This document shows, piece by piece, positions 1 to 40,623 of a DNA stretch of 40,623 nt. The notes under the pieces were generated by a model. It had not been told where the DNA came from. It saw nothing but the letters and a program-made list of their open reading frames with translations, and did not search any database. The stretch is from Phycisphaera sp. Its GTDB lineage: Bacteria > Planctomycetota > Phycisphaerae > Phycisphaerales > SM1A02. The position numbers and the translations under genes are program-made. Every line of letters starts with the position of its first letter. The stretch's first letter is position 1. Location of the stretch: positions 1 through 40,623 of the forward strand of contig WGMP01000024.1 of assembly GCA_016124975.1 (NCBI GenBank), written 5' to 3'.

Positions 1-210
1 AGACCGTCGGAGTCGCCCACCACGGGTGCCCGGGGACGAAGTCCACGGAACGACACGCGTCGGAGTCGACGGCTGGCGTCGTCCGTTCCTTGGACTTTGT
101 CCAAGGGCACCCGTGCGGGTCGTGTCGCGCGATTCCGACCGTCGGAGTCGCCAACCACGGGTGCCCGTGCGGGTCGTGTCGCACGATTCAGATCGCCGGA
201 GTCCCCAGCC
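1..210. repeat. Nested inverted and direct repeats, intergenic
   Basis: No gene is supported in 1-283. An imperfect inverted repeat has arms at about 21-57 and 78-115: the left arm begins CACGGGTGCCC and the right arm ends GGGCACCCGTG, with GGACGAAGTCCACGGAAC opposite GTTCCTTGGACTTTGTCC. Direct copies of ACCGTCGGAGTCGCC recur at about 3 and 138, and GTGCGGGTCGTGTCGC recurs at about 112 and 166 (period about 54 bp). The block lies downstream of the minus-strand hydrolase gene and could act as a terminator or be a decayed repeat element. Which of these it is cannot be decided from one copy; 211-283 shows nothing recognisable. Confidence 0.6.
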
Positions 211-283
211 AGTTGTGCGCGGCCGCCGCTGCGGCGGCTGCCTCTGGCGGGCGTGGCGATCGCCGGCGCTGCGCCGAGCGTAG

Positions 284-1249
284 TCACTCGCCCGCGCCGA
301 GAAACGCGCGCATCCGCTCGCCCACTTCCGCGGGCTTGTCGTAGAGGAGCACATGCCCCGCGTCGTCGAGGACCTCGCCCTCCATCGACGGGAGCCCCGC
401 GCGCCAGACCTCGATCACGGACGGATCGGTGATCAGGTCGAGCGAGCCGTAGAGGACGAGCGTGGGCACCTTGATGTCGGCCATCATCGGCTCGACGCCC
501 TGCACCAGGAACGGCCGCAGGTCCTCGACGATGCGCAGGAACGCGTCGCGCCGCTCGATCGCTCGCGTGATGAACTCCGCGCGCACGGGCGCGGGGATCG
601 GCGGCGGCTTCGGGAAGTTCAGCCGCAGCATCTCGGCGAAGCTGGCGTCGTCCTTGATGTCGAGCGGCAGTTCGCCCGCCGCGACGCGCGCCATGAAGTC
701 GTTCTGCCTCGGCGCGACCACGCCCGCGGGCGAGAGGAGCACGATGCGGCGGACGGCGTCGGGGTAGGTCGCCGCGTAGGCCGCCGCGAGCGCGCCGCCC
801 ATCGAGGTGCCGACGACATCGACCTGTCCGAGGTTCTCGTGGACGCGAAAGCGCTCGATCGCGTCGAGATAGAGGCGCCAGTCATGCGCGGCATCGCCGT
901 GCGGCGCGTGGTCGCCGAAGCCGGGGAGATCTGGAATCACCACGCGGTGGGTCGCGGGCAGCATGCGCGCGACCTCCATCATCGCCTCTGCGGTCGTTCC
1001 GAGGCCGTGGAGGACGAGGCAGGTCCGCCGCGCATCGGAGCCCGTGGGCACCGCACCCGTGTCGAGCACGCGCCAACGGTGGCCGTCGATCTCGACAAAC
1101 CGCTGCTCCACGCCCGCGCGCGCCCGCCCCGCCGCCATCGCGAGCTCGAACGATCGGACGGGGTCGTTCCAGAGCCAGACGCCCGCTGCGACGCCCGCGA
1201 GGGCGAGGACACCGAGCGTGGCGAGCGCGAAGCGGAGGATTCGTTTCAC
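284..1249 (-). CDS. Membrane-anchored alpha/beta hydrolase
   Basis: A 321-residue alpha/beta-fold hydrolase, probably an esterase, lipase or related serine hydrolase; the substrate is not evident. Residues about 5-27 form one hydrophobic segment (signal anchor or signal peptide), so the enzyme probably acts at the outer face of the inner membrane. The oxyanion-hole motif HGLG is at 81-84, the nucleophile elbow GTSMGG puts the serine at 149, and the catalytic histidine is in DDAGH near residue 299. The GTG start is favoured because TAGGCT lies 7 nt upstream on the coding strand. The gene diverges from the MoxR gene with 55 bp between start codons. It appears to be a single-gene unit ending in the repeat block at 1-210. 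Confidence 0.9.
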   Translation of the reverse strand: MKRILRFALATLGVLALAGVAAGVWLWNDPVRSFELAMAAGRARAGVEQRFVEIDGHRWRVLDTGAVPTGSDARRTCLVLHGLGTTAEAMMEVARMLPATHRVVIPDLPGFGDHAPHGDAAHDWRLYLDAIERFRVHENLGQVDVVGTSMGGALAAAYAATYPDAVRRIVLLSPAGVVAPRQNDFMARVAAGELPLDIKDDASFAEMLRLNFPKPPPIPAPVRAEFITRAIERRDAFLRIVEDLRPFLVQGVEPMMADIKVPTLVLYGSLDLITDPSVIEVWRAGLPSMEGEVLDDAGHVLLYDKPAEVGERMRAFLGAGE

Positions 1250-1256
1250 GACGAGA

Positions 1257-1262
1257 AGCCTA
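1257..1262 (-). promoter_or_regulatory. Predicted -10 box, hydrolase gene
   Basis: TAGGCT on the minus strand, 7 nt before the GTG start at 1249. The spacing predicts a transcript starting at or beside the start codon. No convincing -35 box was seen. Confidence 0.5.
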
Positions 1263-1292
1263 TCCCGATGAACCGTTGCGTGCGGTCGACAT

Positions 1293-1298
1293 TACGAT
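1293..1298 (+). promoter_or_regulatory. Predicted -10 box, moxR-type gene
   Basis: TACGAT followed by six bases (GCGCAC) and the ATG at 1305. There is no room for a Shine-Dalgarno sequence if transcription starts about 7 bp after the box, so the mRNA is predicted to be leaderless. Confidence 0.55.
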
Positions 1299-1304
1299 GC
1301 GCAC

Positions 1305-2309
<1,005 letters not shown>

Positions 2310-2342
2310 CGCGCGGAGCGGCTCGCAGGCACCTCCCCACCC

Positions 2343-3326
2343 ATGCACTCCTCCATGACGAAGACCATCCCAGCCTCCACCGCCGTCGCGCTTGCCCTCT
2401 GCGGCGCGGCCCTCGCCCAGAACTCAGATACGGAGCAGAGCTCGCTTGGCGTTGCCGCTGCGGCCACCGCCGCGAAGGCCGACATCGAGTTCGTGCTCGC
2501 GGGCGGATACGCGGACTTCTTCGAGACAGACTTCGACACGGGCGGCGGCGCCGTCTCCGTCGACCGCGGATTCGGCTCCGTCTCGATGCGCGGGAAGCCG
2601 AGCGAGGACTACGGCTGGAGCGCATCGCTCAACTGGGAAGGCAGCTGGTACTCCTTCGACGGCGCGGGGACGCTCGCGAACGCGGCAGGCGGGCGGCCGT
2701 GGGGCACCGTGCAGTCCGTGATGGTGTCCGCGGGCGCGAGCTTCAAGCTCGACGAGCAGTGGCGCCTCCGCACGAGCCTCTTCCTCGACCTCTCGGGCGA
2801 GAACGACGCCGATGTCGGCGACAGCCTCTCCTTCGGCGGCATCGTCGCCGCGAGCTACGCCTTCTCGCCTGAGCTCTCGCTCGGCGCGGGCGTGCTCGTC
2901 GCGTCGCGCATCGAGGACGATGTCCTCATCGTGCCGCAGCTCATCGTCGACTGGCGTCCGACCAAGGAGTTCCGCGTGTCGAACTTCGCGGGGCCCGAGG
3001 CCTACCCGGGCGGCGCTGGCCTCGAGGCGATCTGGATGCCCTCGGACGGCATCGAGCTCGCGGTCGGTGGCCGCTACACCTATCGCCGCTTCCGCCTCGA
3101 CGACGACGGCGCCGCAGCGCGCGCGGGCGGCGTCGGCACCGATGAAGGACTGCCCGTGTGGCTGCGCGCGACCTACCGCCCCGGCAACGGGCTGCGCCTC
3201 GATCTGATCGGCGGCGTCCAGTTCGCGGGCGAAATGGAGCTTGCAGACAGCGGCGGCGACAGGCTCGCGGAGGTCGATGTCGAGCCGAGCCCGTTCCTCG
3301 GCGTCTTCGCGAGCTGGCGGTTCTGA
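2343..3326 (+). CDS. Predicted outer-membrane beta-barrel protein
   Basis: A 327-residue secreted protein with a signal peptide (hydrophobic TAVALALCGAALAQ, cleavage after about residue 26) and many alternating-residue strands, such as SEDYGWSASLNWEGSWYSF and SFKLDEQWRLRTSLFLDLSG. It ends in FASWRF; a terminal aromatic Phe is typical of outer-membrane barrels. The layout resembles the DUF6268-type porin-like proteins of planctomycetes, an assignment made from memory of the family. It probably sits in the outer membrane; substrate unknown. It starts 33 bp after the MoxR gene and its TGA is directly followed by the ATG of the SDR gene, so the genes are probably co-transcribed. Confidence 0.7.
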   Translation: MHSSMTKTIPASTAVALALCGAALAQNSDTEQSSLGVAAAATAAKADIEFVLAGGYADFFETDFDTGGGAVSVDRGFGSVSMRGKPSEDYGWSASLNWEGSWYSFDGAGTLANAAGGRPWGTVQSVMVSAGASFKLDEQWRLRTSLFLDLSGENDADVGDSLSFGGIVAASYAFSPELSLGAGVLVASRIEDDVLIVPQLIVDWRPTKEFRVSNFAGPEAYPGGAGLEAIWMPSDGIELAVGGRYTYRRFRLDDDGAAARAGGVGTDEGLPVWLRATYRPGNGLRLDLIGGVQFAGEMELADSGGDRLAEVDVEPSPFLGVFASWRF

Positions 3327-4181
3327 ATGGCCGCGCCATCCGCCGCGCTTGAGCTCGGCCCGCGGCCCTTCGCGCTCGTGACGGGAGCGTCCGCTGGAAT
3401 CGGGCGCGCGTTCGCGGCCGCGCTTGCGGCGCGCAACCACAACCTCGTCGTCACGGCGCGGCGCGTGGACAGGCTCGAGGCGCTCGCGAAGGAGCTGCGC
3501 GAGAGGCACGCGACGGAGACCCTCGTCGTCGCGGCCGACCTCGCCGAGCGCGATGCGCCGAAGGCCATCGTGGACGCGATGCGCGCCGCCGGCATCGAGG
3601 TCTCGTACCTCGTCAACAACGCAGGCTACGGAATCCGCGAGCGCTTCCTGAAGACGCCGTGGGAGACGCACGCGCAGTTCCTCAGCGTGATGGTCGACTC
3701 GTGGCTCGAGCTCACGCATCGGCTCGCGCCCGCGATGGTCGAGCGCGGGCACGGACGCATCGTGAACGTGTCGAGCCTCGCGTCGCTTGCACCCGAGCCG
3801 CCTGGAAGCCTCTACCCCGCGGCGAAGTGCCTCATGACGAGCGCGAGCCGCTCGCTGCGGCTCTCGCTCCTCGGGACGGGCGTCCACTGCACCGCACTCT
3901 GCCCGGGCTTCACCTACACCGAGTTCCACGATGTCCTCGGCGCGCGCGAGGCGATGAACAGGCTGCCGAAGTACATGTGGCAATCGGCGGAGGCCGTGGT
4001 GGCCGCGGGAATCACGGGCGTCGAGCGCAACAGGCCCGTCGTCGTCCCGGGTGTCTTCAACAAGTTCGCGGCGCTCGCGTGCCGCTTCATCCCCTACGCG
4101 CTTGCGCACCGCATGACGCCGAAGGCGATCCTCGAGGAGAGCCTGACGACGGCCGGCGGCGAGAGGAGCGGCGAGAGGTGA
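3327..4181 (+). CDS. Short-chain dehydrogenase/reductase (SDR)
   Basis: A 284-residue classical SDR oxidoreductase, NAD(P)-dependent, of unknown substrate. The Rossmann glycine motif TGASAGIG is at 19-26, NNAG at about 97-100, and the catalytic set is Ser150 (NVSSLAS) and YPAAK with Tyr163 and Lys167. ADLAERD after strand 4 and ARRVDRLE after strand 2 fit an NADP-preferring enzyme; the latter is only suggestive. The start abuts the previous stop (TGA then ATG), which supports translational coupling. The aroDE fusion begins 4 bp after the stop. Similarity is to the DltE/YqjQ-like subgroup in general terms; a specific pathway cannot be assigned. Confidence 0.9.
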   Translation: MAAPSAALELGPRPFALVTGASAGIGRAFAAALAARNHNLVVTARRVDRLEALAKELRERHATETLVVAADLAERDAPKAIVDAMRAAGIEVSYLVNNAGYGIRERFLKTPWETHAQFLSVMVDSWLELTHRLAPAMVERGHGRIVNVSSLASLAPEPPGSLYPAAKCLMTSASRSLRLSLLGTGVHCTALCPGFTYTEFHDVLGAREAMNRLPKYMWQSAEAVVAAGITGVERNRPVVVPGVFNKFAALACRFIPYALAHRMTPKAILEESLTTAGGERSGER

Positions 4182-4185
4182 TCCG

Positions 4186-5811
4186 ATGTCGCTGATCTGC
4201 TGCCCGATCTCGGTCGAGGGCGCCGCGGAGATTCCGCTCGCGCTCGAGCGCGCCGCGCGCGCGCGCGTCCTCGGCGCACGCATGGTCGAGTGGCGCTGCG
4301 ACGGGCTCGCCTCGCGCGAGAGCGCGGACGCTGCGGCCGCGATCGCGCGGCTCGTGCGCGAGTCGCCGCTGCCGTCGATCGTCACGGTGCGCAGCGCAGA
4401 CGAAGGCGGCACCGCGTCGCTTGCGGAATCGGAGCGGCTTGCGCTCCTCGCGCGCGTCGCGAAGGCGGCCGACGCGCCGCGCATGATCGATGTCGAGCAC
4501 GCGGCGATCGCGGCGGAGCTTCCGCGCGCGCTCCTCGCGGCGGCGGTCGCGCCGCGCGACGAGGACGCGGCGCCAAAGATCGTCGCCAGCGCCCACGACT
4601 TCACGGGAAGGCCCGTTGACCTCCTTCGCCGCGCCGCCGCGATGCAGGACGACCCGCTCGTCTCGGTCGTGAAGCTCGCATGGATGGCGCGCAGCATCCG
4701 CGACAACCTCGAGGCGTTCGATCTCCTCGCCACGCGCACGAAGCCCATGATCGCGCTCCTGATGGGCGAGTTCGGGCTGATGAGCCGCGTGCTTGCGCCG
4801 AAGTTCGGCGGGTTCCTCACCTTCGCGTCGGACGCGGAGGGAACGGGCACGGCGCCAGGGCAACCCACGGCGCGCGAGCTGCGCGACCTCTACCGCTTCG
4901 GCGCGATCGGACCCGCCACGCGCGTCTTCGGCGTCGTCGGCTGGCCCGTCGGCCACTCGCGCTCGCCCGCGTTCCACAACGCGCGCTTCGCCGAGGCAGG
5001 CTACGACGGCGTCTATCTGCCGCTTCCCGTTCCCGCCGAATGGGAGCACTTCAAGGCCTCGCTCGGCGCGCTCGTCGACCACGAGCGGCTCGACTTCGCG
5101 GGCGCGAGCGTGACGATTCCGCACAAGGAGCATCTCGTGCGGTTCGTGCGCGAGCGCGGCGGCGAGCTCGATGCGGACGCCGCGTGGCTCGGCGCTGCGA
5201 ACACGCTCGTCGTCCATCCGCATGGAACGCCCGACGGGCAGCGGCTCGTCGCGACGAACACCGACATGCCTGCGGCGGTCGAGGTGCTTGCGGCGGCGCT
5301 TGCGACACGCGGCCGCGCGCTGAAGGGCGCGCGCATCGCCGTGATCGGCGCGGGCGGGGTTGCGCGCGCGGTTGCGGGAGGGCTCGCGCTTGCGGGCGCG
5401 ACGGTCGTCGTCTTCAACCGCGAGCACGCGCGTGCAGCGTCGCTCGCGGAGCAGCTCACGGGCCGAGAGGTCGTGCTCGCCGACGGAAGCGCGCACCGCA
5501 CGAAGGTGGTCGCGGGCGCCGCGGCGACCTCCGACCCGCGCGGCGAGGACGCGCTTGCCTGCGGCTGCTTCCACGCCTTCGTCAACTGCACGCCCGTCGG
5601 CATGGCGGGCGGACCCGATCCGACGGGCTCGCCGCTTCCCGACGAAGTGCATCTCGACGACTCCGTCGTGGTGATGGACACGGTGTACACGCCGAGAGAA
5701 ACTCCCCTGATCCGCGAGGCGCGCGCGCGCGGCGCGGTCACGGTCGACGGCGAGGCGATGTTCGAGCGCCAGGCGGCGCTCCAGAGCGCGCTCTTCCTCG
5801 CGCGCTGGTGA
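4186..5811 (+). CDS. aroDE: Bifunctional 3-dehydroquinate dehydratase (type I)/shikimate dehydrogenase
   Basis: A 541-residue fusion catalysing two consecutive shikimate-pathway steps: 3-dehydroquinate to 3-dehydroshikimate, then NADPH-dependent reduction to shikimate. Residues about 1-235 are a class I dehydratase with EWRCD, the catalytic His137 in SAHDF and the Schiff-base Lys163 in VVKLAW. Residues about 247-541 are shikimate dehydrogenase: GWPVGHSRSP substrate loop, Lys314 in TIPHKEH, NTD at 358-360, the nucleotide-binding GAGGVA near 388, and NCTPVGM. The fusion order is the same as in plants and several planctomycetes. SD sequence GAGAGGTGATCCG precedes the ATG, 4 bp after the SDR stop, so it is the last gene of a four-gene run. 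Confidence 0.96.
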   Translation: MSLICCPISVEGAAEIPLALERAARARVLGARMVEWRCDGLASRESADAAAAIARLVRESPLPSIVTVRSADEGGTASLAESERLALLARVAKAADAPRMIDVEHAAIAAELPRALLAAAVAPRDEDAAPKIVASAHDFTGRPVDLLRRAAAMQDDPLVSVVKLAWMARSIRDNLEAFDLLATRTKPMIALLMGEFGLMSRVLAPKFGGFLTFASDAEGTGTAPGQPTARELRDLYRFGAIGPATRVFGVVGWPVGHSRSPAFHNARFAEAGYDGVYLPLPVPAEWEHFKASLGALVDHERLDFAGASVTIPHKEHLVRFVRERGGELDADAAWLGAANTLVVHPHGTPDGQRLVATNTDMPAAVEVLAAALATRGRALKGARIAVIGAGGVARAVAGGLALAGATVVVFNREHARAASLAEQLTGREVVLADGSAHRTKVVAGAAATSDPRGEDALACGCFHAFVNCTPVGMAGGPDPTGSPLPDEVHLDDSVVVMDTVYTPRETPLIREARARGAVTVDGEAMFERQAALQSALFLARW

Positions 5812-5818
5812 AGCGCGG

Positions 5819-5824
5819 TACCAT
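5819..5824 (+). promoter_or_regulatory. Predicted -10 box upstream of 5831 gene
   Basis: TACCAT, six bases (CGCGCC), then the ATG at 5831. It lies only 7 bp after the aroDE stop codon. This predicts an independent, leaderless transcript for the next gene. Confidence 0.55.
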
Positions 5825-5830
5825 CGCGCC

Positions 5831-6529
5831 ATGACCGACGAGAGCGACGCATCCTTCGATGGCGCGGCGGACGACGCGGCGAACGACGCGATCTTGGAGG
5901 CGTGCCGCTATCTCCGCGCGCATCTGACGGGGCTCATCGGCTTCGACGGCGAGTTCGTTCCGATCAAGCTCGTGGTCGCGCCCGACGGCGCGCTGGTGGC
6001 GCCCGTGATGGTCGCCATGCTGCGCTCGTTCGACACGGCGCTCTTCCTCCCCGACGAAGGCGAGGACGCGATGCACATGCAGGTCACCCTCGAGGAGATC
6101 GGCGACCGCGGCGAGCACGCGGCGCTGTGCGACCGCTGGCGCATCTACCACGGCGAGCCCGACGACGTGCGCTGGGCACGAATCTCGATCGACGCCGCGA
6201 AGTTCCGCGGCCTCATGTTCGACGGGCTCGCGCTGATGCGGCCGAACCCGCTCGCCGACATCGAGTCGAAGATCTGCCGCCGCGTGAACTCGGAGATGCG
6301 CGAGGCGCTCAAGGCGGCCATCGCCGCGGTGGCGGGCCTCGAGGTGGAGGACCCGCGCCTCGTCGGCGTCGACTCGCTCGGCTTCGATGTGCGCGGGCGC
6401 TTCGATGTCGTGCGGCTCCCGGCGGACCCGCCGATCTCCGACGGCGACGACGCCGTCGATGCGCTCGAGGAGCTTGCGGCCACGGCGGAGGAAGGCGACG
6501 CGGAGAGCGACGCCGCCGAGCAGGACTGA
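5831..6529 (+). CDS. Conserved-looking protein of unknown function
   Basis: A 232-residue soluble, acidic protein that I do not recognise. There is no signal peptide and no membrane segment. The centre (about 35-160) has a beta-rich pattern (FDGEFVPIKLVVAPDGALV, then ALFLPDE and WRIYHGE) and could be a split-barrel fold; a DUF2470-like or flavin-reductase-like fold is a guess only. The C-terminal 30 residues are almost all Ala, Asp and Glu. It lies between aroDE and a kinase-like gene on the same strand, with its own predicted -10 box. Codon use matches its neighbours, so it is likely a real gene. Confidence 0.7.
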   Translation: MTDESDASFDGAADDAANDAILEACRYLRAHLTGLIGFDGEFVPIKLVVAPDGALVAPVMVAMLRSFDTALFLPDEGEDAMHMQVTLEEIGDRGEHAALCDRWRIYHGEPDDVRWARISIDAAKFRGLMFDGLALMRPNPLADIESKICRRVNSEMREALKAAIAAVAGLEVEDPRLVGVDSLGFDVRGRFDVVRLPADPPISDGDDAVDALEELAATAEEGDAESDAAEQD

Positions 6530-6595
6530 GGACCGCAGGCCGAGTGCGGGATTCTCCGCGACGAGGCGTGGACTTGACGGCGCCGACAGCGCATC

Positions 6596-7837
6596 ATGCG
6601 TGAGTTGGATCAGCGACCGTTCACTTCCACGGCGTGCGACGACCTCGGGCTCGCATGCGAGATCGAGTCGGATGCGGATTCGGTGGGAGCGTCCGTGACG
6701 CTCGAGCGCTATCTGGCTGCGATCACGGATCCAGCGTCGATGCCGAACGCGCTCGACGCCGCGATCGAGGGAGCGCTCCGCGGCGCGTGCCTCCGGGAGG
6801 GCGTCTCGCCGCTCGACGCCGCACAGGCCTTGATCGAGCGACATCAGGCCCATGCCGACGCGATCCTCGCCGTGGCGCTCGGATTCGGCTTGCCCGAGTG
6901 CGGCGATGAGGCGCTCGCGGTCGGCGGCCTCGTTGCAGGCCGTTGGCGGGTGCTCGAGCTGCTCGGCGAAGGCGGCACGGCCTTGGTGGCGCGTGCGAAG
7001 GACGAACTCCTCTCGGGACAGCGTGGTGACGTCGAGGTGGTGGTCAAGCGCTTCACGGACGAAGCGGGCGGCGATGCGCGCGCGCATGCGATCCGCGAGA
7101 TGCAGGCGCTCGTCAAGGCGCCCGAGGGGCTTGCACCGCGGCTGGTCGCGCTGCATGCGCCACGCGGCGGCGCGGCGCACATTGTGACGCTGTTCGAGCC
7201 GTCGCGTGAGGCGCGAATCCCCGAAGATCTCGCTGAGCTCGTGCATGCCGTGCGCCGTCTCCACCGCGCAGGATTCGTGCATGGCGACCTCAAGCCCGAG
7301 CACCTGCGGGTCAGGTCCGACGGGTCGGTGCTTCTCCTCGACTTCGGTGCTTCGATTCCCGCGACGCCCGATGCGCTCGCCCACGACTTCGCGAGGCTGC
7401 TCGAGCTTGCGGCCGCGCCGCACGACGGCGGTGGGCAACCTCGATGGCTCTCCCTCGCGCGCATGGCGCTTGCGAGACGACGATTCCTCATCGCAGCCAC
7501 CGCGCTCCGCTCGGCATCCCCGCGATGGCGGCGCAGGGTGCTCTCGCGCGGGGCGATCGCGCTCCTCCTCTGCGCGGCGCTGCCGCTCGCGTGGGGAAAC
7601 CGGCAGCGGTCCGCGCGGCCATCCGATGCGTTCACGGCGCTGGCTTCGACGGGCAGGCTCGTCGATGTGACCATCGACTCGACGGGCCGACTCATCGGAG
7701 TACGGCTCGATCTTCCTGAACTAACCGAGCTGCATGCCGATTCCCCACGCCGCGCCGTCACCACAGGGCCTGTCCGGCTGCATCGCGATGGGGGCGTGAC
7801 GATTTTCGACCCTTCGGGAAACCCGATGTCACGATGA
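6596..7837 (+). CDS. Membrane-anchored protein-kinase-like protein
   Basis: A 413-residue protein with an N-terminal helical region (about 1-110), a kinase-like domain, a membrane segment at about 318-334 and a periplasmic tail of about 75 residues. Kinase motifs are present: glycine loop LGEGGTALV (123-131), candidate ATP lysine Lys151 in VVVKRF, catalytic loop HGDLKPEH (229-236) and DFG (249-251). The Asn of the usual HRDLKxxN is His236 here, and HGD replaces HRD as in lipopolysaccharide-kinase/APH-like enzymes. Only about 65 residues separate DFG from the membrane segment, so the C-lobe is much shorter than in Hanks kinases. It could be an active small kinase or a pseudokinase sensor. A strong SD for the next gene lies 25 bp downstream. 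Confidence 0.8.
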   Translation: MRELDQRPFTSTACDDLGLACEIESDADSVGASVTLERYLAAITDPASMPNALDAAIEGALRGACLREGVSPLDAAQALIERHQAHADAILAVALGFGLPECGDEALAVGGLVAGRWRVLELLGEGGTALVARAKDELLSGQRGDVEVVVKRFTDEAGGDARAHAIREMQALVKAPEGLAPRLVALHAPRGGAAHIVTLFEPSREARIPEDLAELVHAVRRLHRAGFVHGDLKPEHLRVRSDGSVLLLDFGASIPATPDALAHDFARLLELAAAPHDGGGQPRWLSLARMALARRRFLIAATALRSASPRWRRRVLSRGAIALLLCAALPLAWGNRQRSARPSDAFTALASTGRLVDVTIDSTGRLIGVRLDLPELTELHADSPRRAVTTGPVRLHRDGGVTIFDPSGNPMSR

Positions 7838-7861
7838 CGGCGATTCGATCCTTCATCCGTG

Positions 7862-7869
7862 AAAGGAGG
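7862..7869 (+). promoter_or_regulatory. Strong Shine-Dalgarno sequence
   Basis: AAAGGAGG, 5 nt before the ATG at 7875. It is a near-perfect complement of the 16S 3' end and is unusual here, where many genes lack any visible SD. It indicates translation from a longer transcript, probably the one carrying the kinase-like gene. Confidence 0.75.
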
Positions 7870-7874
7870 CCTGC

Positions 7875-8408
7875 ATGCCTCATACGGAAGCCAAGGTCAT
7901 CGGTCGGGGTCGGAGGAAGGCGCTGCGTTGGGCGGGAGGGCTCGCCGCGATCGTGCTCGGCGCTGTGGCGGTTGCGGCGCCGTTCGTGCGCGGCGGCGGC
8001 GGAGACCGCGCCGTGATCGGAACGCAGTTCGGCGAGTTCACGGCGTCCCACGAGACGATGGCCGCGCTCAAGTGGTTCTCGGATCGGGGGCGGTCGAATG
8101 GCTTCCGCTCGAACGCCGATGGCGAGCTGACGCATGCGAGACTCTGGCTCGAGCCTGCCGCGGGCATCGAGCTTCCGAGCGGCGAGTTCGAGGCGGAGTT
8201 CATTCGATTCAACGATGACGGCGAGGTCGTGCACATCGAGCATGCAGCCGCGGATGCGCCCTCGTGCACGATGCTCTGGGTGCAGGACACCTCGAATCCG
8301 CGCTACTGGTACGCGAGCTGCATGGGGACATGCCCCGCTTCCGACGAGTGCTGCAACCTCTTCATCGACCTCGGCACGCTCGAGCTCGCGTGCGGATGCC
8401 TGCCCTGA
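7875..8408 (+). CDS. Single-pass membrane/secreted protein with Cys-rich C terminus
   Basis: A 177-residue protein of unknown function. A basic N terminus (GRGRRKALR) leads into a hydrophobic segment at about 18-35, so it is either anchored in the inner membrane facing the periplasm or secreted. The middle has a beta-rich pattern (GIELPSGEFEAEFIRFNDD). Eight cysteines fall in the last 50 residues, including SCTM, SCMGTCPASDECC and ACGCLP, suggesting a disulfide-bonded periplasmic module. It starts 37 bp after the kinase-like gene and is followed by a good intrinsic terminator, so the two probably form one unit. No family was recognised. Confidence 0.75.
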   Translation: MPHTEAKVIGRGRRKALRWAGGLAAIVLGAVAVAAPFVRGGGGDRAVIGTQFGEFTASHETMAALKWFSDRGRSNGFRSNADGELTHARLWLEPAAGIELPSGEFEAEFIRFNDDGEVVHIEHAAADAPSCTMLWVQDTSNPRYWYASCMGTCPASDECCNLFIDLGTLELACGCLP

Positions 8409-8444
8409 GCAGCGCCGCCTCGAAGCCCCTGCGGGGCCACCAGG

Positions 8445-8490
8445 ATCCGCCGGCCGGGAGCATCGCCCTGGCCGGCGGATTTCTCCGTTT
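8445..8490 (+). terminator. Intrinsic terminator
   Basis: A perfect 11-bp stem, ATCCGCCGGCC (8445-8455) with GGCCGGCGGAT (8470-8480), encloses a 14-nt loop and is followed by TTCTCCGTTT. It ends the kinase/Cys-rich unit and separates it from the sigma-like gene. Confidence 0.8.
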
Positions 8491-8503
8491 GTCAACGGCG
8501 GCG

Positions 8504-8509
8504 TAGCAT
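8504..8509 (+). promoter_or_regulatory. Predicted -10 box, sigma-like gene
   Basis: TAGCAT, 8 nt before the ATG at 8518 and 14 bp after the terminator tail. It supports the chosen start and an mRNA with almost no leader. Confidence 0.55.
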
Positions 8510-8517
8510 CGGATTCG

Positions 8518-9120
8518 ATGGAAGAGCAACCACACGGATCCAGCCAGGGGCGGCAATCGCCCGAAGATGTGCGGACCATCCGGGCCGCGCGCACGGCGGT
8601 CGCGGCGCGGCTGCTGGCAAACCAGTCGACGCTGCTTGCATTCATCAGGCGCAGACTCGGCCACGCGGCGGCGAGCGAGCGCGATGCGGAGGACGTGTTC
8701 GCGACGACGCTGCGCCGAAGCGACGCGCTCGTCGCCGCGAATGCGCTGCTCGCAGAGCTTCCCGACGCGGCCCTCCTCGCGCTCGCGTCGGCCATCTCGC
8801 GCCACGCGATCCTCGAGTCGAGCCGCCAGGCCGCGCGCACCCGAAGGATCCGCGCCTCCGCGTCGGACCTGCTTCGCGCGAGGGTTGCGTGTGCCTCCGA
8901 GGGGACATCCGACGCCGCCCGAGAGCTGTCGCCCCTCCTTCAGGAGACGCTTTCCGAGGGCGACCTCGCCGTCATCGCGCTCCGCCTGAACGACCTCGAC
9001 TGGAGTGCGATCGCCGCGACGCTCGGCACCACTCCCGCGGGAGCGCACCGTCGCTACTACAGGGCCATGCAGGCGCTCGCGGAGGCGGCGCGCGGCATGG
9101 GCGATCGCCATCGCCCCTGA
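8518..9120 (+). CDS. Sigma-70-family (ECF-like) RNA polymerase sigma factor, divergent
   Basis: A 200-residue protein with the two-domain helical plan of ECF sigma factors. About 35-100 resembles region 2 (LLAFIRRRLGHA, then AERDAEDVF, AISRHAILESSRQAARTRR), and about 140-190 is a region-4 helix-turn-helix: LSEGDLAVIALRLNDLDWSA followed by IAATLGTTPAGAHRRYYRAMQAL. The match is weaker than for the factor at 23140-23922, so it belongs to a divergent group. The reading frame is open far upstream, but the ATG at 8518 fits both the -10 box at 8504 and the terminator just before it. It lies next to the kinase-like and Cys-rich genes; a kinase-regulated sigma factor is possible, as known for some planctomycete ECF groups. 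Confidence 0.8.
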   Translation: MEEQPHGSSQGRQSPEDVRTIRAARTAVAARLLANQSTLLAFIRRRLGHAAASERDAEDVFATTLRRSDALVAANALLAELPDAALLALASAISRHAILESSRQAARTRRIRASASDLLRARVACASEGTSDAARELSPLLQETLSEGDLAVIALRLNDLDWSAIAATLGTTPAGAHRRYYRAMQALAEAARGMGDRHRP

Positions 9121-9135
9121 GAGGGGCGGATCGCC
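9100..9135 (+). other. Stable hairpin overlapping the sigma-like gene stop
   Basis: GGCGATC (9100-9106) pairs with GATCGCC (9129-9135), and inside it CGCCCC (9112-9117) pairs with GGGGCG (9123-9128). It spans the stop codon. There is no T-run after it, so it is not a classic intrinsic terminator; it may stabilise the mRNA end or be a factor-dependent end. Confidence 0.5.
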
Positions 9136-9170
9136 GCGCCGCCCGATTGCCTGAAGGACTTCGAATCTTC

Positions 9171-9176
9171 TACGAT
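9171..9176 (+). promoter_or_regulatory. Predicted -10 box, phenylalanine hydroxylase gene
   Basis: TACGAT, with TTGCCT 18 bp upstream (9147-9152) as a possible -35. The transcript would have a leader of about 35 nt containing GAGGAG, so this gene has a normal leader with an SD. Confidence 0.5.
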
Positions 9177-9217
9177 GTCGGCTCCGCGGCGACCGCCGCG
9201 CACCCGCGAGGAGCCCC

Positions 9218-10099
9218 ATGAGCAAGAACGAAGGTGACGCGAAGTTCGCAGGCAGCCTGAACCACGCGATGATCGACGGCCCCGAGGGCCATGCCGCGCA
9301 GGAGTACGCGAACCACTTTGGCGAGCCTGGCTACTCCGACATCACGAAGGTCTACATCCGTCAGCGGTACGACGGGTACACCGCGGAGAACCAGGAGAGC
9401 TGGCGCACGCTGTACGACCGCCAGATGGCGTACCTGCCCGACCACGCGTCGCAGGTCTACCTGCGCGGCGCGCGCGCGATCAACCTCGTGCGCGACTACA
9501 TCCCCTACCTCGAGGGGCCGAAGAGCGTGAACACCTTCCTCGCGCCGCTCACGGGCTGGCAGAGCCGCGCTGTGCCCGGCTACCTGCCTGCGAAGGCGTT
9601 CTTCGCGTGCCTCGCGCGACGCGAGTTCCCGACGACGGTCGTGATCCGTCCGAAGGAGTCGCTCGACTACCTGCCCGAGCCCGACATCTTCCACGACATC
9701 TTCGGACATGTGCCGCTGCACGCCGACCCGATCTTCGCCGACTTCCTGCAGACCTACGGCAAGGCCGCGCTGCTCACGAACGACCCGTACCACACCGAGC
9801 GCCTCGCGCGGCTCTTCTGGTTCACCGTCGAGTTCGGCCTGATCCGCGAAGGCGGCGAGATCAAGCTGTACGGGTCGGGGCTGATCTCGAGCCCGGGCGA
9901 GTCGAAGCACGCGCTGCTGAGCCCCGAGGTCGACCGCCGTCCGTTCGACCTCGACCGCGTCTGCGACACGAGCTTCGAGATCGACCACTACCAGCCGATC
10001 CTGTATGTGCTCGAGAGCTTCGAGCAGCTGCGCGACGCGATGAACCAATACGCCGAGCGGCTGATCGCGAAGGCCGAGAAGCAGGCCGCGGGCGTCTGA
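9218..10099 (+). CDS. phhA: Phenylalanine-4-hydroxylase (aromatic amino acid hydroxylase)
   Basis: A 293-residue non-haem iron monooxygenase converting phenylalanine to tyrosine with a tetrahydropterin cofactor and O2; cytoplasmic. The length and lack of an N-terminal ACT regulatory domain are typical of bacterial enzymes. The iron ligands are visible: His159 and His164 in HDIFGHVPLH and Glu205 in FWFTVEFGL. YLPEPD before the first histidine and YGSGLISSPGE are also conserved in the family. SD GAGGAG lies 7 nt before the ATG. It has its own promoter and no pterin dehydratase (phhB) neighbour, so that partner must be elsewhere. The gene symbol is by family; a tyrosine or tryptophan hydroxylase activity is less likely. 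Confidence 0.94.
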   Translation: MSKNEGDAKFAGSLNHAMIDGPEGHAAQEYANHFGEPGYSDITKVYIRQRYDGYTAENQESWRTLYDRQMAYLPDHASQVYLRGARAINLVRDYIPYLEGPKSVNTFLAPLTGWQSRAVPGYLPAKAFFACLARREFPTTVVIRPKESLDYLPEPDIFHDIFGHVPLHADPIFADFLQTYGKAALLTNDPYHTERLARLFWFTVEFGLIREGGEIKLYGSGLISSPGESKHALLSPEVDRRPFDLDRVCDTSFEIDHYQPILYVLESFEQLRDAMNQYAERLIAKAEKQAAGV

Positions 10100-10165
10100 C
10101 GCGCTCGGACGAAGGCGGACCTCGCCGGATCCGCGCACGGCCGCAGCTGGGCGTCCGCGACCGTC

Positions 10166-10171
10166 TACACT
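10166..10171 (+). promoter_or_regulatory. Predicted -10 box, aminopeptidase gene
   Basis: TACACT, 9 nt before the ATG at 10181. The predicted transcript starts within about 3 nt of the start codon. Confidence 0.5.
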
Positions 10172-10180
10172 GCGCGGCCT

Positions 10181-11458
10181 ATGGCCACGAAGAAGTCTCC
10201 CGCGAAGTCCGCCGCGAAATCCGCCGCAAAGTCCACCGCCGCCGCGCTGCACGGCATCGACCTCGCCGAGTACGCAGCGCGCCGCGAGCATGTGCTGAAG
10301 ACCCTCAAGGACTCTGTCGCCCTCGTCTTCGCGGGCGACATGGACGCGAGCATCCACGGCGAGTTCCGCGCGCACCCGCACTTCCAGTACCTCACGGGCG
10401 TCGTCGATGAGCCCGGCGCGGTGCTGCTCCTCGATCCGCTGAACCCCGTCGAGGCGCGGCGCACGATCCTGTTCCTCAAGCCGCTCAACCCCGAGCTCGA
10501 GAAGTGGGACGGATTCCGCGAGGAGATCTCGTCGAAGCTCAAGGCGATGTACGGCGTCGGCACGATCATGCGCACGACCGCGTTCGCGCGGTTCCTGCTC
10601 GAGGCGACGAAGCGCGCGAAGCGCTTCGCCCTGCTTCACCCGCTCTCTGCGCATACCGCGCCCGTGTCGCCCGACCTCGATGTCTTCCGAAAGAGCGCCG
10701 AGCGCATCCCAGGCTCGTCGTTCGTCGACCACACGCAGCTCCTCGCCGTCATGCGCGCCGCGAAGTCGCCGTCGGAGCTCGCGCTCATGCAGCGTGCGGC
10801 CGACATCACCGCGAAGGGCTACGACGCCGTGCTGCGCGGGCTGAAGCCGGGCATCACCGAGTTCGACGTGCAGGAGCTCGCCGAGCACGGCTACCGCACG
10901 AACGGCTCGCGCAAGGCGGCGTACCACACGATCGCGGGCGGTGCGTTCAACGCGACCGTGCTCCACTACCACGGAAACCGCGAGCCGCTCCACGACGGCG
11001 AGGTCATCCTCATCGATTCGGGCGCCGAGTACATGGGCTATGCGTGCGATGTCACGCGCACCTTCCCCGTCGGCGGCAGGTTCACGCCGCGCCAGCGCGA
11101 GATCTACGAGATCGTGCTCGAGGCGCAGCTTGCGGCCATCGCCGCGACCAAGGCGGGCACGACCTTCGCGGCGATCGACAAGGCCGCGCGCGATGTGATC
11201 ACGAAAGCGGGCTACGGCGATGCCTACTTCCACGGCACGGGCCACCACCTGGGCCTTGAGGTCCACGACATCACGCCCGAAGGCCCGATTCCCGAGAACG
11301 CGGTCATCACGATCGAGCCGGGCATCTACCTTCCCGCCGAGAACTTCGGCGTGCGCATCGAGGACGACATCCTGGTGACGAAGAAGGCGGGCGGCGTCAA
11401 CCTGACGGCCGCGATCCCGAAGACGGTCGCCGAGATCGAGCGCGCGATGCACGGCTGA
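10181..11458 (+). CDS. pepP: Xaa-Pro aminopeptidase (M24B, PepP type)
   Basis: A 425-residue dinuclear metallopeptidase removing N-terminal residues linked to proline; cytoplasmic. After a Lys/Ala-rich tail (about 1-23) comes the aminopeptidase-P N domain (about 25-165), then the pita-bread catalytic domain. Metal ligands: Asp near 279 in LIDSGAEY, Asp near 290 in CDVTRTF, His near 356 in GTGHHLG, Glu near 379 in TIEPGIY and Glu near 393 in RIEDD. The N-terminal tail repeats AAKSAAKS and resembles histone-H1-like tails found at several planctomycete protein ends; it is not part of the usual family. The gene has its own near-leaderless promoter. Confidence 0.95.
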   Translation: MATKKSPAKSAAKSAAKSTAAALHGIDLAEYAARREHVLKTLKDSVALVFAGDMDASIHGEFRAHPHFQYLTGVVDEPGAVLLLDPLNPVEARRTILFLKPLNPELEKWDGFREEISSKLKAMYGVGTIMRTTAFARFLLEATKRAKRFALLHPLSAHTAPVSPDLDVFRKSAERIPGSSFVDHTQLLAVMRAAKSPSELALMQRAADITAKGYDAVLRGLKPGITEFDVQELAEHGYRTNGSRKAAYHTIAGGAFNATVLHYHGNREPLHDGEVILIDSGAEYMGYACDVTRTFPVGGRFTPRQREIYEIVLEAQLAAIAATKAGTTFAAIDKAARDVITKAGYGDAYFHGTGHHLGLEVHDITPEGPIPENAVITIEPGIYLPAENFGVRIEDDILVTKKAGGVNLTAAIPKTVAEIERAMHG

Positions 11459-11503
11459 GCGGCGCTCTGGCGAGTCCCCCGTCGACCGTGCACGGCTTCA
11501 CCG

Positions 11504-11536
11504 AATCCTGACGATTCACACACGCTTCGTGCGTGC
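11504..11536 (+). other. Two small hairpins before the glycosyltransferase gene
   Basis: GAATC-CTGAC-GATTC (about 11504-11518) and CACGC-TTCGT-GCGTG (about 11522-11536) lie back to back between the aminopeptidase stop and the ATG at 11559. There is no T-run, so a terminator function is uncertain; a leader role is equally possible. Confidence 0.35.
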
Positions 11537-11558
11537 TGCGGGCGCGACATTTCCCGCG

Positions 11559-12827
11559 ATGCACGGAGGCATCGACTCCCTCTCGACGAACCCGGCCGCG
11601 CCGCTCGGACGCGCGCTGGTTCTCACGGGCTCGATCGGCTCGGGCCACACCCGCGCCGCGATCGCGGTGCGCGAGGCCATGCTGCGCAGCCGTGCCGCGG
11701 ACACCGCGGAGGTCGTCGATGTGCTTGAGCACGCCACGCCCGCCTTCCGCGCGATCTATCGCGACGCCTACATCTCGCTGATCGAGCGCGCGCCGGGCGC
11801 CGTCGGCTGGCTCTATCGCTCGAGCGACACCACGCGCGGCGGCGGCGCGCGGCGGCGCATCCAGCGCATCGCGCTCGCGCGCATGCGCAGGCTCGTCGCG
11901 GAGGAGCGACCCGACACCGTCGTGTGCACGCACTTCCTCGCGTCGGAGCTTGTGAGCGGCATGGTCGAGCGCGGCGAGTGGCGCGGAACGCTCGCGGTCG
12001 TCGTCACCGACCTCGACGCGCACGCGATGTGGGCGGTCTGCCCGCGCGCCGACCGCTGGTTCGTCGCGATGGACGAGACCACCGAGATCCTCGTCGGCAA
12101 GGGCGTCCCGCGCGAGCGGATCGCCGTGACGGGAATCCCCATCGTCGGCGCCTTCGCCTCCCCGCTGCCGACGCGTGCATCGATCCGCGAGGCGCTCGGC
12201 CTGCCGGTGTCGGGGCCGATGCTCCTCGTCTCGGGCGGCGGCGTGGGCGTGTCGAATCTCGCGGGAACGCTCGGGCAGATCCTGGAGATCGAGCTTGACT
12301 GCGGCGTCGCGCTCGTCTGCGGCCGCAACGAGGCGCTCCGCGGCCGCGCCGAGCGCATCGTGGCGGAGCACCGCGGAGGCTCGCGCGTGCGCTGCGCCGT
12401 CCTCGGCTTCACCGACCGCATGCACGAGCTCATGCACGCTGCGGATCTTTCGCTCGGAAAGCCAGGCGGCCTCACCTCGAGCGAGGCGCTCGTCATGGGG
12501 CTTCCGATGGCGATCATGCATCCCGTTCCCGGCCAGGAGGAGCGCAACAGCGATCACCTCCTCGAGTGGGGCGTGGCGGTGCGGCTGAACTCGCCTGAGA
12601 CCGTGGGCTGGCGCCTGCGCGCGCTGCTTGCGGACCGAGACAGGCTCCGCGCCATGCGGGAGGCTGCGCTCAAGCGCGCGCGGCCGTTCGCGGCCGACGC
12701 CGTCGTCGACAGCCTCCGTCGCCTGCGCCTCGGGGAGCCCGCGGCGGAGTCGCCCGCGCCGCTCACTCAGGGAAGAACTCGGTCAGCACGAGCAGGAAGA
12801 GCGACCAGACCACCGGCACCGCGCTGA
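11559..12827 (+). CDS. GT28 glycosyltransferase, MGDG synthase/processive diacylglycerol glucosyltransferase-like
   Basis: A 422-residue MurG-like (GT-B) enzyme predicted to transfer a sugar from a UDP-sugar to diacylglycerol, giving glycolipids at the cytoplasmic membrane face. The N-terminal motif LTGSIGSGHTRAA is the glycine-rich loop of MGDG synthases; VVVTDLDAHAMW and GIPIVGAF follow. The C-terminal domain has LLVSGGGVGV and the donor-binding stretch LGKPGGLTSSEALVMGLPM. The frame is also open to a GTG at 11529, adding 10 residues; the ATG was chosen because the family motif starts soon after it. The 3' end overlaps the convergent zinc-ribbon gene by 65 bp. The sugar and the lipid product cannot be told from sequence. 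Confidence 0.85.
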   Translation: MHGGIDSLSTNPAAPLGRALVLTGSIGSGHTRAAIAVREAMLRSRAADTAEVVDVLEHATPAFRAIYRDAYISLIERAPGAVGWLYRSSDTTRGGGARRRIQRIALARMRRLVAEERPDTVVCTHFLASELVSGMVERGEWRGTLAVVVTDLDAHAMWAVCPRADRWFVAMDETTEILVGKGVPRERIAVTGIPIVGAFASPLPTRASIREALGLPVSGPMLLVSGGGVGVSNLAGTLGQILEIELDCGVALVCGRNEALRGRAERIVAEHRGGSRVRCAVLGFTDRMHELMHAADLSLGKPGGLTSSEALVMGLPMAIMHPVPGQEERNSDHLLEWGVAVRLNSPETVGWRLRALLADRDRLRAMREAALKRARPFAADAVVDSLRRLRLGEPAAESPAPLTQGRTRSARAGRATRPPAPR

Positions 12828-13842
12828 TGGCGATGGCGGCCGTCGCGAGGAACCGCCCCGCGCTGCGCCGCAGCCGCGCGAGGATCTCGCAGGCGACGAT
12901 CACCCACATCATGAGCGCGAACTTGAACGCGATGGCGCCGTGCATGCCCCACGCATCGATCACGATCGCGGCGACGGGGTTCACCTCGACGCCGCCGCGC
13001 GAGAGGATCTTCCAGGTGAGCATGATGTCGAGGCTCGATATGAAGATCACCCAGACATAGGTGTTCTGGAAGTGCATCTCGGGGCTGCGCGCGAAGCCGA
13101 GCGGGTCGCGCGCGAACGCCACGCCGCACTCGGGGCAGCGGTCGGGCCGCTTCACGGCGTGCGTGTCCATCGTGTAGCCGCACTTGCCGCACTTGCCGTA
13201 CTTCTCGCGGCGGTGCCTGCGGATCGCAAGCGGCAGCGCGACCGCGGCCCAGGCCACGCTTCCCCAGAAGACGATGTTGCCGACGATCCCGAGCCAACGC
13301 GGCCTGAGCGGGACGAAGACGAAGTCGTCCTGCATGAGGCCGAGGCTCCATGCACCGCGCGCCTCCGCGACGGCCTCCGCGGCGTCGCGCTGCTGCAGCG
13401 TGCGGAACCACGCCTCGCCTGAGAAGGCGCGGAACGGCCAGCCGACGAGGAGCGTGTCGATCCGCGACCACGCGCCGAGCTCGCCGTCGGGAGGCGCGAC
13501 CACGACGGCGGCGGGCGGCGTTCGCTTCGCAGGAACGAGCGTGGACTCGTCGCGATACTCAAGCAGCGGGCCGACGGGCCAGTAGCCATCGTCGGTCGGA
13601 ACGGCCGAGTAGCGCTCGGTCAGCGCGGAGCGCTGCAGCTCGAGCGCGGGCATGCGATGCGGCGAATCCGCGTCGGCCCGCGCAGGGCCCGCCGCGAACC
13701 AGGTGCGCATGCGCTCCTCGCCGAAGCCCGCGCCGCGCGTCACCGCGAGGAGCGGCAGCGCCCACGCCACGAAGAGCGTCGCGAGAAGCCCCCCGAAGAA
13801 GAAGGGCCCGAGCCAGCGAAGCTGTTCGCGCGCAAGCGGCAC
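12763..13842 (-). CDS. Membrane protein with CPxCG zinc ribbon and DUF5658-like domain
   Basis: A 359-residue membrane protein of unknown function. A membrane segment at about 10-34 is followed by an extracytoplasmic region (about 35-165), a second segment at about 185-203, then a cytoplasmic zinc ribbon with CGKCGY and, 18 residues on, CPECGVAF: four cysteines fit one Zn. The C-terminal third has further hydrophobic helices with the DUF5658-type pattern SSLDIMLTWKILSRGGVEVN followed by P. Such zinc-ribbon membrane proteins are frequent in planctomycetes. The start is GTG; GATAGT lies 6 nt upstream, a near-match to the -10 pattern of this window. The 3' end overlaps the convergent glycosyltransferase gene. 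Confidence 0.8.
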   Translation of the reverse strand: MPLAREQLRWLGPFFFGGLLATLFVAWALPLLAVTRGAGFGEERMRTWFAAGPARADADSPHRMPALELQRSALTERYSAVPTDDGYWPVGPLLEYRDESTLVPAKRTPPAAVVVAPPDGELGAWSRIDTLLVGWPFRAFSGEAWFRTLQQRDAAEAVAEARGAWSLGLMQDDFVFVPLRPRWLGIVGNIVFWGSVAWAAVALPLAIRRHRREKYGKCGKCGYTMDTHAVKRPDRCPECGVAFARDPLGFARSPEMHFQNTYVWVIFISSLDIMLTWKILSRGGVEVNPVAAIVIDAWGMHGAIAFKFALMMWVIVACEILARLRRSAGRFLATAAIAISAVPVVWSLFLLVLTEFFPE

Positions 13843-13877
13843 CGCCGCACTATCGCATGGCGCCGCGCCGCCGTGGC

Positions 13878-13920
13878 GAAGGAAACGCCCCGCCCGATGC
13901 GTTTCGCATCGGGCGGGGCG
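13878..13920 (-). terminator. Intrinsic terminator, 16-bp stem
   Basis: A perfect stem of 16 bp (13886-13901 with 13905-13920) closes a 3-nt loop; on the minus strand it is followed by TTTCCTTC. It lies 45 bp after the stop of the lamin-tail gene, whose transcription it should end. Confidence 0.88.
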
Positions 13921-13965
13921 TGCGGAAGCGGGACATGCCGAAGGGCTCGAGGAGCCGATCCGCCG

Positions 13966-14625
13966 TCAGCGGCGACGACGCGCAGCGAGGCCCGCGAGGC
14001 CGAGGAGCGCCAGCGCGCCGGGCGCTGGGATGCCGAGCGCCGTGCCGAGCGAACCCGTGTCGCCCGACGACGAGAAGCCGACCTGCGTGCCGATCGTGCC
14101 GACCGTGCTGACAACGGCGTCGAAGGCGGGGTCGATGTTGCCAAGCGCGTCGTAGCCCCAGAAGAAGCTCGAGCCCGAGGTCGCGGCGCCGAAGTTCACG
14201 CGCGCGCTGATCTCGGTGCCCGCCGCGTTGAAGAGCACCATGCCGTCGCCACCCGAGGCGAAGCTCACGCCCGAGCCCGAGTAGTAGCCGATCTGCACGC
14301 CCGCGAGGCCGCCCCAGAAGGTGCGGAACGAGTCGATCGCGGCGCCGCCCGCCGTCTCGAGGAAGATCACGGTCTCGCCCGCGCCGATCGAGGTGAGGCC
14401 GAGCAGCTCGCGCGAGACGCCGAAGCTGAAGCTGTTGTCGTCCATGCGCAGGCCTGCGAGGCTGATCGACGACGATCCGTAGTTGGTGACCTCGAACCAG
14501 TCCGCGGTCGGCGAACCGCCGCCGTTGCTCGAGCTCATCACCTCGGTGATGCGAAGGCTCGCGGAAGCGGTGCCCGCGAGGGCGATGGAGAGAATGGCGC
14601 AGAGGCCGTACGACTTCATGTGCAT
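13966..14625 (-). CDS. Secreted lamin-tail-domain protein with PEP-CTERM-like tail
   Basis: A 219-residue exported protein. A signal peptide (MHMKSYGLC, then a hydrophobic stretch ending TASA) is followed by a lamin-tail (LTD) type beta domain: LRITEVMSSS, DWFEVTNYGSSSISLAGLRM and GETVIFLETAG are the usual LTD strands. The C terminus, IPAPGALALLGLAGLAARRRR split as PAPG, a hydrophobic helix and a poly-Arg end, is the sorting signal type recognised by exosortase. The ATG at 14625 is chosen because AGGAACGAG lies upstream; a second ATG at 14619 is possible. A likely -10 (TAGTTT) lies at 14702-14707. No exosortase is in the window. It is probably a cell-surface or extracellular-matrix protein. 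Confidence 0.85.
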   Translation of the reverse strand: MHMKSYGLCAILSIALAGTASASLRITEVMSSSNGGGSPTADWFEVTNYGSSSISLAGLRMDDNSFSFGVSRELLGLTSIGAGETVIFLETAGGAAIDSFRTFWGGLAGVQIGYYSGSGVSFASGGDGMVLFNAAGTEISARVNFGAATSGSSFFWGYDALGNIDPAFDAVVSTVGTIGTQVGFSSSGDTGSLGTALGIPAPGALALLGLAGLAARRRR

Positions 14626-14687
14626 GGGACTCGTTCCTGAATGGGGGAGGATGGAGGGCGATCCGCGGCGAGGACAGCCGCCGAAGA

Positions 14688-15782
14688 TCAGGGACGGGTC
14701 GAAACTACCCCTCGCGTGTTTGTGTCCGACGAAGGCCGTGCGAGGGGATTCTTCGGGTCCTGTGAAGGCGTCGCGCCGCCCACACTCCCGATCGGAGCGA
14801 GATGCCCGAGAAGGACCTCCGCCACGCGGCTCCAGCTTTGGCTGCGCGCGTACGCAAGGCACGACTCGCGCGGCACTTGCAGCGCGCGCTCCGCGGCGAC
14901 GGCGAGATCCTCGTCGAGTGCGCCGTTCACGCCCTCGCGCACGACATCGACGGGGCCTGTCACGGGGTACGCGGCCACGGGCAGCCCGCACGCGTTCGCC
15001 TCGAGCATGACGATGCCGAAGGTGTCGGTGCGACTCGGGAAGACGAAGAGATCCGCGGCCGCGTAGTGCGCGGCGAGCTCGTCGCCGAAGCGGTATCCCG
15101 CGAAGACGATCTCAGGGTGCGCGCGCTCGAGCCGCGCGCGCTCGGGCCCGTCGCCGACGACCACCTTCGAGCCCGGGAGACGCGCCTCGATGAACGCGTC
15201 GATGTTCTTCTCGCGCGCGACGCGGCCCGCGTAGAGGTGGATCGGGCGCGGAAGCCCCGCGAACAGGTCGCTCGCGATCGGGCGGAAGAGGTTCGTGTCG
15301 ACGCCGCGGCACCAGGTCGTGGCGCGCACGATTCCGTTCGCGCGCAGCTGGTCTGTCACGCGCTGCGTCGGCGCGAGCGTCGCGCGCCCGCCACCGTGGA
15401 ACCAGCGCATGAAGCGCCAGGTGATGCGGCGCGGCATGCCGAAGTACTGCTTCAGGTACTCGGGAAACTGCGTGTGGTAGCTCGTCGTGAACGGGATGCC
15501 GCGCGACATGGCGCGGCGCCGCGCCTCGAGGCCGATGGGGCCCTCGGTCGCGATATGCAGCGCATCGAACGGCCGCTCCATCGCACGCCCGACGATGGCC
15601 CACGGCGCGAGCGCGAGGCGGATCTCCTTGTAGCGCGGTGCGGCGACGGTGCGGCCGAGCGAAGGGTGCACGACCTCCACTTCGTGCCCCATCGCGGCCA
15701 GCTCGCGGATCGTCTGCTGCCAGGTTCGCACGACGCCGTTCACCTGCGGCGACCATGCGTCGGTCGCCAGCAGGATCCTCAC
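14688..15782 (-). CDS. GT4-family glycosyltransferase
   Basis: A 364-residue GT-B glycosyltransferase, probably adding a sugar to a membrane lipid or glycolipid. The N-terminal domain begins RILLATDAWSPQVNGVVRTW, the hallmark of the GT4 group that includes MgtA/PimB-like and SqdX-like enzymes. The C-terminal domain has LYAGRVAREKNIDAF, VVGDGPERARLE and the EX7E-type stretch TFGIVMLEANACG. The GTG start overlaps the stop of the upstream phosphoesterase gene by four bases (GTGA), so the two are translationally coupled. That pairing suggests both act on the same envelope lipid. The last 30 residues are low-complexity and may be a poorly conserved tail. The acceptor is unknown. Confidence 0.9.
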   Translation of the reverse strand: MRILLATDAWSPQVNGVVRTWQQTIRELAAMGHEVEVVHPSLGRTVAAPRYKEIRLALAPWAIVGRAMERPFDALHIATEGPIGLEARRRAMSRGIPFTTSYHTQFPEYLKQYFGMPRRITWRFMRWFHGGGRATLAPTQRVTDQLRANGIVRATTWCRGVDTNLFRPIASDLFAGLPRPIHLYAGRVAREKNIDAFIEARLPGSKVVVGDGPERARLERAHPEIVFAGYRFGDELAAHYAAADLFVFPSRTDTFGIVMLEANACGLPVAAYPVTGPVDVVREGVNGALDEDLAVAAERALQVPRESCLAYARSQSWSRVAEVLLGHLAPIGSVGGATPSQDPKNPLARPSSDTNTRGVVSTRP

Positions 15783-16642
15783 TTGCCGTCTCCCGGCACC
15801 AGGATGCGCGCGTCGAACGCGATGCCGCGCTGGAGCCATGGATCGGTCTCGTCGGAGTCGTCGCCGGAGTTCTCCGCGATCGCCTTCGCGGCGTCGCGCT
15901 CGGCGAGGAACGCAAGTCCGTCGAGAAGCTCGATGCGACCGTCCTCGTGCTCGACGAGCGCAGTGCAGCTCTCGACCCAGTCGCCGCAGTTGAGGTACTC
16001 GAGCACGCCGATCATCCGCTGCTCGGCCTTGTGGATGTGGCCGCACACGACGCCGTCGAATCCGCCCGCGCGCGCCTCCGCGACAAGCGCCTGCTCGAAG
16101 TTCGAGATGAAGTTGCACGCGCTCTTCACGCGCGCCTTGATCGCCTGCGAGAGCGAGTCGTAGGGCAGCCCGAGGATCCTGCGGCCGAAGTTGTAGACGC
16201 CGTTGATCTTCAGCAGCATCTCGTACCCGACGGTCCCCGCGAGCGCGAGCAGGCGCGAGTTGCGCACGACAAGGTCGAACTGGTCGCCATGCGTCACGAG
16301 GAGGCGCCTGCCGTCGGCCGTCAGATGAACGGCCTCCTTCGCCATCTGCATGCCGCCGAAGGAGAGGCCACAGAATGGACGCGCGGCTTCGTCGTGGTTT
16401 CCCGGCACATAGACGATCGTCGTCCCCTTGTGCGACATCTTGAGAAGTCGCCGCATGACGGTGTTGTGCGCGTCGGGCCAGTACCAGCGCTGCCTGAGCC
16501 GCCACATGTCGATGATGTCGCCGACGAGATACACCGTGTCGCACTCGACCTGCTTGAGGAAGCGCGCGAGCTCATCGGCCTTGGCGCCGCTCGAACCGAG
16601 GTGGCAGTCGCTGATGAAGAGTGTCCTGTATCGCGCCTTCAT
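15779..16642 (-). CDS. LpxH-like metallophosphoesterase (UDP-2,3-diacylglucosamine diphosphatase family)
   Basis: A 287-residue calcineurin-like phosphoesterase. Metal-binding motifs in order: SDCHLG (Asp12, His14), GDIIDMW near 42, PGNHDE near 80, THGDQFD near 118 and GHIHKAE near 200. LpxH cleaves UDP-2,3-diacylglucosamine to lipid X in lipid A synthesis; this protein belongs to the wider COG2908 group, so the exact substrate may differ. It is likely a peripheral inner-membrane enzyme. The gene is coupled through a 4-base overlap to the GT4 gene, which favours an envelope glycolipid role. AACGAGG upstream of the ATG is a weak SD. Confidence 0.86.
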   Translation of the reverse strand: MKARYRTLFISDCHLGSSGAKADELARFLKQVECDTVYLVGDIIDMWRLRQRWYWPDAHNTVMRRLLKMSHKGTTIVYVPGNHDEAARPFCGLSFGGMQMAKEAVHLTADGRRLLVTHGDQFDLVVRNSRLLALAGTVGYEMLLKINGVYNFGRRILGLPYDSLSQAIKARVKSACNFISNFEQALVAEARAGGFDGVVCGHIHKAEQRMIGVLEYLNCGDWVESCTALVEHEDGRIELLDGLAFLAERDAAKAIAENSGDDSDETDPWLQRGIAFDARILVPGDGK

Positions 16643-16729
16643 GCGTCGAACCTCGTTGGCGTTGGAGCCACGGCCGCCGTCCTAGCGACCGGGAGACGCG
16701 AGGAGAATCAACGCAGCGTGTTCAGACGC

Positions 16730-16753
16730 GGATAAACCCGCGCGAAGGCGCGG
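16730..16753 (-). terminator. Probable intrinsic terminator after thiC
   Basis: A 6-bp GC stem with a 4-nt loop (16738-16753), followed on the minus strand by GTTTATC. It is 28 bp past the thiC stop. The stem is short, so confidence is moderate. Confidence 0.5.
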
Positions 16754-16780
16754 TGAGGGGTTCGCGCAAAGATGTGCGCG

Positions 16781-18709
<1,929 letters not shown>

Positions 18710-18715
18710 CGTGCG

Positions 18716-18751
18716 TCCTTCAGGTGCCGGTCTGACGACGGATGTGAAGGA
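18716..18751 (-). promoter_or_regulatory. SD-sequestering hairpin (expression platform)
   Basis: On the minus strand TCCTTCA (18751-18745) is the exact complement of TGAAGGA (18722-18716), which contains the thiC SD (AAGGA, 7 nt before the ATG). Pairing would hide the ribosome site. This fits translational control by the TPP riboswitch just upstream. Confidence 0.55.
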
Positions 18752-18769
18752 AGGCGCGGACCCGCGCAT

Positions 18770-18850
18770 TCGCTTCCCTCCGCCGGTGCGAGCCGGATCA
18801 GGTTCAACGGGTGCTTCTCAGCGCCGTGCGAATGCGCGGCGCGCCCCGAG
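18770..18850 (-). promoter_or_regulatory. TPP riboswitch (THI element)
   Basis: The minus strand carries the THI-box core in order: TCGGGG, then CTGAGA, ACCCGTTGAACCTGATC, CCGG and GCGGAGGGAAG. These match the thiamine pyrophosphate aptamer, including the CUGAGA and GAACCUGAUC segments that contact the ligand. The variable P3 region between GGGG and CTGAGA is a GC-rich hairpin (GCCGCGCATTCGCACGGC). Binding of TPP is expected to lower thiC expression. The aptamer begins within a few nt of the predicted transcription start. Confidence 0.96.
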
Positions 18851-18859
18851 CGAGGCATC

Positions 18860-18865
18860 AGTGTA
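18860..18865 (-). promoter_or_regulatory. Predicted -10 box, thiC
   Basis: TACACT on the minus strand, 10 bp before the riboswitch and 10 bp past the DinB-family stop codon. No clear -35 box was seen. The leader would be about 145 nt. Confidence 0.5.
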
Positions 18866-18874
18866 GCCGAAGCG

Positions 18875-19381
18875 TCATCCCTTCCACTGCTCGCGGGCCA
18901 TGACGATCAAGTCGCTGGGGCCAAGGGACTTGCCCATCTGCCTGAGCATGTTTGAGATCTGCGCGGCGTGGTAGTGCTGGTGCGTGCAGACGTGAAGGAA
19001 GATGTCGTGCCCGTTCGTGACGAACGACTTGCCGTCGCGCACGCGGCCGAAAGCCTTCGCGAGGAACGCGGGGTCGGCCGCGCGATCGATGAGCTTCGCC
19101 CAGCGCGCGTCGACTGGTTTCCACGCCTCCTCGAGCGCCGCAAGATTCGGGAACGCGTCGACGGACGGGATCAGGGTGGCAGGGTCGACTTCCTCGAGCA
19201 CGTTCGCCCAGACGAGTTCGGCGCCCCACAGGTGGACGATGGTCCCGAAGAGCGATCCGACGCCCATCTCGACGGGACGGCGGAGCTCCGCGTCGGAGCA
19301 GGTGCGGGCGGCGGAGAGGATCTTGCTGCGCGTCCAGAGACGATGGTCGTGGAGACGGCGGATGGTGTCGGCTGCGGTCAT
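18875..19381 (-). CDS. DinB-family protein
   Basis: A 168-residue four-helix-bundle protein of the DinB/YfiT superfamily. The three-histidine metal site appears as His51 or so in TIVHLWGAELVW and HVCTHQHYHAAQI near 140. Members are often thiol-dependent metalloenzymes (transferases using bacillithiol, mycothiol or glutathione) or damage-inducible proteins; the reaction here is unknown. The ATG is supported by TATCCT 6 nt upstream, with CTGCAC a further 17 bp up. The gene follows the RNase HIII-like gene by 38 bp on the same strand, yet has this separate promoter. Confidence 0.88.
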   Translation of the reverse strand: MTAADTIRRLHDHRLWTRSKILSAARTCSDAELRRPVEMGVGSLFGTIVHLWGAELVWANVLEEVDPATLIPSVDAFPNLAALEEAWKPVDARWAKLIDRAADPAFLAKAFGRVRDGKSFVTNGHDIFLHVCTHQHYHAAQISNMLRQMGKSLGPSDLIVMAREQWKG

Positions 19382-19387
19382 GCGACG

Positions 19388-19393
19388 AGGATA
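19388..19393 (-). promoter_or_regulatory. Predicted -10 box, DinB-family gene
   Basis: TATCCT, 6 nt before the ATG at 19381, with CTGCAC exactly 17 bp upstream. The transcript is predicted to be leaderless. Confidence 0.55.
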
Positions 19394-19419
19394 CGGCGGC
19401 CGCACGGCATGTGCAGCGA

Positions 19420-20202
19420 TCAGGCGTGGCCGCGGAGAACCGCCGCCCGCGCCACGATCGACGCCGCAGCGCACGCGACATACCGTTCGCCACGCGAGCA
19501 CTCGTCGACGACGACCTCGGGGTGCGATGCGGCCATCGCCGCAGCCACCGGCCGGCTCGGCGCGAAGCGGTCGACCCGGGCGAGCGGGAACGCCGCGGCA
19601 CCGTGCACCCGCGCCAACACCCGTGCGTGCATCGCCGCCAGGAGCCGCGTCTCGTTGCCTCCGCTCGATCGAAGCGCCGATGCGCGTTCCTCGCGCGCCA
19701 TCACCTCGACCGCATGCGCGCAATGCACCTCGAGCCACCGTGCGAGCGCCGCGATCTCGGTCTGCGCGCACATCTTGGAATCGCGCACCCCTCGTGCAAG
19801 CAGCTCATGCTCGACCGAAACCGGCACTGCGACGGCCGCAACCGCCAGCAGCCCCTCCCGCTCGCCCTTGCCCGACTCGTCGCTTCCCGCAATCACCGCC
19901 ACGCCCTCGGGCGCGTCGCCGCCGTCAGGAACATCGCGATCGGACGGCAGCGCGATCCGATGCCGCGCATCGAAGTCGTCGGCAAGCCGCCCGTCCTCCG
20001 ACTCGACGAGCACGATGCTGCCACCACCGCCACCACCACCGCGCACGCGCACGCCGTCGTCGTGGCGGTACTCCCACTCGCCGAGCGCATCGGGTGGCGA
20101 CACCGCGTGGAAGTCATGCCGCTCAAGAAGCTCGCGCAGGGGCGCAAGCCGCGTCGACGCGCGGCGGTAGATCAACGCGACCGGTGATCGCTCCGTCGCC
20201 AC
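19420..20202 (-). CDS. RNase HIII-like protein, C-terminally short
   Basis: A 260-residue relative of RNase HIII/HII, enzymes that cut the RNA strand of RNA-DNA hybrids. Residues about 1-95 match the N-terminal substrate-binding (TBP-like) domain of HIII in position, with a run of seven glycines at 55-61. The catalytic core starts with AGSDESGKGE (Asp108, Glu109), then GVRDSK, ARVDRF with a third likely acidic ligand, and DECSRGERYVACAAASIVAR. Two oddities: the usual GKGDFFGP reads GKGEREGL, and the protein ends 7 residues after ASIVAR, where RNase HIII normally continues for about 50. Activity is therefore uncertain. The GTG start is fixed by TAGCCT 6 nt upstream in the shared palindrome. 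Confidence 0.78.
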   Translation of the reverse strand: MATERSPVALIYRRASTRLAPLRELLERHDFHAVSPPDALGEWEYRHDDGVRVRGGGGGGGSIVLVESEDGRLADDFDARHRIALPSDRDVPDGGDAPEGVAVIAGSDESGKGEREGLLAVAAVAVPVSVEHELLARGVRDSKMCAQTEIAALARWLEVHCAHAVEVMAREERASALRSSGGNETRLLAAMHARVLARVHGAAAFPLARVDRFAPSRPVAAAMAASHPEVVVDECSRGERYVACAAASIVARAAVLRGHA

Positions 20203-20219
20203 GCGGGTAGGCTACCCGC
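20203..20219. promoter_or_regulatory. Palindromic bidirectional promoter, 17 bp
   Basis: The whole spacer between two divergent start codons is the perfect palindrome GCGGGTAGGCTACCCGC. On the plus strand it reads TAGGCT-N6-ATG, on the minus strand TAGCCT-N6-GTG. Each strand thus has a -10-like box 6 nt before a start codon, overlapping the other. CTGCGG lies 18 bp upstream of the minus-strand box, inside the dehydratase gene. Both mRNAs should be leaderless and the two polymerases should compete. Confidence 0.6.
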
Positions 20220-21203
20220 ATGACGCCGACGCCCGCAGCGGAAATCGCCCCGTACGCCGCGAACATCGACGCGATCCGCGCGGCAAGACGCAGGATCGAC
20301 CCGTTCATCCACCGGACGCCGCTCCTGACGAGCGCCACGCTCGACGCGATGTCGGGCCGTCGTCTCTGGTTCAAGTGCGAGCTCCTCCAGCGGACGGGGT
20401 CGTTCAAGTTCCGCGGCGCGACCAACGCAGTGCGCATGCTCGACGATGCACAGGCCGCGCGCGGCGTCGTCACCCACTCGTCGGGAAACCATGCGCAGGC
20501 GCTCGCCCTCGCCGCGAACATGCGCGGCATTCCCGCGCATGTCGTCATGCCCACGAACTCGGCCGAGATCAAGAAGGCCGCCGTGCGCGGATACGGCGGC
20601 AGAATCGTCGAGTGCGAGGCGACCCTCGAGGCGCGCGAGTCGACGGCCGCGCGCGTCCTCGCCGAGACGGGCGGAACGATGGTGCCCCCCTACAACCACC
20701 CGAATGTGATCGCGGGCCAAGGCACGATCGCGCTCGAGCTCCTCGACGAATGCCCGCAGCTCGACGCGATCGTCGTGCCGGTCGGAGGCGGCGGGCTCAT
20801 CTCGGGGATCGCCCTCGCCGCGAAGGCGCTCAAGCCGTCGATCCGCATCATCGGCGCAGAGCCAGAGCTTGCGGGCGACGCCGCCCTGTCGAAGCGCACA
20901 GGGATGATCGAGCCGCCGATGAAGCCCGTCACCATCGCAGACGGCCTCCGCACCGCGCTCGGCCCCCTCACCTTCCCGGTCGTGCGTGACCTCGTCGACG
21001 AAATCGTGCTCGTCTCCGAAGCCGACATCGCCGCGCACATGCGCCTCGTCTGGGAGCGGATGAAGCTCACCATCGAGCCGAGCGCGGCGGTCGGCGTCGC
21101 GGTCGCGTGCAGCGACTGGATGCGCAAGCAGAAGGACCGCGCCGATGTGGGCGTGGTCCTGTGCGGCGGGAATGTCGATCTCGCAAACCTTCCGTTCGCG
21201 TGA
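20220..21203 (+). CDS. Threonine/serine dehydratase (PLP-dependent)
   Basis: A 327-residue fold-type II PLP enzyme that deaminates threonine (to 2-oxobutanoate) or serine; cytoplasmic. The PLP lysine is Lys63 in TGSFKFRGA, the substrate loop is SSGNHAQ at about 87-93, and the phosphate-binding glycine loop is PVGGGGLISG near 183. There is no C-terminal ACT domain, so this is the catabolic or serine-racemase-like type rather than the isoleucine-regulated biosynthetic IlvA. It diverges from the RNase HIII-like gene over a shared 17-bp palindrome. No SD is possible in so short a spacer. Confidence 0.92.
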   Translation: MTPTPAAEIAPYAANIDAIRAARRRIDPFIHRTPLLTSATLDAMSGRRLWFKCELLQRTGSFKFRGATNAVRMLDDAQAARGVVTHSSGNHAQALALAANMRGIPAHVVMPTNSAEIKKAAVRGYGGRIVECEATLEARESTAARVLAETGGTMVPPYNHPNVIAGQGTIALELLDECPQLDAIVVPVGGGGLISGIALAAKALKPSIRIIGAEPELAGDAALSKRTGMIEPPMKPVTIADGLRTALGPLTFPVVRDLVDEIVLVSEADIAAHMRLVWERMKLTIEPSAAVGVAVACSDWMRKQKDRADVGVVLCGGNVDLANLPFA

Positions 21204-21221
21204 GGCGCCGCGCGCGGGGAA

Positions 21222-22370
21222 TCACGCGCCTCCGTCGCCCGGCTCCGCGCGCTTCGCCGCACCCTTCTCGAGCCGCTCGATCACCTCCGCGAGGCGCTCC
21301 TCCATGCGGCGCAGGCGCTCCTCGAGCGGCGAGGCGGGGTCGATCTGCGGCATCGCCTCGAAGTCCTCGAGGGCCTCGGTCCATGCGCGCTCGACGATGC
21401 GACCTTGCTCGGCGACGAGCCGGTCGAGCGCCGCCTCGGGCAGCACGAAGCCGCCCTGGCCGCCCCGCATCGACGGCATCCGCAGGCCGCGGCGCCGGCC
21501 ATCGGGCCCGACGAAGAAGAGGTCGAGCATCGCCTGCTCCTCGGCGGCGCGGGCTTCGGACAGATCGCCCTCGATGCGCGACGGATCGAACGCGGCCGTC
21601 GTCACCTCGACCTCGGCGGTCTCTGCGCCACGCCGCACGGTCAGCGTGAACTTCGTGCCCGGATCCGCGCGGCCGAGCTTCTCAGCGACCATCGCGCGCG
21701 GCGCGCTCTCGCTGCCGTCGATCGAGACGATCACATCGAACCGCTCGATGCCCGCGAGATGCGCGGGAAGCTCGTCGATCACGTTCGTGATGAGCGTGGC
21801 CTTGGCGGGGTCGATCGCGAGGTGATGCGCAAGCGCGGGGTCGATCTCGCCGAGGCCGATCCCGATCATCGACTTCGGCGATTCGACGGCACCGATGTGC
21901 GCGGCCGCGGCCGCGCCGCGCGCGTCGGGCGGAAGGGTGCGCACGATGATCTGGTCCCGCACCTCGCTCGAGCCGCTGGCGCCGCGGTCCACGCGCACCC
22001 GCGCGCCACCCTCCGCCGCCGCGCGCGCCGTCGCGCGCCCGCGCGCTCTGTCGAAGCGCTGCAGCACGCGGCCATCCGCGTCGAGTACCTCGATCGCGCC
22101 CGCCGAGAGCCGCGCGCGGTCAAGCGGCACGGCCTCGCCGTTCACCTCGACGAGCACGACATCGTCGTTCTGCACCTTGACGCGCACGCTGTTGCCAGCG
22201 GAGTCTGTGCGCATGAGCTCGATGGCGTCGCTGACGCGCGTGCCCGAGCCACCGCTCGACTGCGATGAGCCCGCCTGGGCGGCTCCTGCGAACGCGGGCG
22301 ACGCAGCGCACGCGAGCACGGCGCCCGCGAGCGAGACACGGATTGCCATGGAGAGAATCGTCGGAAGCAT
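21222..22370 (-). CDS. Secreted PDZ-domain protein
   Basis: A 382-residue exported protein. Signal peptide at about 1-29 (VSLAGAVLACAASPAFAGA). Residues about 160-250 form a PDZ domain: MIGIGLGEIDPALAHHLAID, then TLITNVIDELPAHLAGIERF, DVIVSIDG and the closing strand GTKFTLTVRRG. The C-terminal 70 residues are strongly helical and charged (ERLRRMEERLAEVIERLEKG), a likely coiled coil. No protease domain is present, unlike DegS/RseP. AAAGGA lies 8 nt before the ATG. It is 90 bp downstream of the anti-sigma-like gene and probably the third gene of that operon, suggesting a periplasmic ligand or scaffold role in signalling. Confidence 0.82.
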   Translation of the reverse strand: MLPTILSMAIRVSLAGAVLACAASPAFAGAAQAGSSQSSGGSGTRVSDAIELMRTDSAGNSVRVKVQNDDVVLVEVNGEAVPLDRARLSAGAIEVLDADGRVLQRFDRARGRATARAAAEGGARVRVDRGASGSSEVRDQIIVRTLPPDARGAAAAAHIGAVESPKSMIGIGLGEIDPALAHHLAIDPAKATLITNVIDELPAHLAGIERFDVIVSIDGSESAPRAMVAEKLGRADPGTKFTLTVRRGAETAEVEVTTAAFDPSRIEGDLSEARAAEEQAMLDLFFVGPDGRRRGLRMPSMRGGQGGFVLPEAALDRLVAEQGRIVERAWTEALEDFEAMPQIDPASPLEERLRRMEERLAEVIERLEKGAAKRAEPGDGGA

Positions 22371-22460
22371 GTCGGTTGTCCTTTGCGGATGACGGGGATT
22401 TCGATGTTCGTTCGTGACGCGTGTGCGGGCGCAAGCGCCGCAGGCCGCACAGGTGATGCT

Positions 22461-23111
22461 CTAGCGCAGCGCTTCCGTCCGCGGCCTGATCACGATCTTC
22501 TCGGTGCGTCCGAGGTCGTCGACGGGCACGACGCGATAGAGCTCGGGCATGACGCGCCGCTCGTAGACCTGGCGCACGACGATGACCTCGAAGCCGCTGC
22601 CGTCGGTCAGCTCGCGGCTTCCGACGAGCGTCGGTGGCGGCGCCTCGCCGAGGATCACACCCTCCTCGCGGGCCTTGTCGAGATAGGCGTCGAACGCAGC
22701 GTCCGAACTCGCGAAGCCCGCGAATCCCGCGATGCTCTCGCGCTGGGGCGCGGGCTCCTCGCCGCGCGGCGCGAACGACTGGCTGATCCACGCAAGGAGG
22801 ATCGCCGCGGCGACGGCCCAGCCGAGGCCGCTTCTTCGCACGACGGGCGCGCGGTCGGGCGGCAGTTCCGCGCGATCGGCCGCGTCGTGCAGCGCGCGCG
22901 CGGCGCGCGCGAGGCGAAGCTCGTCGGCCTGCCACATCGCGAGCTCATCGAGGACCTGTGGCTCCTGCACGCCACGCGCGCGGACTTCCGCGAGCGCGCC
23001 GTCGTCGCCCGAGACCGCGCGCGCAAGCAGGATGTCGAGCGCGAGCGATGCACGCGCCTCGGGTTCGCGTGCGTCTCCAAAGTCGCCGTCATGGTTGGTG
23101 TGTCGTGTCAT
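22461..23111 (-). CDS. Single-pass anti-sigma-factor-like protein
   Basis: A 216-residue protein with a cytoplasmic N-terminal part (about 1-92), one membrane helix at about 95-113 and a periplasmic C-terminal part. The N-terminal region is helical and Ala/Arg-rich, as in anti-sigma domains, but lacks the HxxxCxxC zinc motif. It begins 28 bp after the stop of an ECF sigma gene on the same strand, with AGGGACGGTGAG just upstream of its ATG. Anti-sigma function is inferred from topology and position. The periplasmic part (EVIVVRQVYERRVMPELYRV) has beta character and may bind the PDZ protein encoded next. Confidence 0.75.
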   Translation of the reverse strand: MTRHTNHDGDFGDAREPEARASLALDILLARAVSGDDGALAEVRARGVQEPQVLDELAMWQADELRLARAARALHDAADRAELPPDRAPVVRRSGLGWAVAAAILLAWISQSFAPRGEEPAPQRESIAGFAGFASSDAAFDAYLDKAREEGVILGEAPPPTLVGSRELTDGSGFEVIVVRQVYERRVMPELYRVVPVDDLGRTEKIVIRPRTEALR

Positions 23112-23124
23112 GGTCTCACCGTCC

Positions 23125-23178
23125 CTGTTCCGTCCGTCTTCACTGTTCCGTTCGTCTTCCCTGTTCCGTTCTTGTTCC
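23125..23178 (-). repeat. Three 18-bp tandem repeats across the sigma gene stop
   Basis: Units at 23125-23142, 23143-23160 and 23161-23178, all starting CTGTTCCGT on the plus strand with 3 to 4 differences. They encode the last residues of the sigma factor (repeated TEQ), its TGA (23140-23142) and the sequence just before the SD of the anti-sigma gene. Confidence 0.85.
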
Positions 23179-23922
23179 CTCTCGCGGGCCGTCGACGCGA
23201 GCCGCCGACGCGAGCCGCCGCGGCGCGCTTCCCGCGTCCGTCGGAGCGCCGCCCGATTCGAGCTCGGTCTGCATCTCTCTCAGCATCCGCCTCGCGCGCG
23301 CGAGGCGCGTCTCGACCGTCGTCTCAGGCACATCGAGCAGCTCGGCGATCTGCCGCTGCGAGAGACCCTGCGTCGCCTGCAGGAGCAGTGGCTCTGCATA
23401 CTGCTGCGGCAGCCGCGAAAGCAGCGCCAGCATCTCGCGCGCGTCCGTCGCGGCGCGCGCGGCGCCTTGGATGCCGCGCTCGAGTCCGCGGCGGAGATCC
23501 GCAAACCCACGCTGCGTGCGGATCTCGGACGACAGGCTCCGCGCCGCCATGCGCGCCGTGTTCACGGCGACCACGCGGAGCCACCCCCGCAGGCTCGCGG
23601 CGTCGCGCAGGTGGTGGCACTTCGTGATCAGCGTCGACGCGACCTCCTGCAGCAGGTCGTCGATGTCGGCTCCGCGCGGCGCATGGGCCGCAAGCACCGC
23701 CGCGATCCAACGCCTGTTCGCACGCCAGACCTCGCCGATCGCCTCGCGGTCGCCCTCGGCTGCACGCGCGAAGAGCCTCGCCTCGGCGAGCGACAGCACC
23801 GGCCGCTCCGCGTCATCCTCGCGACCAGCCGAGACACCGAAGATGCCGCCATTCTCGGACGCACGATCGCCCGCGAGCGGCCGCTCGTCGGACGAAGAAG
23901 GGTCTCGGTCGTCTGCGTGCAT
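23140..23922 (-). CDS. ECF RNA polymerase sigma factor
   Basis: A 260-residue extracytoplasmic-function sigma factor that would direct RNA polymerase to a specific promoter set. Region 2 covers about 48-120: EARLFARAAEGDREAIGEVW, DIDDLLQEVASTLITKCHHL and LRGWLRVVAVNTARM. Region 4 is at about 165-215: ALLSRLPQQYAEPLLLQATQ, GLSQRQIAELLDVPETTVET and RLARARRMLREM. A disordered N-terminal extension of about 45 residues and a C-terminal tail of about 40 residues lie outside the core. It heads a likely three-gene unit with an anti-sigma-like and a PDZ protein. The promoter was not identified; the upstream 100 bp contain a GATCGG-rich stretch. Confidence 0.92.
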   Translation of the reverse strand: MHADDRDPSSSDERPLAGDRASENGGIFGVSAGREDDAERPVLSLAEARLFARAAEGDREAIGEVWRANRRWIAAVLAAHAPRGADIDDLLQEVASTLITKCHHLRDAASLRGWLRVVAVNTARMAARSLSSEIRTQRGFADLRRGLERGIQGAARAATDAREMLALLSRLPQQYAEPLLLQATQGLSQRQIAELLDVPETTVETRLARARRMLREMQTELESGGAPTDAGSAPRRLASAARVDGPREGTRTEQGRRTEQ

Positions 23923-23987
23923 GCGGAACGGTTCGAGAGTCGCGGAATCCGCCGCGTCGGGGATCTCTCAAGATCGAACGGCGGCCT

Positions 23988-24025
23988 GATCGGTCGGTCG
24001 ATCGGTTGATTGATCGGCCGATCGG
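23988..24025. repeat. GATCGG-rich low-complexity stretch
   Basis: GATCGG/TCGGTCG-type words repeat across 38 bp upstream of the sigma gene, including the palindrome CCGATCGG. The stretch sits about 65 bp before the start codon. It could be a regulatory site or simple slippage; nothing decides this. Confidence 0.45.
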
Positions 24026-24096
24026 CGCTCCTCCCGCCATGTGTGAACGGTGCGCGGCACGAGGATGCGCGACGGCGGCGAATCCGTCCGACGGGT

Positions 24097-25191
24097 CTAC
24101 CAGCCCGAAAGAAGCGCCGCGAGGTCGGACGCCCCCACGGCTCCGTCGCCATCGAGGTCCGCGTCGACCCCGAGCGGGTCGATCGGGGCGGTCGGATCGA
24201 CCTCGCCCCAGGCGTTCAGCAGCGCACCGAGGTCGGCGGCCGTCACGGCGCCATCTCCGTCGAGGTCTCCGATCGGCAGGCAGTCGATCGCCACCCGCCA
24301 GCGCAGGCCGTGCACCTGAAGCGGCGGCGGATCGTCGGGATCGGGCGGCGGCGCGTCTGGGTCGACCTCGTCGCAGTCAAGCGCGCGCCTCCAAGGGCGG
24401 TCTTCGTCGCCAGCGCCGAGGACGAGCGACGCGACGCCCGGCGGCACGAGGAAGTTCGCGACGCGCTCGCCTTGGCAGAGACCGAGCGGCGCGAGCCAAC
24501 GCACCTCGTTCGGGCCCTCGAGGTCGCCGAGGACGAGCTGGAGCTCGATTGGAAACTCCGCCTCGACGCGCGCGCGCACGCGGCGCCACGCCGTCGCGTC
24601 GACCGCGAACCAGTCCGTGTCACGCGGACCGCCCGACACGATGCGGCCCTCGAAGCGGTCGCCGCAGGAGGGCGCCAGGCGGCCAGGCGCGAATCCCGTC
24701 GCCCAGCCGTCGTTGAGCCGCTCGTAGCACGGCTCCGCCTCGTCGATCGCCTCGCCCGCAAGCGGCGGCAGCTCGCATCGCGCGACACCGCAGTAGCGTT
24801 CCGCCTCGCGCGCGCAGATCTCGTCCCACGACGCGAAGCTGCACCACGGGTCGATGGTCGTCACGAAGTCACAGCACTCGAAGTCCGCGCACCCGGGGGT
24901 CGGATGCGGCGCGTCGCACGGGCCGTCCGCGGGGCAGTTGATGCCCTCGCACTCCTCGATCGCGAGTTCCGCGCACGCCTCGTCCCACGCGAGGTCGCAG
25001 CAGAGCGGGTTGATCGCGCACACGATCTCGCAGCACTGCGGCATCTCGCAGCCCGTGCCGCCGTGCGGCTTGCGGCAGTCGCCCGGCGACGGGCATTGCG
25101 CATGCAGCGACGCCGAGGCGACGCACGCCGCCGCCAGGGCCACGGCGATGCGCGATGGACGCCGCACGCGTGTTCCCGTTCCCAGCCTCAT
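24097..25191 (-). CDS. Secreted Cys-rich (CC/WDxxC) protein with dockerin-like tail
   Basis: A 364-residue exported protein. Signal peptide at about 1-30 (IAVALAAACVASASLHA). Then come two Cys-rich repeats: CEMPQCCEIVCAINPLCC followed by WDEACAELAIEEC, and CADFECCDFVTTIDPWC followed by WDEICAREAERYC. This CC/WDxxC pattern occurs in many planctomycete secreted proteins. The middle (about 140-270) resembles pre-peptidase C-terminal beta domains (RDTDWFAVDATAW). A Pro/Asp linker (DPDAPPPDPDDPPP) precedes two dockerin-like Ca-binding repeats, GDLDGDGAVTAADLGALLNA and DADLDGDGAVGASDLAALLS. The ATG overlaps the upstream stop (ATGA), so it is coupled to the FG-GAP gene. No cohesin partner is in the window. 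Confidence 0.85.
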   Translation of the reverse strand: MRLGTGTRVRRPSRIAVALAAACVASASLHAQCPSPGDCRKPHGGTGCEMPQCCEIVCAINPLCCDLAWDEACAELAIEECEGINCPADGPCDAPHPTPGCADFECCDFVTTIDPWCSFASWDEICAREAERYCGVARCELPPLAGEAIDEAEPCYERLNDGWATGFAPGRLAPSCGDRFEGRIVSGGPRDTDWFAVDATAWRRVRARVEAEFPIELQLVLGDLEGPNEVRWLAPLGLCQGERVANFLVPPGVASLVLGAGDEDRPWRRALDCDEVDPDAPPPDPDDPPPLQVHGLRWRVAIDCLPIGDLDGDGAVTAADLGALLNAWGEVDPTAPIDPLGVDADLDGDGAVGASDLAALLSGW

Positions 25192-26636
25192 CGCGCACCG
25201 CCCTTCGGCCGCTCGGTGCGCGAGCGCCCCGCAAGCCACGCCGCAAGATCGGCGGCATCCACCGCTCCGTCGCCGTCGACATCGCCAAGCCACGCGGGCC
25301 GTCCCGAAGGCGCCGACATGCGCTTCTCTCGCAAACCCGCCTCTTCCGCGGCGACGGCATCCGCAAGTTCCACCGCGCTCTTCACCGCCGCCTCCGCCAC
25401 GCCGCCGCAACCGCCCGCCTGCGGCGTGTTGTTGCGCCGCGCGAACACGATGCGGCCAGGGCCATCGATCCCGATCAGGTCGAGGTCGCAGTCGCCGTCG
25501 AGGTCGACCGTCTCGAGATGGCGCACGAGCTGCCCGAAGAGCGATGCGATGTCGATCTCGAAGTCAAAGGACACGCCGTCGAGGCGACGCCCGAACGCAA
25601 TGAGCCCCGGGAGCGCCGCGCCCGTAACGGCGTCAAGGTCGCCGTCGCCGTCGAGGTCGGCGAAGTGCACCGTGAAGGCGTAGCCCGTGGGCGCGCCCGT
25701 ACCCACGATCCGCTCGGAGAACCCGCCATCGCCATCGTTCACGAAGGCGAAGACCTTCTGCTCGCCGCCGAGAAGAAGCGCAGGGCATGCCACATCGAGG
25801 TCGCCGTCGCCATCGATGTCGACCACCTGCATGTGCGCCATGCCCGGCCGTTCGGCGCCGATCATCGGCGTGCGGTGCTCGACCACGCGCCCGAGTCGTC
25901 CGCCGTGGTTCAGCGCGACAGCGAGGCGGCCGCCCCCGAGCTCGTTCGCGAGGAGATCGAGGTCCTTGTCGCCGTCGACATCGGCGAGCACGATGACCCG
26001 CGGATAGGCGAAGCCGCCGAGAAAGGTGCCGAGCCGCACGCGCTGGAGCCGCGCGAACGCGGGTACGCCCTTCACGAGTCCGTCGTTCCTGAAGAGATCG
26101 ACCGCCTGCCCCGCGTAGAGCCCGACCGCGACATCGATGTCGCCATCGCCGTCGACATCGCCGACGGCAAGCCCCTGCGGGTCGCGTCCCATGCCCTCCT
26201 CGACGCCCGCGAGCACCGTGGCCTCCGCGAACACGCCCTTGCCGAGCGCTCGGTGGTAGACGAGCCTCGGCACATCGCCGCGCCACGCCGTCACGATGTC
26301 GTCGCGCCCGTCGCCGTCGAGGTCGGCGAGCTCAAGCCAGTCCGTGAAGCCCTCTGTCGCGAGGGTCTGCCGCACGCTGAAGCCGCCGAGGCCGTTTCCT
26401 GCAAGGACAAGCAGCCTGTTCTCAGGGTCGCGCCCCGCGACGACGAGGTCGGGCTTGCCATCGCCGTCGAGGTCGCGCGCCCTGAACATCGTCGGGAAGA
26501 ACGGCTCGGGCAGCTCGGTCACGACCGCGGCGGAGAAGGCAAGCGGCGTCTCGTCGGCGCGCGCAGAACACGCGATTCCCGCGTTCGCCGCGGCGACGGC
26601 CAGGGCAAGTGAGGCTGTGCGGCGCATGCGGACCAT
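25188..26636 (-). CDS. Secreted FG-GAP/VCBS-repeat protein with dockerin-like tail
   Basis: A 482-residue exported protein predicted to fold as a beta-propeller with calcium sites. A signal peptide occupies about 1-27. At least six FG-GAP-type repeats follow, each with a DxDGDGxxD loop: RARDLDGDGKPDLVV, ELADLDGDGRDDIVT, AVGDVDGDGDIDVAV, VLADVDGDKDLDLLA, QVVDIDGDGDLDVAC, HFADLDGDGDLDAVT and ETVDLDGDCDLDLIG. The C terminus carries one dockerin-like half, GDVDGDGAVDAADLAAWLAG. A second start 9 nt downstream (26627) is possible. It is the first gene of a coupled pair with the Cys-rich protein. Role: probably extracellular binding or structural; ligand unknown. Confidence 0.88.
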   Translation of the reverse strand: MVRMRRTASLALAVAAANAGIACSARADETPLAFSAAVVTELPEPFFPTMFRARDLDGDGKPDLVVAGRDPENRLLVLAGNGLGGFSVRQTLATEGFTDWLELADLDGDGRDDIVTAWRGDVPRLVYHRALGKGVFAEATVLAGVEEGMGRDPQGLAVGDVDGDGDIDVAVGLYAGQAVDLFRNDGLVKGVPAFARLQRVRLGTFLGGFAYPRVIVLADVDGDKDLDLLANELGGGRLAVALNHGGRLGRVVEHRTPMIGAERPGMAHMQVVDIDGDGDLDVACPALLLGGEQKVFAFVNDGDGGFSERIVGTGAPTGYAFTVHFADLDGDGDLDAVTGAALPGLIAFGRRLDGVSFDFEIDIASLFGQLVRHLETVDLDGDCDLDLIGIDGPGRIVFARRNNTPQAGGCGGVAEAAVKSAVELADAVAAEEAGLREKRMSAPSGRPAWLGDVDGDGAVDAADLAAWLAGRSRTERPKGGAR

Positions 26637-26738
26637 CTCGGTGCGAAGAGGCCTGACGATACGCGGCTTCCCGCCGGCAGGACGCAGGCAACCGACCTCA
26701 TCTCGCTCGGGTGACGCACCTCGAGGCGCGGCCGTCTC

Positions 26739-27812
26739 TCAGGAACCCCAGGCGTTCAGGAGCAGGGACAGGTCGCCCCCGCCCACCGATCCGTCACCGT
26801 CAAGGTCGCCGACACCCGACTTGCCCCAGTTTCCAAGGAGAATCGCCAGGTCTGTGCCGTCGACCGCGCCGTTTCCGTCGAGGTCGCCGACGACCTCGCG
26901 CAGCGTGCCTTCCGCGATGATCTCGGTGTCGAGCGCGCTCTCGATCGTGACCGCGCTCACGGTGCCCGCGATCAGGAGGTTCGCGATGCCGCCCGTCGGC
27001 AGCACGGTCGGCAGCGCGAGCGGGATGTCGCTGAATGCGCCGTTCTCGATCGGCTGGGTCTGCGAATCGCTTCCGGAAGACGCGAGCGTGAACACGATGC
27101 CCGCCTTCGTCAGAACAAGCCGCCCCGACACGGGAAGGACGCTCGGGCTGACCGCGCTCTCCGCGACCGGCGCTCCGAGGACTTCGACCGACAGGATCAG
27201 GTCGACGGGAACCGCGGCCGTGAAGAGATAGGAGCCATCCTTCTGCTCCGTGAGCGAGCCGAACACGCCGTCGCCCGTCTGCACCGCGCGCAGCTCGCCG
27301 ATGGTGGCGTCGCCGATCGGCACGGGAATCGTCACGCCGCCCGGGAAGAGCGAGTTCGGCGAGAAGGTGCGGAAAGTCGTGTAGTTGATGTTGACCGTCG
27401 CGGGCAGCACGCCCTCGGCGCCGCCGAGGAGGTCGAACTCGAGGCCGATGATGCGCACCTGAAGCGCCTCGAGGTCGAGGCCCGCGAGGAAGGTGCCCGT
27501 CGGGTTCGACTCGACCACGCCGTCAAGCGCGAAGGACGCCGTGTAGGGAATCGGCTGGTTGCCGCTGCCGCCGAAGAGCCCTGGTCGCGTCTGCGTTCCC
27601 GTCGGATTCGTCTTCGCGTCGAAGTCGCCGATCAGCGTGCCGCTGAAGGGCGCGGAGATCAAGGTTCCCTGCGTGAGGAAACTCGCCTTCGAGTCGATGG
27701 CGCAGTCGTAGAAGAACTCGTCCGCAAGCGCGCCCTGCGCGAGCGCGGCGGCCACGACGGCTGCGGAGAGCGAGGCGGCGTGGCGAAGGGCGGGAAAGCG
27801 TGTACGCGGCAT
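26739..27812 (-). CDS. Secreted protein with double dockerin-like tail
   Basis: A 357-residue exported protein of unknown function. Signal peptide at about 1-30 (LSAAVVAAALAQGALA). The body is beta-rich and low in cysteine (FYDCAIDSKASFLTQGTLIS, then GTLIGDFDAKTNPTG) and resembles extracellular planctomycete proteins that carry PEP-CTERM or dockerin ends. The last 60 residues are two dockerin-like loops, GDLDGNGAVDGTDLAILLGN and GDLDGDGSVGGGDLSLLLNA, ending WGS. AGAGGAG precedes the ATG by 8 nt, so this gene has a normal leader. A palindrome sits at the predicted transcription start. Confidence 0.82.
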   Translation of the reverse strand: MPRTRFPALRHAASLSAAVVAAALAQGALADEFFYDCAIDSKASFLTQGTLISAPFSGTLIGDFDAKTNPTGTQTRPGLFGGSGNQPIPYTASFALDGVVESNPTGTFLAGLDLEALQVRIIGLEFDLLGGAEGVLPATVNINYTTFRTFSPNSLFPGGVTIPVPIGDATIGELRAVQTGDGVFGSLTEQKDGSYLFTAAVPVDLILSVEVLGAPVAESAVSPSVLPVSGRLVLTKAGIVFTLASSGSDSQTQPIENGAFSDIPLALPTVLPTGGIANLLIAGTVSAVTIESALDTEIIAEGTLREVVGDLDGNGAVDGTDLAILLGNWGKSGVGDLDGDGSVGGGDLSLLLNAWGS

Positions 27813-27835
27813 GTCGAGGCTCCTCTGCCGCGGAC

Positions 27836-27856
27836 TGCCACGGCGTGGCAATCGTA
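27836..27856 (-). promoter_or_regulatory. -10 box with palindromic operator-like site
   Basis: TACGAT on the minus strand (27856-27851) is followed at once by the perfect 15-bp palindrome TGCCACGGCGTGGCA (27836-27850). TTTGGA lies 17 bp upstream as a possible -35. The palindrome covers the expected transcription start, the usual place for a repressor site. Confidence 0.5.
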
Positions 27857-27931
27857 CAGCGGGGCACGCCCGATCCAAACTGAACCCGTCGATCCCGTGG
27901 ATCTCGGGCACTCCGCCGCGCCGCGAGACGC

Positions 27932-30715
27932 CTACTTCTCCGACGCGATCAGGGCGTCGAGGCGCTCGAGACGCGTGCGGTGGAGCTCCCGCGAGGGTTC
28001 GAGCGCGACCAGCGCGGAGACATGGAGCCTCGCGCGCCGCATCTCACCCGCCTCGATGGCGATGGCGGCCGCGAGTTCGCGGACCGACGCATCGAAGGGA
28101 TTCATGCGGACGGCCCGCTCCGCGCTCGCCGAGGCGCCCGCGAGGTCGCCCTGTCCCCTGCGGAGCCGCGCGATGGCGAGCGCGTAGGAGTTGTCCTTGT
28201 CCGCGCGCAAGTCGAGTTCGACGAGGTGGCGCAGGGCGCGCTCGGCGTCGCGCTCGAGTTCGCCGTCCTCGCCGCCCGTGCCGCCTCGCCCGAGCGCCTT
28301 CTGCGCCCAGAGTCGGTGCGGGAACGGGTCGACCGGCCGCGCGCGCGCATAGCGCTCGAGAAGCTCGCGCGTCTCCTCGCTCTCGATGGCGCCGCTCCCG
28401 CGCGCGCGGCGCAGCAGGATCTCGATCAGATCGGGGTGATCGGGATGCCGCGCGAGGAACGCGCGCACCGACGCGTCGTCGAGCTGGACGGGCGGCATCG
28501 GCTTCGCGGGCCACGCCGCGCGCGGCAGCGTGAAGCGCTCCGATCCAGGTCGACCGATGGCCGACGCCCACGCGTCGGCGACGGCCTGCAGCCTGCGCGC
28601 CTCCGCCTCGCGCATCGTGTTCTCGGCTGCCTCGTCGCCCGCGACGAGCTCGAGCGCGAGCGCGCGCAGCGGCGGCTGCGGGTCGAGGCCCCACGCGCGC
28701 ACCTCGCCCGCGGCCCAGGCGCGGAATCCGTCGAAGAACTCCGCGCGACCGACGCCGAACGCGCGCCGCAGCGCGTCCTCCTCGCCGATGCCGTCCGCAT
28801 AGGAGAAGAGCAGCTTGCACAGCGCGTCCCATCCGTAGCGGACCTCGATGTACTCGACCATCCAGCGGCCCTGCGCATAGGCCTGCGCGCGGTCCGTCGG
28901 CTTGCGCGGGCGGACGAACGCCCAGTTGATCTCCTCGAGGTCGAAGAGCGTCTCCGACCGCCACGCAGCCGCGAGCAGCTGGCAGGTCTCGAAGGTGCGC
29001 GGCGTGTCCTCGAGCGCGACCGCGACCGCCTCCGTCAGCCAGTGCGGGATGCGGTTGCGCGTCATCGAGAGCGTGACGGTGTGCGTGTACTCGTGGCGAA
29101 GCACCGCGAGCGGATCGAAGAGCCCGAGATGCTTGTCGCGCGCGCCCTCTTTCGGGATCTCGATCGCGATGGTCGGCCCCGTGCACACTGCGATCGTGTG
29201 GATGCGCGGCAGGCCCGTCACGCGCACGCCGAAGCTGCGGTGGTCGGGCATCACGTCGATGATCGTCTTCTGCGACGGCTCGTGACGGAGGCGCGCGCAG
29301 ACCTCCTCGTGCATCGCGTCAAGCGTGTCCGCGAGCAGCGCCGCGACGATCGCGGCGTCGCCGTCGGGGTGGCGGATGATGAAGTGCCGCGTCTCGATGC
29401 GATTCCAGCCCGCGAGCTCCTCCGCGAGCGTGAGCGTGAAGAGCGCGCGCTCGTCGTGCGGGTCGAGCCTCACCGCAAGGCGCAGGTCCTCGAGCGCGCG
29501 CTCCTCGCGCGCATCCTGCATCGAGAGAAGCCCGAGCTCCGCGCGCGGCACGGCCCACGCAGGCTCGCGCGCTGCGGCGCGTTCGAGAATCTCGCGCGCC
29601 TCCTCGTACTGGCGGTCGAAGACGAGCTGGCGTCCTGCGAGGACGAGCGCCTCGGCGGACCCCGGCGCGCGCGCATCGACCTCCGCAAGCGTCGCGCGCA
29701 TCGCGTCGAAGTCGTAGCGCGCGGCCTCGCACGCGGCGCGGAAGGCAAGCGCCTCGCGCGGAAGGTCCACGCGCGCAAGGACGGGCGCGAGCGCCTCGAG
29801 CGCGCCCTGCGGGTCGTCGGAGCGAAGCCTCATCCGCGCCTCGAGGAACGCAGCGAGGTGATGAAGCGGGTCGATGCGGCGGAGCGCAGCGGCCGCGCGT
29901 GCGGCGCCCACGAAGTCGAAGCCGTCGAGCGCGAGACCCCCGAGGAGATACCACGCCTCCGCCGAACGCGGCGAGAGCGAGAGCGTCTCCGACAGCGCCT
30001 TCGCCGCCTCGAGCCGCGCGTGCCGCTCGACGAGAAGCTGCGCCTCACGCAGCCGCACAGCGGGGTCGAGGCGGTCGATCGAGTCGCGCGCGCGACCGAG
30101 CGCTGCGAAGAGCGACTCGAACTCGCCGCTCGCAGCGGCGTCGAGCCTGATCTCGAGCGCGCGCAGGTCGACCGCCGCGAGCACGGCCTCGACGGTGTCG
30201 CCCGAGGCAAGCGCCTCCGCGACGCGTGGATCACGCGCGATCGCAAGCGCCTCGTCGCGGCGGGCGAGGCGCGCGAGGCTCTCCGCGCGCAGCGCGAGAA
30301 GCGCAAGGCGCGACGCTCCCTCGGTTGCGGCCACGACCTCCTTGTCCCGCCCCTGGAGCGAGAGCGCCCGAAGCGAGAGCGCGGGGTCGAGGCCCGCTTC
30401 CGCGAAGACGGGGTCGCCGAGGCGTCCGCGCTCGAGCGCGATCCGCGCACGGCGCGCGGGGAGATCGAGGTCGAGGTCGTCGTAGAGCCCGTGGCGCACG
30501 CGCAGGTCGCTGCGCTCCTCGCGGGTCAGGTAGTCCGCGCGCACGCTCTCGAGGACCGCGGGGTCGGGCGCGATCGCCTCGGGAACGGGCGACTGCTGCG
30601 CGCGCGCACCCGCCGCCACGCCAAGCGCAAGGCAGGCAGCGACCGCCCGCACCAGCGCACCGCGCGCGTGGCCATTGGCCCGCGAGGGAGGAAGAGGCCG
30701 TTCCTTCGGACGCAC
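27932..30715 (-). CDS. Exported TPR protein with peptidase-MA-like gluzincin domain
   Basis: A 927-residue protein with a signal peptide or anchor (ALVRAVAACLALGVAAGARA), an N-terminal half of TPR-like helical repeats (SAEAWYLLGGLALDGFDFVG, DDPQGALEALAPVLARVDLP), then a zinc-peptidase-like domain. HEYTH at about 541-545, with the Glu of PHWLTEAVA about 19 residues on, is the gluzincin metal pattern of the peptidase MA family. Two or three more TPR-like helices close the protein. It is probably a periplasmic protein processing or binding other proteins. The GTG at 30715 is chosen because TACGCT lies 6 nt and CTGCGG 29 nt upstream; the frame is also open to a GTG at 30763. Confidence 0.82.
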   Translation of the reverse strand: MRPKERPLPPSRANGHARGALVRAVAACLALGVAAGARAQQSPVPEAIAPDPAVLESVRADYLTREERSDLRVRHGLYDDLDLDLPARRARIALERGRLGDPVFAEAGLDPALSLRALSLQGRDKEVVAATEGASRLALLALRAESLARLARRDEALAIARDPRVAEALASGDTVEAVLAAVDLRALEIRLDAAASGEFESLFAALGRARDSIDRLDPAVRLREAQLLVERHARLEAAKALSETLSLSPRSAEAWYLLGGLALDGFDFVGAARAAAALRRIDPLHHLAAFLEARMRLRSDDPQGALEALAPVLARVDLPREALAFRAACEAARYDFDAMRATLAEVDARAPGSAEALVLAGRQLVFDRQYEEAREILERAAAREPAWAVPRAELGLLSMQDAREERALEDLRLAVRLDPHDERALFTLTLAEELAGWNRIETRHFIIRHPDGDAAIVAALLADTLDAMHEEVCARLRHEPSQKTIIDVMPDHRSFGVRVTGLPRIHTIAVCTGPTIAIEIPKEGARDKHLGLFDPLAVLRHEYTHTVTLSMTRNRIPHWLTEAVAVALEDTPRTFETCQLLAAAWRSETLFDLEEINWAFVRPRKPTDRAQAYAQGRWMVEYIEVRYGWDALCKLLFSYADGIGEEDALRRAFGVGRAEFFDGFRAWAAGEVRAWGLDPQPPLRALALELVAGDEAAENTMREAEARRLQAVADAWASAIGRPGSERFTLPRAAWPAKPMPPVQLDDASVRAFLARHPDHPDLIEILLRRARGSGAIESEETRELLERYARARPVDPFPHRLWAQKALGRGGTGGEDGELERDAERALRHLVELDLRADKDNSYALAIARLRRGQGDLAGASASAERAVRMNPFDASVRELAAAIAIEAGEMRRARLHVSALVALEPSRELHRTRLERLDALIASEK

Positions 30716-30721
30716 GGGACG

Positions 30722-30750
30722 AGCGTAGCAAGAGCCGGACCACGCCGCAG
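30722..30750 (-). promoter_or_regulatory. Predicted promoter, TPR/peptidase-MA gene
   Basis: CTGCGG (30750-30745), 17 bp, TACGCT (30727-30722), 6 nt, GTG at 30715, all on the minus strand. This is the same layout as before the genes at 30823 and 37430. Confidence 0.6.
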
Positions 30751-30784
30751 GAAGCGGACGCACCGCCGAATCTGCTGGGAATCC

Positions 30785-30813
30785 CTGCGGAATCCGCGCC
30801 GCGCGGCTACCGT
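30785..30813 (+). promoter_or_regulatory. Predicted promoter, LolA-like gene
   Basis: CTGCGG (30785-30790), 17 bp, TACCGT (30808-30813), 9 nt, ATG at 30823. It is back to back with the promoter of the TPR/peptidase gene. Confidence 0.6.
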
Positions 30814-30822
30814 CCTCCCGCC

Positions 30823-31728
30823 ATGCCCGCAGCCATCGCCTCCGTCGTTGCCTCGCTCGTTGCCTCGCTCGTCGCCTCGGTCTTCACCTCGGTCGGATCA
30901 ACGACGATCGCGGCGGATCCGCCAGGTGACGCACCTGCGACGGCCGCGCCCGTGATTCTGCCTGCGGTTCCGCCTGAGGTCACGCCCGAGCCCGCGCCTT
31001 CTGCAGCACCCTCCCAGACCGCGCAGGAGCGGGTCGACGCGTTCCTCGACGAGATCGAGCGCACGGGCGCACGGTTCGAGTCGCTCGCAGGGGACATCGC
31101 GGTCGAGACGGTCGACACCTTCGCGGACTCGCAGGAGTTCCGCTCGGGCCGCGTCGTCGTCGAGGGCAAGGGCTCGGCGCGCCGCATCGCGCTTGTGGTC
31201 GACCGCATCACGATCGACGGCCGCACCACGAAGGCGATCGACCACTATCTCTTCGCCGACGGCTGGTACTCGCGGCTCGATCACCGCAACCGCTCGTTCA
31301 CGCGGCGACGCCTCGCGGCGGAAGGCGCGGAGCCCGACGCGCTCGAGTCGGTGGGGGACCAGTTCCCGCTGCCGATCGGCGTCCGCAAGAAGGACATCCT
31401 CGCGCGGTTCGAGGTCTCGGAGGCGGAGCTTCCCGCCGATGTCCCGCTGCTCGCGACCCTCGCGGGCGTGACGGGGCTGCGGCTCGTGCCGCGCGCGGAG
31501 ACCGCCGCCGCCGACAAGACGGCCGCGATCGAGGTCTTCTACGACCGCGCCACGATCGTGCCCGTCGGAGTCGTCGTCCGATCGAAGGTGGCGAAGCCAG
31601 AATGGGCGAAGTGGACGGCCGCACGCGTCGCGAAGCCCGCCGCCAACGAGCCGCTGTCCGACGCCGACCGCGCACTCCTCGTCGTGCCGACCAAGGCCCC
31701 CGAAGGCTGGGCCATCGTCGACGAGTGA
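30823..31728 (+). CDS. Exported protein with LolA-like beta domain
   Basis: A 301-residue exported protein. The N terminus is a repeated hydrophobic segment (SVVASLVASLVASVFTSVGS, from a 12-bp DNA repeat) that would serve as signal peptide or anchor, followed by a Pro/Ala linker (about 30-65). Residues about 70-285 have the strand pattern of LolA/LolB-like lipoprotein carriers: ESLAGDIAVETVDTFADSQE, GRVVVEGKGSARRIALVVDR, HYLFADGWYSRLDHRNRSFT. The fold assignment is by pattern only. It diverges from the TPR/peptidase gene; both have similar promoters. Convergent ribBA follows after a repeat block. Confidence 0.7.
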   Translation: MPAAIASVVASLVASLVASVFTSVGSTTIAADPPGDAPATAAPVILPAVPPEVTPEPAPSAAPSQTAQERVDAFLDEIERTGARFESLAGDIAVETVDTFADSQEFRSGRVVVEGKGSARRIALVVDRITIDGRTTKAIDHYLFADGWYSRLDHRNRSFTRRRLAAEGAEPDALESVGDQFPLPIGVRKKDILARFEVSEAELPADVPLLATLAGVTGLRLVPRAETAAADKTAAIEVFYDRATIVPVGVVVRSKVAKPEWAKWTAARVAKPAANEPLSDADRALLVVPTKAPEGWAIVDE

Positions 31729-31735
31729 CGCGCGC

Positions 31736-31882
31736 CATCCCCACCAAAGCGAGCCGCCGCAACGGCGAGCGCTCAGACACGCTTCATCCCCACCAAAGCG
31801 AGCCGCCGCAGCGGCGAGCGCTCAGTCACGCGTCATCCACGCCAAAGCGAGCCGCCGCAGCGGCGAGCGCTCAAACACGAAG
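31736..31882. repeat. Three 49-bp tandem repeats between convergent genes
   Basis: Units at 31736-31784, 31785-31833 and 31834-31882, sharing AAAGCGAGCCGCCGCA followed by GCGGCGAGCGCTCA. The first two are nearly identical; the third differs more and contains the stop codon of the ribBA gene (TGA at 31871-31873). Each unit can form a small hairpin (CGCCG/CGGCG) next to the palindrome GAGCGCTC. Possible roles are a bidirectional transcription end or a REP-like element. Confidence 0.9.
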
Positions 31883-33076
31883 CGCAACCTGCTCCACAAT
31901 CTCAAGCCCAAACCCATGCAACCCCGGCATCGCCCGACGCGGGTGATTCGTCAGCACCCGTAGCCGCGACAGCCCGAGATCGCGCAGGATCTGCCCGCCG
32001 ACGCCGAACTCGCGGCTGTCCATCGGCTGCGCACGCGCACCGACTCCTTCCGTGCGCGTGAGGTCGGGCGCGTTGACATCGTCCGCGGGGCGTCGGATCT
32101 GCTGGAGCCGCGCGAAGAAGTCCTCGCCCGAGCCCTCGGGACGGAGATACACGATCGCGCCGCGCCCCTCGCGGCGGATCGCGCGCATCGCGGCGCGCAG
32201 GTCGTCACCCGACGACGCGCGTCCCGCCGCATGCGTGACGCCGAAGATGTCGCCGAGAAGGTCGCGCCGATGCATGCGCACGAGCACAGGGTCGCCGATC
32301 TCAGGCACCACCCCGCTTGCGTCGGGAATGCCGACGCCGCCGTGGGAGAGGACGAGGTGCGGCACGGGATCGACCGCGCTCTCGTAGGCAAGCAGCGTGA
32401 ACTCGCCCTCGGGCGTCTCGATGCGCGCGCCCGAGCGCGGCTCGACGCGCTTCACGAGCGCCTCGCGCGCGAGGCGATGCTCGATGATCTGCTCGACCGA
32501 GCACATCTTCACGCCATGCTGTGCGCAGATCCTCTCGAGGTCGGGAACGCGCGCCATCTCGCCATCCTCGAGCACGATCTCGATGATCGCGGCCGCGGGT
32601 CGCAGTCCCGCGAGGCGGCAGAGATCGACCGAGCCCTCCGTCTGCCCCGTGCGGACGAGCACGCCTCCAGGCCGCGCGCGCAGCGGGTTGATGTGGCCCG
32701 GACGCACGAAATCGTCGACGGTCGAGGATGGCTCGGCGAGCAGCTGGATCGTCTTCGCGCGGTCGCGCGCGCTGATTCCCGTGCCCACGCCGTGCTTCGG
32801 ATGTCCGTCGACCGTCACGGTGAACGCGGTGCCGCGCACGCTCGTGTTCACGCCCGTCTGCGGCCCGAGGTCGAGCCGCTCGCAGTCCTCGGGCGCCATC
32901 GCAACGCAGAGGTAGCCCGCGCCGACGCGCGTGAGGAAGTTGATCATCTCGACCGTCATCTTCTCGGCCGCGACGACGAAGTCGCCCTCGTTCTCACGCG
33001 ACTCGTCGTCGACGAGCACGATCGCCTTGCCCGCGCGGAGGTCGTCGAGGATCTCAGGAATCGATGCGAAGGACAT
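31871..33076 (-). CDS. DHBP synthase fused to a degenerate GTP cyclohydrolase II domain (RibBA/RibBX-like)
   Basis: A 401-residue riboflavin-pathway protein. Residues about 1-200 are an intact 3,4-dihydroxy-2-butanone-4-phosphate synthase (RibB): DDESRENEGDF with the acidic metal site, GVGTGISARDRA, and GHINPLRARPGGVLVRTGQT. Residues about 205-401 align with GTP cyclohydrolase II, but the zinc ligands are gone: where RibA has CLTGD...CDCG this protein has DLLGDIFGVTHAAG, and the active-site REGRGIGL reads RPEGSGEDFF. The second domain is thus probably not a cyclohydrolase; RibB activity should remain. The ATG at 33076 overlaps the upstream stop by one base (TGATG), so it is coupled to the M42 peptidase gene. 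Confidence 0.88.
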   Translation of the reverse strand: MSFASIPEILDDLRAGKAIVLVDDESRENEGDFVVAAEKMTVEMINFLTRVGAGYLCVAMAPEDCERLDLGPQTGVNTSVRGTAFTVTVDGHPKHGVGTGISARDRAKTIQLLAEPSSTVDDFVRPGHINPLRARPGGVLVRTGQTEGSVDLCRLAGLRPAAAIIEIVLEDGEMARVPDLERICAQHGVKMCSVEQIIEHRLAREALVKRVEPRSGARIETPEGEFTLLAYESAVDPVPHLVLSHGGVGIPDASGVVPEIGDPVLVRMHRRDLLGDIFGVTHAAGRASSGDDLRAAMRAIRREGRGAIVYLRPEGSGEDFFARLQQIRRPADDVNAPDLTRTEGVGARAQPMDSREFGVGGQILRDLGLSRLRVLTNHPRRAMPGLHGFGLEIVEQVALRV

Positions 33077-34311
33077 CAGACACCTCCCGTGGTCGGAGCC
33101 GTGGCCGGCGCCACGATCTTCGCATGCCGAGACCAGAGCGTCTCCATCAGCGCGCGGTGACCGGCGGCGAACTCCGCATCGTCGAGGCGACGGGCCACGA
33201 CCTCGAGGAGCTCGACGAGCCAGTGGTAGTCGTCGGCCGAGATGAACTCGCGCCCCACGCGCGCCTTCTTCGTGCCCGCGAGCACCGCGTCGATCTCCTC
33301 CATGTTGTGGTAGTTGCCGAGCGGAAGGCACACGCAGGTCGACGCGATGCCGTACGCGGCGAACGCGGTCGCCTCGCACGCGCCGCCCGGCATCAGCTTG
33401 CGCTGGAACTTGAACGCGGGGTTGTCCTTCGCGTGCGCGGCGGCGATGTCGCCGACGCGGTTCGTGAGCTCCGGCGTGAACACGCTGAGGCGGTCGCCGA
33501 CGCGCACGATCGGTCCCGCGCCGATCGGCGAATCATGCGGGAAACTGCGGGAATTCTCGAGGCAGATGAGCCGCGCTCCCTTCGGCACGAAGCCGTCGCG
33601 CGCCGCGCCGATCGCGCCGATGAAGCCGATCTCCTCGCTGCGCGTGAAGAGAAGCGCCACGTGCGCAAGCGACGCATCGCGCGAGATGCCGTCGAAGGCC
33701 GCGAGCGCCGCAGCCACCGCCGCGAGGTCGTCGCAGGCATGGGTGTGGACGAGGCCCTTCTTCACCGTCGCCTTCGCGAACTTCCACCGGGCGATCGAGC
33801 CTGGCGCGATCGACTTCGCCGCAGAAGGCTTCACGAGCCTCGCGACGACCGTCTTGAACGGCTTCGTCGCGGGGTCCGTCTTCGCGTCGAGCGACACGAT
33901 CTTCGCGTCGAACGACTTCCTCGTGCCGCGGTCGAAGACCTCGAGCATCGCGCCCTTGAAGTACGGGTCATGGACGCCGCCGCGGAACTCGAGGTCGAGC
34001 TCGACCGTCTTCCGCACCGCGCGCACCGCCGTCACCACGAACGCAGGATGGTCAAGATGCGCCGTGATCATCACAGGCGCGACGCGCCGCTTCGCGCACG
34101 CCGCGAGGAACCCGTGCTGCGCGACCGTGAGGTTTCCGAAGCGGTCGCGCGCGAGCACCACGCGCTTCGCGCGCGCGGCCACCCAGCGCTCGATCGCCGC
34201 GATCACGCGGTCCTCGCGCCCCGCGGCCGTCGGCAGCGAGGTCGTCTCGAGGAGGAGCTTCTCGCGCGACCGGCGCAACGAGGCGGAAACAGTGTGCTTT
34301 TTCGCGGCCAT
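33076..34311 (-). CDS. M42/M28-type metallo-aminopeptidase
   Basis: A 411-residue dinuclear zinc aminopeptidase, probably cytoplasmic and oligomeric (TET type). Metal and catalytic motifs in order: ITAHLDHPAF (His), THACDDLAAVAAAL (Asp ligand), LLFTRSEEIGFIGA (catalytic and metal Glu pair), LICLENSRS, and NYHNMEEIDA (last His). The N terminus is Lys/Ser-rich (MAAKKHTVSASLRRSREK). The ATG at 34311 is chosen because the family similarity starts right after it; a TACGAT lies 23 nt upstream at 34335-34340. It is the first gene of a coupled pair with the RibBA-like gene, a pairing with no obvious pathway link. It diverges from argS with 75 bp between starts. Confidence 0.88.
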   Translation of the reverse strand: MAAKKHTVSASLRRSREKLLLETTSLPTAAGREDRVIAAIERWVAARAKRVVLARDRFGNLTVAQHGFLAACAKRRVAPVMITAHLDHPAFVVTAVRAVRKTVELDLEFRGGVHDPYFKGAMLEVFDRGTRKSFDAKIVSLDAKTDPATKPFKTVVARLVKPSAAKSIAPGSIARWKFAKATVKKGLVHTHACDDLAAVAAALAAFDGISRDASLAHVALLFTRSEEIGFIGAIGAARDGFVPKGARLICLENSRSFPHDSPIGAGPIVRVGDRLSVFTPELTNRVGDIAAAHAKDNPAFKFQRKLMPGGACEATAFAAYGIASTCVCLPLGNYHNMEEIDAVLAGTKKARVGREFISADDYHWLVELLEVVARRLDDAEFAAGHRALMETLWSRHAKIVAPATAPTTGGV

Positions 34312-34371
34312 CGTGGGTTCTCGGAAGGATCGGGATCGTAGTCGTTCGCCGCACGCGCTGCGCGGCTCCGA

Positions 34372-34377
34372 TACCAT
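34372..34377 (+). promoter_or_regulatory. Predicted -10 box, argS
   Basis: TACCAT, 9 nt (CGC then six C) before the ATG at 34387. The mRNA is predicted to be nearly leaderless. No good -35 was seen. Confidence 0.55.
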
Positions 34378-34386
34378 CGCCCCCCC

Positions 34387-36243
34387 ATGTCCGACGCCGC
34401 CTCCACGGTTCTCCGACCTCTGTGCGACCCAGCGACCGAGCTCGACGCGCGCTTCCGCGCCGCGATCCGCGCCGCGACGGGCGTCGACGCCGACCCCGCG
34501 ATCCGCGCGAGCGGCAACGCGAAGTTCGGCGACTACCAGGTGAACGCCGCGATGGCGCTCGCGAAGGAGCTCGGCAAGAACCCGCGCGAGGTCGCCGACG
34601 CCGTCCTGAATGCCGCGGACCTCGCGGGCGTCGCCGCGAAGTGCGAGGTCGCTGGCCCTGGCTTCATCAATGTGACGCTCGAGCGCGCGTTCGTCGAAGG
34701 CCGCCTCGCGGCGCTCGCGGCGTCGCCCTCGTTCGGCATCCCGCCCGCGACCGACCCGCATGCGGTCGTCATCGACCTCTGCGGCGTGAATGTCGCGAAG
34801 CAGATGCATGTCGGCCACCTGCGCGCGACGATCATCGGCGACTCGCTCGCGCGCGTCTTCGAGCGCCTCGGCCGCCGGGTCTGGCGCGAGAACCATCTCG
34901 GTGACTGGGGCCTTCCCATCGCGATGACGCTCGCGAAGCTCGTCCGCGAGAAGCGCGACTTCGCGCAGCTCACGCTCGACGACCTCAACGCGGCCTACCG
35001 CGGCGCGCAGAGGGAGACGGCGACCGACGACCTCGACGCCGCGCACGAGTTCCGCTGTGGGCCGCACCGCCTCGCCGAGCTCGAGCTCCAGTACGAACCT
35101 TCTCGCGCGGCGATGGAGGACGCGAAGAAGACGCTTGTGCGGCTCCAGTCGGGCGACCCCGAGATCGTGCGGCTCTGGGAACGCCTCATCGAGGTCACGA
35201 TGGAGCAGGTCTACGAGGCCGCGCGCACGCTCAACGCGAAGCTCGGCCCCGAGAACAACCGCGGCGAGAGCTTCTTCCGCGACCGCCTCGCGGGCGTCGT
35301 CGACGCGTTCCGCGCGTCAGGCCTCGCGAAGAGCGACAAGGGCGCGATGGTGGTGCCCTTCGCAGACCGCGAGCGGCCGCTCCTCATCCAGAAGTCGGAC
35401 GGCGGCTTCCTCTACGCGACCACCGACCTCGCCGCCGTGCGCTTCCGCACCTACGAACTCGACGGCGACCTCGTCGTCTATGTCGTCGACGCGCGCCAGC
35501 GCGACCACTTCAAGGATGTCTTCGACGCCGCGCGCCTCATCGGCTGGAACAAGACGAAGGACGGCACCGAGTCGACGCTCGTCCACCTCGGCTTCGGCGC
35601 GGTGCTCGGCGCCGACAAGAAGCCGCTCAAGACGCGCTCGGGCGAGAACTTCACGCTGAAGGACCTCCTCGACGAAGCCTGCGAGCGCGGCGCCGCAGAG
35701 GTGATGCGCCGCGCGGCCGACCCGAATGCGCCCACGCACGGCCTTTCCGGGAACGAGCTGCGCGCGATCGGCGCCGCCGTCGGCATCGCGGCCGTGAAGT
35801 ACGCCGACCTCTCGGGCGACCTCACCAAGGACTATGTCTTCGACCTCGACCGCATGATCGCCTTCGAAGGCGACACAGGGCCGTATCTCCAGTACGCGCA
35901 CGCACGCATCGCGTCGATCCTCTCGAAGTCGGGCGAGTCGTCCGACGCGATCGCGGGCGCGCCGCTCACGCTCGCCGAGCCCGCCGAGCGCGCGCTCGCG
36001 CTCCACATCCTGCGCTACGCGCAGATGGTGCTCGATGTCGGCCGCTCGCTCGAGACGAACCGCGTGGGCCTCTACCTGCGCACGCTCGCGGAGCTCTTCA
36101 ACGCGTTCTACCAGTCGTGCCCCGTGCTGAAGGCCGACGACACTGCGACCCGCCTCGCGCGCCTCAGGCTCTGCGCCGTCGCACGCGCGGTGCTCGCCGA
36201 CGGACTGTCGCTCTACGGAATCGCCGCACCCGAACGCATGTAG
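34387..36243 (+). CDS. argS: Arginine-tRNA ligase
   Basis: A 618-residue class I aminoacyl-tRNA synthetase that charges tRNA-Arg. The N-terminal Add-1 domain (about 1-120) recognises the tRNA; the HIGH motif appears as HVGH in NVAKQMHVGHLRATIIGD near 140-155; the KMSKS position reads KPLKTRSGE near 418, as is usual in ArgS. The C-terminal DALR anticodon-binding domain (about 490-618) includes GPYLQYAHARIASIL and ends with LSLYGIAAPERM, the conserved tail of this enzyme. Length is slightly above the E. coli enzyme. It is a single essential housekeeping gene with a near-leaderless promoter. Confidence 0.98.
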   Translation: MSDAASTVLRPLCDPATELDARFRAAIRAATGVDADPAIRASGNAKFGDYQVNAAMALAKELGKNPREVADAVLNAADLAGVAAKCEVAGPGFINVTLERAFVEGRLAALAASPSFGIPPATDPHAVVIDLCGVNVAKQMHVGHLRATIIGDSLARVFERLGRRVWRENHLGDWGLPIAMTLAKLVREKRDFAQLTLDDLNAAYRGAQRETATDDLDAAHEFRCGPHRLAELELQYEPSRAAMEDAKKTLVRLQSGDPEIVRLWERLIEVTMEQVYEAARTLNAKLGPENNRGESFFRDRLAGVVDAFRASGLAKSDKGAMVVPFADRERPLLIQKSDGGFLYATTDLAAVRFRTYELDGDLVVYVVDARQRDHFKDVFDAARLIGWNKTKDGTESTLVHLGFGAVLGADKKPLKTRSGENFTLKDLLDEACERGAAEVMRRAADPNAPTHGLSGNELRAIGAAVGIAAVKYADLSGDLTKDYVFDLDRMIAFEGDTGPYLQYAHARIASILSKSGESSDAIAGAPLTLAEPAERALALHILRYAQMVLDVGRSLETNRVGLYLRTLAELFNAFYQSCPVLKADDTATRLARLRLCAVARAVLADGLSLYGIAAPERM

Positions 36244-36269
36244 CGTCCGAAGGCACGGCCCCCGCGCAG

Positions 36270-36311
36270 GGTTCTCACGCGAAGGCTCTCATGCGAGGGG
36301 TCTCACGCGAA
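36270..36311 (-). repeat. Three 14-bp tandem repeats across the GYF gene stop
   Basis: Units at 36270-36283, 36284-36297 and 36298-36311 follow GGnTCTCAyGCGAr on the plus strand. The third contains the TGA of the GYF-domain gene (36303-36305); the others carry the same TCTCA word in the space between the convergent genes. Confidence 0.8.
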
Positions 36312-37328
36312 GCGCGAAACCTCCGCCGCGCGCGCGCGATGGATGAGGTGGTACATCGCGCCGATCAGCGCGGCGAAGAGCGGAGCGCCGATCAGGAAGT
36401 AGCCCACGCACAGCAGCAGGATGGTGAGGCCGCAGAGAAGACTCGCCACGAACAGCAGGGCGAGCATCGACACGCCGAGACCCTCGGTCTGCCGCCAGCT
36501 GATTCTGAACGACTCAAGGACGCCCGGCGACCCGAACTGCGGATCGATGGCGATGACGGGCGCGAAGAGCATGCGCATGAAGACGGTCGCCATCAAGACG
36601 ATGAAGGCGCAGACGGTGAGCGCGAATCCGAGAAACATCCAGACGACTTCATCGGCCGCCACAGCGGCCACGGCAAGCACGGGCATCGCCGCCACCAGCA
36701 CGCAGCCGAGGTAGCCGAGCAGCGCGAGCGCCCCGCTCCCCACTGCGGCGCCGTATCGGCGGAATGCGGCGAAGAGATCGATGAACTCGCCCTCGCCTGC
36801 GTGGATCCGTGCGCCCGCATAGGCCATGCCCGCCAGGAGCGGCGTGCCGACGAGCACCTGTATGACGAGGCCGAAGCACGATCCGCCCAACCCGAGCGCG
36901 GCGGCGGCCTCGTCGTCGCCACTGCGCTCCAAGCCCTGCGAGATCGCGTTGAGGAAACCCTGCGGCAGGGAGATCACGATCGTGCACCCGATCCAGACGA
37001 GGCTCAGAAGAAGCCACGAGACCCAGCTTTGCAGGAACGAGGTCCACGCAAGCCCGAACGCCGCGGCGAAGCCGTAGGCAATCGGTGGCGCCGCAACCCT
37101 CGGAGCGGCCCACGCGCCCCCGAACTGCGGCTCCGTGGCCAGGCGAAAGAGCCCCGCAAGGCGCGGGTCGCTCGAGGCGGTCATCCATCCGCTCGCCCCG
37201 ACTGAAGCCACCATGCTGTCGGGGCGAAGGAAGCCCGACGCGGCCATCGACCGCAGCTGCTCGAGCGTGAACGGCCCCGTGGGAACGGGAGAGCCTGAAG
37301 ACTCGTCAAGCAGATACCAGCTGTCCAT
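36303..37328 (-). CDS. GYF-domain multi-pass membrane protein
   Basis: A 341-residue inner-membrane protein of unknown function. Residues about 1-60 are a GYF_2-type domain: SWYLLDESSGSPVPTGPFTL followed by EQLRSMAASGFLRPDSMV; such domains bind proline-rich peptides. From about 85 on there are five or six long hydrophobic helices (SWLLLSLVWIGCTIVISL, ALLGYLGCVLVAAMPVLAVA, FLGFALTVCAFIVLMATVFM, MLALLFVASLLCGLTILLLC). This GYF-plus-membrane layout (DUF4013/DUF975-like) is common in planctomycetes. GAGGAG lies 8 nt before the ATG at 37328, which fixes the start. It diverges from upp. Confidence 0.82.
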   Translation of the reverse strand: MDSWYLLDESSGSPVPTGPFTLEQLRSMAASGFLRPDSMVASVGASGWMTASSDPRLAGLFRLATEPQFGGAWAAPRVAAPPIAYGFAAAFGLAWTSFLQSWVSWLLLSLVWIGCTIVISLPQGFLNAISQGLERSGDDEAAAALGLGGSCFGLVIQVLVGTPLLAGMAYAGARIHAGEGEFIDLFAAFRRYGAAVGSGALALLGYLGCVLVAAMPVLAVAAVAADEVVWMFLGFALTVCAFIVLMATVFMRMLFAPVIAIDPQFGSPGVLESFRISWRQTEGLGVSMLALLFVASLLCGLTILLLCVGYFLIGAPLFAALIGAMYHLIHRARAAEVSRFA

Positions 37329-37362
37329 GGGCAAGGCTCCTCGTGCGATGCGGTTTCTTCAA

Positions 37363-37376
37363 GCACCGCGTGGTGC
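37363..37376. promoter_or_regulatory. Dyad between GYF gene and upp
   Basis: GCACC-GCGT-GGTGC lies in the 101-bp space between the two divergent start codons, about 20 bp upstream of the upp -35-like box. It could be an operator for either gene. Symmetry is short, so confidence is low. Confidence 0.35.
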
Positions 37377-37394
37377 CTTACGCGAAATCTACAT

Positions 37395-37423
37395 CTGCGG
37401 CGCCTTCATGGCAACAGTATGCT
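37395..37423 (+). promoter_or_regulatory. Predicted promoter, upp
   Basis: CTGCGG (37395-37400), 17 bp, TATGCT (37418-37423), 6 nt, ATG at 37430. It is the clearest example of the leaderless promoter layout in this window. Confidence 0.62.
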
Positions 37424-37429
37424 CCGCGC

Positions 37430-38077
37430 ATGCCGTCGACGAGCGTGCGATTTCCGACCGTCAAGGTCTACGACCATCCGCTGATCCAGCACAAGCTCAC
37501 GATCCTGCGCGACCGCCGCACGGGTCACGAGCAGTTCCGCGTGCTTCTCAACCAGATCGCGGGCCTCATGGCCTACGAAGTGAGCCGCAACCTGCCCGTG
37601 CGCACGCTCGCGGTCGAGACGCCCGTGGCGCGCACGACGGGCACGGAGCTCGCGTCGCCGACGACGATCGTTCCGATCCTGCGCGCTGGCCTCGCCATGA
37701 TGGATGGCCTGCTCGCGCTCTTCCCCGAGGCGCGCGTCGGCCACATCGGCATCTACCGCGACGAGAAGACGGCGAAGCCCGTGACCTACTACGCGAAGCT
37801 CCCGCCCGACATCGCGGATGGCCCTGCGATCGTGGTCGACCCGATGCTCGCGACGGGCGGCAGCGCCGCGCATGCGGTCGACATCCTCAAGGAACGCGGC
37901 GTGCGCGACATCCGCATGATGTGCCTGGTGGCTGCGCCCGAAGGAGTCGAGGCGCTGGTGCGCGCACACCCCGAGCTCCCCATCCATGTCGCCGCGATCG
38001 ACGAGCGCCTGAACGAGCGCTTCTACATCGTGCCGGGCCTCGGCGACGCAGGAGATCGCATCTTCGGAACGCAGTGA
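37430..38077 (+). CDS. upp: Uracil phosphoribosyltransferase
   Basis: A 215-residue pyrimidine-salvage enzyme making UMP from uracil and PRPP; cytoplasmic. The family start is clear (VKVYDHPLIQHKLTILRDRR). VPILRAGLAMMDG and the PRPP-binding loop VVDPMLATGGSA near 140 are conserved, as is the uracil-binding end FYIVPGLGDAGDRIFGTQ. The frame is open 29 codons upstream, but the ATG at 37430 fits the usual enzyme length and the promoter just before it. The gene stands alone, with no uraA permease beside it. Confidence 0.97.
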   Translation: MPSTSVRFPTVKVYDHPLIQHKLTILRDRRTGHEQFRVLLNQIAGLMAYEVSRNLPVRTLAVETPVARTTGTELASPTTIVPILRAGLAMMDGLLALFPEARVGHIGIYRDEKTAKPVTYYAKLPPDIADGPAIVVDPMLATGGSAAHAVDILKERGVRDIRMMCLVAAPEGVEALVRAHPELPIHVAAIDERLNERFYIVPGLGDAGDRIFGTQ

Positions 38078-38109
38078 TCCGTGCGTGGGCGATTCGTGCG
38101 ATTCGGATC

Positions 38110-38323
38110 TTCTCTCACGGAGGCACGGAGGGCGCGGAGATCAGGGGATGTCGCGCGCGTGCGGCGGGTGGAGATCCGTCGAGAAGAGATGAGATGAGAT
38201 GAGATGAGAAGAGACGGGAAGAGAAGAACAGAGAGCAGAACGGAGCGCGGCTCTCGGTTCTCTTTCGTCCTCGACCCGTGCGAACGATTGGAAGACGCGG
38301 TGTCCGTGGCTCCGCAAGAGAGT
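38110..38323. repeat. Intergenic element with imperfect inverted ends and purine repeats
   Basis: Between the convergent upp and adenosyltransferase genes (38078-38364) no gene is supported. CACGGAGG-CACGGAGG-GCGCGGAG (three 8-bp units, 38116-38139) is mirrored by GCGGTGTCCGTGGCTCCGC (about 38297-38315): the reverse complement reads GCGGAGCCACGGACACCGC. Flanking TCTCTC and GAGAGT extend the match. Inside, 38181-38236 is a purine run with four GATGA-type units followed by GAGAA words. The layout could be a small mobile-element relic or a bidirectional transcription end. Confidence 0.5.
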
Positions 38324-38364
38324 CCCAAACGCCCCGAGCACCCCCAAGCCCCCCGCTCGCACGA

Positions 38365-38934
38365 TCAGCGCTTCGCGGGCACCCACGGCACATCGCCCAC
38401 GCCCGCGTCGTGGTTCGCGCGGCGGGCCATGGCGAACAGGAGGTCGCTGAGGCGGTTCATGTAGCGAAGCGGCCCGTGTCCGACCGGCTCGAGCTGCCCG
38501 AGCGACACCATCAGGCGTTCGGCGCGGCGGCACACGGTGCGGGCGAGGTGCAGGCGTGCGGCAAGCTCGCACCCAGAAGGCATCACGAACGCGCGGAGCG
38601 GCGGGTTCTTCCCGTCGATCTCGTCGATCCAGCGCTCGACCTCGTCGACATGATGCTCCTCGATGCGCACGATCTTCGAGCTGTTGTTCGCGCCCTCGGG
38701 CGTCGCGAGGTCCGCGCCGATGTCGAAGAGCCGCGACTGGACCTCCGTGAAGATCTCGAGGAGCCGCGCGTCGAGCGCCTTCGCGCGGTCGCACGCGGCC
38801 ATGGCCAGCCCGATGACGGCGTTGAACTCGTCGACCGTGCCGTACGCCTCGATGCGGGGATGGTCCTTCGAGACGCGTGTCCCCGAGAAGAGACCCGTCG
38901 TGCCGTCGTCGCCTGTGCGCGTGTAGAGCTTCAT
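38365..38934 (-). CDS. Cob(I)yrinic acid a,c-diamide adenosyltransferase, PduO type
   Basis: A 189-residue ATP:cob(I)alamin adenosyltransferase making adenosylcobalamin; a cytoplasmic trimer. The N-terminal ATP-binding motif is YTRTGDDGTTGLFSGTRVSK (3-22), followed by EAYGTVDEFNAVIG; the C-terminal motif is ARTVCRRAERLM and then RYMNRLSDLLFAMARRAN. All are PduO-family hallmarks and appear intact. GGAGAAACC precedes the ATG. A likely -10 (TATAAG, minus strand, 39025-39020) lies just after the asparaginase stop, giving a leader of about 80 nt. No B12-dependent enzyme or cobalamin riboswitch was found nearby. Confidence 0.95.
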   Translation of the reverse strand: MKLYTRTGDDGTTGLFSGTRVSKDHPRIEAYGTVDEFNAVIGLAMAACDRAKALDARLLEIFTEVQSRLFDIGADLATPEGANNSSKIVRIEEHHVDEVERWIDEIDGKNPPLRAFVMPSGCELAARLHLARTVCRRAERLMVSLGQLEPVGHGPLRYMNRLSDLLFAMARRANHDAGVGDVPWVPAKR

Positions 38935-39019
38935 GGTTTCTCCGAGACCTCTGTCCGTCGGCCACTGCCAGGCGCGCGGCTTCGGCGGCGCCTCGTCCGC
39001 GGATGCGTGCCCCGATGGA

Positions 39020-39025
39020 CTTATA
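39020..39025 (-). promoter_or_regulatory. Predicted -10 box, adenosyltransferase gene
   Basis: TATAAG on the minus strand, 10 bp after the stop codon of the upstream asparaginase-type gene. It suggests separate expression. The -35 region is weak. Confidence 0.4.
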
Positions 39026-39035
39026 CCCTCTTGGA

Positions 39036-40010
39036 TCAATCGGGAATCGCCACGAAGACCGGCTCGGCCGTGCGCGCGCCGTCCGAGTCGCGCACGCTCG
39101 TGCGGTAGCCGGGCCTGAGCGCGGCGGCCGCTATGTTTCCGCGGCGATCCATCGCGAGGAACGCAGCCTGGTGGTGCGCCTCGAGCGCATACGAACGCGC
39201 GATCCTGACCGCGGCCTCGCGGACGGCGTCCTCGACGCCAGCGCCGCGACGCATCGCCTCGACCACGAGAAACGCGCCGCAGACGCCCATGATGAGCTCG
39301 CCCGTTCCCGTCGCCGTCGCGCCGCCGACCTCGGGGTCGACATAGAGCCCGTGGCCGATGATCGGCGAGTCGCCCACGCGCCCAGGCGTCTTGAACGGCG
39401 TTCCGCTCGTCGAGCAGCCGCCCGCGAGAACACCCGCGGCGTCGAGCACGAGGCAGCCGATCGTGTCGTGGTGGCGCCATCGCGCCTCGTCTGCAGGCAG
39501 CGCGCCTCCGCCGAAGAGCCGCCCGTCCTCGCCGTGGCGGCGGTCGACGGGACGCAGCGCATGGGCGGCCGGCGCACCCGCGCGATCACGGCTCTGGTCG
39601 ACGACGCCCCCTTCGCGCAGCCACTTCTCGTAGGCCGCCCGCGCCTCGGGCGAGAGGAGTTCCTCCTGTGCGATGCCGTGTTCGTCCGCAAAGAGATCCG
39701 CGTCCGGCCCGACGAGCATGACATGCTGCGTCGACTCCATCACCTTGCGCGCGACCGACACGGGATGCAGATGGCGCCGCAGGCCCGCCACGCTTCCACA
39801 CCGCGCGGGCGACAGCATCATGCATCCGTCGAGGCTCACACGGCCTGAGGAATCGGGAAGCCCGCCGTATCCCACGCTGTCGACATCGGGCGCGCTGTCC
39901 GCCCACGCGCACGCGGCCTCGACCGCGTCGAGCGCACGCCCCGCCTCGACATGCGGCCAGGCCGCGTCGTTTGCGCGAAGTCCGAATGACCATGTGCTTG
40001 CAATCCGCAT
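39036..40010 (-). CDS. N(4)-(beta-N-acetylglucosaminyl)-L-asparaginase/isoaspartyl peptidase family hydrolase
   Basis: A 324-residue N-terminal-nucleophile hydrolase of the glycosylasparaginase group, made as a precursor that cuts itself before a threonine. The processing site is HDTIG, with the nucleophile Thr near residue 183; downstream [16 protein letters not shown] and GATATGTGE are the substrate-site motifs. The early part has [20 protein letters not shown], typical of the alpha chain. No signal peptide is seen ([10 protein letters not shown]), so it is probably cytoplasmic. The frame is open far upstream; the ATG was chosen because family similarity starts there. GACACT lies 6 nt upstream, a near-match to the window's -10 pattern. 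Substrate could be glycoasparagine or isoaspartyl peptides. Confidence 0.92.
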
Positions 40011-40164
40011 GCGCGCAGTGTCGCACGGATCGGTCGACCACGGGGGCGGCGCCGCGCGCACACGCCGCCATGCGCTCGGGCATTCGTCATCGGAGGAGGA
40101 GTTCCTGACCTGAAAAATGGCGTGAATCCCACGCTTCTCGAGCGATGGTCGCTCGCGGGGCGCG

Positions 40165-40170
40165 TATGTT
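40165..40170 (+). promoter_or_regulatory. Possible -10 box for the prepilin-like gene
   Basis: TATGTT about 200 nt before the prepilin-like start. No -35 stood out. If used, it gives a leader of about 195 nt, in contrast to the leaderless genes elsewhere in the window. Confidence 0.35.
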
Positions 40171-40222
40171 GCCCATGGCGGCATCCCGCACCGTTCTCTC
40201 GACGGCGCGTCACTTCTCCCGC

Positions 40223-40356
40223 GCAGGCCTGCCGCCCGCTGTCGAGCTCGGCTCGAAGGCCTGCGAAACAACCTGGCGCGCAGTCTGCCGCGAGCCCGAC
40301 GTGCATCCGGAGCGGGGCTGTCCTGCGCCGAGAGGCGCCGAGCGGGTTTCACCCGC
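40223..40356 (+). other. Structured leader region, three hairpins
   Basis: In the 360-bp gene-free stretch 40011-40370 the part before the prepilin-like gene can fold into three hairpins. First, GCAGGCCT (40223-40230) with AGGCCTGC (40257-40264), enclosing TCGAGC-TCG-GCTCGA (40242-40256). Second, GCGCC-GAGA-GGCGC (40325-40338) with a GNRA-type loop. Third, GCGGGT-TTC-ACCCGC (40342-40356), 3 nt before the SD AAAGG. It matches no riboswitch class I know. The remainder of the stretch (40011-40160) holds only the presumed promoter region of the asparaginase gene. Confidence 0.45.
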
Positions 40357-40370
40357 AGAAAGGTCGACCC

Positions 40371-40623
40371 ATGTCGACTCGCTGTTTCAATGCCTGCACC
40401 GCAGGCGAACGAAGGGGCGCGATGCACGAAGCGCTCGCGCAGGGGCGCGAACGCGCGCAAGAGAAGCCATCGGGCTCGAGGCGCGGCTTCACGATCGTCG
40501 AGCTCCTCGTCGTCGTGTCGATCATCGCTCTCCTCATCGCACTGCTCCTCCCAGCCGTGCAGCGTGGCCGTGACAAGGCCCTCATCTCGCAGTCGGTCGC
40601 CAACCTCAAGAACCTCGCCTCCG
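40371..40623 (+). CDS. Type IV prepilin-like/type II secretion pseudopilin protein (5' part)
   Basis: An open frame running off the window end, 84 residues visible. It has the prepilin signature: a basic leader, then [20 protein letters not shown], with Gly at -1, Phe at +1 and Glu at +5 of the prepilin-peptidase site, and a hydrophobic helix continuing to LLLPAV. Planctomycetes have many such proteins (DUF1559-type and pseudopilins); the visible part cannot tell which. AGAAAGG lies 7 nt before the ATG at 40371, giving a 39-residue leader. A second ATG at 40422 would give a more usual 22-residue leader and also has a purine-rich stretch before it. The start is therefore uncertain. Confidence 0.88.

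Follow-up and report, generated by a model that had tools for sequence, protein, structure and literature searches.

The window, a 40,623-nucleotide stretch of planctomycete DNA to which all positions below refer, contains two divergently oriented genes that are separated by 17 bp. The minus-strand gene starts with GTG at 20202-20200 and the plus-strand gene with ATG at 20220, and the sequence between them, GCGGGTAGGCTACCCGC (20203-20219), fills the complete gap between the start codons, as read directly. It is a perfect palindrome of the form 8+1+8, with the arms GCGGGTAG and CTACCCGC and an unpaired central G at 20211, and with its centre base left free it occurs a single time in the 3.61-Mb genome. 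Each strand reads TAGSCT-N6-start, and the two boxes have five bases, 20209-20213, in common. An earlier note on this DNA had described the spacer in these terms, and both the sequence and its coordinates were confirmed. Each box begins with a TAG that stops translation in the frame of its own gene, so that neither gene can start further upstream. Perfect 8+1+8 palindromes were found five times in the window (two of them overlapping) and 29 times in 308 kb of the genome; the palindrome by itself is thus not beyond chance in this 70% GC DNA, but its place and its conservation are.

The minus-strand gene passed the Pfam model RNase_HII but remained below the cut-off of NCBIfam rnhC (66 bits against 161). 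The nearest PDB match of the plus-strand gene was the serine racemase 5cvc (E 2.3e-105), and its best NCBIfam models were those of BhcB and hydroxyaspartate ammonia-lyase, all listed matches being below cut-off. The names given earlier, RNase HIII-like and threonine dehydratase, therefore need slight correction. We refer to the two as the RNase H-like gene and the PLP gene. A DinB-family gene on the minus strand has a separate box of its own (Table 1). A TPP riboswitch (Rfam RF00059, 67.7 bits) was detected on the minus strand at 18758-18858, upstream of a thiC-like gene; because the longest open reading frame of this gene, starting at 18769, overlaps the riboswitch, the gene probably starts later.

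Table 1. Features of the locus and other sites with a shared-box layout. Positions are those of the window unless a genome and contig are given.
Feature	Position	Strand	Basis
RNase HII/HIII-like gene, 260 aa	19420..20202	-	Pfam PF01351, E 2.5e-13; PDB RNase HIII, E 4e-6
PLP enzyme gene, serine racemase/threonine dehydratase/hydroxyaspartate dehydratase-like, 327 aa	20220..21203	+	PF00291, E 8.8e-82
Whole intergenic spacer, perfect 8+1+8 palindrome	20203..20219	.	Read directly; once in genome
Putative -10 box TAGGCT, PLP gene	20208..20213	+	TAGGCT-N6-ATG in 15/16 genus genomes; genome-wide offset peak
Putative -10 box TAGCCT, RNase H-like gene	20209..20214	-	TAGCCT-N6-RTG in 16/16
Invariant core GTAGGCTA	20207..20214	.	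0 changes, 16-genome tree
GC beside minus start codon	20203..20204	.	Invariant 16/16, left arm only
Right arm	20215..20219	.	3-5 changes per column, like neutral sites
Putative transcription start at the A of ATG	20220	+	-10 geometry
Putative transcription start at the first G of GTG	20202	-	-10 geometry
TATCCT, separate putative leaderless -10 box of DinB-family gene (start 19381)	19388..19393	-	TANNNT-N6-ATG in 9/9
Second pair, shared box	G201:C1:80701-80723; G202:C175:12290-12312; G159:C179:1994-2016; G207:C386:1226-1248		
Shared-box layout between divergent ORFs	G201:C9:62699-62721		One partner a long ORF
Shared-box layout, window's own genome	G000:C49:4589-4611		One partner a 142-aa ORF

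Conservation of the spacer within the genus and beyond

Both genes were present throughout the genus (16 of 16 genomes); in G206 the RNase H-like gene is truncated by a contig end, and the PLP gene of G208 continues on another contig. The RNase H-like match in G208 contains an internal in-frame TGA, which is either real or an assembly error. Every one of the 16 loci held exactly one TAGGCTA/TAGCCTA, always between the two genes, and the core GTAGGCTA (20207-20214) was identical throughout, with T20208, A20209, T20213 and A20214 all invariant. The minus start lay N6 from the box in all 16 genomes and the plus ATG lay N6 from TAGGCT in 15. In the one exception, G159, the ATG at N6 was lost and TAGGCTA kept; an in-frame ATG is found 36 bases after TAGGCT, i.e. 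the plus start has shifted by 30 bases next to an intact core.

Changes were counted on a tree of the PLP gene from the 16 genomes, with a length of 3.2 substitutions per site. The core showed no change over eight consecutive columns, compared with a mean of 4.2 changes at 109 fourfold-degenerate sites, five of which were unchanged; in a separate count based on 15 genomes, 7 of 116 fourfold-degenerate sites were invariant. Assuming independent columns, the probability of eight successive unchanged columns is 2e-11. The full perfect palindrome was kept in 3 of the 16 genomes, and, taken column by column, the 16 spacers have the perfect palindrome as their consensus. In the left arm the GC and the G were conserved and the right arm was neutral, an asymmetry that a purely symmetric promoter would not predict. 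The middle GGC of the box was frozen in all 16 genomes, beyond the requirement of a plain -10 element, and this counts against a simple promoter reading. We rejected the 17-bp palindrome as a functional unit, as first proposed, because its right arm evolves neutrally, and 13 of the 16 genomes are without the perfect form; a weak excess of arm matching remains. The loss of the palindrome from close relatives that keep the gene pair had been taken in advance as evidence against a promoter. The perfect form was indeed lost in 13 of the 16 genomes with the pair, but the core was kept in all of them, so that palindrome loss proves to be a misleading guide to the loss of the promoter.

Of 201 genomes of the order, 8 gave a match to the RNase H-like gene, and all of these belong to this genus. 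Outside the genus, 68 genomes of the family had a match, and the loci of 27 were read; in 14 of these the divergent upstream neighbour of the PLP gene was a gene that we take to be thiC, and in 4 it was a DinB gene. Since the RNase H-like gene was matched in this genus only and dinB and the PLP gene are neighbours elsewhere, the RNase H-like gene looks as if it had been inserted between the two. A TAGSCTA box was present between the DinB gene and the PLP gene in 2 of the 27 outside loci (G099 and G102, from two other genera), and the only other compared member of each of these two genera was without it.

The TANNNT signal and other shared boxes

In a sample of 308 kb of the genome, including the window, a crude codon-model finder gave 190 genes and 911 candidate starts. 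TANNNT was found upstream of these starts 23 times at offset 12 and 11, 4 and 12 times at offsets 13-15, compared with 28 times over the other 29 offsets, and the rearranged motifs T...AT, AT...A and A...TA were found 5, 1 and 0 times at offset 12, with a top count at any offset of 11, at offset 30. The commonest box in the genome was TACNCT, and T was mildly frequent at -17/-18. The third box base was usually C (33 of 49); the shared box is without that base, which we counted against the promoter reading.

We also analyzed control genes, of which three, named from their sequences, are presumably ispE, pepF and moxR, while dinB was named by Pfam and found in 9 of the 16 genus loci. A TANNNT box preceded the aligned start in 14 of 14 cases for ispE, 13 of 14 for pepF, 13 of 13 for moxR and 9 of 9 for dinB, in total 49 of 50. 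Since T-12, A-11 and T-7 of the controls are fixed by the search rule, it is the presence of the box alone that counts as evidence; five rearranged motifs under the same rule gave 14, 1, 6, 7 and 12 of 50 at the control loci, one of them reaching 12 of 13 at moxR because the moxR boxes are mostly TACCAT, which matches both motifs. All 9 dinB boxes and 12 of the 14 at ispE had the N6 spacing, compared with 2 of 13 each at pepF and moxR, where it was mostly N7-N9, and the three middle positions underwent 7 (ispE), 9 (pepF), 6 (moxR) and 7 (dinB) changes on the tree. As for a conserved -35 element, an alignment of 49 promoter-like sequences had no position from -52 to -13 above 0.2 bits; at the shared locus, where only the side upstream of the plus box could be aligned, the RNase H-like gene varies there at its third codon positions, as judged by eye. 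TANNNT-N6-start is thus the mark of putative leaderless promoters in this genome. The window has TANNNT about 12 bases before the start on both strands, and in the genus it is found on the left in 16 and on the right in 15 of 16 genomes.

By pattern counts in the 16 genomes, the strict layout CAYN5TANNNTAN5RTG was not over-represented, with 22 sites compared with 24 for the reversed control pattern. Fifteen of the 22 are this locus, 6 others lie between divergent ORFs of at least 142 aa, and altogether 21 are situated between divergent genes, the last site, in G201, having short ORFs only. A second orthologous divergent pair, which from its sequence we take to be a glycosyltransferase-like gene facing an aminotransferase-like gene, has the same 17-bp shared layout, with TACSATA, in four genomes. 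Its first, glycosyltransferase-like gene was found in 5 of the 16 genomes, and in the fifth, G204, a TACAGTA box lies at N6 on the glycosyltransferase-like side and the aminotransferase-like start is further away. The glycosyltransferase-like match of G159 has an internal in-frame TGA, real or due to an assembly error. The middles of the second pair's boxes are CCA and CGA, and a general rule by which double use freezes the middle of a box was accordingly not supported. At the two further sites listed in Table 1, the partner in G201 is presumably glutathione-peroxidase-like and that in the window's own genome GlmL/MutL-like.

A relaxed scan for the layout in the 308-kb sample gave one match and none that passed the coding filter (cut-off 8; the RNase H-like side of this locus scores 6.5), which shows only that the layout is rare. 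Among 25 divergent pairs in the sample, five had boxes on both sides, with spacers of 38-107 bp and none overlapping; the pair described here is not among the 25 because the crude gene finder missed the RNase H-like gene. One divergent pair with a 38-bp spacer (G000:C6:25343-25382) has two separate, close putative leaderless boxes, TACCCT and TATCCT.

A predicted shared promoter and its alternatives

These data suggest that the spacer acts as a promoter in both directions and consists of little more than a single -10 element used by both genes, from which two leaderless mRNAs would be transcribed; we assign this reading a probability of roughly 0.87. That one sequence might serve as the -10 box in both directions had been proposed from the window alone, and the proposal has gained support from the core in 16 of 16 genomes, the distances to the two starts in 16 and 15 of 16, and the genome-wide signal. 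RNA polymerase, probably with the main sigma factor, would melt TAGGCT for the PLP gene or TAGCCT for the RNase H-like gene, and because the -11A of each box is base-paired with the -7T of its counterpart, the same bases would be opened in either orientation; reciprocal -7T/-11A pairs, a feature of bidirectional promoters, are present at 20209 and 20213. Judging from this geometry, initiation would occur at 20220 (ATG) or 20202 (GTG), 18 bp apart, and both mRNAs would be leaderless and translated from their 5′ ends. The spacer would probably accommodate one polymerase at a time, with competition that is likely to be weak at basal activity.

The GC-rich arms would derive from the C-rich, mostly C-ending six bases before the start in both promoters. 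The six bases before the start were 55% C, with C at -1 in 19 of 23 sequences, and since such a stretch is typical of the genome, two back-to-back promoters tend towards mirrored GC-rich arms; random pairs of those 23 sequences agreed at 2.2 of 5 positions, and 3.6% of the pairs were identical over all five. In addition, position -18 of each promoter coincides with the base at which the start codon of the opposite gene begins. The minus promoter has T there in 15 of 16 genomes. The plus promoter has T in the 7 genomes whose minus gene starts with ATG and C in the remaining 9, which, like the lost ATG of G159, counts against the promoter reading.

The symmetry of the spacer would also fit an operator at which a dimeric regulator represses or activates both genes, as the earlier note had suggested. 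The consensus of the 16 spacers points in this direction, as do the perfect palindromes of G201 and G203, which arose via paired changes, the matching of the arms at 54 of 80 positions compared with 50.2 in shuffles (P about 0.02, ignoring relatedness), and the middle box bases, which are more frozen than in the control boxes. These hints are weak, however, and we consider an operator unlikely, since the neutral right arm means that the two half-sites are not both conserved, 13 of the 16 spacers are imperfect, three or more perfect palindromes appear in 16% of shuffles, GTAGSCTAC occurs 3 times in the genome compared with 41 times for its reversed control, and the four nearest genes contained no regulator family in the Pfam scan. 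A residual symmetric constraint may act on the spacer, and the frozen GGC and the conservation of the left arm could be due to a regulator or to the two directions being tuned jointly. The same left-arm conservation (GC..G, the discriminator on the RNase H-like side), which the right arm does not share, would be expected if only one promoter direction were real, most likely that of the RNase H-like gene, the mirrored box being a by-product of the near-symmetry of -10 elements; the shift of the G159 plus start by 30 bases despite an intact core agrees with this. We nevertheless regard a single direction as quite improbable, because the plus ATG is found at exactly N6 in 15 of 16 genomes despite the fast-changing spacer, and because A20214, which belongs to the minus box only, and T20208, which belongs to the plus box only, are both invariant. 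As for a palindrome that arose by chance and has no function, such palindromes are common in 70% GC DNA, but a core that is unchanged in 16 of 16 genomes over 3.2 substitutions per site makes this hardly credible.

The overlap of the boxes had further been interpreted as an expression switch, in which mutually exclusive loading of polymerase makes the two genes reciprocal. With five box bases in common, simultaneous open complexes are not expected, and this part of the claim stands, but the importance of exclusive loading found no support. In PMC12825309, competition is reported upon substantial activation of one direction, which can repress the other, and five of five E. coli bidirectional promoters were without competition at the basal level, where transcription was too low for it; a reciprocal switch is therefore not the default expectation. 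Moreover, neither an activator site nor a reciprocal function was found at the locus, and there is little likelihood that the spacer works as such a switch.

Relation to known promoters

Bacterial bidirectional promoters reportedly arise from the symmetry of the -10 element, as Warman et al. are said to have described in 2021. The divergent starts of such promoters lie 7-25 bp apart. According to PMC10268837, the spacing is most often 18 bp, -7T and -11A are reciprocal, and T is often found at -18. The promoter predicted here resembles those in PMC10268837 and PMC12825309 in its overlapping opposite-strand -10 elements, its reciprocal -7T/-11A pairs, its divergent genes and its predicted start spacing of 18 bp. 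It would differ from them in that both mRNAs are predicted to be leaderless and the promoter makes up the entire intergenic region, that any -35 element would lie inside the opposite gene, with none seen to be conserved on the readable side, and that the first base of one gene's start codon is also -18 of the other promoter. On the evidence of sequence and conservation, we thus predict a bidirectional promoter that differs from the known ones. The experimental work that we found on bidirectional promoters concerns E. coli and Salmonella, and no doubly leaderless bacterial bidirectional promoter was present among the matches listed, which consisted of titles and abstract openings and covered few subscription papers.

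Leaderless TANNNT promoters are reported for Actinobacteria and Deinococcus-Thermus in PMC3160421 and PMC12340547, and the present promoters are similar to these in having TANNNT about 12 bases before the start, a high GC content and no evident -35 element. They differ in their host, which belongs to the Planctomycetota, and in the fusion of two promoters on one box; the main texts of the two papers contain no word beginning with planctomycet, bidirectional or divergent. For planctomycetes, the PMC5397173 survey covers one species, for which it infers initiation of the leaderless and/or S1 type.

We put forward tentatively, and regard as doubtful, the possibility that minimal promoters of this kind recur in small numbers in the genus. 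In these, a single -10 element used in both directions would take up all 17 bp between the genes, neither message would have a leader, and the start codons would double as the opposite -18 contacts, the box between the RNase H-like and PLP genes having been frozen base for base through joint tuning to a fixed output ratio. If the shared promoter is confirmed, it would be near the smallest possible two-way regulatory region, with 17 bp serving two genes and the start codons lying inside the promoter. The pattern of conservation would be evidence that selection has held a bidirectional promoter for both directions over a genus. In addition, it points to a strong leaderless-promoter signature in a planctomycete genus, which would aid start-codon calls there.
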